Assembly (NCBI GenBank): GCA_949517355.1
Contig: CATDIL010000005.1
Location: 1 to 64,000 of the forward strand
Direction of reading: 5' to 3'
Source: an uncultured Mycoplasmatota bacterium
Lineage (GTDB): Bacteria > Bacillota_I > Bacilli_A > Mycoplasmatales > Mycoplasmoidaceae
Length of the DNA: 64,000 nucleotides
The translations under genes were made by a program, and so were the position numbers. The notes under the pieces were generated by a model. The model saw only the letters and a program-made list of their open reading frames with translations. It was not told where the DNA came from and searched no databases. This document shows positions 1 to 64,000 of the stretch, one piece after another; within the stretch, counting starts at the first letter, position 1, and the number at the start of each line of letters is the position of its first letter.

Positions 1-1326
1 ACATTTAGAACCTTCTGCAAAGGTTAAATTTTCAATAAAATCTGGAATTGTTGATTCTGATCCGTTATAAAAAGCACTTTCATTAATACTTGTAACTCTA
101 GCAGGGATTTGCATAGTGTTACATAATCTATATGCTCTTGAATTAGCTAAGAATTCTGAAGTAAAACCCATTAAGACATCGTTTTCAATGCGATATACAC
201 TATCTGGTAATTCAGCATCTGGTAATCAACTTTCTGGTAATCCACCATTATTTAATAAATATTCAAGCAATGCTATACTATCATGTGCGTCATCACTTTG
301 GTTTGCAACAGTCACAGCTCCTCTATCTGAATAAACACCACTGAATGAAGTATCATATAATGTTGTATTACCCTTTCAAGAATCTCATGTAATACTATTT
401 AAACTAGAACAACCAGCAAAAACATTCATACCCAATGTTGATAAATTACTTGGCAAAGATATAGAAGTGAGTGATAAACACTTTTCAAAAGCACAATTGC
501 CAATTGAAGATAAACTAGTTACATTTGAAAAATCAATAGAGGATAATGAAGAACAACCTCGAAATCCATAGTATTCAATTTTTTCTAAACTTTCTGGAAG
601 TTTTACTGAAGTTAATGATTTACAGGTATCAAATCCAGAATGATCAATTAATGTTAAATTAGTGCAGTTTGATAAATCAATTGAGGTAAGTTTAGAACAA
701 TTACCAAAAGCTTCAGATGGAATTTTGGTTAAATTATCTGAAAAATTTACTGAAATTAATGATGTACAACCATAAAATGCATAAAATTCCATTGAAGAAA
801 GAATAGTACATTTTGATAAATCAACAGAAGTTAATGATGAACAATTTTCAAAAGCGTGGCCTCTAATCAAAGACAAGTTAATTGCATTTGAAAAATCAAT
901 ATGATTTAGTGTTGAACTTTCAAAAGAACGTATTCCAAAAGAAGAACATTTAGAACCTTCTGCAAAGGTTAAATTTTCAATAAAATCTGGAATTGTTGAT
1001 TCTGATCCGTTAAAAAAAGCATTTTCATTAATACTTGTAACTCTTTCTGGAATCTGCATAGTGTGAAAATCTTGAAAATTGTCTTTATAAATAGGAGAAG
1101 TTGAATCGTTTAAAAATTCATCTTTAAATCCCAATAAAACATTGTCGCTGTTAATTTCATAAACATCATCTGGTAAAACTTTTTGATCAACAGGTTCATC
1201 TCCGCCTCCGCTGTTTTTTTCTTGAATGGAATAAACTATTCCACCTATGCCGACTGCAACTGTAGCTGTTATTCCACTACATAATGCAATCAAATTTAAT
1301 AATTTTTTGTTTAACTTCTTGTTCAT
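1..1326 (-). CDS. BspA-like leucine-rich-repeat surface protein, multi-module (3' end beyond left edge)
   Basis: Reading TGA as Trp, one open frame runs from ATG at 1326 off the left edge (at least 442 codons). A lysine-rich start (MNKKLNKKLLNLIALCSG) and a hydrophobic stretch (about residues 10-35) act as export signal or membrane anchor; a clear lipobox like that of its relatives is not obvious. Then comes a family module: LPDDVYEI, VLLGFKDEFL, MQIPERVTSI, then 22-23-residue repeats of the CSSLTSIDLSNC type (LRR_5/BspA class) and a cap near 240-400 (LLEYLLNNGGLPESWLP). After the cap a second module starts again (DSVYRI, VLMGFTSEFL, MQIPARVTSI), so this is a tandem fusion of units. BspA-like proteins are cell-surface adhesins in several host-associated microbes; adhesion here is inference. 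It has its own promoter with a 17-A tract. The sequence at 1-94 repeats 946-1039 almost exactly. Confidence 0.85.
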
Positions 1327-1380
1327 ATTTACCTTTATATATTAATATAATATACTCTTTTTTTTTTTTTTTTTCAAAAA
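1327..1380 (-). promoter_or_regulatory. Promoter of the 1326 BspA-like gene with A17 tract
   Basis: On the minus strand, 17 consecutive A (plus-strand T at 1358-1374) sit directly upstream of GAGTATATTATATT, which holds a TATATT/TATTAT -10 box (about 1347-1354). A weak AAAGG ribosome site lies just before the ATG at 1326. The tract occupies the place of the -35/-10 spacer. This is the arrangement known from Mycoplasma hyorhinis vlp genes, where tract length switches transcription. Switching here is inferred. Confidence 0.7.
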
Positions 1381-1392
1381 AATCGAAAAATA

Positions 1393-1430
1393 ACAAAAAA
1401 AATGTACCCAATATTTTGAGTACATTTGCA
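1393..1430 (-). terminator. Rho-independent terminator of the 1441-2820 gene
   Basis: Arms ATGTACTCAA and TTGGGTACAT (minus strand) around an AATA loop are followed by eight T. It begins just after the TAA at 1441-1443. The same hairpin type recurs at 26605-26636 and 27577-27608. Confidence 0.8.
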
Positions 1431-1440
1431 ATTAAGTTAA

Positions 1441-2820
1441 TTAATCTTTAGCTACTTCTCAAGAAGACAGTAATCCACCTTTTTCTTTTAAAAGTGATAA
1501 TAATTCACTAGAAGTATAATTTCCTGTTGATTTAACATGTCCTGTATTTGGGATATATTTAAAACTTTCAACTCCAATTATTGGAGCGCTGTTTAAATTA
1601 TTTCAAATAATTTCTTCAATAGACCTACAAAATTCAAAAGCAGAATCACCAATTATTTGTAAACTACCTGGGAATGTTATAGAATGTGATTTGCATTCAA
1701 AAAACGCAAATGCATCAATCGAAGTTAGATTGATATATTTTGATAAATCAAGAGGTGTTGATAATGGACAAGCAAAAAAAGCATACATACCAATTGATGA
1801 TAAATTATTACAATTTGATAAATTAACTGTTGTTAAAGAATAACATCATCCAAAGGAATTCATACCAATTGAAGATAAATTGTTAGGAAACTTAATAGAA
1901 GTTAATTTATTACGTCTACAAAAACCACTTTGTCCTATTGATAACAAATTAGTGCAATTCGATAAATCAATGTAAGTAATTTCACCAGGCTCTTGTCCTG
2001 AAGTTCCTGATGCTCTAAAAGCACTTTGACCAATTGTAGAACATTGAGATCCTTTAGCAAAAGTTAATTTTGTAATAAATGATGGAATTGTTGATGTTGG
2101 TTGAGAAGAATCGGGAATAAAAAAAGCATTGTCAGCAACACATCTTACTCTTGCTGGAATTTGCATAACACTACGTTCACCATAAGCAGATGGATTATCT
2201 AAAAATTCTTGAGTAAAACCTCGCAAAACATTATTTTCGTCTATATTATAAACTTCATCTGGTAAAGGTAATCAACTCTCTGGTAACCCACCATTATCAT
2301 GTAAACATTGAAGCAATTCATTTTCACTATGTTCACCACTAGTATTAGTTATAGTCACTATTCCGCCAGTTGGACAAACACCACTGAATGCATCGCTAGA
2401 TAAAAAACGGAATGAACCAGTTCAACGATCTCATATAATACTATTTAAACTAGGACAATCATTAAAAACATTTAAATCAACAGATGTTACAGTACTTGAA
2501 AAATCAATAGAAGTTAATGAAGAACATTCCATAAATGCAGATTGATTAATTTGTGTTAGATTATTCGCTTTTGAAATATCAGCTGAAACCAATGATGAGC
2601 AAGAACGAAAAGCGGAGTGATCAATAGATGAACAATTAGAATTTTCAGCAAAAGTTAAATTTTTGATAAAAGATGGAATTGTTGATACAGAATTCTTATA
2701 AAAAGCTTTTCCACTAATTTTTGTTACTCTTGCTGGAATTTGCATAGTATTGCATAATCTATAAGCACTTTGATTAACTAAAAATTCAGTAGTAAATCCT
2801 TTTAATACATGGTAGAGCAT
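1441..2820 (-). pseudogene. BspA-like LRR gene lacking its 5' end (promoterless copy)
   Basis: One continuous minus-strand frame (TGA = Trp) ends at TAA 1441-1443 with the family tail GGLLSSWEVAKD. It contains two modules: VLKGFTTEFL, MQIPARVTKI and LRRs with cap LHDNGGLPESWLP, then VYNIDENNVLRGFTQEF, MQIPARV and more LRRs. It starts abruptly inside a module: the signal peptide, the usual LPDxVYxI segment and any promoter are missing. The only nearby ATG (2820) lies in DNA belonging to the divergent hydrolase. The BspA-type sequence stops at about 2808. It may be a dead remnant or a silent donor cassette for the expressed copy at 1-1326; the frame is otherwise undamaged, which favours recent truncation or maintained use as a donor. 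Confidence 0.8.
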
Positions 2821-3600
2821 GGTGCAAGATATGATAAATTTGCTAAATTTCTTAATTCAAAAGGGTATTTAGTAGTAGCTGATGATCATAGAGGGCATGG
2901 AAACACAGATAAAACTACTTTAGGTTATTGTGATGGTGATATGTTTGCTGATACAGTTAAAGATGAAGGATTTATTACAGACTACTATAAACAAAAATAT
3001 CCTAATCTTAAATACTTTGTATTCGGTTTTTCTTATGGTTCATTTCTAACTCAAAGTTATATTGGTAAATATGGTTACAAAATTGATGGAGTAGTAATTG
3101 GTGGAAGTAATTACAAGAAAGATTTTCAAGTATACTTAGGATCTTTTGTGTGTTTATTTAATAACAAAAAGAAACCAGCAAAACTTATTGAAAAACTTTC
3201 TTTTGGTGCATATGCAAAGAATTTTGATGAAGGAGAATGATTAAGTGTTGATAAAGATAATAATGCACGTTATCATGCTGATCCTTATTGTAAATTTACT
3301 TGCTCATACAGATTTTATGCAGATTTCTTTAGAGGGTTAAGGAAATTGTATACTAAAAAATACATTAGTAATCTTAACAAAAATTTGCCTATTTTATTGA
3401 TTTCTGGTAAAGATGACCCTGTTGGTAATATGGGTAAAGGTGTGAAAAAATTATTTAATTTTTATAAAAATAAAGCCAAAATTAAACATGTTTCATTGAT
3501 TTTATTTCCTCATAGTAGACATGAGTTTTTAAACGAGATGCCTGAAGCTTTAAAAAGATATGAAATCTTATTAGATTTTTTTAATAAATATAATGCTTAA
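2809..3600 (+). pseudogene. Alpha/beta hydrolase (lysophospholipase/monoacylglycerol lipase type), 5'-truncated
   Basis: The frame has TGA = Trp at 3238 and 263 codons from the first ATG. Visible family features are DDHRGHGNT near residue 25, nucleophile elbow GFSYGS, catalytic Asp in GKDDPVG and catalytic His in HSRHEF near the C-terminus. The protein begins with MVEHGARYDKFAKFL; in this family those residues normally follow the HG oxyanion-hole motif about 30 residues in, so the first strand and the HG are absent. The ATG overlaps head to head with the truncated BspA-like gene and there is no promoter or ribosome site. Probably inactive. A second, complete hydrolase of the broader fold lies at 43523-44269. 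Confidence 0.75.
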
Positions 3601-3684
3601 TACTTAATTAACTAATAACTTTATAATTTAGTTTTTACAAAATTATGTTTACTAATGTAAAAATTAATAATTATTATATTTATA

Positions 3685-4875
3685 ATGATTAATATCATTA
3701 TGAACGCTACCATTATCATCATATTAATTTTAGTATTGATATCATTAATTGCTACTTGCATTATTTTAAAACTATTTTTAGATAATAAAAATAAAAATAA
3801 CACTGCAGATACTGTTGTTACCACACAAATTAAATCAATTGAAGAAAATATTAATAATAATTATCATTTTTTTGAAGAAAGATTAAATGAGATTAGAAAA
3901 GAAATTGATAATAAATTTGATATCAAATTTAAAGATTTAACCGATTTAAATGAATCTAAACTGAAAGAAATTAAACAAACAGTTGATGAAAAACTTTCCG
4001 AAACAATAACTAAGAGATTTAACGAAAGTTTTGATTTATTAAGTAAACGTCTTGAAGAAGTACAAAAATCTGCTGGGGAAATGAAAAGAGTTGGAGAGAG
4101 TGTCGGTAATCTTCAAAAAATTTTATCCAATGTTAAAACAACAGGTATTTTTGGGGAAATTCAATTAGGAGCTATATTAGAACAAATTTTAACTAGAGAT
4201 CAATATGAAACAAATATTGTTACAGGAACAAAACGTGATCCAGTAGAATTTGCCATTAAATTCCCTGGGATGGAGGAAAATGAACATGTATATTTACCAA
4301 TTGATTCTAAATTTCCTCTTGAAAAATATACTCAATTAAATGATGCAATTCAATTAGGTGATGAAAACCTGATTAATGAAAGAAGAAAAAGTCTTGTTAC
4401 TACCATTAAGAATATGGCAAAAGACATTAATGAGAAATACATTAATATCCCTAAAACAACTGATATTGCTATTATGTTTTTACCAATTGAAGGTTTATAT
4501 GCAGAAGTGTGTAAAAACGGTTTGATTGAAGAATTGCAAAATAAATATCATGTAGTAATTGCTGGACCAACTACTATGAGTGCTATTCTCACAAGTTTCA
4601 GAATGGGCTTTAAGACGTTAGCTCTTCAAAAAGAATCAGCTAATATTTGAAAAACTTTAGCAGCTATTAGAGTAGAATTTGATCGTTATAACAAACTTGT
4701 TATTAACATTAGTGATAGATTTAAAAAGACTAATGAAGACTTCGATAAGTTAATTACTACAAGAACTAATAAAATTACAAGTAAATTAAATAAAATTGAA
4801 ACTAATAATTTAAGCATTAGTGAAGCTAATAAGATATTAGGTTTAGAAGAGTCTAAAGAAACACAAAACGAATAG
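3685..4875 (+). CDS. rmuC: RmuC family DNA recombination protein
   Basis: 396 aa with one TGA-Trp (4648). An N-terminal transmembrane helix (about residues 3-33, rich in I/L/V) is followed by a long charged coiled coil (about 45-130), then the RmuC nuclease-like core with GIFGEIQLGAILEQIL, DPVEFAIKFPG, LPIDSKFPLEKY, IMFLPIEGLYAE and AGPTTMSAIL. RmuC limits inversions at short repeats in Escherichia coli (family knowledge), notable beside repeat-rich surface genes. The start at 3685 or the second ATG at 3700 are both possible; neither has a good ribosome site. Confidence 0.9.
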
Positions 4876-5290
4876 ACAAAAAACAACACAAACTAGATGA
4901 CATTTCTAATAGAATTAAAATATAAAATTTATATTCTTATTTATTAATAAGATTATTCAAAAGCAATAATTTTTATTAATTAAAAATTCATTTCTTTTAT
5001 TTATTCATCTGATTTATTTTGAATATTTATAAGATTAAAAAAATTTATTAGGATTTTTTTCAAAATCAATTATTGTTAACTTAGAAGAGTATTGAAAAAG
5101 ATAGTCATCCCTATAAATATTACTAAGTTAAAACAAAATTAATGAAGCTATAGATCGAATAAATAATTTACAAAAACCCAAATTATACTATAAATTGTGA
5201 ATTAAACTAAGTTGTCAGGAAATTTGGTTTTTTGACTTAGTATTTGCATTATAAATGTATTGTTAATAAATATGTTTTATTTGAGTTAAA
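4876..5290. other. Gene-poor A+T-rich spacer
   Basis: No convincing open frame, RNA or strong repeat was found in these 415 bases. A short imperfect inverted pair ACTAAGT/ACTTAGT (around 5208-5243) brackets a T-rich stretch and could be a weak transcription end signal for the flanking convergent units. Confidence 0.4.
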
Positions 5291-5454
5291 TTATTTTGAA
5301 GATTTGAAGGTCAATAATTCTGAATTTTTGCAAATCATTTTTTCAATATTATTTATTTTGTAAATAACATTTTCTTCATATTTTTCAATTAATGGTCTTA
5401 CATTATCTAGTAAAGAATTAATAATCAAATCATGAGTTTTTTTATCATACCCTA
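5291..5454 (-). pseudogene. Out-of-frame C-terminal tail of the HNH endonuclease
   Basis: Immediately after the in-frame TAG (5452-5454) of the endonuclease gene, the neighbouring frame stays open for about 50 codons, starting KLGYDKKTHDLIINSLLDN and ending TFKSSK before TAA at 5291-5293. It is charged, helix-like and reads as natural protein. One extra base in the T5/A3 run at about 5456-5463 would join it to the upstream frame, so the gene is probably frameshifted or was so in an ancestor. Confidence 0.55.
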
Positions 5455-6573
5455 ATTTAAAAATAATTTATCTTTATAATGATGAATTTTACTATGGGAA
5501 TATGCATCAATATAAATCATGTTTTCTCAACAATCAATTAATTTTCATTGTTCTGCTGTATCAGCTTGCTCAAGAGGAACGATATGATGGAGATTAAAAC
5601 CTGGTTTTTTTTCTATTTCGTGCATTTGCATATATTTTTTCTTTTCTATTAAACTTCTACCCAAATTTTTCTCAGAATCAACAACACCACCTTTTCCAAT
5701 TCTAATAAATAAATTATAATTATTATCCTTTTCAAAATGCGCAGTTAGTGCTAAAATGTTAATAATTTGTTGTGCTTCATTTTTTCAATTATGTCAATCT
5801 CTATCTAAATCCTTTGATAAATTATATTTTTTTCTATTTGCATGGCACTCCTTACAATAATTTTTTATTGCAGTAATAAAAGCACATTTTTTAAATTTAT
5901 TTAATTTTTGATATTCAATTAAATAATTTTTAATGTTATCTAATGTGTATTTTTTTTCTGAGAAAATTTGATCAATTCCTGTTAAAAATAACATTCAAGT
6001 TTCAGGAGAAAATTTAGCTTTAACTTTTTCTAATGATTCACAAAGAATATCAAATATTTTAGTAAAATATCCATTCATCAAACGTTTGATACAAATGCTA
6101 AATATTATTAGTCTTTCATCAGCATTTTTTTCTAATAATTTTTTTCCTAATTTACTTATTCTAACAAATTTTACTGATTGTTTTTTTTGTTGTTCATTTA
6201 TAAGAATAAAGTTTTTATTAAATCTTTCAATTAGTCCCATTCGTGCAAGGTCTGGAAAAATATTTTTTTTAATTGTATTAAGAGTGCCACTATTTAGAGT
6301 GTCTTTTATATTTTGAACAAATTTTCTATATTTATCTATAGAACATTCATATGACCCAGTATCATCTCCTACTAAAATTTCCATAAAGTCTTCAGAAGAG
6401 GTAAAATTATTTAGTTCAGTGAGTATGCGAATAATCATATTTAAATTTCATCTGTTATGTTGAGAAAAATGCAATCCTCTATAATTTTTATCTAGCAACC
6501 TATTTTTGATAAAAATTGGGATTTTAGATTGAGGTAAGCAAATTCGTTCTAACTCTTTAATTAATTTTTCCAT
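5452..6573 (-). CDS. HNH restriction endonuclease of the two-methyltransferase R-M system
   Basis: 373 aa with TGA-Trp codons at 5995 and elsewhere. ATG at 6573 overlaps the preceding methyltransferase by 17 bases, so they are translated from one transcript. The N-terminal two thirds looks like a DNA-recognition region (helical, with ARMGLIERFNKNF winged-helix-like text). A CxxC near residue 240 (YCKECHANRKK) precedes an HNH site near 329-365 (HHIVPLEQ, ENMIYIDAYSHSKIHHYK). HNH nucleases of this layout next to DNA methyltransferases are typically Type II restriction enzymes; specificity cannot be read. A probable one-base frameshift removes about 50 C-terminal residues beyond the HNH site, so activity is uncertain. 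Confidence 0.7.
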
Positions 6574-7327
6574 TTTTTATGTTTCTTAAAATATTTTTAT
6601 AAAATAACTTATTATTTTCGCACCCACTACAATTTATCCCTAATTTATTGCAAGCAATTATTGTTTGACCAGAGCCCGAAAATAGATCTAAAACTATTGA
6701 GTTTTTATTTGCAGATGCATTCAAAATTCTTTCAATCATTGCTTGTGGTTTTATTGTTGGATGAGAGAGTTTTTTTGTCTTTCCATTAATTTTTTTGCTG
6801 TGTCGTTCAGATGAAAATTCTCAAACATCTGTACATAATTTTCCTTTTGGATTAGGTTTTCAATATTTTCCTTGCTTAGTTTTTATTCCTAAAGAATTTG
6901 AAAGCCTTTGCTTTGATAAATATGGTATTCTAACATTATCAAAATTGAATATTTTAGGATTGCCGTTAGACATAAATAAACATGTCTCTTGGTTGTTAAC
7001 AAATTTATTCTTAGAAGGATGAAATCCATCTTTTTTATATCATGTAATTCAATTGTTAAAAGTTAACTTATTTTTTAATAAATTTAAAGTTATGGCAGAA
7101 TTAAATTGATTGTTAAATATATATATGGATGCACCAATTTTCATTTTTTGAATACATAATGAAATTCATTTTTTCATAAACATTCAATATTGATCTTGAG
7201 AATCAAATTTATCTCATTCATCAATTCCAATGTTATAAGGTGGATCAGCTATTATTAAATCAACACTCTTATCCTTAATTGTGTTTAAAAATTCAACAAC
7301 ATCCATTAAAAATATTTTATTTTTCAT
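6557..7327 (-). CDS. DNA adenine/N4-cytosine methyltransferase B (DPPY class)
   Basis: 256 aa. Catalytic motif DPPYNIG lies at residues 28-34 and SAM-binding motif LDLFSGSGQT near 213-222, with catalytic before SAM motif, i.e. the beta-class order. HPTIKPQAM before motif I is typical of amino-methyltransferases that make N6-methyladenine. The start ATG at 7327 overlaps the stop of methyltransferase A by 11 bases, and its own stop overlaps the endonuclease start. The tight overlap of two methyltransferases and one nuclease suggests a system with an asymmetric recognition site, one enzyme per strand. That is inference. Confidence 0.85.
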
Positions 7328-8141
7328 AAACTTTTTTATTGATTACTGGTTTGTAATTTTTATAAATTTCATACCCTATAAAATTTCTATTATTATTTTT
7401 TGCCGAAACTAATGTTGTTCCACTTCCTGCAAACGGATCTAATATAGTGTCACCTATAAAAGAATATAACTTTATACATCTATTGGCAATTTCTATTGGC
7501 ATAATTGCACAATGTTTTCCAAATGCTTTATCATTTCTATTTGGGATAGGGATATTTCAAATTTGACTTGTAAATCTTAATCAATCACTTTGTGTAATTT
7601 TCGATTTTTCTTTAATTGTTTTACTTACTTTTTTTGCTTTACCAGGTTTAACATAAACTGAAATAAATTCAGTTGTATTTTGTGCATAAAAATTTGATGG
7701 ATATGGATATGAACCAAACATTAATCGTTTAGTAGAATTAATTCTATTTCATATGTACAAATCAAGCAAATTAAATCTTGTATTAGTAAGAATAGAATGT
7801 TGTATTTCTGCTTGTAAGTCATATATTGTTCTGTTATGGAATCTATTATCATATTTTTTTAAAATTGGAATTAGAGGAACATTTATGCAAATTTTTCCAT
7901 TTGGTTTTAAAACTCTATAACATTCTTTTCATACAGGTAAAAGTTTTTGAATATATTTATTAAACTTTTTTGCATAACTTACATCTTTTTTTAAAACTGA
8001 AGAATGTTTTGTTTTTTGGTACCCATCATATGCATAGTTTTTTATATTAAAATAAGGAGGGGAGGTAACTACTAAATCAACACTGTTATTTTTTAATTCC
8101 TTCATTTTTGATGAGTCTTTATAAAAAACAACATTTATCAT
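7317..8141 (-). CDS. DNA methyltransferase A (TSPPY class)
   Basis: 274 aa. TSPPYFNIKNY at residues 26-36 is the catalytic motif of amino-methyltransferases (SPPY is common in N4-cytosine enzymes) and LDPFAGSGTT near 234-243 binds SAM, again beta-class order. It is the first gene of a three-gene R-M operon (7327 and 6573 follow with overlaps). ATG 8141 was chosen because an in-frame TAG lies five codons upstream. Its leader is peculiar: an AGGAGGGG ribosome-site-like element is separated from the ATG by a perfect hairpin, and a (CT)8.5 repeat lies further up. Confidence 0.85.
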
Positions 8142-8151
8142 AAATACAAAA

Positions 8152-8180
8152 ATATTCTATAGATAAAATCTATAGAATAT
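8152..8180 (-). promoter_or_regulatory. Perfect hairpin between ribosome site and start of methyltransferase A
   Basis: ATATTCTATAGAT and ATCTATAGAATAT form 13-bp perfect arms with a 3-base loop. On the transcript the hairpin sits between AGGAGGGG (about 8181-8188) and the ATG at 8141, leaving 10 bases after the stem. Folding would bring the ribosome site to a normal distance from the ATG. The stem followed by T5 could also act as an attenuator, or as a DNA operator for a repressor. Confidence 0.6.
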
Positions 8181-8215
8181 CCCCTCCTACACTAAAAATA
8201 ATTAGAGAGCAGTTA

Positions 8216-8232
8216 CTCTCTCTCTCTCTCTC
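8216..8232. repeat. Dinucleotide microsatellite (CT)8.5 in the R-M operon leader
   Basis: Seventeen bases of perfect CT/GA repeat lie 75 bases upstream of methyltransferase A. A small frame starting ATG at 8263 (minus strand) reads through it as RERERE and stops immediately after at 8213-8215. Adding one repeat unit would instead extend that frame to the hairpin by the methyltransferase start. Such repeats change length by slippage. Confidence 0.75.
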
Positions 8233-8619
8233 GAGTTACAACGAAAATTTTATTAATAGACATATATTCAATAGATGTTTTCCAAATACATTTATTATGT
8301 AAAATAATTTTAATACCTTCTTAAATTTTTGTAGATATTATTATACAATTTAATTTTATTTTTAATAAAATTATTGTTTAAAATGATAGAATAATAAGTT
8401 CATTGTTTGGTTTAAATCTAGTTGGTACACAATTGTATAAATATTGTTTTATTTGGAACAATAAATACAAAAGATAGTTAGTACTGTTTTAAAAGAGAAT
8501 AAATTTGTTATTAATTAAAATATTTGTAAATCAAAAATAATTGTTATGCGTAAAATATATAAATAATATGTGAAATCAATAATATCTTTACCAATTATTT
8601 TAACTAAAAATTAAGGTTA
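8233..8619. promoter_or_regulatory. Spacer between the two R-M operons, probable promoter for the 8141 operon
   Basis: No gene is seen here apart from a possible 16-codon leader frame at 8263. On the minus strand a TATAAT box (8340-8345) lies about 200 bases upstream of methyltransferase A with no strong -35. The rest is A+T-rich with no clear signal. Confidence 0.4.
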
Positions 8620-9798
8620 TTAGCTGCAAAATTTTTGATATTTCAATAATTTGTTTTTTTCAAATGTTTTAATATATTCATTAATGTAATATTGGCGACA
8701 CGAATTTAATGAATTTGTTGGTATTTTTTTGTGTTCGCTTAGCATTAAAAGAATTCATTTTTCAACAATTTGCCAAGAATTAATTTTTTGTAGTTCTCCA
8801 TTTACTTTTCAGTATATTTTTTTATCATCATAATTTTTATGAAGTTGAGTAGGCAACGGCATTATATTATTTTGATCTGATATTTCATTTAAATGTCTTG
8901 CTCATTGATTTCTTTGGGTTGTAAAACATTTTTGTCTTGACATATAGACTGGATATATGTGAGCTAATTGGACTTGATTTCCACTATGATATTTTTCTCA
9001 AAAATTCATATAAAACTGATCTCTGCTACCTACATTTTTTTCTAATTCGCATCTCTTTCTTCTTACTAATATATCTAGATCTTGTTTAATTCTTATTTGT
9101 TTAGTATTTCTTTCTCTTCACCTTTTTAGCTTATTTTTCCATTGCCAAACAGTATGCCCTTCAATGTTGAATCATTCAAAATTATCAATAAATTCCGGAT
9201 TCCTATTTACTATTCAGTCATTAAATGAGTATTGATTTATGTTAACACATTGAACTTTTTCAAAAAGTAATTTACTTTCTTCTAAAGAAAGAATTAATGA
9301 TTGAATGAATGAAGCAAATGCATATTTTTGATTTCTATAAAAAATTTTAAATTGTGCTTTTTTTGGAGAGCCCTCTTCTCCTGATGAATTACTACCAAAA
9401 AGAATGTAATTTATACTTTTTAATGTTAATCTTTCTGTTTTTAAATGTTTATTAAAAATATTATTTAATTTTTTGATTTGTTCAATATTTAAAATTTTAT
9501 GAGTTTTTCTATGTTCACTGGCACTATAATGTGGCAATCCTAATTCTTTTAATATCTTATCTCTAAATAAAAATCAAGATTTTTTAACATTTTTTCCTTC
9601 AAAATGTTTTGCTGTAGTTGTTAATTGAATGCAAACTTTTTTAAATTCTATTCTGAAATCATGGATTAATTCTTGATTATCAAAAAGGAATTTAAATGTT
9701 CCTTGTGTCTCTTGACCTTTATAAACATTGTATACATCTAAAGTTACTACACTTGGATCATATTCATCAATTAATTCTTGAATTTTTGAATCATTCAT
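8620..9798 (-). CDS. HNH-like restriction endonuclease partner of the cytosine-5 methyltransferase
   Basis: 392 aa with several TGA-Trp codons but also TGG-Trp codons, unlike most neighbours. ATG 9798 overlaps the methyltransferase stop by one base (TAATG), so the two form an operon. The C-terminal third (about 275-335) contains VQLAHIYPVYMSRQKC followed by NQWARHLNEISDQNNIMPL and QLHKNYDDKK. The AHI...N...H..yD spacing matches HNH-type nuclease sites. The N-terminal half has no motif I recognise. Assigned as the restriction enzyme from the motif and coupling to the methyltransferase; family and specificity are unknown. Confidence 0.65.
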
Positions 9799-10808
9799 TA
9801 AATTATCACCTCTTTTAACATTTCATCTATTTTTTTAGGTTTATTTGTATATGGAGTTAATGAAAATTTTTTACATTTAAATTTATTGTGTTTTTTTTGA
9901 TAATTTTGAAATTGATTAATTATTTCTATTAATAATTTTGATGGAACTTTTGAACGCTCCATTGAATTTTTTTTGTAAATTATTTTAAGTGTTATTTTTT
10001 TATTAAATTTTTTAGAAAGTTTTTCTTCTATTCATTTTCTTCGTTTTTCATCTTTAATATTGTTTTTACATGCTCCAGATAGCGTTAACACATATTCATT
10101 TTTTGAAACTTGGAGAATGTTAGCCCCCACACTAGATTTTTTTAATTTTAGATTAACATTTGATAAAAAACCTGTAGGTTTTTTGCTAAAAGTTTTATCA
10201 TATGCAGAATAATGTGAAATATGAACTTTTCCAGATTTAAACCCTAAATTGTGACGTATGTATTTTCACATCATGGATTTTGCTGGATTTTCTATATATC
10301 AACATTTTGGTTGAAAATAGCATATAAGTTTAATTGCATTTTGACAACATCTTTCACCTAATTCTGATACATATTTAGGTACGGACTGTGAACCATTTGG
10401 ATAACTGTTACCAGAAAAACCATTTCATCTAATATTTTTGTTCCTTGGTCACCTACATATTTTTTTCTTTTCATAATCTCAGTAATGGTGCGGATTTCCA
10501 GAAAAATAGTTACCTTTTGAATCTTTAAGATTAGAAACTGATTGCATTGCAACGCTAAAAGATTGGCAAAGTGGAGAACAAACAATATAATCTGGTTTTT
10601 GTATTTTTCCTGATTTAATTAATTTATCAAATTTTTGTTCTATGTTATCAGTAGCTAAATCAAAGACAATATTATTGAAATTATTTGATTTAGGAACAAT
10701 ATCAAAAGTGTAAACTGAAAAATTAGAAAGTTGTTTGCTTTCTTTTAGTGCTGAACGAAGGGAGTTCAGCCCCCCCCCTCAAAGATCTCAGATTACTGTT
10801 TTTTTCAT
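9798..10808 (-). CDS. DNA (cytosine-5) methyltransferase with G9 tract in motif I
   Basis: 336 aa once TGA is read as Trp; under the standard code it looks shattered. Motif I is VIWDLWGGGLNSL at residues 5-17, with DI at 36-37 as the acidic SAM-contact region. The catalytic motif IV is CSPLCQSFSVA with Cys81, then YIENPAKSMMW as the ENP/ENV motif. This resembles phage-type C5 enzymes. The three glycines of motif I are encoded by GGGGGGGGG (C9 on the plus strand, 10770-10778). With 9 G the gene is in frame; 8 G or 10 G would stop within about 15 codons. It is the first gene of an operon with the HNH-like nuclease at 9798. Confidence 0.8.
10770..10778. repeat. G9/C9 homopolymer inside the methyltransferase gene
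   Basis: Nine consecutive C on the plus strand, by far the longest G/C run seen in this A+T-rich window, at codons 11-13 of the cytosine methyltransferase. Homopolymeric G tracts are the standard slipped-strand switch in phase-variable methyltransferases of other bacteria. Confidence 0.85.
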
Positions 10809-10903
10809 CCTTATAAATACTATTAGTAATTATAAATATAAACAAAATGAACTAGAATAATATTTGTAATTATTAATAATATAATACTATCTAATAATAT
10901 TAA
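10809..10903. promoter_or_regulatory. Divergent promoter region between R-M operon and PFOR
   Basis: Ninety-five A+T-rich bases between divergent ATGs. A TATAAT box at 10880-10885 is well placed for the plus-strand PFOR gene. On the minus strand an AAGGATG sequence supplies a ribosome site for the methyltransferase. Confidence 0.5.
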
Positions 10904-14410
<3,507 letters not shown>

Positions 14411-14417
14411 TTAAAAA

Positions 14418-14867
14418 CTAACAATTTTCTTCGTATTCACTAATTTTATTGATTCTTTTTAAATGTCGATCACCATTAAATGTGGCATTTAAAAAGTTGT
14501 TAATAATTTGAATATTAGTATCAAGATCATTAAATCTAGCTGATAAACATAAAACATTAGCGTTATTGTGTTCTACACCTAATGCAGCAGTTTCTGGTTT
14601 ATAAACATTAACTGCTCTAATTCCTTTAACTTTATTAGCAGCAATTGTCATTCCAAAACCGGTTCCACAAATAAGAATACCAATTGCATTCTTTGCTAAT
14701 ACTTCTTTACACAACTTAAATGCATAGTCAGGATAATCCACTGATTCATTAGAATCAGTCCCTAAATTTTCATACTTTATTTGTTTTTGATCAAAGTATT
14801 TACAGATGTTTTTTTTCATTTCTGTTGCTGCATGATCATTAGCAATAATAATTAATTTTTGATTCAT
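14418..14867 (-). CDS. rpiB: Ribose-5-phosphate isomerase B / LacAB-family sugar-phosphate isomerase
   Basis: 149 aa, normal family length. The ANDHAA start (ligand-binding Asp-His), the GTDSNESVDYPDYA segment and ICGTGFGMTIAANK with the catalytic Cys are diagnostic. It interconverts ribose 5-phosphate and ribulose 5-phosphate. It is divergent from the PTS operon and shares a 27-base palindromic control region with it, suggesting co-regulation. The stop lies eight bases from the PFOR stop (convergent). Confidence 0.9.
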   Translation of the reverse strand: MNQKLIIIANDHAATEMKKNICKYFDQKQIKYENLGTDSNESVDYPDYAFKLCKEVLAKNAIGILICGTGFGMTIAANKVKGIRAVNVYKPETAALGVEHNNANVLCLSARFNDLDTNIQIINNFLNATFNGDRHLKRINKISEYEENC

Positions 14868-14885
14868 AAAATTATTATAGAAGTA

Positions 14886-14912
14886 AACTTAAATATTTAT
14901 AATATTTAAGTT
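14886..14912. promoter_or_regulatory. Perfect 12-bp inverted repeat centred on a -10 box (probable operator)
   Basis: AACTTAAATATT, a TAT loop and AATATTTAAGTT lie in the divergent region between rpiB and the PTS operon, with TATAAT at 14898-14903 inside the palindrome. The position suits a repressor controlling both directions. No regulator gene adjoins it, so the protein is unknown. Confidence 0.6.
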
Positions 14913-14933
14913 AATAATTTTATAGGAGAAAAA

Positions 14934-15272
14934 ATGGCAAAAACAAATAAAGCACAAGAAATTGGTTTTGAAATAGTGTCACTTGCTGGTGATGCAAGAA
15001 GTTTGTATCTAGAATGTTTAGATACATTAAGAAAATCAACTAAAGCTAATCTTAAATCTTCTATTTCATCTATTGAGAAAAAGATGAAAGAAGCAGAAGA
15101 TTTATTAAATGAATGTCATGTTAAACAAACTGACATGTTACAAGCTGAAGCGCAAGGTAAAGCTCAACCATTTGCTTATTTAATGGTTCATGCACAAGAT
15201 CATTTAATGACTACTATCTTGTTAAAAGAAATGTTAGCTTCTTTCATTGATCTATATAAAAAGGTATTTTAG
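14934..15272 (+). CDS. lacF: PTS lactose/cellobiose-type enzyme IIA
   Basis: 112 aa, full family length. FEIVSLAGDARSLYLE at the N-terminus, a central helical region, and HAQDHLMT near residues 86-93 with the phospho-accepting His86. It carries phosphate from HPr to the IIB domain encoded at 16276-18933. GGAG precedes the ATG. First gene of a five-gene operon; the next ATG follows after two bases. Confidence 0.92.
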   Translation: MAKTNKAQEIGFEIVSLAGDARSLYLECLDTLRKSTKANLKSSISSIEKKMKEAEDLLNECHVKQTDMLQAEAQGKAQPFAYLMVHAQDHLMTTILLKEMLASFIDLYKKVF

Positions 15273-15274
15273 TT

Positions 15275-15712
15275 ATGAAAATAGGAATTATTAGTGATAC
15301 TAAAAATGCTGCAATCAAAGATGAACTAATGGCTTATGTTAAATCAATTGGACATGAACCAATTGATTTAAATAAGCATTCAGGAATTCTTGAAAATTGT
15401 GATGAATTAGTAAATGCATATAATTCGCACTCAATTGATAGAGGGTTAGCAATTGATGATTGAGGAATTATTACATTTATGTATTTAGCTAAAAACAAAG
15501 GAATTGTAGTAGCTGAAATTAATGATGAACATTCAGCAAGAATGACTACTGAACACAATAACAGTAGTATTCTTACATTTGGTAGTGAAATTTCAACTAT
15601 CAACCAAATGAAAAGAATGGTAAATAAATTCTTAGCAGCTAAATATGAAGGTGGTCGTCATAAAGTAAGAATTGATATGATGGACACATTGTTAGAAAAG
15701 GAGGGTAAATAA
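15275..15712 (+). CDS. lacA: Galactose-6-phosphate isomerase, LacA-like subunit
   Basis: 145 aa, RpiB/LacAB fold. MKIGIISDTKNAAIKDEL start; the segment around ITFMYLAKNKGIVVAEINDE replaces the catalytic CGTG cysteine loop, as expected for the LacA subunit that pairs with LacB. C-terminal GGRHKVRIDMMDTLL is typical. It lies between lacF and lacB with one- or two-base gaps, so it is translationally coupled. Together with LacB it should convert galactose 6-phosphate to tagatose 6-phosphate. Confidence 0.82.
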
Positions 15713-15713
15713 T

Positions 15714-16262
15714 ATGAAAATAGCAATTGGATGTGATCATATAGTTACACCTATTAAAGATGAAGTAGTTAAGTTCTTAACTAATAAAGGTCATCAAGTC
15801 ATTGATTGTGGTACTTACGACAGAGTCAGAACTCACTATGCAGTTTATGGTTTTGAAGTAGCAAGACAAGTTGTATCTAAACAAGCAGATTTAGGTGTTT
15901 GTATTTGTGGTACAGGTGTTGGTATTTCTAACTCTGCTCAAAAAACAAAAGGAGCAAGAGTATGTCTTACAAGAGATGTAGCATCTGCAGTAGCTGCTAG
16001 AAAATACTATGATGCTAACATCATTGCCATGGGTGGTAGAATTAGTGGTCAAGGATTAATTGAAGAAATTATTAATGCTTTTATAACCACAGAATATAAT
16101 GGATCTAATAAAGACTTATTAGATAAGGTTAATAATAAGATTAAAAACGACAACTATGATATCTGCATGTTTGATGGCGAAATTGAAAAATGACACCAAG
16201 GTGGATATTGTGAAGGGGAAAAACAAGAAACTATTCCTCTACCAAAAACCTGAAATAAATAG
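15714..16262 (+). CDS. lacB: Galactose-6-phosphate isomerase, LacB subunit
   Basis: 182 aa. MKIAIGCDHIVTPIKDEV start, then CGTYDRVRTHYAVYG and ICGTGVGISNSAQKTKGAR with the catalytic Cys. The C-terminus WHQGGYCEG (Trp from TGA) matches LacB rather than RpiB. The stop is followed at once by AGGAG for the next gene. Acts with LacA in the tagatose-6-phosphate route. The kinase (lacC) is not in this window. Confidence 0.88.
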
Positions 16263-16275
16263 GAGAAAATAAATA

Positions 16276-18933
16276 ATGGAAAAGGTTATTGAAAAACAAT
16301 CATTGGGTAGATATTATTTGCAAACATTTGCAAATGGTATTAAACGTTTTACCCAATCTAAATGAATGGTAGCGATTGTAAATGGATTCATTGCTGTAAT
16401 GCCAATTATTATTACTGCATCAATCTTTACACTTCTATCAGCATTACCTGAAATGGTAATGACTATCATTTGACAAAAAGAAGGGCCGACTGCTTGAAAA
16501 GATCACATTGATTATGCAATGTTTGAACAATACCAAGCATGAGCAGGGGCCATATCTAACTGATCAATGGGTATTATTGGTTTATTAGCAACTGCTGCAA
16601 TTGCTAAGAATTTAGCAGTTGAACTAAACAACAAATTACCTTTTGAAAGAAGAATGAATGAAACAGCCATTTTCTTTGCTGCTATTTGTGTTTACTTTAT
16701 GCTATCTGTAATTGAATTTTCAGTTGGTGATAATGATGCATGAAAAGCAGTAATGCCTGACCACACAGGTCGTGCAATCTTTGTTGATGGTTTAGCAGCA
16801 CAAGGTATTTTACCTGGTATTATTATTGGTTTAACATTACCTTATGTATTCTATATTTCATATAAGAAAAACTGAACGATCAGATTACCTAAATCTGTAC
16901 CACAAACAATTTGTCAAGCATTCTTGGCAATTATTCCTCTATTCTTAACATTTGCTATTTTCGGATCAATTGGATTTGGATTTAACAAATGATTAGGAGA
17001 ACCAATCCTATTCTTTATTTTCGAAAAAATCCAAACAGGATTATCAGCTAACCCAAATATTAACAATAGTTATGGATTAATTGTTATCTATACATTAATG
17101 GAAGGTGGCTTCTGATTCTTAGGTGTTCACCCAGAACCAGTGCATGCAATTATGCGTGCTACTTTCTGATTCTCAAATATTGCTGATAACGCACATGGTG
17201 GAAATAATTTATTTATTGAACCATTAATGTATGGTTATGGCGCTATGGGTGGATCTGGATGTACATTAATGTTACCTGCATTAGCATTGTTGTTCTGTAG
17301 ATCAACTCAAATGAAAGTAACAGGTAAAACAGCTGTATTACCAATCTTCTTCCAAGTTAATGAGCCTGCATTATTTGGAACGCCAACAATTTTAAACCCA
17401 TTGTTTGCATTCCCAATGATTTTTACAGGTATGTTTAACGACTTGTTATTTAAAGCGTTTGCGGATGCAACTGCTTTCCAAGCTGGAACATTGTATTTAC
17501 CATGATCTACTCCTTACTTCTTACAAACAGCATTACCAACTCCGACAAATTGAATGCCATGAGTATTTAACATCATTGCTTTAGCAATTTGTACTTTAAC
17601 TTATTTACCAGCAGTTATCTTACATGATAAGAACTGTTTAAAGGAAGAAGCTAAGAAATTAAATATTAACTCAATTAACTTCAAACCACAAAATGGTATT
17701 GAAATTATTAAGAGTAAATTGTTTATTGGTGATGCAACAGCAAGAAATGAACATAAAATTTTCAAAAAACAATTAAACAAGAAAACTAAAAAAGCTATTG
17801 CTTTAGTAAATGGTAACGATCAACAAAAGAGTCAAATCAAATTAGCTAAGAAAATTAAACTATTAAAGAATAAAGCTATTTGTTTATCTGATGAATTAGC
17901 AATTGTTGCTAAATCATTTGAATTAACTAAGAAAAACAAAAAAGCTAAATTAAATGCTAAACTTGAAAATTTATCTGAAAAAGTAGATCTATGCATTGAT
18001 CAAGCAAATGACAAGAAAAATGCTAAGATTCAAAAATTAAACAAGAAATTAGAAACTTTAAAAGCAAAGATTTCTACTTTCAAACAAATTTCTAGTCAAT
18101 CTAAATCTAAATTGACTAAAAAAATAACTACTAAAGGAATTGCAAATACAAAAGTTAAGATTGAAAAAATAGAAACCAAGATTGCTTCTAAACAATCAGC
18201 TCCTGCAAAAGTTCATTGCAATGTAAAAGATATTGATGTAGTTAAAGCTAAAGAAACTCATAAGATTGAAACTTCTTATGCAAACTCTTGTATTAGAGCA
18301 AACAAAAAATTTGCTAGAAGACACAAAGTATTACAAAATAAAGCCGACAAATTAAATATCAAAATTGCATATCTTAACGTTCCAACAGCTTTAAAGAAAT
18401 TTAAAAATGTAAAAGCATTTAAAAAAGCAAACAAGAAACAATCATTCAAAGAAATTATTTCTAAGAATAAAGCAGAAATCGCTCAATGTAAAAATCCATG
18501 AGCAAAAGTTGAAAAAGAAGTAGCACCTTCTGTGGTTGTTGCTACAACTGCTACTCCTGTTAAAACTCAAAAAACTGCTCAAGCATCAACTAATGGAATC
18601 GATCCTAATAAAAAATACCAAGTATTGGTATTATGTTTAGGTGCTGGTTCATCAGCTGTATTGGCAAACACTATTAACAAAGGATTAAAAGCTAATAGTA
18701 TTAAAAATATTAAAGCAGCTGCATTAGCTTGAGGTCAACACGAATCTGCATTAGCTTCAAGTGATCTTGTAATCTTGTCTCCTCAATTAGGTTCACATGC
18801 AAACAATTTATCTAAACAAGCACAAGACATAGGATTTAAACTATTAGCTTGCAGAGGTAGAGACTACATTGATCTATCAAAAAATCCAGCAAACGCTGCT
18901 GACATTGTAATTAGGGAATTAACATCAAAATAA
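16276..18933 (+). CDS. lacE: PTS lactose-type enzyme IICB with a very long lysine-rich coiled-coil linker
   Basis: 885 aa versus roughly 570-590 for ordinary LacE. Residues 1-465 are the IIC membrane permease (about ten hydrophobic segments; GGFWFLGVHPEPVHA near 275, QVNEPALFGTP near 370). Residues about 480-775 form an unusual, highly basic, Lys/Ala/Asn-rich helical region with heptad-like text (KIQKLNKKLETLKAKIS). Residues 780-885 are the IIB domain with YQVLVLCLGAGSSAVLAN, phospho-Cys787. The frame is continuous throughout, so this is a true fusion or expansion. The Thr/Pro/Ala-rich stretch before IIB (about 750-775) looks like a flexible hinge. Confidence 0.85.
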
Positions 18934-18934
18934 A

Positions 18935-19825
18935 ATGATAAACAACTATAAACAACACAATTTAGTAAATATGGATAAAATGTTACATGATGCCAAAGAA
19001 GGGCATTATGCCATTTTACATATCAATGCAGTCAATTATGACTGAATTAAAGTAACCATCTTAACTGCACAAGAAACTAATTCACCAATCATTGTTGCTT
19101 TAACAGAGAAATCTATGAAAGGTATTATTTCTCCAGTAGGTATCGCTCATATGGTGTATGACATAATGGACACTTATAAAATAAGTGTTCCTGTTACTTT
19201 ACACTTAGATCACGGATCATATGATGCTGCTGTTGAATGTATTAAAGCAGGATTTAGTTCTGTAATGTATGACGGATCTAAAGAACCAATTGATATCAAT
19301 ATTAAGAAAACTAATGAAATCTTAGCATTAGCTAAACAATATGATGTATCAGTTGAAGGTGAAGTAGGAGCAATTGGTGGTAAAGAAGATGGCGTTACTG
19401 GAAATGGTGAGCAAGCAAGCCCGAATGAATGCTCACGTTTAGCAGCAACTGGAATTTCGTGTTTAGCTGCAGGAATCGGCAACGTTCATGGCATCTATCC
19501 ACCTGATTGAAAAGGAATTAACTTAAAGTTATTAGAAGAAATTAAAGCTCATACTAATAACATCCCATTAGTATTACACGGTGGAAGTGGAATTCCAACC
19601 GAACAAGTACAAGAAGCGATTAGGCTTGGCGTATGTAAAGTTAATGTTGGTACAGAAACTTTACTTGCCTTTACAGATGCATTATCTCCTTATTTCTTAT
19701 CTGGCAAACATAAAGAAGGTAAAGGCTTTGATACTAGAAAATATTTCCCAATTGGTTATGAAGGTGTAAAACAAAAAATCATTGAGAAATTAAAAATGAT
19801 TGGTTCATTTGGTAAAGCTAAATAA
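18935..19825 (+). CDS. Class II fructose/tagatose-bisphosphate aldolase
   Basis: 296 aa. Zn-binding HLDHGSYDAA, catalytic region GEVGAIGGKEDGV, GIGNVHGIYPPDWKG and phosphate-binding LHGGSGIP are in family order. It cleaves fructose 1,6- or tagatose 1,6-bisphosphate into triose phosphates. Its position as last gene of the lac-type operon suggests tagatose use, but mollicutes also use one class II aldolase for glycolysis. The start ATG comes one base after the IICB stop, so it is coupled. Confidence 0.88.
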
Positions 19826-19831
19826 GAAGAA

Positions 19832-19862
19832 TAGTTAAGATTAAATTCTTAACTATTTTTTA
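19832..19862. terminator. Bidirectional terminator between aldolase and pflA
   Basis: TAGTTAAGA / TCTTAACTA arms with a six-base loop, flanked by T-rich sequence toward pflA; it overlaps the pflA stop codon. Serves the converging PTS operon and pflA. Confidence 0.75.
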
Positions 19863-20583
19863 TAATGTTCATTGCTTCTTTAATTTGTTTATTAGTGGGT
19901 TCTTTTATTCCTTTAAGTCTATAAGGAATTTTTAAATTTGTGTATTTACTTATTCCTAAAGTGTGATACGGTAATAACTCAAACTTTTCCATATGTTTTA
20001 AATTTTTTAAGAATTTACCTAACTTTTCTAAATCCTTTTTATCATCAGTATATTTAGGAATAAATACTTGTCTTACTCAATAGTGTTGTTTATTAACATC
20101 CAAGAACTTAATCAAATCTAATTCATTAGTGTTATTAATACCACAAATTATTTTATGCTTTGATTTATTAATATGTTTAATATCAACTAATCACATTGTA
20201 TTGTAGTCAAAGAATTTTTTGTATTTATTAATGTTAGCTTTAGTAAAAGTTGCTCCTGAAGTGTCTAAAGCTACATTAATATTTTCTTTTGTAGCTAACT
20301 TGCACACTTCTAAACAAAAGTCATAATGGATTAACGGCTCGCCACCTGAAACAGTAATTCCTCCATCGTTTTTGTAAAACGATTCATTTGCTTTATATTT
20401 TTGAATTACTTGTGCAGGTGTAATATATTTATCTGATCCATTTGGATTTCATGATTCAGGATTATGACAATATAGACAACGGTATGGACAACCTTGTAAA
20501 AACAGAACCATTCTGATTCCTGGACCATCAACCGCTCCAAATGTTTCTATTTTGAAATATGGTGCTTTTATTGCTTTTGCCAT
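19849..20583 (-). CDS. pflA: Pyruvate formate-lyase activating enzyme (radical SAM)
   Basis: 244 aa with TGA-Trp codons. The radical-SAM cluster is [11 protein letters not shown] near residue 31, preceded by the activase-type [28 protein letters not shown] is the SAM-binding GGE motif. It installs the glycyl radical on PFL. The pfl gene itself is not in the window. ATG 20583 is followed directly by the conserved activase N-terminus. Together with PFOR this implies two anaerobic routes from pyruvate to acetyl-CoA. Confidence 0.9.
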
Positions 20584-20593
20584 ATAAAATATT

Positions 20594-20617
20594 ATACCTT
20601 ACTATATAAATAGGTAT
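20594..20617. promoter_or_regulatory. Short inverted repeat upstream of pflA
   Basis: ATACCT ... AGGTAT arms, 12 bases apart, surround TACTATATAAAT, which can serve as a -10 box for pflA. It may be an operator. Weak evidence in such A+T-rich DNA. Confidence 0.3.
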
Positions 20618-20746
20618 TAATACAATATATACTTGTTTTTTTCTTGAAAAAAAATAAACTTTTTTTGGAAAAATTTCAAACAAATTCCGTACTTTTCTTT
20701 TGCCATTTTCACATATTATTTTTTCATGTGAGGAAAAATAAAAAAA

Positions 20747-21022
20747 ATGAAATATAGTGAAGAAACTATTCTTATTAAGAATATTGAACAATTAAAGCAA
20801 ATTATTAAAGACAAATCCTATAATAATTATGAATTAGTCGAACCTATTATGATTAAAGGTGTTAAATGTTCTAAACCTAGAACAGAACCAAAACAAAAAC
20901 CTAAAACATTAAGACAATTAATGTTAGAAGGTTTTGATAAAATCAATAATCGGTTAGATAAGCAAGAAGAATTTAATCAAATGGTTCTTGACCAATTCAA
21001 GAAACACCAGTGAATTAAATAA
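20747..21022 (+). CDS. Small coiled-coil protein, tandem copy 1
   Basis: 91 aa ending WIK (Trp from TGA at 21011). The N-terminal half (ETILIKNIEQLKQIIKDKSY, then a short beta-like stretch and a Lys/Pro-rich linker) is nearly identical to the next gene. The C-terminal half (LRQLMLEGFDKINNRLDKQ) is a coiled coil shared with the protein at 50477-50782. No transmembrane segment or signal. The layout (globular N-term, coiled-coil C-term, multicopy) is reminiscent of the DUF16 family of Mycoplasma pneumoniae, but I cannot claim homology. Function unknown. Confidence 0.7.
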
Positions 21023-21070
21023 TCTTAAAAACAGTTTCTTTGATCCTTGCATATAAAGAAGAAAGGACAA

Positions 21071-21415
21071 ATGATGAATAAAATAAACAAAGAAACTATT
21101 CTTATTAAGAATATTGAACAATTAAAACAAATTATTAAAGACAAATCTTATAATAATTATGAATTAGTCGAACCTATTATGATTAAAGGTGTTAAATGTT
21201 CTAAACCAGAGCCTAAAGCTCCAGAGTGATTTTCAAGTTGAGTTAAAAACCAATATGAAAAAACTCCGCCATCTTGATTTACTGGTTGAGTTAAAAACCA
21301 ATATGAAAAAGATATTAAACACATCAATAATCGTATAGACAAGGTTGATACTCGTTTAGATAATGTTGATAAACGTTTAGACAATGTTGTTAAACTTAAC
21401 AAATTAAAAGAATAG
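21071..21415 (+). CDS. Small coiled-coil protein, tandem copy 2
   Basis: 114 aa with TGA-Trp codons; AGAAAGGA precedes the ATG. The first 45 residues duplicate copy 1. It then diverges: a tandem pair of Trp-rich segments (WFSSWVKNQYEK and WFTGWVKNQYEK, separated by TPPS) and a C-terminal coiled coil of repeated heptads (RIDKVDTRLDNVDKRLDNVV). The shared DNA (about 20,755-20,878 and 21,092-21,215) differs at only a few positions, so duplication or gene conversion is recent. Function unknown. Confidence 0.7.
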
Positions 21416-21426
21416 TTAAGTTAAAT

Positions 21427-21455
21427 ACACCGCAACTGTATGTGGTGTTTTTTGT
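21427..21455 (+). terminator. Terminator after the coiled-coil pair
   Basis: ACACCGCA / TGTGGTGT stem with a six-base loop and a run of T at 21448-21452, ten bases after the stop. Confidence 0.75.
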
Positions 21456-21599
21456 TTTCTAAAAATAATTTTTAAAAATTTCAAAAAAATATTGAACAAA
21501 TTTAAGATAAAATATTTAATAAATTCATTGAAATTTCTAAAATATTAAAAATTTTTTTCATCTTAAAAATATAGCAGGTATAGTGTTTTATGGATATTC

Positions 21600-21711
21600 T
21601 CAAAAAATTTTTTAAAAAAAAATACATTTTTCCAAAAATGTGTATAATATGTCTTACGTCTCTACAAAATGTGGTGACGTGATCGTTCTTTGAAAACTAA
21701 ATAGAATCCGT
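21600..21711 (+). promoter_or_regulatory. rRNA operon promoter and leader
   Basis: TATAAT at 21643-21648 lies about 70 bases before mature 16S. The leader contains GTTCTTTGAAAACTAAAT at 21684-21701, a boxA-like antitermination element that recurs in the 16S-23S spacer (GTTCTTTGAAAATTTT at about 23373). The stretch 21456-21600 is A+T-rich with nothing recognisable. Confidence 0.65.
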
Positions 21712-23226
<1,515 letters not shown>

Positions 23227-23497
23227 AATGGAGTTATTTACATAACTACACTGATACAGTGTACATTTTAAAATCCATTTAATGAACTTTGACCCATTGA
23301 TAATTTATCAAAGTTTAATCATTAATGGTCGGATTCTATTTAGTTTTGAGAGGATGTATTTCTTCTCAGGAATGTTCTTTGAAAATTTTATAAAATCAAC
23401 AATCTTTCTAATTTTAAAAGTAAGCAATTATTTTTAAAGAGAAAATCAAACCAAAACATAATAAACTAGTAATAGTTAAAAAATGTAGGATATCACA
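23227..23497 (+). other. 16S-23S internal spacer without tRNA
   Basis: About 270 bases with no tRNA-like cloverleaf. It holds a second boxA-like element (about 23,373-23,388) and complementary processing-stem segments flanking 16S (GACGGATTCTATTTAG type sequences near 21,700 and 23,330). Spacers without tRNAs are normal for mycoplasmas. Confidence 0.7.
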
Positions 23498-26397
<2,900 letters not shown>

Positions 26398-26473
26398 TTG
26401 AATACATTTACTTAAAAGTCAAGGTTAAGATATTCTAAAAAGAGAGTTGATTTTATAAAGTCTTTAAATAATA

Positions 26474-26587
26474 TTCCGGTGTGGTGCTCATATCGTTAGT
26501 GGATACACCTGTTCCCATCCCGAACACAGAAGTTAAGCACTATGGAGCTGAAGGTAGCAGCAATGTGAGAATAAGTAGGTGCCACGC
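26474..26587 (+). rRNA. rrf: 5S ribosomal RNA
   Basis: TTCCGGTGTGGTGCTCAT ... AGGTGCCACGC, about 114 bases; CCCATCCCGAACACAGAAGT is the conserved 5S core. It lies 75 bases after 23S, closing a 16S-23S-5S operon. Confidence 0.93.
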
Positions 26588-26603
26588 AAACAAAGAAAAA
26601 AGA

Positions 26604-26636
26604 AATGTACTCAAAGCAATTTGGGTACATTTTTTT
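26604..26636 (+). terminator. rRNA operon terminator
   Basis: ATGTACTCAAA / TTTGGGTACAT stem, GCAA loop, then seven T. Same hairpin type as found after BspA-like genes (1393-1430, 27577-27608). Confidence 0.85.
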
Positions 26637-26651
26637 GTCAATTTTAAAAAT

Positions 26652-26697
26652 TTGTTGCAAAAAAAACAGTATAATATTAAAAATGGGAGAACAAATT
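26652..26697 (+). promoter_or_regulatory. Promoter of BspA-like gene 26698 with A8 tract
   Basis: TTGTTGC is followed by A8 (26659-26666), CAG and TATAAT (26670-26675). GGGAG lies upstream of the ATG. Same architecture as the other BspA-family promoters here. Confidence 0.65.
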
Positions 26698-27427
26698 ATG
26701 AATAAAAAATTAATCAAAACTATTGCAAGTATTACTTGCGGACTAGGAATTGTTGGATTGATTTCAATAACATCTACTAGTTGTAATAATCATTCATGAC
26801 CAAAAAAACGCTATACCAAAAGAATATCTTAATATCTCTAATGGCACATTGTATGGATTTAAAGACACTTTTATTCCAACTGATCACGCTAATGATTATG
26901 ACACATTATTAATCCCAAAAGACGTGATAACCATTAATCGAGGAGCATTTGATTTTGATAGTGACACTGCATTACCTTTATTTGTTAGAAATATAATGTT
27001 TGAAGATAATTCAAAAATTAATACCATTCAAGACTTTGCTTTTAATTTTGGTTCATATACTCCAGATAAAATTGTTTTGCCAGAGGGATTAACACAAATG
27101 GGCTGTTTTTATTCTTATAATAATGGCATCTCAACTATTGTTTTACCTTCCACTCTTAATGAAATTCCAAGTAATTCTTTATTTAATGGAGAAACATTAT
27201 GAATAGGCAGCATTATATTTAACAATATAGATTTATCAAACAATCATAATTGATTAAAAAAAATTAGCTCTGTAACATTTTCTTCTGATTCATTGCTTTT
27301 AACTGGAGCAATCAGAGTATCTGGTAAAAGCAATAATAGCTCAACAGAAGTTTTAAATTATTTAATAGAACATACAAAAGATCCACAATCACAAAAATCG
27401 CCATTTTCTTATTGGGCAGCAATATAG
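26698..27427 (+). pseudogene. BspA-like lipoprotein gene, frameshifted in an A7 run
   Basis: ATG 26698 opens with the family signal MNKKLIKTIASITCGLGI and a lipobox-like SCN at about residue 32. The frame then runs out of register at A7 (26802-26808) and stops at TAA near 26,831. One A fewer would give PKNAIPKEYL and join the long downstream frame (YGFKDTFIP, LLIPKDVITI, LRR-like text such as VLPEGLTQM and FSSDSLLL) to TAG 27425-27427, about 242 codons. Only weak LRRs are present and the conserved C-terminal GGLPS tail is replaced by FSYWAAI. This could be a phase-OFF gene rather than a dead one, because everything else is intact. Confidence 0.75.
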
Positions 27428-27576
27428 AATACAAGATATGGAACGGTTTGATATTCAAATAGTTCCGTTTTTCACAACAATTATTAGAACGAATTATAAA
27501 AAAAAGATAGTTTTTCAACTGTAGATGGTTGAAGACTTGTTGAAATTTTTAATTAATAAATTAATATTTTGCAGGA

Positions 27577-27608
27577 ATGTATTCAAATAATTTTGAGTAC
27601 ATTTTTTT
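27577..27608 (+). terminator. Terminator upstream of BspA-like gene 27664
   Basis: ATGTATTCAAA / TTTGAGTACAT stem with a short loop and seven T, lying 150 bases after the previous stop. A second possible stem (GGAAC / GTTCC, 27,437-27,465) is closer to that stop. Confidence 0.7.
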
Positions 27609-27610
27609 GT

Positions 27611-27663
27611 AAATTTATTCAAAAAAAAAAGAGAGTATATAATACTAAATATTAGATAAAAAT
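27611..27663 (+). promoter_or_regulatory. Promoter of BspA-like gene 27664 with A10 tract
   Basis: A10 at 27621-27630 followed by GAGAG and TATAAT at 27638-27643, 20 bases before the ATG. Family-type arrangement. No Shine-Dalgarno sequence is evident. Confidence 0.65.
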
Positions 27664-28452
27664 ATGAATATGAATAAGAAATTACTAAAATCAATTTTAT
27701 GCATTGCATCTGGAGTTGCAATTGCTACATCAATTCCGTTTGCTACTACTGGTTGTGGGAGTGCAATAATTGAATCAAAAATATTACCATATGATGTTTA
27801 CAATATAGATACCAATAATATGTTCCAAGGGTTTAAAAATGAATTTTTAAATGATTCAGCTTCCCCTATTTATAAAGACAATTTTAAAAATTGCGACACT
27901 ATGGAAATTCCGGCTAATGTTAAAGAGGTTATACATACAGGTCTTAATACAGCTATTCCATCATATATTAAGAACTTAACTTTTGCTAAAAATTCTCAAT
28001 TGTCATCAATTAATTCTTGTGCTTTTCAAAATTGTTCATCATTAACTTCTGTTGATCTTTCAAACTGTAATAGTTTAAAAATAATTTTAGATAGTAATTT
28101 TAGAGATTGTGAATCATTGTCCTCTGTAATTTTACCAAGTAATTTAACTACAATAAAAGTAAATGCTTTCAGAGAAACTGCATTAACATCAATAACTTTC
28201 CCAAGTACTTTACAAACAATTGAAAATGCTTCCTTCGATGATTGCTCTAATTTAAGCAGTATTACATGAAATAAATGAGGTAATGTTAATTTTACAATAG
28301 GAAATAATCCATTTCGAAATATTTCTTCTAAAGGAACAATAACAGTTATAGATCCAATTGATCAAAACCATAATAGCGAAGCGTTACTTGCATATTTAAA
28401 AACTAATGCCGGGCTGCCATCGGGTGAAGGAACTGATTGGAAGTCAGTTTAA
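27664..28452 (+). CDS. BspA-like leucine-rich-repeat lipoprotein, intact single-module form
   Basis: 262 aa with TGA-Trp codons. Signal MNMNKKLLKSILCIASG and lipobox FATTGC put Cys31 as the lipidated residue, so the protein is a surface lipoprotein. Then LPYDVYNI, FKNEFLNDSASPIYKDNF, MEIPANVKEV, IPSYIKNLTFAKNS and four or five LRRs of the CSSLTSVDLSNC type, ending with LLAYLKTNAGLPSG. It is the cleanest single-unit member and defines the module that is repeated in tandem in the 1-1326 and 1441-2820 genes. Adhesion or host interaction is inferred from the BspA class. Confidence 0.85.
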
Positions 28453-28479
28453 TTACTTATTATTCAATAAAATACTATG

Positions 28480-28520
28480 AAAATACAACACCAATTATTT
28501 TACCATTGATGTTGTATTTT
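28480..28520 (+). terminator. Terminator of the 27664 gene
   Basis: A strong 16-bp stem (one mismatch) beginning AAAATACAACACCAAT, nine-base loop, ending in TTTT. The A-rich left flank makes it usable in both directions. Confidence 0.8.
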
Positions 28521-28561
28521 AAATTAAACAAAGAATTAATAACTATAAAATGCTTGTAAAA

Positions 28562-28992
28562 TTATTCTTTTAAAGTTCATGAAGTAAATGAATTTACTTC
28601 TTTATCTGAAAAACTTTTCTTTACTCCATCAATTGTAAGCAACGGAGAATTAAGAATTGTTATGTATCCAGATAATGGAATGTTTTGATGTAGCTAGGAA
28701 TTATTGCAGAAAAATCCACAATGTCTACAGAAGCGGGTATACACATTGTATCTATTCCGCTATTAGGATATTATGATTCATCAAAATCGTTCACAAAATT
28801 ACGAAGAATAGTTATGCCTTGTAATTGACGAGGAACGCTTACTGTCTCAACATTAAATACATCACATGGTAAAAAGTTTGATTTTCAATATGTGTTATTT
28901 TGTTTACAAGATGATACAAAACAAGGTATAGATGAAAAAAACAACTAATCCAAGAGCAATAGTTGATATTTTTTTAATTAATTTTTGTCCAT
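28562..28992 (-). pseudogene. Decayed BspA-like lipoprotein gene
   Basis: Fragments in shifting minus-strand frames match the family. The start MDKKLIKKISTIALG is visible only if one base is removed near the ATG at 28992. Next come a lipobox-like SSCKQNN, LPCDVFNV, a TAA, then CIPASVDIVDF and IPSYIK, another frame change and a tail ending SWTLKE at 28562. At least three or four lesions are present and no LRR block remains between the conserved N-terminal part and the tail. A true pseudogene and a possible conversion donor only for the N-terminal part. Confidence 0.65.
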
Positions 28993-29075
28993 TTTTTACT
29001 TTTTTATATATTTTATGTTTTTTAAAAATATAAATTTAAATAAAAAATGAATTGATAACTTTTGCAAAAAGTTTA

Positions 29076-29777
29076 TTATTCATTTGGATTAACTGTATAG
29101 TATTGAAAGATAATTTCATTTAAGTTAAGATCTACAACCGATGGAAAAACCATCTTAGCCTTCAATGATTTTTCATGACTATAATTGCTTACATAAACAC
29201 TAAAGATATTGAATAAATTAAATTCTAATATTCCTTCTTCAGTTGACTCTATACCAATACATTCTCCACCATTGATTCCTGAAATTTTTAAAAATTCAGC
29301 AATAGAATTACTAATTGGTGAAGCACCAATTAAAGAAGTAATACCATCATTATCATTTTCTTTTGGAAAACAAAGAAAATCAAATGCTTTTGATAAACCT
29401 AATCTTTCTATGGCTATTTTTGCATTCTTAGAATGTGATATTACACACACTTTAAGATCTTTAGCTTTTGCTTCTGTAATAATATTAAGAATGTTAGGGA
29501 ATACATTAGTTGGTGACAATTCATTAGCAATCAATGATTTATATAACTCATTTTTTTCATTACAAATTTTATCAATTATTAAATTATCATATTCAATGTT
29601 ATTTTTTTCAAGAACTAACTTAGCAATAGTTGTTCTAGAATGATCTTTAATTTCATTTCATAAGTCTTCATCAAGGTTAACGTCATAGTGTGAAAAAACA
29701 CTCTTTCAAGATAAATAGTTGTATGTAGATAGGTTCGTGATAACACCATCTAAATTGAATAATATTGCTTTTAACAT
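29076..29777 (-). CDS. HAD-family phosphatase / beta-phosphoglucomutase-like protein
   Basis: 233 aa. FNLDGVITNLSTYN at residues 7-20 resembles HAD motif I of beta-phosphoglucomutase (normally DxDGV; here the first, nucleophilic Asp position reads Asn in F-N-L-D-G-V). A helical cap follows, then VCVISHSKNAK as motif II (Ser in SHS) and a degenerate motif III/IV around GGECIGIESTEEGILE. Because the usual DLDG nucleophile is NLDG and the GDxxxD acidic pair reads GIES, catalytic activity is doubtful. In mollicutes pgmB homologues act in maltose or trehalose use. Stands alone here. Confidence 0.65.
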
Positions 29778-29782
29778 AAATA

Positions 29783-30088
29783 TTATTTATATATATTATC
29801 TATTTTTAATAGTTCTTCTCTAATTTTTTTATCTTTAATTTTTTGATAATACTTAAGTCTTTCAATATTAATCTTATGAAGATTTAATTTAGATTCATAA
29901 GACAACAGCTGTTTTTTGCATCTTTTGATAAGATCAAAAACAGCAACTGGAGACACATGACATTCATTTGATATTTCTTGGTAAGTCATATCATTAAAAA
30001 AGTACAAAGAAAGGTATTTCTGTTGTTTTTTAGTGAACAATGGAAGATAGTGGTATAGAAGCTCACTATATTTAATTAATTCTTTCAT
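29783..30088 (-). CDS. ylxM: YlxM-like DNA-binding protein of the signal recognition particle locus
   Basis: 101 aa. Sigma-factor-region-4-like helix-turn-helix: LPLFTKKQQKYLSLYFFND then YQEISNECHVSPVAVFDLIK. YlxM (UPF0122) is typically encoded beside ffh or ftsY and modulates SRP GTPase function. It starts two bases after the ftsY stop, so it is the last gene of the 29783-37684 operon. Confidence 0.88.
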   Translation of the reverse strand: MKELIKYSELLYHYLPLFTKKQQKYLSLYFFNDMTYQEISNECHVSPVAVFDLIKRCKKQLLSYESKLNLHKINIERLKYYQKIKDKKIREELLKIDNIYK

Positions 30089-30089
30089 A

Positions 30090-31118
30090 TTAAATTATGA
30101 TGCTATTAGTGATACCGAAGACAAACTTTTCTAAATCAAACTCTTCTAAATCATCTGCTTTTTCACCTAAACCAATAAATTTAACTGGTAAATTAAATGC
30201 ATCTTTAATAGATAAAATAATACCACCTTTAGATGTAGAGTCCATTTTAGTTAAGATTATGCCTGTTAATTTAGTGACTTCATTAAAAGCTCTTGCTTGA
30301 TTAATACCACTTTGTCCTGTTGTTGCATCAATAACTAATAAAGACTCAATTGGTTGTGAATTATCAAATCTTTTGATAATATTATCAATTTTTTTTAATT
30401 CATTCATTAGGTTCACTTTATTTTGTAACCTTCCTGATGTATCACAAATTACTACATTTAAGTTATCTTTAAAAGCTTGAGTTATACCATTATAAACAAC
30501 ACTTGCTGGATCTTGACCTTGTTTTGCTGGCTTATAAATATGAATATTTAATCGTTGTGCTCAAATTGATAATTGTTCTACTGCTCCCGCTCTAAATGTG
30601 TCAGCAGCTACCAATCCAACTTTTAAACCTTCTTTAATAAATTTATTAGCAAGTTTCGCAATAGAAGTAGTTTTACCAACCCCATTAACTCCTGTAACTA
30701 AAATTACATTAGGTTTATCAGGAATGATATTAATTACACTATTTACATCAGTATCTTGGATATAGTAGATAAATAATTTATCTACTATAATCTCTTTAAT
30801 TAGTTTAGGATCATTAACTTTTTGAAATTTAATTTCTTCAACAATAGAATCTAAAATTTTATGGACAGAGGCATATCCTATATCAAATTGCAATAGAAAA
30901 TTTTCTATCTTTTCTATTAATTGCTCATCTACTCTTACATAACTTTTAGCAATTTCATTTAAGGAATCTTGAATAAAGTTTGAAGATTTCTTCAAACCCT
31001 GGTCAAATTTTTCTTGTTTAATTACAGAATTTTCTTCTTGTTTTTTTTGAATTTGAGTAGAAACTTTATTTTTCTTTTTTAAAGATAAAGCTTCTTTGAT
31101 CTTACTAAAAATACCCAT
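30090..31118 (-). CDS. ftsY: Signal recognition particle receptor FtsY
   Basis: 342 aa with TGA-Trp near 30,558. Short charged N-terminal A domain (residues 1-40, KKKNK-rich), then N domain helices, then the G domain: GVNGVGKTTSIAKLA, DTFRAGAVEQLS, CDTSGRLQ, ILTKMDSTSKGG and GLGEKADDLEEFD. Docks SRP-ribosome complexes at the membrane. Two bases separate it from smc upstream. Confidence 0.95.
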
Positions 31119-31120
31119 GA

Positions 31121-34060
31121 TTAATTAACAAAGTCTCTTTTTGCTTCAGAAATAGAAATTTTAAAGATACTTGTAACACCTTTAACTTGCATAGTAGCAC
31201 CATACAACACATCACAACGTTCCATAGTACCAGGTCTATGAGTAATGACAATGAATTGAGTGTTATCACCATTTTCGTGAATAATGTTAGCAAATCTTTC
31301 AACATTAGCTGGATCAAGAGCAGATTCTGCTTCATCTAAAATGATTAATGGGAAGTTTTTTATTTGCAATATTGCAAATAAAATAGATAAAGCTACTAAT
31401 GTTTTTTCTCCACCCGATAATAAGTTTAAGTGAACGATATTTTTTCCTGGCGGATTAGCAATTACATCCAAACCAGAAGCCAAAATATCTTCAGGGTTTG
31501 AATATTGAATTTGACAGTTACCACCACCAAATAAATATCTAAAGATTTCTGGTAACTTAGCATTAACATCTTCAATAGTCTTTCTAAAGTCTTCTCTTGC
31601 CTTATTATCTAATTCAGTTATGATGTTAACAATTTCATTTTTAGCATCTTCCAAATCTTGTTTTTGTTTTGATAATGTATCAAAACGAGCTTGAATATCT
31701 TCTAATTCTTCAAGAGCTTCCATGTTAATAGAACCTAATTTTTCAATTTCTGATTGTAAACGTGCTACTAATTCACGAGCTTCATTATTGGACATTGGTA
31801 ATTCTCCAGAATAGTTTTCTGTAGCATATTCAATAGTCATTTTGTAATCTTTATTAAGTTTATTCTTAATATTTTCTAGTAAAGATTCACATTTAACTTT
31901 ATCTTTTTCACATTCATTGATTTGATCACGATATTTGTCGATTTGGAATCTTAATTCTGTCAATTTATCTTCTTTATCTTGAATTTCTGACTTGTAGATA
32001 GTTTTTGTGTTTTTATCTACATTTATTTGTTCTGTTAGTTTGTCTTTTTTAGAATTTAAACGAGCTAATTCTTCATTAATTGAAACTTCGTTTCATTCTT
32101 GTTTAATTTTAGTTAAATTATTTTTATTAACTAATTGTTGGTATTCGGTTTCTAGTCTAATATGTTCGTTTTCATTATTAGTTAATGTTTGTTCATAGTT
32201 AGATAAAAGAATTTTCTTTTCATTTTGTTTAGCTGATATTGAATTAAAATTAGCAGTAGCTTCATCTAACTCTTGTTTAATTCCGACTAATAAATGACTT
32301 GTTTGTTCATAAGTCTTGTTTAATTCTTCTAATTTAGATTCTAAATTAACAGTAGAAGCGATGATTGGTTTATTAAAACCACCAGTCATAATACCACCAA
32401 CATTGATAATATCACCATCTAGGGTAACTACACGATATAAAGAATATGTGTAATTAGATAATTTAGTTGCATTGCTTAATTCATCTGCAATGATAACACT
32501 ACCTAATAAATTAGAATAAACATTTTCATATTGTTTTTGAGTGGTGATTAATTCGCTTGCAATTCCAACAAAACCATTAAGTGTCTTTAACACTTCAATA
32601 TGTTCTGGCTTTACCATTTTTGGTTTAATAGACATTGGCAAGAATGTAGCTTTACCAGCTTGATTCTTCTTTAAGAAATTAATTGCATCTACCGCATCGT
32701 CTTGTTCTTCAACAATTACATTGTTGACTTGTTTACCAAGAGCAGTAAAAATTGCTTTTTCATATTTCACATCTGTTTGGATAAAGTCTTTAACTAACCC
32801 TTTAATACCGCTTAATGCGTTTCTATTTTCAATAACAGTACGCGGTCCTGCATCTACACTATTTTTATTATTTAATTGTTCAATGATGTTTTTAGTCATC
32901 ATTCTAGTTTCAGTCAATTTAGTAGATAAATCACTCGCTTGATTAGACAATTGTTCACGTCTTGCTTTTAATTGTTCAATCATGTTGTTGTATTCTTCAA
33001 TTTGACCTTTTAAAGTATCAATGTTGTTTTTAGCATTATTGATTTCAAATTTAGTAGCAGCGATTAATTGTTGATATGCTTGCGCTTTCTTTTCAGCATT
33101 TTCACTAGTTAAGTCATTATGTAAGTTAGACTCAATTGAATTCTTGCGAATTTCTAACTTATTGATTTGTTGTAATAATGAAGTATATTCATTATTCAAT
33201 GATTCAATATTTTTGTCTGCTGTTTCTAATTTGTCTTTAGCAAATTTAAGAGATTGTTCAATTGAATCAACATTTGGTTCAAACACCTCTAGCTCATTCT
33301 TTGCTTTTTCAAAGTTAGAGTTAGCTAGATTTAATTTATCTGAATAATATTGAAAATCTTTAACAGATAACATTAAGTCTAACTTTGTTAGCTCTTTTCT
33401 TTTTTCTTTATAAATTAATACCTTTTCAGCTTGCTTTTTAAGTTTATTTAGTGTTCTTTCTAATTCGTTAACTACAGAAGTAACATTATTTAAATTAACA
33501 GTTGTTCTTTCTAATTGGCTATTAGCTTCATCTTTTTGTTTAGTATATAAACCAATACCGGCTGCTTCTTCAAAAATTCTTCTACGTTCTTCTGGTTTTG
33601 CTTCAACAAATCATTGAACAGTACCTTGTGAAATAATACCAAGCGATCCTTTAGACAAACCTGTGTCTAAAAAGATGTTTTGAATATCTTTTAAACGTGC
33701 AGGTTCACCATTAATAAAATATTCATTATTTCCACTGCCACGTTCTACACGTCTAGTAACAGATAATTCTTTACCTTCATAATGAATCATTCCGTTAGAA
33801 TTATCAAACACAAGAGTAACTTCTGCATATTTACTAGGTTCATGATTAGTAGAACCATGAAAGATGATATCTTCAGAAGTCTTTCCTCTTAATGCTTTAT
33901 TTGACTTTTCTCCTAAAACTCATTTAATGGCATCAACTATGTTAGATTTACCACTTCCGTTCGGTCCAACAACACCAGACATTTGTTTGTCAAAAACAAA
34001 TTCAGTTTTAGTAGCAAAAGATTTAAATCCTGTAGCAATAAATTTCTTTAGAAAAACCAT
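31121..34060 (-). CDS. smc: Chromosome segregation protein SMC
   Basis: 979 aa. N-terminal ATPase half: [10 protein letters not shown] and [19 protein letters not shown]. Long coiled coils on either side of a hinge (around residues 400-560, with GLVKDFIQ and GGIMTGG). C-terminal half: signature [17 protein letters not shown] and Walker [15 protein letters not shown]. It is shorter than many SMCs (about 1180) because of shorter coiled-coil arms, common in mycoplasmas. The start overlaps nothing; the rnc stop is one base from the smc ATG. Confidence 0.95.
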
Positions 34061-34061
34061 A

Positions 34062-34745
34062 CTATTTCTTTAATTTATTATAAGCATTCATGGCCGCTAA
34101 TTTTTCAGCTTCTTTTCTTTTAGTAGCTTTTGCCTTTCCGTAACAGATACCATTAGTAAAAACTGATACTTCATAAAATGGGTATTCATCATCTTTTGAA
34201 ATGTTTTTGCAAACATATTTAATTTTATTTTTACCATAATGTTGCATTGCTTCTTGAAATAAAGATTTATAGTCAGTAGAAAACTTATCTAATGAATGAA
34301 TTTCATATAAATGAATGATAGTTCTCTTTAAGACTTTAAAAGTTTCTTTTTCTCCAAGATCAAAGTAGATAGCAGCAATAATTGCCTCAAATGAATCTTC
34401 CAGAATCTTATCAGAAATATTACCATTTTGATCTACTAAAGAATTTTGTAAGAAGATGTATTTATTTAGTTCAAGATTTTTGGCTGCTAAAGATTCTGTA
34501 TGTGATTGAACAATCATAATTTTAATTTTTGTCATTTCACCTTCAGACATTTCTGGATGTTTTTTAAATAAATATTCTCTTACTATTTTTTCAATGATAG
34601 AGTCTCCCAAAAACTCTAACCTTTGATAATCATAGTCAACATTAGCAACAGTTCTATATGAAGGATGAGTTAATGCTTCAATATATCAAGAGTAAGTTTT
34701 AGGTTTTATCAGTAATTTATCAAATAATGGTTGTAGATCTCTCAT
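34062..34745 (-). CDS. rnc: Ribonuclease III
   Basis: 227 aa. [18 protein letters not shown] (catalytic signature) and the second acidic site [14 protein letters not shown] are followed by a C-terminal double-strand RNA-binding domain ([30 protein letters not shown]). Processes rRNA, including the stems around the 16S and 23S genes. Sits between plsX and smc, as in many Firmicutes. Confidence 0.95.
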
Positions 34746-34746
34746 G

Positions 34747-35721
34747 TTACTTTAAATTTTCTTTAATCTTATCTATAACATTATTTTTAACTGAGCGGTA
34801 TAACATGCTTAATGAACTATAAAATTGTTGATAATCAGCGTTTCCGTGTGTTTTGACAGCAATTTTATTAAGTCCGATAACTAATGCACCAGCATTGTTT
34901 TTGTAATCAAAAGTCTTTTTAACACCTTTGATTGCAAAAATAGAAAACAAAGCCCCTAATCAGTTTCAAGGTTTTTTGTATTGCACCTTTAAACTGTTAG
35001 TTACAGTTTTAAGAGCACCTTCTGAAGCTTTCAATGTAATATTACCTGTATATCCATCACAAACAGCGATATCTACTATGCCATTAAGTAATTCTCTAGT
35101 TTCTATAAAACCTACATAATTTAAAGAATTGTCTGCCTTTAATAAATTATTTGCTTCATGATGATAAGCAAAACCTTTTTCTTTCTCACTACCAATGTTA
35201 ATAACACCAATTTTTGGATTATTAATACCTCTTATGGTTTCGCAATAGATCTTGGCCATTTGAGCAAATTGATATAAATCTTTACCAGAACACTCTTTAT
35301 TTGCTCCAACATCTAATAAAGTAAGGCCTTTACCGTTACTAGTAGGCACATATGGCATAAATGCTGGTTTATTAATTCCTGGAATAGTTCTAATTAACCC
35401 ATAAACCAATAAAACATAACAAGCTGTGCTTCCAGCAGACAATACACCATCAGTAATTCCATCAGCTGCAGACTTAATTGCTTTATACATTGAAGTTTCG
35501 TTTTTTCTTAAAGCTGTAATCGGGGTGTCATCCATATGGATGATATCAGAACAATGAACAATTTCAAATTCATTGGGAGTTAGTAATTTTGGCTTGATAA
35601 TGTTTTCGTTACCAAAAAGAATTACTGAAACATCATTATGTTTAGAAACAAAATCTCTAGCTGCTTGAATTGCTTCATTTGGATCATTTTCAAAACCCAT
35701 TACATCTAATGCTAATTTCAT
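34747..35721 (-). CDS. plsX: Phosphate acyltransferase PlsX
   Basis: 324 aa with TGA-Trp. LALDVMGFENDP start, VLSAGSTACYVLL, LLDVGANKEC, NIGSEKEKG and CDGYTGNITLKASEGAL are family landmarks. It makes acyl-phosphate for phospholipid synthesis. In mycoplasmas it works with host-derived fatty acids delivered by the FakA system encoded just upstream. Confidence 0.94.
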
Positions 35722-35722
35722 A

Positions 35723-37414
35723 TTATTTTAGAACAATGTGGAAGTAGTAAATTGTTTCATTTGTAGGTATCAATGTAACTTCCATACCGTGTTTTTCCAT
35801 TCATTCTTTTTCGATAACACTTAAAGTGGCAGGATTTATATTAGAACCATAGAAAACATAAGCGTGTTTAGAATGTTTTTGATGTTTACTTAATAAAGTA
35901 AAAGTTTGTTCAATAACTTTATTAATGTTTGTTGAAGAAGAAATAATTTTCTTAGAAATGATTCCTATGTAATCATTCTTCTTAATATTAATATGTGAAT
36001 ATTTAACCATTTTGATAGATTTAGAAATCTTGCCGGCTGCTAAACCTTTACATTGTTTTGTAAGAATTTTAATATTATTTTTGTATTCAGATTCTGGATT
36101 ATATGCTAGACATAATGCATATGTTGTGGCAATATCGCCTGTATTTATTAGTGTAATACTTGCTGATTTGTTAACATTTTTAAACAATGAAATAGCTTCT
36201 TTAGCTGCTAAAATCATATTTCCATCATCTACTAACAAAATAACCTTTGAAGACTTAGTAGAGTTTAGAGCATCTAAAAATTCTTGAATAGATGGGTTAC
36301 CATTCTTTTCACATTCAATTACATAATCAACAGCTAGATCATTTTTAAATGTCTTTGATAACAACCCTGTTGGACTAGTAATGATAATTACTGGTTTGTT
36401 AGACAAAGTAATTTTCTTAGTAGAAGAAGAACTTCCAAGAGTCATTCCAGGATTTCTTTCTAAGAATTGGAAAGTCATGTTTTCAACTTTAACTTTTGAA
36501 AATTCGCCATATTTTTGACCAATTTGTAACACTTTATATGGATTTATCGAGTGAACATGAACTTTTAAGATGTCTTCATCATTAACAGCAACCAAAGAAT
36601 CACCGATAGCCATTAATTCTTCTTTTAAGTTTTTTAAATTAAAATTTTCTTTGTTTTTTTGTTCTAAAACAACTTTTGCTCCTAATTTTAAGATAAATTC
36701 ACAACAATATCCAAAACCGTCATTATTATCAACAAATCCTGGTACTGTACTTATTTCTTTTTTTGGAGTTTGCTTAGCTGTTGGTTTTTCATTACTTTTC
36801 TTATTAGATAAAGATTCTTCAATACCTTTGAAGAAACATACTAATCCATAACCACCAGAATCTACTACTCCTGCATTTTTAAGTTCAATTAAGAATTCAG
36901 GGGTCTTTTTTAAAATTTCATTAGATTCTTTAACTATGTCTTTAACCAAAGCTTCTATAGTTTTATAAGTACTACGTTTCTTTGCGATATTTTCACTTGT
37001 AACTCTAATAACTGTTAAAATTGTACCTTCTACTGGTGTAGAAACAGAACGATAAGCAATTTCTTTGGCTTTGCATAAAGCATCAATGAATTGATCAATA
37101 GATAATTTAGTTGATTTCTCAGTAAATACTGAAACAAATCCTTTAATAATTTGACTAAAGATAACACCTGAGTTGCCACGAGCATTCATTAATAAAGCTC
37201 TTGAAAAAGCTTTTCCTAAAGTTTGCAAATCATTAAATTGCATATCTTTAATAGTAGAGATAGCGCCTTCTGTAGTAATTTTTAAATTACTCCCTGTATC
37301 TCCATCAGGTACTGGAAAAACATTAAGCTCATTAATATACTCATATTCATTAGAAATGAATTGAGTACCTACAGCAAACATATTTTTAATTTGTTCAATA
37401 GTTAAATTAGTCAT
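35723..37414 (-). CDS. fakA: Fatty acid kinase subunit FakA (YloV, DAK2/DhaL domain)
   Basis: 563 aa. VPDGDTGSNLKITTEG near residues 33-50 (Mg/ATP-binding DhaL site) and NARGNSGVIFSQIIKG near 76; the middle and C-terminal EDD-like domain is present. The gene reads through TGA at 35801 and ends FHIVLK at TAA 35723-35725, which abuts the plsX ATG. It phosphorylates fatty acids bound to a FakB partner. No fakB (DegV) gene is in this window. Confidence 0.93.
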
Positions 37415-37417
37415 TTT

Positions 37418-37684
37418 CTATAATGCTCCTACATTAATTGTTAATTTGTCACAATCAAAGATAGCTTTTAATTCAAAGTATAGCAAATCTTGGATCTCTG
37501 TTAAAGTGGTATATACACCATAATTTGAATGATGGAAGGCAACCTTAATATCAAAAACCATATTTTTAGTGTCAATAGAGATTTTTGGTTGTACCTTATT
37601 GTCAATTAAAGGGACCTTATCTAAATATTGAAGAATGATCTCTTCAATAACGTCTGCTTTAAATTCAATTTTAGCATTTGGCAT
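37418..37684 (-). CDS. yloU: Asp23/Gls24 family protein (YloU)
   Basis: 88 aa, shorter than typical YloU (about 120) but with the family's central region (KISIDTKNMVFDIKVAF, VYTTLTEIQDLLYFELKAI). It is usually encoded directly before fakA, as here (three-base gap). First gene of the minus-strand block running to 29783. Role probably membrane- or envelope-linked. Confidence 0.8.
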   Translation of the reverse strand: MPNAKIEFKADVIEEIILQYLDKVPLIDNKVQPKISIDTKNMVFDIKVAFHHSNYGVYTTLTEIQDLLYFELKAIFDCDKLTINVGAL

Positions 37685-37783
37685 ATATTTATATATTTAT
37701 ATGAAGTCTTAAACTCATATAAATTAGTTAATATTATATAAAAAATACTATATAATAGACAATTATATTATTAGGAAAAAATT

Positions 37784-37960
37784 ATGGCTGTTCAACAAAG
37801 AAGAGTATCAAAATCACGTAAAGGAATGAGAAAATCTCATCAAGCATTAAAAGCTCCTAAGACTGTGATTTGTAAACAATGTGGAAAACCAATTAAACCT
37901 CACCGAGTATGTCCGTACTGTGGATATTACGATGGTAAAAAAGTAATTGAAGTTAAATAA
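37784..37960 (+). CDS. rpmF: Ribosomal protein L32
   Basis: 58 aa: MAVQQRRVSKSRKGMRKSH then a zinc-binding CKQCGKPIKPHRVCPYCGYY. TATAAT at 37751-37756 and TTAGGA before the ATG. Zn-type L32. Confidence 0.96.
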   Translation: MAVQQRRVSKSRKGMRKSHQALKAPKTVICKQCGKPIKPHRVCPYCGYYDGKKVIEVK

Positions 37961-37964
37961 TTAC

Positions 37965-38156
37965 ATGAAAAAAACTAAACAAGCAAGTCTTACTGACTTA
38001 AACTTTGATAGTATTGTTAATTCTGATCAATTCCAAAATAACAAGGTAGTGCAAGAAAAACGTTTTTCAAATGTTATTAAATCAATTTTGTTTACTATTG
38101 TTGGTATTGGATTAGGTAGTGGATTATTTTGCTTGTTTTATTATCTATGTAAATAG
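37965..38156 (+). CDS. Small single-pass membrane protein, unknown
   Basis: 63 aa from ATG 37965, four bases after rpmF. Polar N-terminus (KKTKQASLTDLNFDSIV), then one hydrophobic helix (about residues 38-60, ILFTIVGIGLGSGLFCLFYY). No family recognised. Likely co-transcribed with rpmF and perhaps the tRNAs that follow eight bases later. Confidence 0.7.
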   Translation: MKKTKQASLTDLNFDSIVNSDQFQNNKVVQEKRFSNVIKSILFTIVGIGLGSGLFCLFYYLCK

Positions 38157-38163
38157 ATTTAGT

Positions 38164-38238
38164 GGTGCCTTAGCCAAGTGGTAAGGTCCGAAGCTGCAAC
38201 CTTCGTATTCGTCAGTTCGAATCTGACAGGCACCTCCA
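38164..38238 (+). tRNA. tRNA-Cys (anticodon GCA)
   Basis: Acceptor arms GGTGCCT/AGGCACC, anticodon stem CGAAG-CTGCAAC-CTTCG with GCA, T arm TCAGTTCGAATCTGA, encoded CCA end. Confidence 0.95.
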
Positions 38239-38241
38239 TAA

Positions 38242-38318
38242 GCGCCTTTAGCTCAATTGGATAGAGCGTTTGGCTACGGACCAAAAGGTTGCGGGTTCAA
38301 CTCCTACAAGGCGCGCCA
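38242..38318 (+). tRNA. tRNA-Arg (anticodon ACG)
   Basis: Acceptor arms GCGCCTT/AAGGCGC, anticodon loop CTACGGA with ACG (A34 normally edited to inosine or, in some mollicutes, left unedited), encoded CCA end. Confidence 0.95.
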
Positions 38319-38330
38319 TTAAAAAAAAAT

Positions 38331-38358
38331 AAACCCTCACACTAAGTGGGGGTTTTTA
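38331..38358. terminator. Terminator after the tRNAs, usable in both directions
   Basis: AAACCCTCAC / GTGGGGGTTT stem, ACTAA loop, T-run on the right and A9 on the left. The converging lipoprotein gene stops at 38361. Confidence 0.85.
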
Positions 38359-38360
38359 TT

Positions 38361-38828
38361 TTAACAAAATACGTTTAAATTAAATCCGATAATTACGTTT
38401 GTTTTTAAGCTATCGTTAGTTACTCCAAAAACTTCAATTTTTACATACGTATCTGGGCTGATTTTTATACATGTTACTTGCAATTGGTTTTGATCGTTAA
38501 TTTCAAGTGTAATATACTCTCTTCAATTATCTCATATAACATAGTCTGATTGAGGGCTACTAGTATAAAAAACATTGAACGATCAAGAAAATGAAGATGG
38601 TTTTTGAGGTATTATAAAAAAGGTTCCTTCAGTTTTAGTTGTATGTGGATCATTGTTACAACCTATTTGTTCTAAATTTTTAGATTGTTCTGTACCATTA
38701 TATTTAATTTCAACTTTTTCAGTAGGTGTCTCATTTGAGTTGCAACTTGATATAGCAAATGGAATAGTAGTAGTTATTCCTAATCCACATGTAATGCTTG
38801 CGATAGTTTTGATTAATTTTTTATTCAT
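38361..38828 (-). CDS. Lipoprotein with BspA-family signal but no leucine-rich repeats
   Basis: 155 aa with TGA-Trp codons. The first 30 residues, MNKKLIKTIASITCGLGI..., nearly match the BspA-like gene at 26698, ending in a lipobox (FAISSC). The mature part (DYVIWDNWREYITLEI, VKIEVFGVTNDSLKT) is beta-rich and unlike LRRs; I recognise no family. Shared leader and promoter suggest the signal region is a mobile or recombining cassette placed before different surface domains. AGGAG precedes the ATG. Confidence 0.75.
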
Positions 38829-38870
38829 ATTTTCTCCTTTTTAATATTTATACTTTTTTTGCAACAAATT
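38829..38870 (-). promoter_or_regulatory. Promoter of lipoprotein 38828 with A7 tract
   Basis: Minus strand GTTGC, A7 (plus-strand T at 38854-38860), G, TATAAA (38847-38852), then AGGAG before the ATG. Same layout as the other surface-gene promoters. Confidence 0.65.
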
Positions 38871-38897
38871 TGAGAAAAACTAGATTGTAAAAGTTAA

Positions 38898-39887
38898 TTA
38901 ATCTTCAGCTGCTCTTCATCCAGATGGTAATCCACCATCTTGTTTTAAAAGTGATAATAATTGACTAGAAGTATAATTTCCTGTTGATTTAACATGTCCT
39001 GTATTTGCGACTTCTCAAAAACTTAGAGTTCCAATTGTTGGAGTGTTGTTTAAACTATTTCAAACAATTTCTTCAAGAGAATGACAATCAGTAAAAGCAT
39101 TTGCACCAATTGATGTTAAACTGCTTGGGAATGTTACAGAAGTTAATGAATCACAACTATTGAAACCACCTACACCAATTTGAGTTATACCTTCAGGAAT
39201 AATAACATCACCTTGTACAAGGGAACCAACTTCTTTACTAGTGTTAGTCCATTTATAATTACCATCACTATCTTTTTCTACAACAACTTGTGCATTATCT
39301 CCAAGATTTGTTGCTAAACCATATTTTCCGTTATTATCTTCAGGAAAAGATATAGAAGTTAATGCTGAACAACCATAAAAAGCACGATAATCAATTGATT
39401 GCAAACCACTAGGAAAATCTACAGAAGCTAATTTTGAAGAAGAAGCAAAAACATCAATACCAATTGTTTGTAAAGTGTTATTAAATTTAATAAAAGTTAA
39501 TGGTGAACCATAAAAAGCATCTTGTCCAATTGAAGTGCAATTAGACCTTTTAGCAAAAGTTAAATTTTTAATAAAAGATGGAATTGTTGATGCAAAATTG
39601 TTTTCAAAAGCATTATCAGCAACACTTGTTACTCTTGCTGGAATTTGCATAGTATTACGTATGCCGTCATCATATTGAGATAAATCAATTCCTACTTTAA
39701 ATCATAATAAAACATTGTTTGTATCAATGTTATAAACTTCATAAGGTAATGCATTTAGAGGTATAACATCATCTTCTGAATCATCTTATGATGAACATCC
39801 ACAACTAGTAGTTGCAAAAGGAATAGATGTAGCAACTCCTAATCCGCATGCAATACTTGTAATTACTTTTATTAATTTTTTATTCAT
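38898..39887 (-). pseudogene. BspA-like LRR lipoprotein gene with an in-frame nonsense codon
   Basis: The frame from ATG 39887 encodes the family signal (MNKKLIKVITSIACGLGV) and lipobox TTSCGCSS, then TAA at 39786-39788 (codon 34). Beyond it the same frame is open for about 295 codons with LPYEVYNIDTNNVL, MQIPARVTSVADNAF, IPSFIKNLTFA, LRRs, and the cap LLSLLKQDGGLPSGWRAAED to TAA 38898. TAA is not reassigned in mollicutes, so only a 33-residue peptide is expected unless the stop is a sequencing error. The lesion is a single substitution away from a sense codon (for example GAA), so it looks recent and could be repaired by gene conversion. Confidence 0.8.
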
Positions 39888-39935
39888 TTTTTTATCTCCT
39901 TATATAGTATTTATACTACTTTTTTTGCAAGAAAA
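39888..39935 (-). promoter_or_regulatory. Promoter of BspA-like gene 39887 with A7 tract
   Basis: Minus strand TTGC, A7 (plus T at 39920-39926), GTAG, TATAAA (39910-39915), then AAGGAG seven bases before the ATG. Confidence 0.65.
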
Positions 39936-40014
39936 AAATTAAAAAACGCCATTTTTCATCATTGGAACTAAAAAAATAATAATATTATTAATTTTTGATA
40001 TACAATATATATGC

Positions 40015-40165
40015 AATATGCCAAAGACAGTAACTGGGTATTAATCCTTAATAATGTTACCGAGGTATGAATACTATATCATATTTCAAAGTTTTTGGTT
40101 CTATTGTGTAAACACACAATAAAATCAAGAATTTTTAATTGTATATTGCAAAATATCAGCAAAAC
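40015..40165 (+). ncRNA. Probable L10-type ribosomal protein leader
   Basis: Between a promoter-like TATATA region (about 39,995-40,010) and rplJ lies an untranslated stretch with GTAACTGGG ... TGTTACCGAGG segments and a closing hairpin ATTGTGTAAACACACAAT (40,103-40,120). Position and segments match the L10 (rplJ) autoregulatory leader found in many bacteria. Confidence 0.55.
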
Positions 40166-40181
40166 GAATAAGGAGAATATT

Positions 40182-40667
40182 GTGAAATCTGTTATTGCAA
40201 AAAAAGAAGCTGATTCTCAATCTCTAGCTGAAGAACTTAAAGGATGTAAATCTTTCTTAGTCTTTGAATATCTAGGTTTAAACGCTAAGGAAGCTACTGC
40301 TTTAAGAAGAAGACTTCATGAAGCTGATGCTAAAATGTACGTAGCAAAGAACAATATCTTTAATCGTGCAATGAAATCAGCAGGAATTGATAAAATTAGC
40401 GATATCTCTGGTCCTAATGCGTTGATAATTTCAAAGGGAGATGAAATTCTTCCTTTTAAAGAAATTGATGGAATTATTAAAAAATATAAATTCATCAAGT
40501 TCAAAGGTGGAATTATTGATAACCAATTAGTAGATCAACAATCATTATCACAAATTGCTAGTATCCCAGGAAGAGAAGGATTGTACTCAATGTTATTATC
40601 TTGCTTACAAGCTCCAATCCGTAACTTCTTATATGGAATAAAAGCTGTTGGTGAACAAAAACAATAA
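40182..40667 (+). CDS. rplJ: Ribosomal protein L10
   Basis: 161 aa from GTG 40182, preceded by AAGGAG; upstream in-frame codons lack a ribosome site. KSFLVFEYLGLNAKEATALR and LISKGDEILPFKEI are L10 features. Binds the L7/L12 stalk and its own leader. Cotranscribed with rplL. Confidence 0.95.
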   Translation: MKSVIAKKEADSQSLAEELKGCKSFLVFEYLGLNAKEATALRRRLHEADAKMYVAKNNIFNRAMKSAGIDKISDISGPNALIISKGDEILPFKEIDGIIKKYKFIKFKGGIIDNQLVDQQSLSQIASIPGREGLYSMLLSCLQAPIRNFLYGIKAVGEQKQ

Positions 40668-40692
40668 ATATTATTAAAGGAGAAAATATATT

Positions 40693-41058
40693 ATGGCAAA
40701 ACTTACAAATGAACAAATTATTGAATCATTAAAAGAAATGACTTTACTTGAAATCAGTGATTTAGTAAAATCTATTGAAACTGCATTCGGCGTTAGCGCT
40801 GCTGCTCCAGTTGCTGCTGCAGCTGGTCCTGCTGCCGCTGCTGCTCCTACATCAGTTAACTTAATCTTAACTGATGCTGGTTCACAAAAGGTTGCAGTTA
40901 TTAAGTTATTTAGAGAAATCACAGGTTTAGGCTTAATGGAAGCTAAAAATGCAGTTGAAAAAACTCCAGCTACAATTAAAGAAAACATTAAACCTGAAGA
41001 AGCAGCTGAATTACAAAAGAAATTCGAAGCTGTTGGTGCTAAAGTTAAAGCTGAATAG
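40693..41058 (+). CDS. rplL: Ribosomal protein L7/L12
   Basis: 121 aa. N-terminal dimerisation helix, Ala/Pro hinge ([17 protein letters not shown]) and the factor-binding domain [20 protein letters not shown] before the ATG. Confidence 0.97.
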
Positions 41059-41085
41059 TTTTATTTTTAGATAATTGATTATTAA

Positions 41086-41113
41086 AATACTAACGGTTAC
41101 CCGCTAGTATTTT
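41086..41113. terminator. Terminator between rplL and the XRE regulator
   Basis: AATACTAACGG / CCGCTAGTATT stem (one mismatch), TTAC loop, T7. Converging genes end on both sides. Confidence 0.85.
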
Positions 41114-41114
41114 T

Positions 41115-41324
41115 TTATTCAAAGAAAAATAAATCTTCAAATTTGCAATCTAATGCAATTGTAATTAGTAATGCTAATTTTGCCGAAGGATAATAAGTTC
41201 CTTTCTCAATAGAAATGATTGTTTGTCTTGTAGTTCCTACAAGATTTGCTAATTCTAATTGTGACAAGTTTTTATTATTTCGAACTTCTTTAATATTATT
41301 TTTTAATATTAATTTATTCTTCAT
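41115..41324 (-). CDS. XRE-family transcription regulator
   Basis: 69 aa helix-turn-helix: IKEVRNNKNLSQLELANLVG then TTRQTIISIEKGTYYPS and a short C-terminus (CKFEDLFFFE). This is the YozG/Cro-like short repressor class. The ATG overlaps the upstream membrane-protein stop by one base (TAATG). Two near-identical palindromes in their common promoter suggest autoregulation. Confidence 0.88.
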   Translation of the reverse strand: MKNKLILKNNIKEVRNNKNLSQLELANLVGTTRQTIISIEKGTYYPSAKLALLITIALDCKFEDLFFFE

Positions 41325-41659
41325 TAGCCTAAAATTCCCATTTCAAATAGAGAAAATAAAACAAATGAAACGATTGCTGCAATTCCTTCTAGAGATGCAC
41401 CGATCAAGATTCCTACATATCTTCTTTTAGCAATAAAGTATTGTAAAAAATAGAATAGACTAGCTCAACAAAAGCAAATTGCAGCTATTGCTCAAATTGA
41501 ACTAAAGTGTCCAAGTGCTCCTAACGTAATCATCATAATTACTGCAATAATTCCAGCAAAGATCAACGCTATTCAACAACATATGTTGATTTTATTTTGT
41601 TCCATTTCTCCTATTGGGTGTTTCTTTTGAACTTTGCTCAATATTTTATTTTTTTCCAT
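41324..41659 (-). CDS. Small multi-pass membrane protein cotranscribed with XRE regulator
   Basis: 111 aa with TGA-Trp codons. Three or four hydrophobic segments (about residues 25-48, 52-70, 82-105) after a charged N-terminus (KVQKKHPIGEMEQ). Pairs of a short XRE regulator and a DUF3796/DUF2178-like membrane protein are common in Firmicutes; I cannot assign the exact family. AGGAG precedes ATG 41659. Confidence 0.7.
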
Positions 41660-41678
41660 AATTCTCCTTTAATATAAA

Positions 41679-41742
41679 TGTAAAGTTTCCTTTACATATT
41701 AGTTATAACAGAAAAAAATAAAAATGTAAAACAAACTTTACA
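41679..41742 (-). promoter_or_regulatory. Promoter with two operator-like palindromes
   Basis: TGTAAAGTTTCCTTTACA (41679-41696) and TGTAAAACAAACTTTACA (41725-41742) are 18-base sites sharing the TGTAAA/TTTACA arms. On the minus strand TTTACA of the second site can serve as -35, with TATAAC 17 bases away as -10, and the first site covers the start region. This is a good fit for repression by the XRE protein. Confidence 0.65.
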
Positions 41743-43542
41743 TTAATCATCACTTAAGATTTTAATAAATGCATCTTGTGGTACCGAAACATTACCAATA
41801 GCTTTAAGTTTTTTCTTACCTTCTTTTTGTTGTTCTAATAACTTCTTCTTACGGCTAACGTCTCCACCATAACACTTAGCTAATACATTTTTATATAGGG
41901 CTTTGATGTTTTCTCTGGCAATAATCTTTCCACCAATTACAGCTTGAATAGGAATCTCAAACTGTTGACGTGGAATGTGTTCTTTTAATTTCTCACAAAT
42001 CTTCTTAGATTTAGCTCTTGAAAAATTTGTATGAGAAATTAAAGATAAAGCATCTACTTTAGTACCATTTAATAAAATATCAATTTTTACAAGATTTTGT
42101 AGTTTATAACTTGTAAATTCATAATCCATTGTTGCATAACCACGTGAAATAGTTTTTAAATTATCAAAAAAGTTATAAATAATTTCCCCTAATGGTATTT
42201 CGTAAACTAATCTACGTCTAATAGAATCAACATATTCTAAATCAATGTATTCTCCACGGCGATTATGACATAAATCCATAATGCCACCAATGTACTCTTC
42301 TGGAGTGATGATTGATAATTTAACAAAAGGTTCTTCTATTTGTTTGATATAAGTACGGTCTGGTAACTTAGATGGGTTATCAATCATCATAGTTTCACCA
42401 CTTGTTAACAAAACTTTATATTTAACGCTTGGAGCTGTTAATATCAATTCAATATTGAATTCTCTTAAGATTCTTTCTTTAATTACATCCATGTGTAGTA
42501 AACCTAAGAATCCACAACGAATACCAAACCCTAAAGCTTTGGAAGTTTCATATTCATATGTCAATGATGAATCTGATAAAGAAATCTTCATCATTGCTTC
42601 CTTTAGATCATCAAACTTAGAGTTATCTATAGGATAGATACCACAATATACCATTGGTAAAATTTTTTTGTAACCCTTTAATGGAATATCAGCTGGATTA
42701 TCAAAATCAGTAATAGTATCACCAACACTAATGTCTTTTGCTGTTTTAATGTTTGCTGCTACCCAACCAACTTCTCCAGATAATAATTCTTGCTTATTAA
42801 TAACTTTAGGTGTTCTTACTCCAAGTTCTGATACAATAAAGTCTTTATTACTAGACATCATTTTAATGTGTTGTCCTACTTTGATAGTTCCGTTTTTTAC
42901 TCTAATTAAACAAATAACTCCTTTGTATGAATCATAATAACTATCAAATATTAACACTTGTAATTTAGCATTATCATCTCCGACTGGAGGAGGAACATAT
43001 TTAATAATCGCTTCAATAACTTTTTCTACATTTAACCCTGTTTTTGCAGAAATACACGGCGCATTAGAGCAATCAATTCCAATTAGATTTTCAATTTCTT
43101 GTTTTGTATTTTCTATATTAGCAGTTGGTAAGTCAACTTTGTTGATAATTGGAATAATTTCTAAATTATTTTCTAATGCTAAATAAATGTTAGACAAGGT
43201 TTGAGCTTCTACGCCTTGTGAAGCATCAACAACTAATAAAGCACCTTCGCAAGCTGCTAAACTTCTTGAAACTTCATAAGTGAAGTCAATGTGCCCGGGA
43301 GTATCTATTAAATGGAAAATATAGTCTTTATTATCTTCATCAAAATGATAATGCAATTGAATTGCGTTCAATTTTATAGTAATTCCACGTTCACGTTCAA
43401 TGTCCATGGAATCTAAAATTTGATCTTGCATCTCTCTTTTTTCTAGTCCATGTGTTAACTCAATGATCCGGTCAGACAAAGTAGACTTACCATGATCAAT
43501 GTGAGCAATAATACTAAAATTTCTAATCTGTGATTTGTCCAT
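41743..43542 (-). CDS. lepA: Elongation factor 4 (LepA)
   Basis: 599 aa, full length. [46 protein letters not shown]-like domains and the LepA-specific C-terminus ([13 protein letters not shown]). Promotes ribosome back-translocation. Overlaps the upstream hydrolase by 20 bases. Confidence 0.97.
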
Positions 43543-44269
43543 TTTTATCGAAAGATTTTAAAAATTGAGTAAAGTATTTGTAAAACAAATTAGGTTGATC
43601 GACAGACACACAATGTGCAGCGTTGTGAATAATATGAACTTCTAGATCATCAACATTAGACATATAGTTTTCATAAGTATCTGTTAAAGGAATATAAATA
43701 TCTTTTTCTCCTAACAGTAGTAAAGTAGGGACATCGATTTTGTCAATACCATTTTGAATTCTGTTTAATGAAGAAAAATTCAAAATATTTATCAACAAAC
43801 TTGAATATTCTTCTTTTTGTTCAGACATATCTCTAAAATAATGTGTTAATTTTGGTTTCAACAATTTTCTAGTCATTTCTTCTTTAATTAATGTGATGGT
43901 ATTTCTAATAGAACTAAAAGAACGATTAACAACTCTTTTGTTGTGAGGAGCTTCTAAAATAATACCTTTTAATTTATTACCAAATGCTTTTTCACCAGCC
44001 AAAACAGAAGTTAATCCTCCACCCATTGAGTGTCCCATAATAACAAAAGATGGTAAATTTAATTTTTTAATTTGTTCAATTATATATTTAACTAAAAAAT
44101 CAAATGTGATGTCTTGAATGTCATACAAATCTTTCAAAGATCCATGACCAGGTAAATCAAAAGTATAAAATTTATAACCAGCCTTTTTAACTGCTTTAGC
44201 TAACATAGGATGATCTAATTTATTGGCACTAAATCCGTGGATATAAATTAAATTTTTCTTACTCTTCAT
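43523..44269 (-). CDS. Alpha/beta hydrolase (lysophospholipase-like)
   Basis: 248 aa. Oxyanion HG in [10 protein letters not shown], nucleophile GHSMGGG (Ser near residue 98), catalytic Asp region [10 protein letters not shown] and His in NAAHCVS. Complete, unlike the truncated hydrolase at 2809-3600. Mycoplasmas commonly carry several such enzymes for host lipids; substrate unknown. Confidence 0.85.
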
Positions 44270-44292
44270 TTAATGATATTATAATTTTAATA

Positions 44293-45207
44293 ATGAAAAA
44301 TGTAATCAATTCTAGGGATATTGTTAAAGACCTAGAAGATAAAGGGTTGGTTGTTGATGACAGTAAACAATTTAACTTCTACATTAAGAATTTTAATTAC
44401 AATACTGTAATTTTGAACTACAGTGATGTTTTTTACTTAGATGAAAACAAGAAAAAATATGATCCAGAAGCTAATAGTTCACATCTAATTGCTTTATATA
44501 AATTTGATCATGACTTAGGAAACCACATTTTAAGATACATCTTAGTTATCGAAAAAATGTTAAATACTAATGTAGCTTATGAGATTATTAATGAATTTCA
44601 CATTACAGATAGATGTTTATTTAAAATTAATGAAAAATTCATTATTCAAAACATTTTACCAAATTTTAATAGTGTAGAAACTCATTTATCTCCTAAATTA
44701 TTTATTCATTCATGAGTAAAATATTGCTCTACTAATAAAATAACTAAAAAATACTACAATCCTAATGGAAGAGATGAAATGGCTAGATGAGAAAATTGCC
44801 CATTAGACATAATGTGTTTAACATGAAGTTTCTCTACTACATTTTCTATCTTTTTAGCATTAACAGATAGGGTAAGAAACAGAATTGTTAATAACTTTAG
44901 GCTATATCCAAGTCAATTAAAAGGTTTTTCTGATTTTCTTAAAAATGTTTTAAATATTAGAAATTTAATTTCACACAATTATCCAATCTATAATTGTGAA
45001 GTTAAATATCAATCTCCTGAATTAACTGAAATATATAATTCAATTTTTAACACAAATATAAATCATATCTCAGTTATGAACATGGTTGAACTTATTGAAT
45101 ACTTTTCATTTAATAAAACTTTAGTTTCAAACACTAAATATTATTTAAAGAAAATGCAAGTTCCAGAAAAGTTTAAGGCAAAGATTGAACAAAAATTAAG
45201 TAAATAA
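44293..45207 (+). CDS. Abi_2/AbiD-AbiF-like abortive infection protein (HEPN-type)
   Basis: 304 aa with TGA-Trp codons. N-terminal LEDKGLVVDD and IALYKFDHDLGNHILRYIL..IEKML match the Abi_2 pattern. A later RNLISHNYPIYN contains the Rx4-6H signature of HEPN ribonucleases. Such proteins cause growth arrest or RNA cleavage on phage infection. It lies with no partner antitoxin in a housekeeping region; a two-base gap to the nudix gene downstream suggests cotranscription. Confidence 0.75.
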
Positions 45208-45208
45208 T

Positions 45209-45760
45209 ATGGCTAAAACTTTATATAAAAACTATCATTTAAGTTTATATGAAACAGAACGTGGTTTTATATTTGCTCAAAGAAGAAATATTAATTCTAC
45301 AGCTGCTCTTTTGTATAAAAAAGAGAAGAATGATTACAAATTCTTGTTAAGATATCAACCACTTCCTGAATTAAAAATTAATAACAAGCGAAGTGGTTGA
45401 AACCAATTGTTTCCTTGTTGTGTTACCGGTTCATTAGAGCCAAAAGAAACACCAACAATTAATTGTATTAAAGAAGTTTTAGAAGAAACAGGGTACAAAA
45501 TTTCTAAAAAAGATATTAAAGCATCTTGTGTAGCTGTTGCATCTACTCAATCAAATGAATGTGTTTACAATTTTATTGTAGACATTACTAAAACCAAAAA
45601 AACTAATAAAGGAAATGGTGATGGAAGCATCTTTGAAGAAGTTTCAAGAAATATTTGGGTATCTCACAAAGAACTTAAAAATATTTTAAAAACTAAGCTT
45701 TATTTATCTAGTCTAGCAAGTGCCTACTTATTATTTGTAGACAAAATTTTAACTAAATAA
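45209..45760 (+). CDS. NUDIX hydrolase
   Basis: 183 aa. The nudix box reads GSLEPKETPTINCIKEVLEE followed by TGY (Lys in place of the usual Arg). FIFAQRRNINSTAALLY and NEFLLRYQPLPE-type text resemble ADP-ribose or nucleoside-diphosphate-sugar pyrophosphatases. Starts two bases after the Abi_2-like gene. Substrate unknown; its linkage to a defence gene could be meaningful because some Abi systems involve NAD or nucleotide signals. Confidence 0.82.
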
Positions 45761-45832
45761 ATCTTTTCATTTTATAAACTAAATATACAATACTATGTAT
45801 TGTATAAAAGATATAATAAAATAAGAAAATGT

Positions 45833-47158
45833 ATGATTAATTTAAATAACCAAAATAAAAATAAGTTTACACTTAAAGCTGTTAAAAAAATATCATCTAA
45901 TACAGATGAATTTAACAAACAATTTTTATACGAATTAGATCCTAAGGATTTCTTAGGTGGTAATTTCTATAAAAAAATGAGAAATTACTTTGAAAAAATT
46001 AATTTTAACATTAACATTGATTTAAACTCGTTCTTAGCTATTGTTAATAAAGAAGGTCAACTACCTTTATTAAATGCAATTTTTTCAAGTCATGAAAACA
46101 TTTATCATTTACCTTGTTGTTTCAAATCTAAGTTACCTAAAAAGATTCATCATAACTTTTTAGTAGATACTAAAAAATACGGGAAAGTAGTAAATGAAGC
46201 ACTTTCATTTGTTTATGCCGAATCTTTTTCTAGAAAACTAATGGGATTACCAAACAATTATTTAAATCCAGCTAAATTTGTTCAATTTGTGAAAGAAGAA
46301 TTTAGTAAATTTAACAATGTTGAAATTAAAGTTTTAGATAAGAAAGACTTAATAAATAAAAAAATGAACCTAATCTTAGGAGTTGGTGCAAATGCTAAGA
46401 AAGAAGACGAACCTATGTTATTGGTTGTTTCTTCAAAAATAAGAACCGGTAAGAAATTAGCATTAGTAGGAAAGGGTGTTTGTTTTGATACTGGAGGATT
46501 AAACTTAAAACCAGGTTCATACCTAATGGGTATGAACTATGATATGTCAGGCGCAGCTGTTGTGGTAGGAACTATGATGGCTATTGCTAATAATAACATT
46601 AATGCAAATGTTTCAATCGTTTGCCCACTAGTAGTTAATGATATCAGTAATGAAGGTATGAAAGTGTCTGATGTAATTACTTCATACTCTAAACAAACTG
46701 TAGAGATTACTAATACAGATGCTGAAGGTAGGTTAATTTTAGCAGATGCTATTACATACGCAGAAAAAGATCTTAAAGCAGATACAATTGTTTCTATTGC
46801 AACATTAACAGGCGCAGTAGAATATTGTTTTAGTGATGTATACACACCTGTTTGGTGTACAAATAGAAAACAATTTAATTTATTCCAACAAGCTGCCAAT
46901 AAAGCAGGTGAACTCATATGAGAAATGCCAATGCATTTTGAATATGAAAATAGAATGAAATCTTCTAAGATAGCTGATATGTTAAATAGTGAAAAAACAA
47001 GAGGAGCAGGTAGTTCTACAGCCGCTTGTTTCTTATCTTTCTTTAGAAAGAAAGCAAACTATAACCATATGGATATTGCTTCGACAAATGAATACAAATC
47101 TTTACCATTACCAATCATGGTAAAGACTCTATACTACTTTACAAAGGAGTTTAAATAA
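45833..47158 (+). CDS. pepA: Leucyl aminopeptidase (M17 family)
   Basis: 441 aa with TGA-Trp. Metal-site segments VGKGVCFDTGGLNLKP, MNYDMSGAAVVVG and the signature NTDAEGRLILADA are present. Zn/Mn-dependent exopeptidase for peptide use, important in amino-acid-auxotrophic mollicutes. The ATG at 45833 is the first good one, although an in-frame upstream extension without ribosome site exists. Confidence 0.93.
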
Positions 47159-47159
47159 T

Positions 47160-47903
47160 ATGTTATTAAAAAATAAAGTTGCGATCATTACTGGTGGAAC
47201 AAGAGGAATTGGTTTTGAAATAGCAAGACAATTTGTTATTAATGGAGCAAGTGTAGCTATTTGCGGTTCAAGAGATGAAACCGTTAATAACGCTTTAACG
47301 TTGTTAAAGCAAGAATTTAAAGACTTAAATATCTTAGGCTTTAAAACTAAATTAACTGATGAACAAGAAGTTAATAAGATGTTCAAACAAGTTGAAGAAC
47401 ATTTTGGAAAAATAGATATTTTGGTTAACAATGCAGGTGTGTCCTCAGCTACTCCAATCCAAAATTACACAGCAGAAGAATACGATAAGATCGTTAACAT
47501 TAATATTAAATCTGTCTTTATTTGCTCAAAAGTAGCTGTAAGCTACTTAGCTAAAACTAAAGGAGTTATTTTAAACACAAGTTCAATGGTAAGTAAATAT
47601 GGACAACCATCTGGAATAATGTATCCAGTAAGTAAATTTGCTGTTAATGGATTAACTATTTCATTAGCTAGAGAATTAGCAAGTAAACATATAAGAGTAA
47701 ATGCGGTTGCTCCTGGGATAACAAAAACAGACATGGTAAAAGCATTACCAGACGCTGTTATTCAACCATTAATTAAAACAATACCTTTAGGTCGTATTGG
47801 TGAACCTGAAGATATTGCTAATGCTTTTGTGTTTTTAGCTAGTGATATGGCTAGTTATATTACAGGCGAAGTCATCCATGTAGATGGATGTGCTCGCGCT
47901 TAA
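47160..47903 (+). CDS. Short-chain dehydrogenase/reductase (FabG-like)
   Basis: 247 aa. Rossmann TGGTRGIGFEIA, NNAGVSS, catalytic Ser in NTSSMVSKYG and YPVSK (Tyr/Lys), substrate loop VAPGITKTDM and C-terminal ITGEVIHVDG. Close to FabG in form, but mollicutes lack fatty-acid synthesis, so it probably reduces another carbonyl such as a sugar or polyol. It begins one base after pepA. Its stop abuts the gpmI stop with no gap. Confidence 0.85.
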   Translation: MLLKNKVAIITGGTRGIGFEIARQFVINGASVAICGSRDETVNNALTLLKQEFKDLNILGFKTKLTDEQEVNKMFKQVEEHFGKIDILVNNAGVSSATPIQNYTAEEYDKIVNINIKSVFICSKVAVSYLAKTKGVILNTSSMVSKYGQPSGIMYPVSKFAVNGLTISLARELASKHIRVNAVAPGITKTDMVKALPDAVIQPLIKTIPLGRIGEPEDIANAFVFLASDMASYITGEVIHVDGCARA

Positions 47904-49421
47904 TTAATCAACTAATAATGGTTTTCCTGTCATTTCACCAGGAATCTCAATATTTAAATATTTTAATATAGTAGGTGCTATATTACATAACGCAGCTTGT
48001 TCATTAGACAAGTTGATGTTATGGTCTGTAATTATGAATGGAACAGGATTTGTTGTATGTTTTGTTACTGGTTTACCTGATTCATCGGCCATCTCATCAG
48101 CGTTTCCGTGATCTGCAGTGATAAACAATGTTGTTTTTGTTTCCTGAGCTTTATCATAAATTCTAGAAATCATTTCATCAACTGTTTCTACAGCTTTAAT
48201 TGCAGCTTTAAGATTACCAGTATGACCAACCATGTCACCATTAGCAAAATTAACAATGATAACATCAGTTTTATCCATTTCATTAAGCAACTTATCAGTT
48301 ACTTCTAAAGCTGACATTTCAGGTTGTAAATCATAAGTCGCTACTTTTGGCGAATTTACAAGAATCTTTTTTTCATTAGGGAAATCAATTTCTTTTCCAC
48401 CATCGAAAAAGAATGTAACATGTGCATACTTTTCAGTTTCAGCAATTCTTAATTGTTTTTTGTTGTAATTAGCTAATACTTGACCAAAAGTGTTTTTAAT
48501 CACTTGTGGAGGATAAGCTACCATTGAAGGAGTAATTCCTTCATAGTTCATCATTGTAACAAAGAAAATGTTTTCTTTATGAACGTTTTTATAGTCATAA
48601 TAATGACTACCAAAAATCATGTGAGTTAATTGTCTAGCACGATCTGGTCTGAAGTTAGCAAAAATCACTGCATCGTTGTCAGCTAAAGCAATTTGTTCTT
48701 TAGAAACTCCTTTATTGTATGCAGGTAAGATAAATTCATCCGTAACATCTTTATCATATGAACCTTGCACGTATTTAATAGGATCTAAGAAACAATTATC
48801 AGTTTCACATGTAATAGCTTTGTAAGCTAATTCAACACGATCTCATCTTTTGTCACGGTCCATTGCATAATATCTTCCAGAAATTGTAGCCAGCAATCCA
48901 TTACATGATTGTAACTTAGATAAAATGATTGGTAAATCATTAATAAAAGTTTTAGGATCTACATCTCGCCCATCACTAAAACAATGTAAGACTGGTTGAA
49001 CATTGTTTTGGTACGCTAAATCAATTAGAGCTAAAATATGGTTAAGATTTGAATGAACACCACCATTAGAGCATAAACCCATAATATGGAACTTAGAATG
49101 ATGCTTTTTAACATGATTAATTGCTTTTAAAAAAGCCTCATTCTTGTAGAATTGTCCATCTTCTAATTCTTTGTTTATTAAAGAAAGACCTGTATAAACA
49201 ATTCTTCCAGCGCCAATATTTAAATGACCAACTTCCGAATTACCCATTTGACCATCAGGTAATCCTACATAGTGACCAGATGCTTGCAATTGTGTATGTG
49301 GATATTCTTTTAACAATTTATCTAAGCACGGAGTCTTAGCTAATGCTACTGCATTATTTTTGGTATTATTATTAATACCAACTCCATCCATAATAATTAA
49401 TATTGCTTTACTATTTCTCAT
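47904..49421 (-). CDS. gpmI: 2,3-bisphosphoglycerate-independent phosphoglycerate mutase
   Basis: 505 aa. LIIMDGVGINNNTKNNA start, phosphoserine site GQMGNSEVGHLNIGAGR, SDGRDVDP, and the second metal site DHGNADEM. Glycolytic 3PG to 2PG. The ATG overlaps tpiA by 11 bases. Confidence 0.96.
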
Positions 49422-50214
49422 TTTGTTTCTTTACTCTTATGTATTCGGGACAAGATGTAATAATCTTGTAAAGGCTTTCTGCTTTCATTGAAGCTCCACC
49501 GATTAATCCACCATCAACATTATTTAATGATAAGATATCTAAAGCATTTTCAGGTTTAAGACTTCCACCATATAGAATTCTTACAGAATTTCCAGCATTA
49601 CCAAAAATGTTTACAAGAATTTTTCTAATTTTATTGCATGTAGTTTTAATTTCATTAATTGTTGGAGTTATACCAGTACCGATTGCTCAAATAGGTTCGT
49701 ATGCAATAATTACTTGACTAGCCAATTCTGGTGAAATATTTGTACAATCAGCAACTAATTGTTTTTCAAGAACAACAATTGTTTTTTTCTTCTTGTATTC
49801 AGCTAATGATTCACCAATACAAATAATTGGAACCATTTTGTTATCAAGTAACTTTAATGCTTTAGCATTAATCATAGTGTCAGATTCATGTAAGTATTGT
49901 CTTACTTCTGAGTGACCTAAAATTACATAGTTAATATCAAATTCTTTTAATTGAGAATAAGAAATTTGAGAAGTGTATGCACCTTTTTCAATACCAGCAG
50001 CATTTTGTGCACCAACTATAACATTACTTTTTAGCATGCTACGTGCTGGTAGTATAGATAAAAATGTTGGAGCAACACCATATTGAATATTAGTTTTCTT
50101 TAAAATTTTGTCTTTTCTAGTTAATTTGTTAAATGTCTTACTGAAAGTGCTTACTTCATTGTAAGTCATGTTCATTTTTCAGTTTCCAAAGATAAATTTG
50201 CTATTTTTCTTCAT
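49411..50214 (-). CDS. tpiA: Triosephosphate isomerase
   Basis: 267 aa. FIFGNWKMNM start, catalytic His in ILGHSEVR, Glu in IIAYEPIWAIGTG, loop GGSLKPENA. Forms an operon with gpmI. Receives triose from the aldolase encoded at 18935. Confidence 0.96.
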
Positions 50215-50476
50215 TCTTGTACCCTTTATTTATTAATAAATTAATTATATTAATAATTGGTAGAATAAAATGATTAAAAATTAATAAATTTTTTATTTAT
50301 AAAACAACGAAAATACTAGAGTTTTTTAATAAATGAAAAAGTTTTTTACAAAAATCAGCAACTAAAAACATAGATATATAGTGAAGGGGTAAATAGTATA
50401 TTTAAACCTTCATGAATGGTAACTAAACATACACAAATACATTGATGTAAATGGTATTTTATTAGCATAACAAAAT
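50215..50476. other. Divergent intergenic region
   Basis: A+T-rich spacer between tpiA and the coiled-coil gene. AAGGGG and TATATTT-like boxes around 50,380-50,410 may belong to a plus-strand promoter, but nothing is firm. Confidence 0.3.
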
Positions 50477-50782
50477 ATGATAAAGTTAAAACGTTTAAAT
50501 TCTTTAATAGAAAATAGCAAACCTCGAACATTCAAAGTTCTTTATAACTGCAACGGTATAATAATATTACAACCTATGAAACAAAAGATAAACAAACCAG
50601 GTAAGTCAGGTATTAAACAAAAGTCTTTAAGACAAGTTGTCTTAGAAGGTTTTGCAAAACAAGAAGAACGTTGGGAATGTCAAGAACAATTTAATAAACA
50701 GGTAATAAATCGTTTAGATAGACACGATCAATTATTTCAAATAGTTCTTGATCATTTCAAGAAACATAAATGAATCAAATAA
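50477..50782 (+). CDS. Small coiled-coil protein related to the 20747/21071 pair
   Basis: 101 aa with terminal WIK (Trp from TGA), as in the 20747 protein. The shared C-terminal block is LRQVVLEGFAKQEERWECQ followed by a coiled coil and LDHFKKHKWIK. The N-terminal part (FKVLYNCNGIIILQP) is a short beta-like segment. Lies 49 bases before the double-glycine peptide gene and probably shares its transcript. Confidence 0.7.
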
Positions 50783-50831
50783 GTTTAAAACAAAATAACT
50801 ACTAAATATTTAGTTAAAGAAAGGAATAAAT

Positions 50832-51083
50832 ATGAAAAAAATTAGTCAAGATCTGAAGAAAAAGACTAATGGCGGTTTAGGTGTTATGGCAGCGTGAGTA
50901 GCAGTTATGGCTGTTACAATGATTGCTAGCACCATAGGTTCAACAATTACTAGTGTAGTGGATAAAGTCACAGCTGACTCAAGTAATGGCCAAAAGTCTT
51001 ATTCTACTTCAAACGCTAAAAAATCCACTTATGTAAGAATGTCTCCATTCCCAAACAGAAGTGCAGTAAGTATGTGAATGTAA
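50832..51083 (+). CDS. Short peptide with double-glycine-type leader (bacteriocin-like)
   Basis: 83 aa. The first 15 residues, MKKISQDLKKKTNGG, resemble the leader of class II bacteriocins cut after Gly-Gly. The following LGVMAAWVAVMAVTMIASTI is hydrophobic with small-residue GxxxG-like spacing (IGSTI), then a polar Ser/Lys-rich tail ending SAVSMWM. One TGA-Trp lies in the core and one near the end. AAAGAAAGGA is a good ribosome site. No peptidase-containing ABC transporter or immunity gene is visible nearby. It could instead be a small membrane protein whose NGG is fortuitous. Confidence 0.55.
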
Positions 51084-51103
51084 TTCAGATTTATTAAATA
51101 ATT

Positions 51104-51132
51104 AAGTATTAATTTATATTAATACTTTTTTA
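51104..51132 (+). terminator. Terminator of the small-peptide operon
   Basis: AAGTATTAAT / ATTAATACTT stem, TTAT loop, T-run; 20 bases after the peptide stop. Confidence 0.8.
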
Positions 51133-51154
51133 TTTATAATATAAAACTAATTAT

Positions 51155-52687
51155 ATGAAGAAAACTAACGTTAAAAGTAAATCTAAAAAGATAGTTAAAA
51201 CAAAAAAATCTTCTCCTAAAAAGAAGATTGCTAAATCATCAAAACCTGTGAAAAAAGTCACAAAGAAAGTTATTAAAAAACAACCTAAAAAAGTTAATAA
51301 ACTAAAAAAAAGTGTTAAAACAAAGCCTACAAAGAAGCTGATAAATAAATCAGCAAACAAGAAAAAGTCATATTTTTCAACAATCCTTGAATCAAAAGGA
51401 ACGGCCAACAAGATTACTGATTTTGAATATGGCATCAAATTAAAAAAACTTTTAAAAGATCACCAAAAAAAGCATCGTAACAAAAATGTTATTGATATTA
51501 AAATTGTTAAAAACAACTTTAAAGGGTGAGACTACACTGATGAATTACATCAAAAAATTGAAAAATCTTTAAAAGATGTTGGTATCAAAATAACTGGTAC
51601 ATTAGCTAATGCTGATGATTATGATGAAGATGTTCCAAAAAACAAACATTTTCAAGTTAATAATTTGCAAGGAATTAAAATTTCTACAAAAGAACGTGTT
51701 GCTGATGGCGTAAGAACGTTCTTAGGTACATTAAGTTACTCTAAAATGTTAAATGCTAAAGATGAAGTAGTAATTGCTAGAAAACTTGGTTCTACTAACC
51801 CTAGAGAAAGAGAATATGCTGTCAACCAATTAGTTACTTCTAACTTGAGACTTGTAACAAGTATTGCTAAAAAGTTTTCTAATAGAGGATTGGATATGGA
51901 AGATCTAATCCAAGAAGGAACTATGGGTTTAATCAAGGCTATTCAAAAATTTGATTATAAACGTGGTAATAAATTTAGTACTTATGCAACTTGATGAATT
52001 AGACAAGCAATTACTAGAGCAATTGCTGAGCAATCAAGAACTATAAGAATTCCTGTTCATATGCTTGAATGTATCAATCAAATTTCGCATGCTGAAAAAG
52101 AATTAACTACTGAATTAAGTAGAACACCAACAATTGAAGAGTTAACTCAAAAATTAAAATCTATGGGTCACAACTATTCAATTAAAAAAGTAAGTGATAT
52201 TAAAAAGATCAGTGTTGATCCTGTTTCTCTTGACAAACCAATTGGTCATGATGAAGAATCACAATTTGTAGACTTTATTAAAGAAACAGATTCTGAAACT
52301 CCTGATAAATTTACAGAAAATGATCTTGTTAAAGATCATATTAACGATTTGTTGAAAACTGTATTAACTGAAACTGAAGAAGAAATCGTTCGTTTAAGAT
52401 ATGGAATTATAAGGAAAGAATTACCAGCTGTTAGAACAACTGAAGGTAATAAAAAACCAATAATTTCTTATTCTGAATTATTAATTAACGATCCGAATTT
52501 AACTGAGGAACAAAAATTAAATGAAATCAATAAAAATTACAAATCTCCATTATCTTTAGGAGAAACTGCTAAGGTTTTAGGAAAAACAAGAGAATCTATT
52601 AGACAAATTGAAGCAAAAGCAATTAGAAAACTAAAACACCCAAGCAAGAGTGCTAAGTTATTAAACTTCATGGTTGATGCGGATTAA
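51155..52687 (+). CDS. rpoD: Primary sigma factor (sigma-70)
   Basis: 510 aa with TGA-Trp codons in region 2. N-terminal 75 residues are almost pure Lys/Ser/Pro ([17 protein letters not shown]). Region 2: [49 protein letters not shown]. Region 3 and region 4 with the helix-turn-helix [20 protein letters not shown]. Between 4.1 ([11 protein letters not shown]) and 4.2 there is an extra segment of about 40 residues where most sigmas have about 10. Confidence 0.95.
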
Positions 52688-53318
52688 TAAAATAGTTAAT
52701 TTAATTAAACCAAATAGCATTATTATTGATGTTGGTAGTGATCATGCAAAAGTAGCAATTAAGTCTTTAACTAATAAGGTTGCTACTTTTGTTTATAACA
52801 TAGAGATTAATCAAGCACCATTAGACAATACAATTAATAACCTTAATAAATATGATTTATTAGATAAAACTAATAATATCTTAAATGATGGTTTAAAAGG
52901 TTTAAAAATTAAAGATATAATCAACTATTGTATTATTGCTGGTATGGGTGGAAAAAATATTGTTAATATTTTATCTAACAAGTCCAAACAATTGCAAATT
53001 GATAGCTATATTTTAGTTCCTAACAATAACACTTATTTATTAAGAACTTATTTAAAGGACAATGGTTATAAGATTCAATATGAAGAAATAATTAAAGAAT
53101 CCAATCATTATTATGAGCTTATCCAAACTAGCAAACATAATGGTTTAAAAATCAGTTCTAATGAAGATTGTTATTTCGGTAGTTACAATTTAAAACACCA
53201 AAACAAGAATTTTAAAGAATACCACAAAAATAAACTTGACCATATCCTTAATAGCAAAAATTATTTAGTTAACAAACAAAAAGCTAAAGAATTAGAATTA
53301 TTGAAAAAAAGTTTGTAA
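52677..53318 (+). CDS. trmK: tRNA (adenine-22 N1)-methyltransferase TrmK
   Basis: 213 aa from ATG 52677 (TTG at 52674 is an alternative), overlapping rpoD by 11 bases. SIIIDVGSDHAKVAI is the SAM motif and IIAGMGGKNI is typical of the YqfN/TrmK family. Genomic position after rpoD is conserved in Firmicutes. Confidence 0.88.
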   Translation: MRINKIVNLIKPNSIIIDVGSDHAKVAIKSLTNKVATFVYNIEINQAPLDNTINNLNKYDLLDKTNNILNDGLKGLKIKDIINYCIIAGMGGKNIVNILSNKSKQLQIDSYILVPNNNTYLLRTYLKDNGYKIQYEEIIKESNHYYELIQTSKHNGLKISSNEDCYFGSYNLKHQNKNFKEYHKNKLDHILNSKNYLVNKQKAKELELLKKSL

Positions 53319-53320
53319 AA

Positions 53321-53350
53321 AATAAACTCCCAAACAGGAGTTTTATTTTT
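53321..53350. terminator. Bidirectional terminator between trmK and lon
   Basis: AATAAACTCC / GGAGTTTTATT stem with a short loop and T-run; it overlaps the lon stop region. Confidence 0.8.
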
Positions 53351-55667
53351 ATCTCTTGAAAATTGAATTAAAGATTTCGTCATAGTGTTCTACTAAATGG
53401 AATTTGATTTTATCTCTTACTTCTTGTGGAACATCATCAAGATATCTTTCATCACTCTTAGGAATAAAGATTTCATTTACTCCACCACGAAAAGCTGAAA
53501 TTACTTTTTCTTTAATACCACCAATGATTAATACTTTACCTCTTAAAGTAATTTCTCCAGTCATAGAGATTGTGCTTGGAACAATTTTCTTACTTAATGC
53601 AGAGATAATAGCGGTTGTTAATGCAACACCAGCTGAAGGACCGTCCTTTGGAATACCACCACTTGGAACGTGAATGTGGATATCAATTTTACCAAAATCA
53701 ATATTTTTAAGACCAAATGCTTCTGCATTTGCTTTTACATAACCTAAAGCAACTGATGCAGACTCTTTCATAGTTTCTTTTAAATTACCTGTAATAACAA
53801 TGTTGCCTTTTCCTGGGAAACATGTCGCTTCAATTGGTAATAGATCACCACCAGCAGTTGTGTAAGCCATACCGTTAACTACACCAGGAAGAGCTTTTTC
53901 ATCTTTAATATTGTATTCAAACAATTCTTTCTTTAAATCTTCTTTAACGATAGTTAAATTTACAACTTCAGATTTAATCTTTTTATCTTGTTGTTTAACA
54001 GCAAATTTTCTAGTAATGTTTCTAATTAGACGTTCAAGTTCACGAACACCAGCTTCTCTTGTGTAATGTCTAATTATGTACAAGATAGCATCATCTTCAA
54101 ATTTTAATTCATCTTTCGAAACACATGAATCTGCTAATACCTTTGGTATTAAATAATGTTTAGCAATTTCTAATTTTTCTTTTTCAGTATATGAAGTTAA
54201 TTCAATAATTTCTAAACGATCATATAAAGGGGCAGAGATTTGATCTGGATAGTTAGCAGTTGCTACAAACATAACTTTAGATAGATCGTAATCTTCTTCA
54301 ATGTAGTTGTCACTGAATCTTGAGTTTTGTTCAGTATCTAAAACTTCTAGCAAAGCACTTGAAGGGTCGCCTCTCATATCACTAGTCATTTTATCTACTT
54401 CATCTAATAAGAATAGAGGGTTAATTACGCCAGCTTTTTTCATAGCTTTAATGATTCGTCCTGGCATAGAACCTAGATACGTTCTTCTATGACCTCTGAT
54501 TTCTGCTTCATCTCTTACACCACCAAGGGCAGCTTTAACAAATGTTTTGTTTAAAGATTTAGCTATAGAATAAGCTAATGTAGATTTACCAACACCTGGA
54601 GGACCAACTAAACAAATGATTGGTGCTTTAGAATTTGGCGAACGCATTTTAATTGCTAAATATTCGATAATTCTTTGCTTTACTTTTTCCAAACCATAGT
54701 GAGATTCATCTAAAGTTTTTATAACTTTAGATAAATCAATTGAATCTTTAGTCATTTGTCATCAAGGAAGATCCAACAATCATTGTACATATGACAAATT
54801 TAACGCAGCTTCTTGAGGGTGAGTGGATTCAATTTTAGCAAGTTCTGATAAAACTCTATCTTTAATATATTTTGGATAAGGATTTTCATTAACTCTCTTT
54901 TTAAAGCTTTCCACTTCAGATTCTCTTGAAGATAATTGACCAAGTTCTTCCTTAATTGCTTTCATCTTCTCACGAAGATAAAATTCTTTTTGTCCTTTGT
55001 TTAATGATTTAGCGACTTTGTTATTTAATTCTCTATCAATTTTTGACATTTCATCATCAACTATGCAAAGTTTAGACAATAATTCAACACGTTTTGTTAA
55101 ATCCACTTCTTCTAGAATTGCTTGTTTTTTAGTAGTTGACATTGCTAATAAATTAGCAACTATATCAATTACTTTAGAATTGGTAGTTGGTTTAATGTTA
55201 GAGAATAATTGTTTGATTATTTTTGCATCATTGTCAGAAATTTTAGGGTTTCTAACAGTTAAAATATTGGCAATCTCTTTTAATTTAGATGCAACTTCAG
55301 GGTTTGTTGTATTAATATCTTTCAATACTTCATATTGACAAGAATAATATTGTTGATTTTGTTGATTATCCAAACCATCAATTTTAATGTTTAAAATCTT
55401 AACTCTTTTTAATCCTCTAAATGTAATAGTTAAAGAATCATCATCCGCTTTCTTTAAACTAGTAATTTCACATAATGTACCTACTTTGTATAAATCTTCA
55501 GGATTTGGGTTATCAATAGATGGATCTTTTTGTGATAGCAATACTATCTTTTTAAGATCTGTAGAAGCTGTAATCGCATTAATTGACATACTTCTTCCGA
55601 CATCTAAAGTGTCAGAAGAATATGGTAATATGATTATTCCACGAGTGATTAATAATGGTGAATTCAT
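53349..55667 (-). CDS. lon: ATP-dependent protease Lon
   Basis: 772 aa with two TGA-Trp between the N and ATPase domains. Substrate-binding N domain, long coiled region (YLREKMKAIKEELGQL), Walker A GPPGVGKSTL, Walker B PLFLLDEVDKM, protease active Ser in PKDGPSAGVAL and Lys in KVISAFRGG. A CIRCE operator lies upstream, so it is probably heat-regulated by HrcA. Confidence 0.96.
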
Positions 55668-55694
55668 GATACCTCCTAATGGTATATTTATATT

Positions 55695-55721
55695 TTAGCA
55701 CAAAATTGGTAAGAGTGCTAA
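55695..55721 (-). promoter_or_regulatory. CIRCE (HrcA operator) upstream of lon
   Basis: TTAGCACAA-N9-GAGTGCTAA against consensus TTAGCACTC-N9-GAGTGCTAA: the right arm is perfect, the left arm has two mismatches, and spacing is exact. Located 28 bases before the lon ATG. Confidence 0.85.
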
Positions 55722-55735
55722 TTTATTTTTAGAAA

Positions 55736-55766
55736 AATAAAACTCCATAAAGATGGAGTTTAAAAT
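55736..55766. terminator. Terminator between the transporter gene and the lon promoter
   Basis: AAACTCCAT / ATGGAGTTT stem with a short AAAG loop, flanked by A/T runs; immediately after the transporter stop at 55771 (minus strand). Confidence 0.8.
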
Positions 55767-55770
55767 TTAA

Positions 55771-57339
55771 TTAGAATATTGAACTTCCTGGTAATGCAGT
55801 GCCAACCATTAATAAAGCAATTGACAACACTGAAACACCTAAAATTAATGGTCATGCTGATTTATAGAATCTAGATAATGAAATGTCAGAAATTTGCAAT
55901 CCGATAACAAAAGGAGCTGCTGTTGGAATGGTTAAGTTAACTAATCCATTTGCAAATGAGAAACCTAAGATTGATCCAGATACAGTCATTCCAGTTCCAT
56001 TAACAGCTGCTACCCCTCCTGTCAATGCTGGACCAACTGTTGGGAATACACTTCGAGCAAAACCAGACATTGATGGAATAAAAATCGAAATTATATAGAA
56101 CAATATAAATATCACTATTGCAAATGCGGGTGCAGGCATTACTTTTGATGTTGTACTAATTGCACTAATTAAAACTGTTTGGATTCCAGTTTCAGCTAAC
56201 AAAATACTAAAACCATTAGCAATAGCTAATATTAATGAAACTGCAACAAATTCTTGAGCACCACCGATTACTAAATTTCCAAATGCTTTTTCTCCATGTC
56301 AATTTACTATTGAAACAACAAAAGCTCCGACAAAGAATAAGAATGCCATTTCAAATATTGATCAAGTACCAATTGGATCGATATTTGCAACAACTTGATG
56401 AGTAATAGGATCATATGTTTGACCTACTAAGTATGGAAAACATGATGCAAGGACATTACCTAACATTTGAAATCCATTTAATCCAGTCATTGTATCTCAT
56501 GGAATAGCACCAATAATTAACATTAAAAATGTTAAACAAAAGCAAACAAGAATAATTTTTCTTTTTTTAGTTAATGGAGGGATTGAGTTGACATTAAATG
56601 AAAAATTTTCTAAGTGCTTATCTCTTAAATCATAAACAATTGATTTTGCAGGGTTTGCTTTAATTCTTTTTGTATACCATAAAATATAACAAATTACAAA
56701 TCCTGACAAAACAACTAATGACACTAAACGTCATACGATACCTGTTGATGATAATAATGCTTGTACATCAGTAAATACAGAAGCAATACCACTATTTGCA
56801 GCATTGAATGCATTATCAATTAATACGGGGTTTATTGTTGAAGCTAACACACCAATACCGGCCCCATAACAAATAACTAAGAATGCTGTAAACGAATCAT
56901 ATCCTGCCGCTATTAATACAGGTATTAATAGGAAGTAGAAAGGAATGGCTGCTTCACACATACCAAATGTTGTACCACATAATACAAAAACAAAGAAAAG
57001 AATAATGATTAATGAAGTTTCTTTTCCTTTAAGTTTTAAAAAGATTGATCCAATTCCTGCTTCTAAAGCTTTTGATTCATTTACTGCTTTCAAGAAAGCA
57101 GACATCAAAAATAAGAAGATTATTAGGTCTGCTGAGTTTACAAACCCTTTAATTGGTGCTGTAAATATTTCTAAAATACCAGCAGGGTGAAAATTACCAG
57201 AAGGATTTGCTCCTGTTGCTCAATAAAGAATTCAACTTATAACAATTACTAAGAATAATAAAGAAAGTAAAATTGCAAATATAGATGGACTATAAATCTT
57301 CTTTTTATTCTTAGATTTGTTTTTTTTCTTATTGAACAT
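55771..57339 (-). CDS. YfcC/DcuC-type multi-pass transporter (C4-dicarboxylate or amino acid)
   Basis: 522 aa with many TGA-Trp; 11-13 hydrophobic segments after a Lys-rich cytoplasmic start (KKKNKSKNKKK). FGMCEAAIPFYFLLIPVLIA, GAGIGVLASTINPVLI and FIPSMSGFARSVFP are like the YfcC/ArcD-related branch of the DcuC superfamily. Divergent from a threonine dehydratase, which suggests import of threonine or serine or exchange with the keto-acid product. Confidence 0.75.
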
Positions 57340-57417
57340 TACCCAATAAGTATAAATTATTTTTTTATCTATTAAAATATTTTTTAATATTTTATTTAAT
57401 AAAGCTCTTTAGTTAAA

Positions 57418-57444
57418 TTATTTTAATATTTTATATTAAAATAA
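57418..57444. promoter_or_regulatory. 11-bp inverted repeat upstream of threonine dehydratase
   Basis: TTATTTTAATA and TATTAAAATAA with a 5-base loop lie 20 bases before the ATG, just before GGTAGGAG. All-A/T palindromes arise easily in this genome, so the operator call is tentative. Confidence 0.35.
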
Positions 57445-57463
57445 ATTATAGGTAGGAGAAAAA

Positions 57464-58666
57464 ATGAAAAAAACAAATTACTTAGTTTCATTAGATGAAA
57501 TTAAAACTGCAAAGAAAAAAATGAGTAGCATTATCGCTACAACACCATGTGTTTATGAATGATATTCATCAAATATGTTTGGTGCTGAAATATATATGAA
57601 GCTTGAAAATATGAATATTGTTAAATCTTTCAAGATTCGTGGTGCATTAAATTCAATTCTAAATTTAGATAAGAAAAAAGTTAAAGGTGTTATTACAGCT
57701 TCTGCTGGTAACCATGCTCAAGGCGTTGCTTATTCAGCAACTAAAGCAGGAATTAAATCGATTATTGTAATGCCGGACACTGCACCTTTAGCAAAGATTA
57801 ACGCTACTAAAGGTTTCGGTGGTACAGTTGTAGCTGACAAATGTCATACATTTGATGAATGTAATGCTTATGCTCAAGAACAGGCTAAAAAATTAAACTA
57901 TACATTCATTCCACCATTTGATTCAAAGGATGTAATCGCTGGTCAAGGTACAATTGGTTTAGAATTAATGGACCAAGTTAAGAATTTGGATATTGTTATT
58001 GTTCAAATTGGAGGAGGTGGTTTAATTGCTGGTGTTGCATCAGCTGTTAAACAAATTAATCCTAAAATTAAAATTGTTGGTGTTCAAGCCCAAAACTTCC
58101 CAGCAATGGTTAATTCATGAAAAACTAAAAAATTACATGCAGAAGCAGTTGGTGTACCAACTCTAGCAGATGGTATGGCTGTTAAGCAACCTGGTAAGAT
58201 CACTTATGCAGTAGTTAAAGATCTTGTTGATCAAATGGTTACATTAACAGAAGAAGAAATCTCTAATGCTATTGAATTCTTACAAGAAAAAGGTAAAATT
58301 GTTGCAGAAGGTGCTGGTGCTTGTGGTATGGCTGCAATCCTTGCTAAGAAAGTTAATGTTAAAGGCAAGAAAGTTGCTATTATCATTTCCGGCGGTAACA
58401 TTGATCCAGATAAATTTATTTCAGTTAATGAGACTGTATTAAATAAACAAGGTAGACAAGCTACTTTAACTATAAAGTTAGCTAATAAAAAAGCTGTTGA
58501 AAAATTGTTTAATGTGGCTGCAAAATGTGAAGCTAAATTGTATCACGCATCTGGATGCGCTGCATGTGTTAAGTGTGTTCCTATCAAAACGAGTGTTACA
58601 TTAAAAGTTTACTTCCCTAATAAAGAAGCAGTTACTAAATTCTCTAAATCTTTCAAAATTAATTAA
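57464..58666 (+). CDS. Threonine/serine dehydratase, PLP-dependent, with C-terminal ACT-like domain
   Basis: 400 aa with TGA-Trp codons. PLP lysine in SFKIRGALNS, ASAGNHAQGVAY, phosphate loop QIGGGGLIAG, EGAGACGMAAI. The last about 80 residues (ATLTIKLANKKAVEKLF...) are ACT-like and contain CAACVKC, a cysteine cluster unusual for this family. The reaction is L-threonine to 2-oxobutanoate, or L-serine to pyruvate, plus ammonia. Products suit PFOR downstream. It overlaps the rlmB tail by eight bases, converging. Confidence 0.9.
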
Positions 58667-59366
58667 TTTGTTTTCTAATCTCACTCAATAAAATACCAGT
58701 TGAGACAGAAACATTAAAAGATTGAACTTTGCCAAACATTCTGATTTTAATTTTAAAGTCAGAATGTTTTTGTACTAAAGGAGAAATTCCATTATTCTCA
58801 TTACCAACAATTAATGCAGTCTTGTTATCATATTTAACTTTAGAATAATCATGAGATGTTTCATCTAAACATGAAGCATATACTCAAAATCCTTTTTCTT
58901 TTAACAAGTTAATTTCATTAACTAAATTAGCAACTTTAAATAATTTTAAATTGGCAACAGCACCCATGCTTGTTTTATTTACTAATTCATTAATTTGCAC
59001 TTGATTATTCTTTTTGTAAATTACAGCATCTACTCCAAATCCTTCTGCTGTTCTTAATATTGCACCAAAATTTTGTGGATCTTGAATACTATCAACAATT
59101 AGTATTAATTGTTTTTGTTGATTGTTAATAGAATTTAAATAGTCTTTTAAAGATGTGTTCTCATTATTATTTAATAGAATAGCAATATTTTGATGATTTA
59201 ATTTTTTATCAAACTTTTTAAAGAAAACATCATTTTTTAAAACTTCATAAGAAATATTGTTTTTCTTTAAAACTTTCAATGTTTCATTTGAAGGTTTATA
59301 AATATAAACCATCTTGATTTCTTTATCTAAATTATCAAACAATGCTTTCTTACCAAATAAATACAT
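58659..59366 (-). CDS. rlmB: 23S rRNA (guanosine-2'-O)-methyltransferase, RlmB/TrmH family
   Basis: 235 aa with TGA-Trp. The N-terminal substrate-binding part is followed by SPOUT motifs: LILIVDSIQDPQNFGAILRT, ALIVGNENNGIS, and KIRMFGKVQSFNVSVSTGI (knot). ATG overlaps the cysS stop by one base. Confidence 0.92.
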
Positions 59367-60673
59367 TAGATTATTCCTCTTTCAATAAATGAATTTCTGA
59401 TTTTATCAGCTTTTACAAAATCTTTATTTGTTAAAGCAAGTTTTCATTCATTAATTAATTTTAAATTGTCATTAGTCAATATGTTTTCGTATTTAAGACC
59501 TAAGATTCTAAATTCATTATTAATCGAAGAAAGATTTTTTGCTAATTGTTCATAATCTTTCTTTGATATTAAACTTCTTAATGATTTTACATCTGATCAA
59601 ACTGATTGAACAGCATTTGGAAAATTCAAATCATTATCTAAAGCACTAATGAATGAAGAATTTAAATAATCTATATTAAAGTTAATTTTAATATCTTTTA
59701 AAATTAAGTCAATATATGTTTGATTAATTGTTTTAATTAATTTTGAAAAATCATTCTGAAGTTGATTTAAAGATTCTTTTGTAAAATTAATTGGGTTTTC
59801 GTATTGGGTTTGATACATGAATCAACGAAGAACATTAGATGAATATTCTTGTAATAAATCTTTAGCTAATATAAAGTTACCTTCAGACTTGGCCATTTTT
59901 TTATTGTCTATATTAATATGACCAACATGCATTCAAATTTTAGCAATGTTTACGTTGCTAATTGCTAAGTTCTGAGCGTTTTCGTTTTCATGATGAGGAA
60001 ATTTTAAATCAATTCCACCACCATGAATTTCTACTTGTTTGCCAAAATATTTATTAATAAAGTAAGAACATTCTGAATGTCATCCAGGTCTACCTTTAGA
60101 TCAAGGAGAATCTCAATTGATGCCTTCTGAAGTTTCTTTTCATAATGCAAAATCTAAATTAGATTTTTTGTTTGATGAATTTTCAATTCTTACACCAGAC
60201 ATTAATTCATCAATTTTTTGATGAGATACCAAACCATAATTACTAATTGATCTTACATCAAAATAAACATCACCATTTGATACATAAGCATGGTTTAAAT
60301 CAATTAATTTTTGAATGTAGTTGATTAAGCCATCTATGTTTTCAGAAACCTTAGGCATTACGATGTTTGTATCAATATTTAATTGTTTCAAAACATCAAG
60401 ATATCTTAAATAATAACGATTAGATAATGTTAATTCATTTTCATTATTTTGTTTTGCTGCTTTAATGATCTTATCATCAATATCTGTGATATTGTGGACA
60501 AATTTAACTTGCTTTTTAAAAAATAAACAAAATCTATTTAATACATCAAAAGTAATAATTGGACGAATGTTACCAATATGAACATCGTTATAAACTGTTG
60601 GACCACAACAATATATTGTTATTGGTTCAACAACTTCAACATTTTTATTTGATAATGAATCATAGATCTTCAT
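59366..60673 (-). CDS. cysS: Cysteinyl-tRNA synthetase
   Basis: 435 aa. [14 protein letters not shown] (Zn Cys and HIGH-like), Zn ligands around GWHSECSYF and [23 protein letters not shown] as KMSKS. ATG is one base from the ligA stop. Confidence 0.95.
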
Positions 60674-60674
60674 G

Positions 60675-62693
60675 TTATTCTCAAATCTTCTCTTTAATTA
60701 TATTAATACCTAACTTAGCTGCTTTTTGTTGTTTACTACCACCATTTTCACCAACAATCAAATAATCAGTTGTAGCGTTAAGCGATTCTGATACATAAGC
60801 ATCAAATTTATCTTCTAATAGTTTCTTAATTTGACTTCTTGGAATGTCAAAGCTTCCGGTAATACAGAATTTCTTTTGATAATAAGGAGATTCTTTATTA
60901 ACATCTGAAACGTTGATAGTATTCTTGTATTCCATATTAACACCAAAAGATTTAAGATCATTAATTAACTTAATGTTGTTTTCATTTTTAAAGTAATCAA
61001 TTATTGATACAGCTACCACTTCACCAATATCATTAATTTTTTGTAAATCTAATAATGTTGCATTGCTTAATGCATCCATAGTTTTAAAATGTTTTGCTAG
61101 TGCTTTAGAAGTTGTCTCACCAACATGTCTAATACCTAAACCAAAGATTAATTTTTCCAAAGAGTTATTCTTAGAGTTTTCTATATTCATAGAAATCTTT
61201 TCAAACATTTTATCTTTAATTTTTAGATCAGATTTTAAAATAAAATCTTTTTTATCTTTAAATCTATAAATGTCTTGAATAGAATTAATCACTTTAGCGT
61301 CTGAAAGTTTTGTTAAATTCATTTCAGATAATTCCTCAATATTCATCGCTTTCTTTTCACAGAAATGAACTGTTGATTGTAATATTCTTGCTGGACAAGA
61401 AGTATTTGTGCAATATTGATCAATTTCTCCATCTTGCTTTTCTAGTAAAGAATCACAAATAGGACAAGTGACAATCGGTTTGAAGACATCTAAATTTTGT
61501 TTACGTTCATTAATTACTGGTCCTAACACTTTAGGGATAATTTCACCTGCTTTAAAAATTTGAACGGTATCACCAACTCTAATATCTTTTTCTTTAATGT
61601 AGTCAGCATTATGCAATGTAGCATTAGAAATAATGCTACCTGATAATTGTACTGGTTCTAACTCAGCTACATATGTAATTCTTCCTGTTCTGCCTACAGT
61701 AGCTTTAATATTTTTTAATTTTGTCTTAACAATTTCTGGAGGAAATTTATAAGCTACTGCTCATTTTGGGAACTTAGATGTACGTCCTAAAATGTCATAT
61801 AGTTCCATTTCATTTAATTTAATTACCATTCCATCGATTGGGAATTTCATTTTAGATAAATTAACTGCTACAAACTTAATGTAATCAATAACTTCTTCAA
61901 TTGAATTACATTTTTTATTTTCAATAGCTGTTCTAAATCCAAGTTCTTTTAACTTTGTTAAAACATCTGCTTGAGAATGAATGTTTAGCTCTTTTAAATT
62001 ATTAGGGTTTGGCAAATAATATGCAATCATTTCTAGATTTCTTTGTGCAGTTAATTTGCTGTCTAGGTTTCTTAAAGAACCAGCAGCTGCATTTCTTGGA
62101 TTTGAAAATTTCTTTTCTTCGTCTTTTATCTTGTCATTAATTGCATTGAATTGTTTAAATGATAAGAACACTTCTCCACGTGCTTCTACATCTTTTAAAT
62201 CTGTATGAATATTTAACGGAATAGATCTTATTGTTTTAGCATTAACAGTAACATCTTCACCATATTCTCCATCACCTCTAGTTAAAGCTCTAATTAATTT
62301 ACCATCTTTATATCTAAGCGAAATACTTAAACCATCAATTTTTGGTTCAACTGTGTATGAATATTTAGTGTCTTTGTTGAAGCTGGCTAAAGTTTTTTTA
62401 ATATCATTATCAAACTTAACAATTTCTTCATAACTAAACACATCTGATAATGATAACATAGGATAATCATGTTTAAATTTATTGAATTTATCTACAACTG
62501 TTCCTCCAACTCTTTTAGTCGGGGAATCATCTGTAACATATTGAGGATATTTTTGTTCAAGAGCAATCAATTCATTCATTGCCATGTCATATTCAACATC
62601 AGAAACTAATGGATTATCAAGAGCATAATAATGATATTCCCACTTCTTAAGATTAACTTTTAAATGATTGATCCTTGTTAAAACTTCATCCAT
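60675..62693 (-). CDS. ligA: NAD-dependent DNA ligase LigA
   Basis: 672 aa. Adenylation Lys in VEPKIDGLSISLRY, zinc finger CPICDSLLEKQDGEIDQYC, helix-hairpin-helix region (IFGLGIRHVGETTS) and C-terminal BRCT (FCITGSFDIPRSQIKKLL). Complete. Confidence 0.97.
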
Positions 62694-62695
62694 AA

Positions 62696-64000
62696 TTATT
62701 TATTAATATTATTAGCAATATTGCCCTTTTTATGTTTTTTATTTGTATGAAGTTTTCTATTGCTCAAATCAGTTATTAATAACAACGGAATAAAATAGAT
62801 TAAATTTAATAAAGAAAACATACTTAATAAATCACTTGGTAAGAATGTCTCAAACATTCTCATTGGAACAGGGTTGATAAAAAATATAGCTACAAACAGA
62901 TAGTAATTAAATAAGTAAACATAATTTTGTTTTCTTTTACGAATAAATGTGTAGAACAATCATCCAATAATTGATGTGGCATATATTAGTCATAAAAATA
63001 TGTTAGCATACATAACGCCAGAATCTGATAAATCAAAGTTTCAAATGTTATCAAAGTTATATATATAAAAGTCAATTGATTTACTATTGTTAACAATTCA
63101 ATATAAAGAAACTAAATAAAATAATATCCCAATTGTAAAAAAGATTAGTTTAGACCCTTCATTTAATCCTTTTGAAATCTGAGACATCAATAAATAGTTA
63201 TGCCCTCACATATATCTTGCAACATAAAATATAACAATCAATGCATAAATAATATAAAATGTAATTCATCAAATTTGTTCTTGCAATATGTTATACATAT
63301 TGACTATTTGAAATGCATTAATTAATACAACATTAAAGAAAGCAAGCAATGGGGCAATATTGTTTTTTCAACATAATCATAAAACAAATAAACTTAGAAA
63401 TAAAGAAAAAACAACACCATTTTGAACAAAAGATGTAAATGAAAACAAAGCAAGACTAATAATGGTTAAATAAGATTTATGGTCAAGGCGACCGCCAACA
63501 ATTAATGAATATATAAAATATGAAAAGGCAATACATAATCATGTCTCACCAATAGCCGTTGAGTCGTATGTTAAAAAGCTAAAAAATAAAAGAAATATTT
63601 CAATTATTAAAAAAAATGGATAGCTAATTCATCAACTTAATTTACTTGTGCAAAATGTAGATGATAAGATTAGTGAAACACAAAAAGCAAACAAGATAGT
63701 TCATCCTCATTTAAAAAAGATAATAGCGTTAGTTTCGTTATTAATTTTGAATAAGTTCTTACAAATTTCAGTAAAAATGTTTATTACAGAGAAATCTATT
63801 AATTTTGTTAAATACATTTTCTGATGAATATCTGCAGTTTGATTTTTAAGATGTTCTAACAAGTTAATTTCTTTATCAACATTTGCTCAACCGATGACTT
63901 GATTGTACATATAAACAAATAAAATGCCAACCACTAAACTTGTAAAGAAAAAAAGTAGAGATTTTCATTCACTTTCATAAAACAAAAACCATCTTCAATT
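62696..64000 (-). CDS. Large multi-pass membrane protein (5' end beyond right edge)
   Basis: At least 434 codons inside the window, open throughout with TGA-Trp, very hydrophobic: roughly 11-12 segments (for example LIVGGRLDHKSYL between helices). The C-terminal tail is Lys/Asn/His-rich (HTNKKHKKGNIANN). No family recognised with confidence. The order rlmB-cysS-ligA-membrane protein equals MG252-MG255 of Mycoplasma genitalium as I remember it, where MG255 is also an uncharacterised membrane protein. Confidence 0.75.

What the first reader, a model, noticed from the sequence alone, without database searches (positions are those of the whole stretch)
1347..1380. A17 tract in the promoter of a multi-module BspA-like gene: likely transcriptional phase switch
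Seventeen A lie directly before the -10 box. The same placement governs vlp phase variation in Mycoplasma hyorhinis (established). At 17 units the tract should be highly mutable, and it is the longest homopolymer I noticed in the window.
Basis: partly seen in the sequence, partly recalled or inferred. Interest (0 to 1): 0.72.

Follow-up and report, generated by a model that had tools for sequence, protein, structure and literature searches.

The report
Poly-A promoter switch for surface proteins
A run of 17 A's sits inside the promoter of a surface-protein gene in an uncultured mycoplasma, and the same device, with different run lengths, lies before many other surface-protein genes in this species and its closest relatives, so it very probably turns these genes on and off at random.

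Summary
A17 lies on the minus strand at 1358-1374, three bases before TATATT, with TTGAAA at a 17-bp spacing, upstream of a multi-module BspA-like ORF. It is the longest homopolymer in the window; the next A/T run is A10, in the same position before another BspA-like gene.

It is not a single case. Of the ten A/T tracts of 13 or more in this 636-kb genome, eight occupy the same promoter slot. Pattern searches found 51 such promoters, in 6 of 36 same-genus genomes; on a protein tree of 30 of the 36 those six form one clade. Tracts run from A14 to A22 (one A10). The target genes are mostly BspA-like surface proteins, plus a glycosyltransferase. Two G000/G026 promoter pairs differ by exactly one A, with no other indel in 600 bp of flanks. 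Three other species of the genus carry poly-T in the same slot, which suggests that spacer length matters.

Best reading: a vlp-type, slippage-driven promoter spacer (transcriptional phase switch), applied to a dispersed BspA-like repertoire. Variation within a population, and transcription, could not be tested. A comparable T-tract in M. agalactiae vpma does not switch. The mechanism is known; its spread and apparent replacement within one genus look new.

The parts
1358..1374 (-). A17 tract, in the -35/-10 spacer
1349..1354 (-). -10-like TATATT
   Evidence: consensus match only; same position TAT in 50 of 50 related sites by construction of the search
1355..1357 (-). GAG linker between tract and -10; last base G in 50 of 50 analysed sites (partly by construction of the search)
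1372..1377 (-). -35-like TTGAAA (its AAA belongs to the tract); 17-bp spacer at the present tract length
1400..1427 (-). terminator-like hairpin of the upstream gene, so the BspA-like gene is its own transcription unit
   Evidence: z -3.9, 0 of 200 shuffles as good
1..1326 (-). BspA-like multi-module surface protein ORF (code 4), open at the window/contig edge; N-terminal hydrophobic anchor, no lipobox
1441..2820 (-). BspA-like ORF without signal peptide (5' truncated), upstream neighbour
27621..27630 (+). A10 tract in the same slot (TTTATTC-A10-GAGAG-TATATAAT)
27664..28452 (+). BspA-like lipoprotein gene behind the A10 promoter
26651..26666 (+). TTTGTTGC-A8, short form of the same slot, before a BspA-like gene whose frame is broken early
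38854..38868 (-). TTTGTTGC-A7, short form of the slot
38361..38828 (-). 155-aa lipoprotein-like ORF behind the A7 slot; no Pfam match
39920..39926 (-). A7, short form of the slot, before a BspA-like gene whose frame stops after 33 codons

Best explanation
The A17 tract is a contingency element in a promoter. It fills most of the spacer between a -35-like TTG and the -10 TATATT of a BspA-like surface-protein gene that has its own terminator-bounded unit. Slipped-strand mispairing during replication should add or remove A's; no mismatch repair MutS was found in the genome. Each change alters the -35/-10 spacing from 17 bp, the sigma-70 optimum, and so raises or lowers transcription. At A17 the window's promoter is predicted ON or near ON. 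The same device, with independent tract lengths, stands before several other surface-protein genes and one glycosyltransferase gene, so cells of one population would show different combinations of surface proteins. Shown: the anatomy, the family of promoters, the target genes, and tract-length differences between paralogues and between orthologues with otherwise intact flanks. Inferred: slippage within a population, and the effect on transcription.
For: Own genome: 10 A/T tracts of at least 13; 8 have the tract-GAxx-TAT slot, each before an ORF start. An anchored pattern finds 17 sites in 4 of 36 genus genomes and 0 for the reversed pattern. A broader pattern hits 6 of 36 genomes, with reversed-pattern hits in 2 others. 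Together these are 51 distinct sites. Of the 50 analysed, lengths are 14-22 with one A10. The upstream TTTxTTGC was not part of those two patterns, yet T is at -6 and at -7 in 49 of 50 and C at -1 in 40 of 50. Of 45 products scanned, 29 match LRR_5; 34 of 44 have a lipobox-like motif. Orthologous promoters change length by one A with no other indel. Similar paralogous promoters differ in length in 47 of 59 pairs, against a flank indel in 30 of 59. The six genomes form one clade, support 100/99, in a LepA tree of 30 of 36 genomes. Poly-T takes the same slot in G023 (16 pattern hits, 16 tracts), G009 (7 hits, 8 tracts) and G022 (9 hits, 27 tracts). No MutS found (0 of 1 genome; controls ring in 11 of 14). 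Predicted spacings pile up from 17 bp upward.
Against: No reads and no second strain: variation within one population is untested, and tract lengths come from metagenome assemblies (55-bp end overlaps), in which long homopolymers are the least certain bases. No transcript data. The T-tract at the vpma promoter of M. agalactiae does not switch (PMC2268961). Tract and linker lengths do not compensate each other (Spearman -0.02, n = 49), as one might have expected if the assembled state were usually ON. The spacing values used a tie-break towards 17 bp. One near-identical pair of G035 promoters has equal tracts (A18/A18; one of the two, L201, was dropped by my duplicate filter), as do 12 of the 59 pairs.
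Confidence: 0.82

Rival explanations
1. The tract is a fixed structural part of the promoter (bent or rigid spacer, or an alpha-subunit contact) that raises transcription. Its length drifts but has little effect, as for the vpma T-tract.
For: A- and T-tracts are common near promoters of AT-rich genomes (general knowledge); the vpma T-tract was shown not to switch (PMC2268961).
Against: Tracts of A14-22 are far above what structure needs (inference). 9 of 36 genus genomes have no A/T tract of 13 at all. The same slot holds poly-T in three other species, which reverses the tract's polarity. Tracts are concentrated on variable surface-protein genes.
Confidence: 0.12
2. Expression is chosen mainly by recombination among BspA-like copies; the promoter with its tract is only a conserved piece of the cassette.
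For: Near-identical N-terminal pieces stand before different bodies. The two C1 contig ends share 55 bases inside the same gene family. A 5'-truncated copy ending at 2810 is 97.6% identical over 1027 bp to one on C6.
Against: Each analysed locus has its own complete promoter; no single expression site, invertase site or promoterless cassette array was found (none was searched for systematically). Unrelated targets (glycosyltransferase, Ig-repeat-like lipoprotein) carry the slot too. The two processes can coexist.
Confidence: 0.05
3. The tract length is an assembly or sequencing artefact, or a neutral AT-rich repeat.
For: Short-read metagenome assemblies; long homopolymers are error-prone (general knowledge).
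Against: The tract itself recurs at the same slot in six genomes with conserved motifs on both sides; reversed patterns give almost nothing.
Confidence: 0.01

Closest known systems
vlp genes of Mycoplasma hyorhinis (Citti and Wise 1995; read only as described in passages of PMC10502178 and PMC2268961)
   Same: Adenine homopolymer in the promoter spacer beside the -10; each surface gene its own transcript; several paralogues with their own tract
   Different: Here the genes are BspA-like (LRR_5), Ig-repeat and glycosyltransferase genes dispersed over the genome. The window's product lacks a lipobox. Switching is not shown.
BspA-like genes of Candidatus Mycoplasma girerdii (PMC5476646, passages read)
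   Same: Mycoplasma; many BspA-like copies; simple repeats that vary in length, shown there from metagenome reads. The window genome also encodes a pyruvate:ferredoxin oxidoreductase, which the paper calls unique among mycoplasmas to that species.
   Different: There mainly dinucleotide repeats within reading frames (translation); here a mononucleotide tract in the promoter (transcription).
maa2 (M. arthritidis) and vmm (M. mycoides), as mentioned in PMC2268961
   Same: Spacer-length change between -35 and -10 turns a surface gene ON or OFF
   Different: Different genes; vmm varies by dinucleotides (PMC10502178)
vpma T-tract of M. agalactiae (PMC2268961)
   Same: Homopolymer immediately upstream of the -10
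   Different: Reported not to generate variation; vpma switches by the Xer1 recombinase

Membership tests
slippage-controlled promoter spacer of the vlp kind | homopolymer between -35 and -10 elements | tested here: met
   (consensus match TTGAAA-17-TATATT)
slippage-controlled promoter spacer of the vlp kind | same tract in several paralogous surface genes, each with its own promoter | tested here: met
slippage-controlled promoter spacer of the vlp kind | tract length differs between homologous promoters with conserved flanks | tested here: met
slippage-controlled promoter spacer of the vlp kind | length variants coexist in one population | not testable with these tools
   no reads available
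slippage-controlled promoter spacer of the vlp kind | tract length sets transcription ON or OFF | not testable with these tools
   no expression data
Vlp lipoprotein family itself | lipoprotein (lipobox at the N-terminus) | tested here: not met
   product is LRR_5/BspA-like without lipobox
BspA-like surface proteins | LRR_5 repeats above the curated cut-off and an N-terminal export or anchor signal | tested here: met
   (147.5 bits, cut-off 27.7); hydrophobic N-terminus read by eye
coding-repeat phase variation as in Ca. M. girerdii | repeat inside the reading frame | tested here: not met
   tract lies 31 nt upstream of the ATG

The most novel reading that the evidence does not exclude
One genus of uncultured mycoplasmas keeps re-inventing the same switch. 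Its species place a slippery mononucleotide tract at surface-protein genes, but base and position have been replaced several times: poly-A in the -35/-10 spacer (one clade of six species), poly-T in that spacer (three separate branches), A-tracts just after the -10 (G004), or at or inside the start of the reading frame (G018). A species may carry about 20 independently switching promoters (19 sites in G035), and in two species one of them drives a glycosyltransferase, so surface protein and surface sugar would vary combinatorially.
Probability: 0.5. Interest if true: 0.65.

Novelty: new member of a known kind. Interest (0 to 1): 0.5.

Why it matters
If true, an uncultured gut-type mycoplasma lineage can be read for phase variation straight from metagenome reads: each promoter carries its own predicted ON/OFF state. 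The poly-A and poly-T versions of one slot in related lineages give a natural test of whether spacer length, rather than base composition or bending, sets promoter strength. It also extends promoter slippage to BspA-like proteins, a family shared with a urogenital protist and its mycoplasma partner (PMC5476646, passages).

Tried and rejected
Compensation between tract and linker length, as a sign of selection for one ON spacing: rejected, Spearman -0.02 over 49 sites; only G026 alone gave p = 0.04 among the four genomes tested.

Pfam identity for the G011 and G026:C23 products (MIKK...) and the Ig-repeat-like lipoprotein at C1:163122: none matched.

Poly-A promoters in viral contigs: none. Promoters in the wider order: the A14-GTATAAT pattern hits 15 of 248 genomes; downstream ORFs are mixed, so this gave no clean positive control, except two G079 sites with TTTGTTGC-A17/A20-(G)GTATAAT some 150-175 nt before long ORFs whose names I could only guess from memory.

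Literature: one search returned nothing; two papers; five; thirty-two (top 15 seen as a listing); seven; two; eleven. None of the listings or abstracts seen describes A-tract promoters at BspA-like genes; I read passages of PMC10502178, PMC2268961, PMC5476646 and PMC10507020 only. Citti and Wise 1995 itself was not read; that A17 is the vlp ON length is recalled.

Sites dropped before counts: L201 (G035:C14, A18) was removed by my duplicate filter (seen), so 50 of 51 sites were analysed; two further tract promoters (G026:C4 A15, G035:C39 A19) did not fit the -10 expression and were left out. Six of the 50 sites had no usable ORF (contig ends or short frames) and are not in the Pfam count; the 45 scanned are 44 of these sites plus one A7 site. 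The LepA tree holds 30 of 36 genomes. Tracts of other species were looked at for only 40 of the listed places, in five genomes.

Full report
What is there. The window lies in a 636-kb, 9-contig genome of an uncultured mycoplasma, 29% G+C, read with TGA as Trp. Its first base is the end of contig C5. On the minus strand an ORF of at least 442 codons runs from 1326 off the edge. The A17 tract (1358-1374) is followed by GAG and TATATT, and the ATG lies 31 nt after the tract. A consensus scan reads TTGAAA-17-TATATT. The preceding gene ends in a terminator-like hairpin at 1427-1400 (z -3.9), so the BspA-like gene seems to be its own transcription unit.

More than chance. The next longest A/T run in the window is A10, and it too stands before GAGAG-TATATAAT and a BspA-like lipoprotein (27621-27630). 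In the whole genome there are ten tracts of 13 or more. Eight have the form tract - GAxx - TAT - ATG: C1:151 A19, C1:163122 A16, C1:196554 A17, C2:1513 A16, C2:2894 A18, C2:65667 A14, C5:1358 A17, C7:196 A16. The other two (C1:7212 T16 and C1:123498 T25, read on the coding strand) lie upstream of a -10-like element before a lipoprotein-like and a membrane-protein-like ORF; they are not in the spacer slot.

Relatives. An anchored pattern (A10, GA, up to three bases, GTAT) found 17 sites in 4 of 36 genomes of the genus and none for the reversed pattern. A broader pattern (A12, one to seven bases, GTATAWWW) hit 6 of 36: G000, G011, G026, G029, G032, G035; the reversed pattern hit G034 once and G024 five times, overlapping hits counted. 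Counting each -10 once, the two searches give 51 distinct sites: 9 in G000, 1 in G011, 7 in G026, 11 in G029, 4 in G032, 19 in G035. Of the 50 analysed (one G035 site was lost to a duplicate filter), tract lengths are A10 once and A14-A22 otherwise. The bases upstream were not part of these searches and still read TTTxTTGC: T at -6 and at -7 in 49 of 50, C at -1 in 40 of 50. In a LepA tree of 30 of the 36 genomes the six form one clade (100/99).

Targets. Of 45 products scanned (44 of the 50 sites and one A7 site), 29 match LRR_5, 2 match He_PIG and 2 are family-2 glycosyltransferases. A lipobox-like motif is present in 34 of 44; the window's gene and its closest relatives have a hydrophobic N-terminus without one. 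The glycosyltransferase slot is conserved in G026.

Length change. Three promoter pairs between G000 and G026 could be aligned: A16/A17 with 7 substitutions and no indel in 300 flanking bases; A14/A15 with 14 substitutions and no indel; A16/A16 with diverged flanks including indels. Among promoters of the same genome that are at least 90% identical over the 90 bases downstream, the tract differs in 47 of 59 pairs, while those 90 bases carry an indel in 30 of 59. These pairs share loci and are not independent, and G035 supplies most sites.

How it probably works. Taking the best TTGACA-like hexamer at the tract's 5' edge, spacings over the 50 sites are 12 (the A10 site), 16 (one site), 17 to 22 (47 sites) and 26 (one site); in G000, 7 of 9 are 17-19 and in G035, 15 of 18 are 19-21 (ties were broken towards 17, so the floor is partly built in). 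Slippage would move a promoter along this scale. No MutS was found in this 90%-complete genome, against 11 of 14 control genomes. The window's promoter, at 17 bp, is predicted active. Steps shown: anatomy, recurrence, targets, length differences. Steps inferred: slippage in a population, effect on transcription.

The same slot with another base. In G023 the 16 tracts of 13 or more are matched by 16 hits of a poly-T-spacer pattern (the 11 places listed in both coincide); all 11 fetched have TTGC, TTGCG or TTGTG, then T16-20, then a -10-like TTAAAAT, CTAAAAT or TTATAAT, before one paralogous family. G009 has 7 hits for 8 tracts, G022 9 for 27. On the LepA tree G023, G009 and G022 lie on three separate branches, with relatives outside both groups between them. 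G004 has A-tracts just after a TATAGT before lipoprotein-like ORFs, and G018 has them at or within the start of the reading frame. Poly-A and poly-T in one slot fit a role for length better than for bending or polarity. This part rests on 40 places looked at in five genomes.

Against. No reads, no strains, no RNA. A homopolymer beside a mycoplasma -10 need not switch: for vpma it does not (PMC2268961). Tract and linker lengths do not compensate. In the window, the shorter forms of the slot (A7, A7, A8, A10) include two before genes with broken frames (26659 and 39920) and two before open ones, so a link between tract loss and gene decay is only a hint.

Known or new. vlp, maa2 and vmm are reported cases of spacer-length switching (PMC2268961, PMC10502178, passages). 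Ca. M. girerdii shows repeat-length variation of BspA-like genes from metagenome reads, but by repeats in the reading frame (PMC5476646, passages). The combination here, a dispersed BspA-like repertoire under A-tract promoters, was not met in the listings. I file it as a new member of a known kind; the replacement of base and position across the genus is the more novel part.

Noticed in passing
window 10904-14410 +: Pyruvate:ferredoxin oxidoreductase (POR_N 4e-73). PMC5476646 (abstract passage) calls this enzyme unique among mycoplasmas to Ca. M. girerdii, so this lineage may share that metabolism.
   Followed up: no
window 2800-2825: Head-to-head junction of two ORFs that both seem to lack their usual starts: a BspA-like gene (minus) and an alpha/beta hydrolase (plus). 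The BspA-like part is 97.6% identical over 1027 bp to C6, the match ending at 2810: a rearrangement breakpoint or assembly join.
   Followed up: partly
window 26683-27430 + and 39896-38898 -: Two BspA-like genes with broken reading frames behind short (A8, A7) forms of the promoter slot; intact relatives exist elsewhere in the genome.
   Followed up: partly
contig ends C1L, C1R, C2R, C3R, C5L, C5R, C6L, C6R, C7L, C8L of G000: 10 of the 16 contig ends examined lie inside BspA-like genes, several with 49-55-base overlaps or shared terminal 55-mers, as expected if near-identical copies broke a short-read assembly.
   Followed up: partly
L261, L264 (G022): ORFs behind poly-T promoters begin with coding CA repeats (HTHTHT...), so promoter and coding repeats may act on the same gene.
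   Followed up: no
L254-L260 (G018): A14-A16 at or inside the first codons of lipoprotein-like genes; some frames run through and some stop, as in translational phase variation.
   Followed up: partly
L298, L312 (G079, another family of the order): TTTGTTGC-A20/A17-(G)GTATAAT some 150-175 nt before two related long ORFs; the same motif far outside the genus.
   Followed up: partly
window: A single C9 run in a 29% G+C window; its place and gene were not examined.
   Followed up: no

Follow-up and report, generated by a model that had tools for sequence, protein, structure and literature searches.

A poly-G tract in motif I of a mollicute C5-cytosine methyltransferase-like gene as a probable switch of a restriction-modification pair

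Background

Several mollicute DNA methylases are known whose genes contain a frame-disrupting repeat tract. In Mycoplasma agalactiae a CpG methyltransferase (MAG4250/MAG4260) has a poly(G) tract of 6-11 residues, the length of which varies within a strain as determined by fragment analysis; this methylase has been called an orphan and no restriction partner was listed for it (PMC9465063). Two further cases belong to Type III systems, namely MmyCI of M. mycoides, whose mod gene contains a repeat tract (PMC3498834), and a mod gene of Ca. M. girerdii, which is controlled by a G(8) tract (PMC5476646). Here we describe a pair of genes on the minus strand of a 64,000-nt stretch of DNA from a mycoplasma of the gut (hereafter the window; Table 1). 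The first gene resembles the C5-cytosine methyltransferases and has a run of nine G right within its cofactor-binding motif; a nuclease gene follows directly downstream. We consider it likely that the whole constitutes a restriction-modification operon in which the tract acts as a slipped-strand switch, turning the two genes on and off together. The individual parts of this explanation differ in their strength and are treated separately below.

Table 1. Features of the gene pair and of the second restriction-modification cluster in the window
Feature	Position	Strand	Remarks
C5-cytosine-methyltransferase-like gene, 336 aa	9798..10808	-	translation table 4; PHROG_2882, E 1e-34
G9 tract	10770..10778	-	codons 11-13 (Gly-Gly-Gly), motif I; G8 in sister species
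Motif IV, SPLCQSFS	10554..10577	-	Cys81 invariant in 26 relatives
Motif VI, IENP	10284..10295	-	I172-P175 invariant in 26 relatives
Intergenic region, 95 bp, shared with divergent pyruvate:ferredoxin oxidoreductase (PFOR) gene	10809..10903	-	presumed operon promoter region, by position
HNH nuclease gene, MAG4270 family (NF045952)	8620..9798	-	147.9 bits, cut-off 53, residues 27-375
HNH catalytic region of nuclease	8839..8961	-	H280, N311, H320 invariant in 26 relatives
GAGGTGAT, Shine-Dalgarno-like site of nuclease	9805..9812	-	within 3' end of methylase gene; fold z-score 0.38
Second cluster: two N6/N4 methylase genes	7317-8141, 6557-7327	-	
Second cluster: Type II-like REase gene	5455-6573	-	PDLC03506

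A divergent C5-cytosine methyltransferase-like protein with a tract in motif I

The methylase is named by neither Pfam nor NCBIfam, and profile searches detected no match to PF00145 in this protein or anywhere else in the genome. It is matched by PHROG_2882, a family annotated as DNA methyltransferase, and by phage genes annotated as C5 methylases, with the best phage proteins being ~29% identical to it over 90%. The members of PHROG_2882, which is its closest named family, are C5 methylases of phages (Streptococcus and Lactococcus phages), whereas the window methylase is a bacterial gene; a search of viral contigs recovered neither relatives of the methylase nor copies of the tract with its flank. 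The signatures SxxCQSFS and IENP are invariant across 26 relatives and are located where the C5-cytosine methylases have motifs IV and VI, supplying both the catalytic cysteine (C81) and the Glu-Asn dyad (E173-N174) of these enzymes. An AlphaFold2 model (pLDDT 78) recovered DNMT1, MET1 and M.HaeIII as its best matches in the PDB (E 2e-5 to 4e-4), which is consistent with a Class I methyltransferase fold of the DNMT1 and M.HaeIII type, albeit with a TM of only ~0.35. The initial annotation had called the gene a C5 methyltransferase, and this call is backed by the motifs, the phage homologues and the fold, even though PF00145 yields no match. We take the protein to be a divergent branch of the C5-cytosine methyltransferases, named through PHROG_2882 alone and with predicted activity.

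The tract, which appears as C9 on the forward strand, codes for the glycines G11-G13 in the N-terminal sequence MKKTVIWDLW-GGG-LNSLRS, where TGA is read as Trp. In the AlphaFold2 model these glycines form a loop between a strand (residues 4-9) and a helix (residues 17-23), as expected of motif I. No other run of seven or more G or C is present in the window, the second-longest run being of 6; none of 100 dinucleotide shuffles of the window gave a run of 8, and extrapolation from the observed run lengths predicts 0.004-0.03 runs of at least 9 per 64 kb. Codon usage points in the same direction: GGG accounts for 5.9% (51/860) of the glycine codons of the window, such that three GGG codons in a row would arise with a probability of ~2e-4 by codon usage alone, i.e. 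about 2 per 10,000 glycine triplets. We then varied the length of the tract in silico. With G9 the frame is open and codes for the full-length methylase. Loss of one G (G8) brings a stop after 20 codons and gain of one (G10) a stop after 28, respectively 7 and 15 codons beyond the tract; G6 and G12 are again open, with one glycine fewer or more. A restart of translation downstream of the tract is an unlikely means of rescue: the first in-frame ATG 3' of the tract is codon 88, and since this follows Cys81 no active enzyme would result. These measurements confirm the tract as described in the initial annotation, including the statement that a change to 8 or 10 G stops translation within about 15 codons.

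Variation of the tract among relatives and in a sister species

We searched 320 genomes of the order, recovering relatives of the methylase in 66 of them, and compared the glycine codons in the best 29 sequences with a readable GGGxNS motif, the window copy included. Mixed GGN codons (e.g. GGT GGT GGT) are used in 22 of these 29 and poly-G runs of 7-9 residues in the remaining 7. The protein therefore does not require the poly-G run, since mixed codons suffice in those 22. On a maximum-likelihood tree the poly-G homologues fall in three separate places, for which three gains, or one gain followed by two losses, are possible histories. The open and observed tract lengths of the seven genes are 9/9, 9/8, 9/8, 9/8, 9/9, 8/7 and 10/9, respectively; hence five of the seven are out of frame, each short of its open length by one G. 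Every species is represented in this count by a single assembly, usually a metagenome bin, where homopolymers may have been miscounted. Among the 22 tractless genes a single one is interrupted (L027; Fisher p = 0.001, with shared ancestry left uncorrected). The relatives with ordinary glycine codons furnish a natural control, which is rare in claims of phase variation that are based on sequence.

The most direct comparison is with an uncultured Mycoplasmatota bin (G275), a contig of which (CATAWQ010000032.1) aligns with the window over 6,454 bp. This alignment contains 240 substitutions and a single gap, which corresponds to one G of the tract, i.e. G8 in G275 against G9 in the window. All 240 substitutions are confined to 2,579 bp (window 12241-14819); from 12240 down to 8365, where the G275 contig ends, the two sequences are identical over 3,875 bp except for the one G, and this block contains the whole pair. 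Given that their identity elsewhere in the genome is 87-88%, the two organisms represent different species. The break in identity between this contig (G275:C32) and the window lies inside the PFOR gene, and a recent transfer by recombination in this neighboring gene, followed by one slip, is the likely origin of the arrangement. The identical 3.9-kb block could also stem from a chimeric G275 contig, though a G8 copy exists even then. Because there are no substitutions in the pair, dN/dS between the window and G275 is unusable for these genes. The difference of one G in 3.9 kb fits a defence operon that was recently shared between species and whose state has flipped since. The locus thus displays two hallmarks of phase-variable genes: repeat length opens (G9) or closes (G8, G10) the frame, and relatives differ in tract length against an otherwise conserved sequence (one G in 3,875 bp; five of seven off). 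On these sequence comparisons, the tract is very probably a contingency (phase-variation) switch of the methyltransferase.

Other repeat tracts in the genome

The entire 636-kb genome contains only four runs of seven or more G, all of them 8-9 residues in length. Of the other three, a G9 run (G000:C2:57704; L141:2705) breaks a PAPS-reductase-like gene in two (frames of 137 and 292 aa). The gene that follows closely downstream is of the GmrSD_N (DUF262) type and at least 648 aa long, and together the two are a candidate switchable defence pair that is off in the assembly. A G8 run (G000:C3:49179; L142:2680) separates the signal peptide from the remainder of an Ig/BspA-LRR surface protein, which is likewise off, and a PAP2-family gene has a further G9 run (G000:C1:162058; L140:2559) at its 3' end. 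No fewer than three of these four runs look like contingency loci. Additionally, the window has a second restriction-modification cluster, likewise on the minus strand (5455-8141; Table 1), and a (CT)8.5 repeat (8204-8232) precedes it by about 75 nt. The repeat overlaps a terminator-like hairpin and might serve as a further switch, at the level of a leader or a promoter.

The nuclease partner and its possible coupling to the tract

The start codon of the downstream gene overlaps the stop codon of the methylase by one base (TAATG). Its product exceeds the curated cut-off of NF045952, whose members are annotated as putative restriction endonucleases, is also matched by HNH_2 in profile searches, and retains the conserved HNH residues. 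No significantly similar protein of solved structure was found by sequence, nor did its fold significantly match any in the PDB; the best fold match, the HNH nuclease VcaM4I (E 0.046, local only), was rejected as too weak. The adjacency of the two genes and the families to which they belong suggest that they form a putative Type II-like restriction-modification operon.

We also read the 30 best loci with NF045952 members (L042-L071). The methylases upstream are M.SssI-like by their motifs, one member having been tested against PF00145, and are referred to here as the PF00145 group. In 29 of the 30 loci the nuclease starts between -22 and +5 nt from the stop of the upstream methylase. Of the 28 scorable methylases 8 are open, whereas in 20 the frame breaks at a repeat (G6-G11 or a dinucleotide), each of these being restored to at least 396 aa by one or two repeat units. 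By contrast with these interrupted methylases, every one of the 30 loci has an open nuclease frame. Were the nuclease to act unchecked once its methylase is off, its gene would be expected to disappear, and the intact genes thus count indirectly toward silencing of the nuclease along with the methylase.

Gene order provides a further clue. Within the WDLFGGG group the tract-bearing methylase has its nuclease downstream in all six resolved loci (five of the MAG4270 type and one McrB-like), whereas among the 12 tractless pairs an HNH-like gene from a different family is located upstream in 10 loci and downstream in 2, Pfam HNH being confirmed for just one of them, a downstream gene. The association between tract and gene order (Fisher p = 0.0015) is confounded by shared ancestry. 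A nuclease-first pair would be expected to go without a switch, because its methylase going off would kill the cell. The pattern suggests a testable rule, namely that a switch is tolerable only where the methylase comes first. The McrB-like case (L134; G256:C14) is a poly-G methylase with G7 and an open length of 8; downstream of it come an McrB-like AAA gene and a gene that is maybe McrC-like (no family match), so that the switch goes with more than a single type of nuclease.

Tract-bearing methylases were also encountered in other settings. The methylases of a third group, with WALYDD as motif I, have N-terminal (GA)n tracts coding for RERERE, and a MAG4270-like nuclease often lies downstream of them (L097, L098, L105, L108, L109, L124 and others). 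One contig from a bin assigned to the archaeon Ca. Methanovirga aequatorialis (L093; JAITEE010000213.1) reads TGA as Trp and encodes a WDLFGGG methylase with GGT codons and a mid-gene (AG)10 tract that closes the frame, along with a nuclease resembling the MAG4270 type; it is probably a misbinned mollicute contig.

The initial annotation had proposed that slippage would toggle the methyltransferase and, by coupling, the nuclease. Its first half, the switching of the methyltransferase, is well supported across genomes by the optional poly-G run, its occurrence in three places of the tree, the five of seven copies that are off and the one-G difference from G275, while the coupling of the nuclease is unproven. 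In favor of the latter are the overlapping start, the intact nucleases and the methylase-first order of the tract-bearing pairs; against it stand the nuclease's own Shine-Dalgarno site and the want of Rho. Two routes by which the tract might govern the nuclease were rejected. A hairpin hiding the nuclease start is not indicated, as the local structure is ordinary (z-score 0.38). Rho-dependent polarity was dismissed as well: the genome search found no true Rho, only weak sub-cut-off matches to two genes sized like F1-ATPase subunits. We nevertheless lean towards a nuclease that is silent or inactive whenever the methylase is, through either translational coupling or a need for the methylase protein.

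Alternative explanations

The main competitor of this joint switch is one that affects the methylase only, with the nuclease being translated independently and harmless alone, because it needs a methylase subunit, is weak or has some other role. The nuclease does have a strong Shine-Dalgarno site of 8 nt (GAGGTGAT in the window and AAAGGAGGTGA in G253), its start is not hidden, and nuclease genes remain open in methylase-off genomes. But the placement of the starts in 29 of the 30 PF00145-group pairs resembles translational coupling, and tracts are absent where the nuclease comes first, such that we regard this alternative as rather unlikely, if worth keeping in mind. It would also be conceivable that the tract sets dosage, with RNA polymerase or ribosomes slipping in a programmed fashion so that G8 and G9 both yield some enzyme. 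The frequency of off-frame tracts, the conservation of the sequence 3' of them and the G8 copy of G275, which is free of other damage, would all suit this possibility. Yet the identity of the G275 copy may just reflect recent transfer, tract and open lengths vary by species as DNA slippage predicts, and the known mollicute cases work by DNA slippage (PMC9465063, PMC5476646), making the programmed process improbable.

The remaining two alternatives deny that there is a switch at all. The three glycines might simply happen to be encoded by GGG, given that the motif needs them; the scarcity of GGG codons and the small number of such runs expected per window, the mixed codons in relatives and the recurrence of poly-G in seven homologues at three places of the tree render this barely credible. 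Homopolymer runs are error-prone and the poly-G relatives are mostly metagenome-assembled bins, and therefore the off-frame relatives might be miscounted homopolymers and the tract in reality constant. Such an artefact is quite improbable in light of the in-frame window copy, the tract being the sole indel in 6.45 kb against G275, the nearly always open frames of the tractless relatives, and the real poly(G) variation established in a mollicute methylase by fragment analysis (PMC9465063).

Proposed mechanism and comparison with known systems

In the switch that we favor, the G9 form would yield an active methyltransferase that presumably methylates DNA. A slip of one G in either direction would end translation 7-15 codons downstream with loss of the catalytic part, and further slips would restore the frame; slippage is presumed to be frequent within a clone. 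The nuclease might be made or active only with an open methyltransferase frame, as suggested by the methyltransferase-first order and the overlapping start.

Phase-variable methylases are well known, and the window pair departs from them in its methylase family, in having its tract within motif I and in its nuclease partner. MmyCI and the Ca. M. girerdii mod gene share with the window a frameshifting tract in a mollicute methylase gene, and Ca. M. girerdii further resembles the source organism in possessing PFOR. However, both are Type III systems with a restriction subunit, whereas the window has C5-type motifs and an HNH nuclease in place of the DPPY-type motif and Res helicase-nuclease of Type III mod/res pairs. 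The M. agalactiae system is closer, being likewise a mollicute C5 methylase with a frame-toggling poly(G), but there the tract sits mid-gene in an M.SssI/CpG-type methylase, while the window methylase belongs to another family, falling outside the PF00145/M.SssI type, and has its tract in motif I.

The nuclease family links the two systems further. NF045952 is named after MAG4270, a number adjacent to MAG4260. A MAG4270-family nuclease lies directly downstream in related loci of the M. agalactiae type, as in the window; in one genome (G073) an NF045952 member follows an interrupted G6 methylase by 1 nt (L064). The best-scoring NF045952 members that were found adjoin M.SssI-type methylases, whereas the window member adjoins another methylase family. 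There is, in our estimate, an even chance that this reflects a general mollicute design, in which a MAG4270 nuclease is placed behind unrelated C5 methylases (PF00145/M.SssI, WALYDD and WDLFGGG), many with slippery tracts that gate both methylation and restriction. If so, the "orphan" CpG methylases, the M.SssI-like ones included, would be halves of restriction systems. The MAG4270-type nuclease is a candidate restriction partner for those mollicute CpG methylases that have been regarded as orphans (PMC9465063), among them the group of the laboratory enzyme M.SssI.
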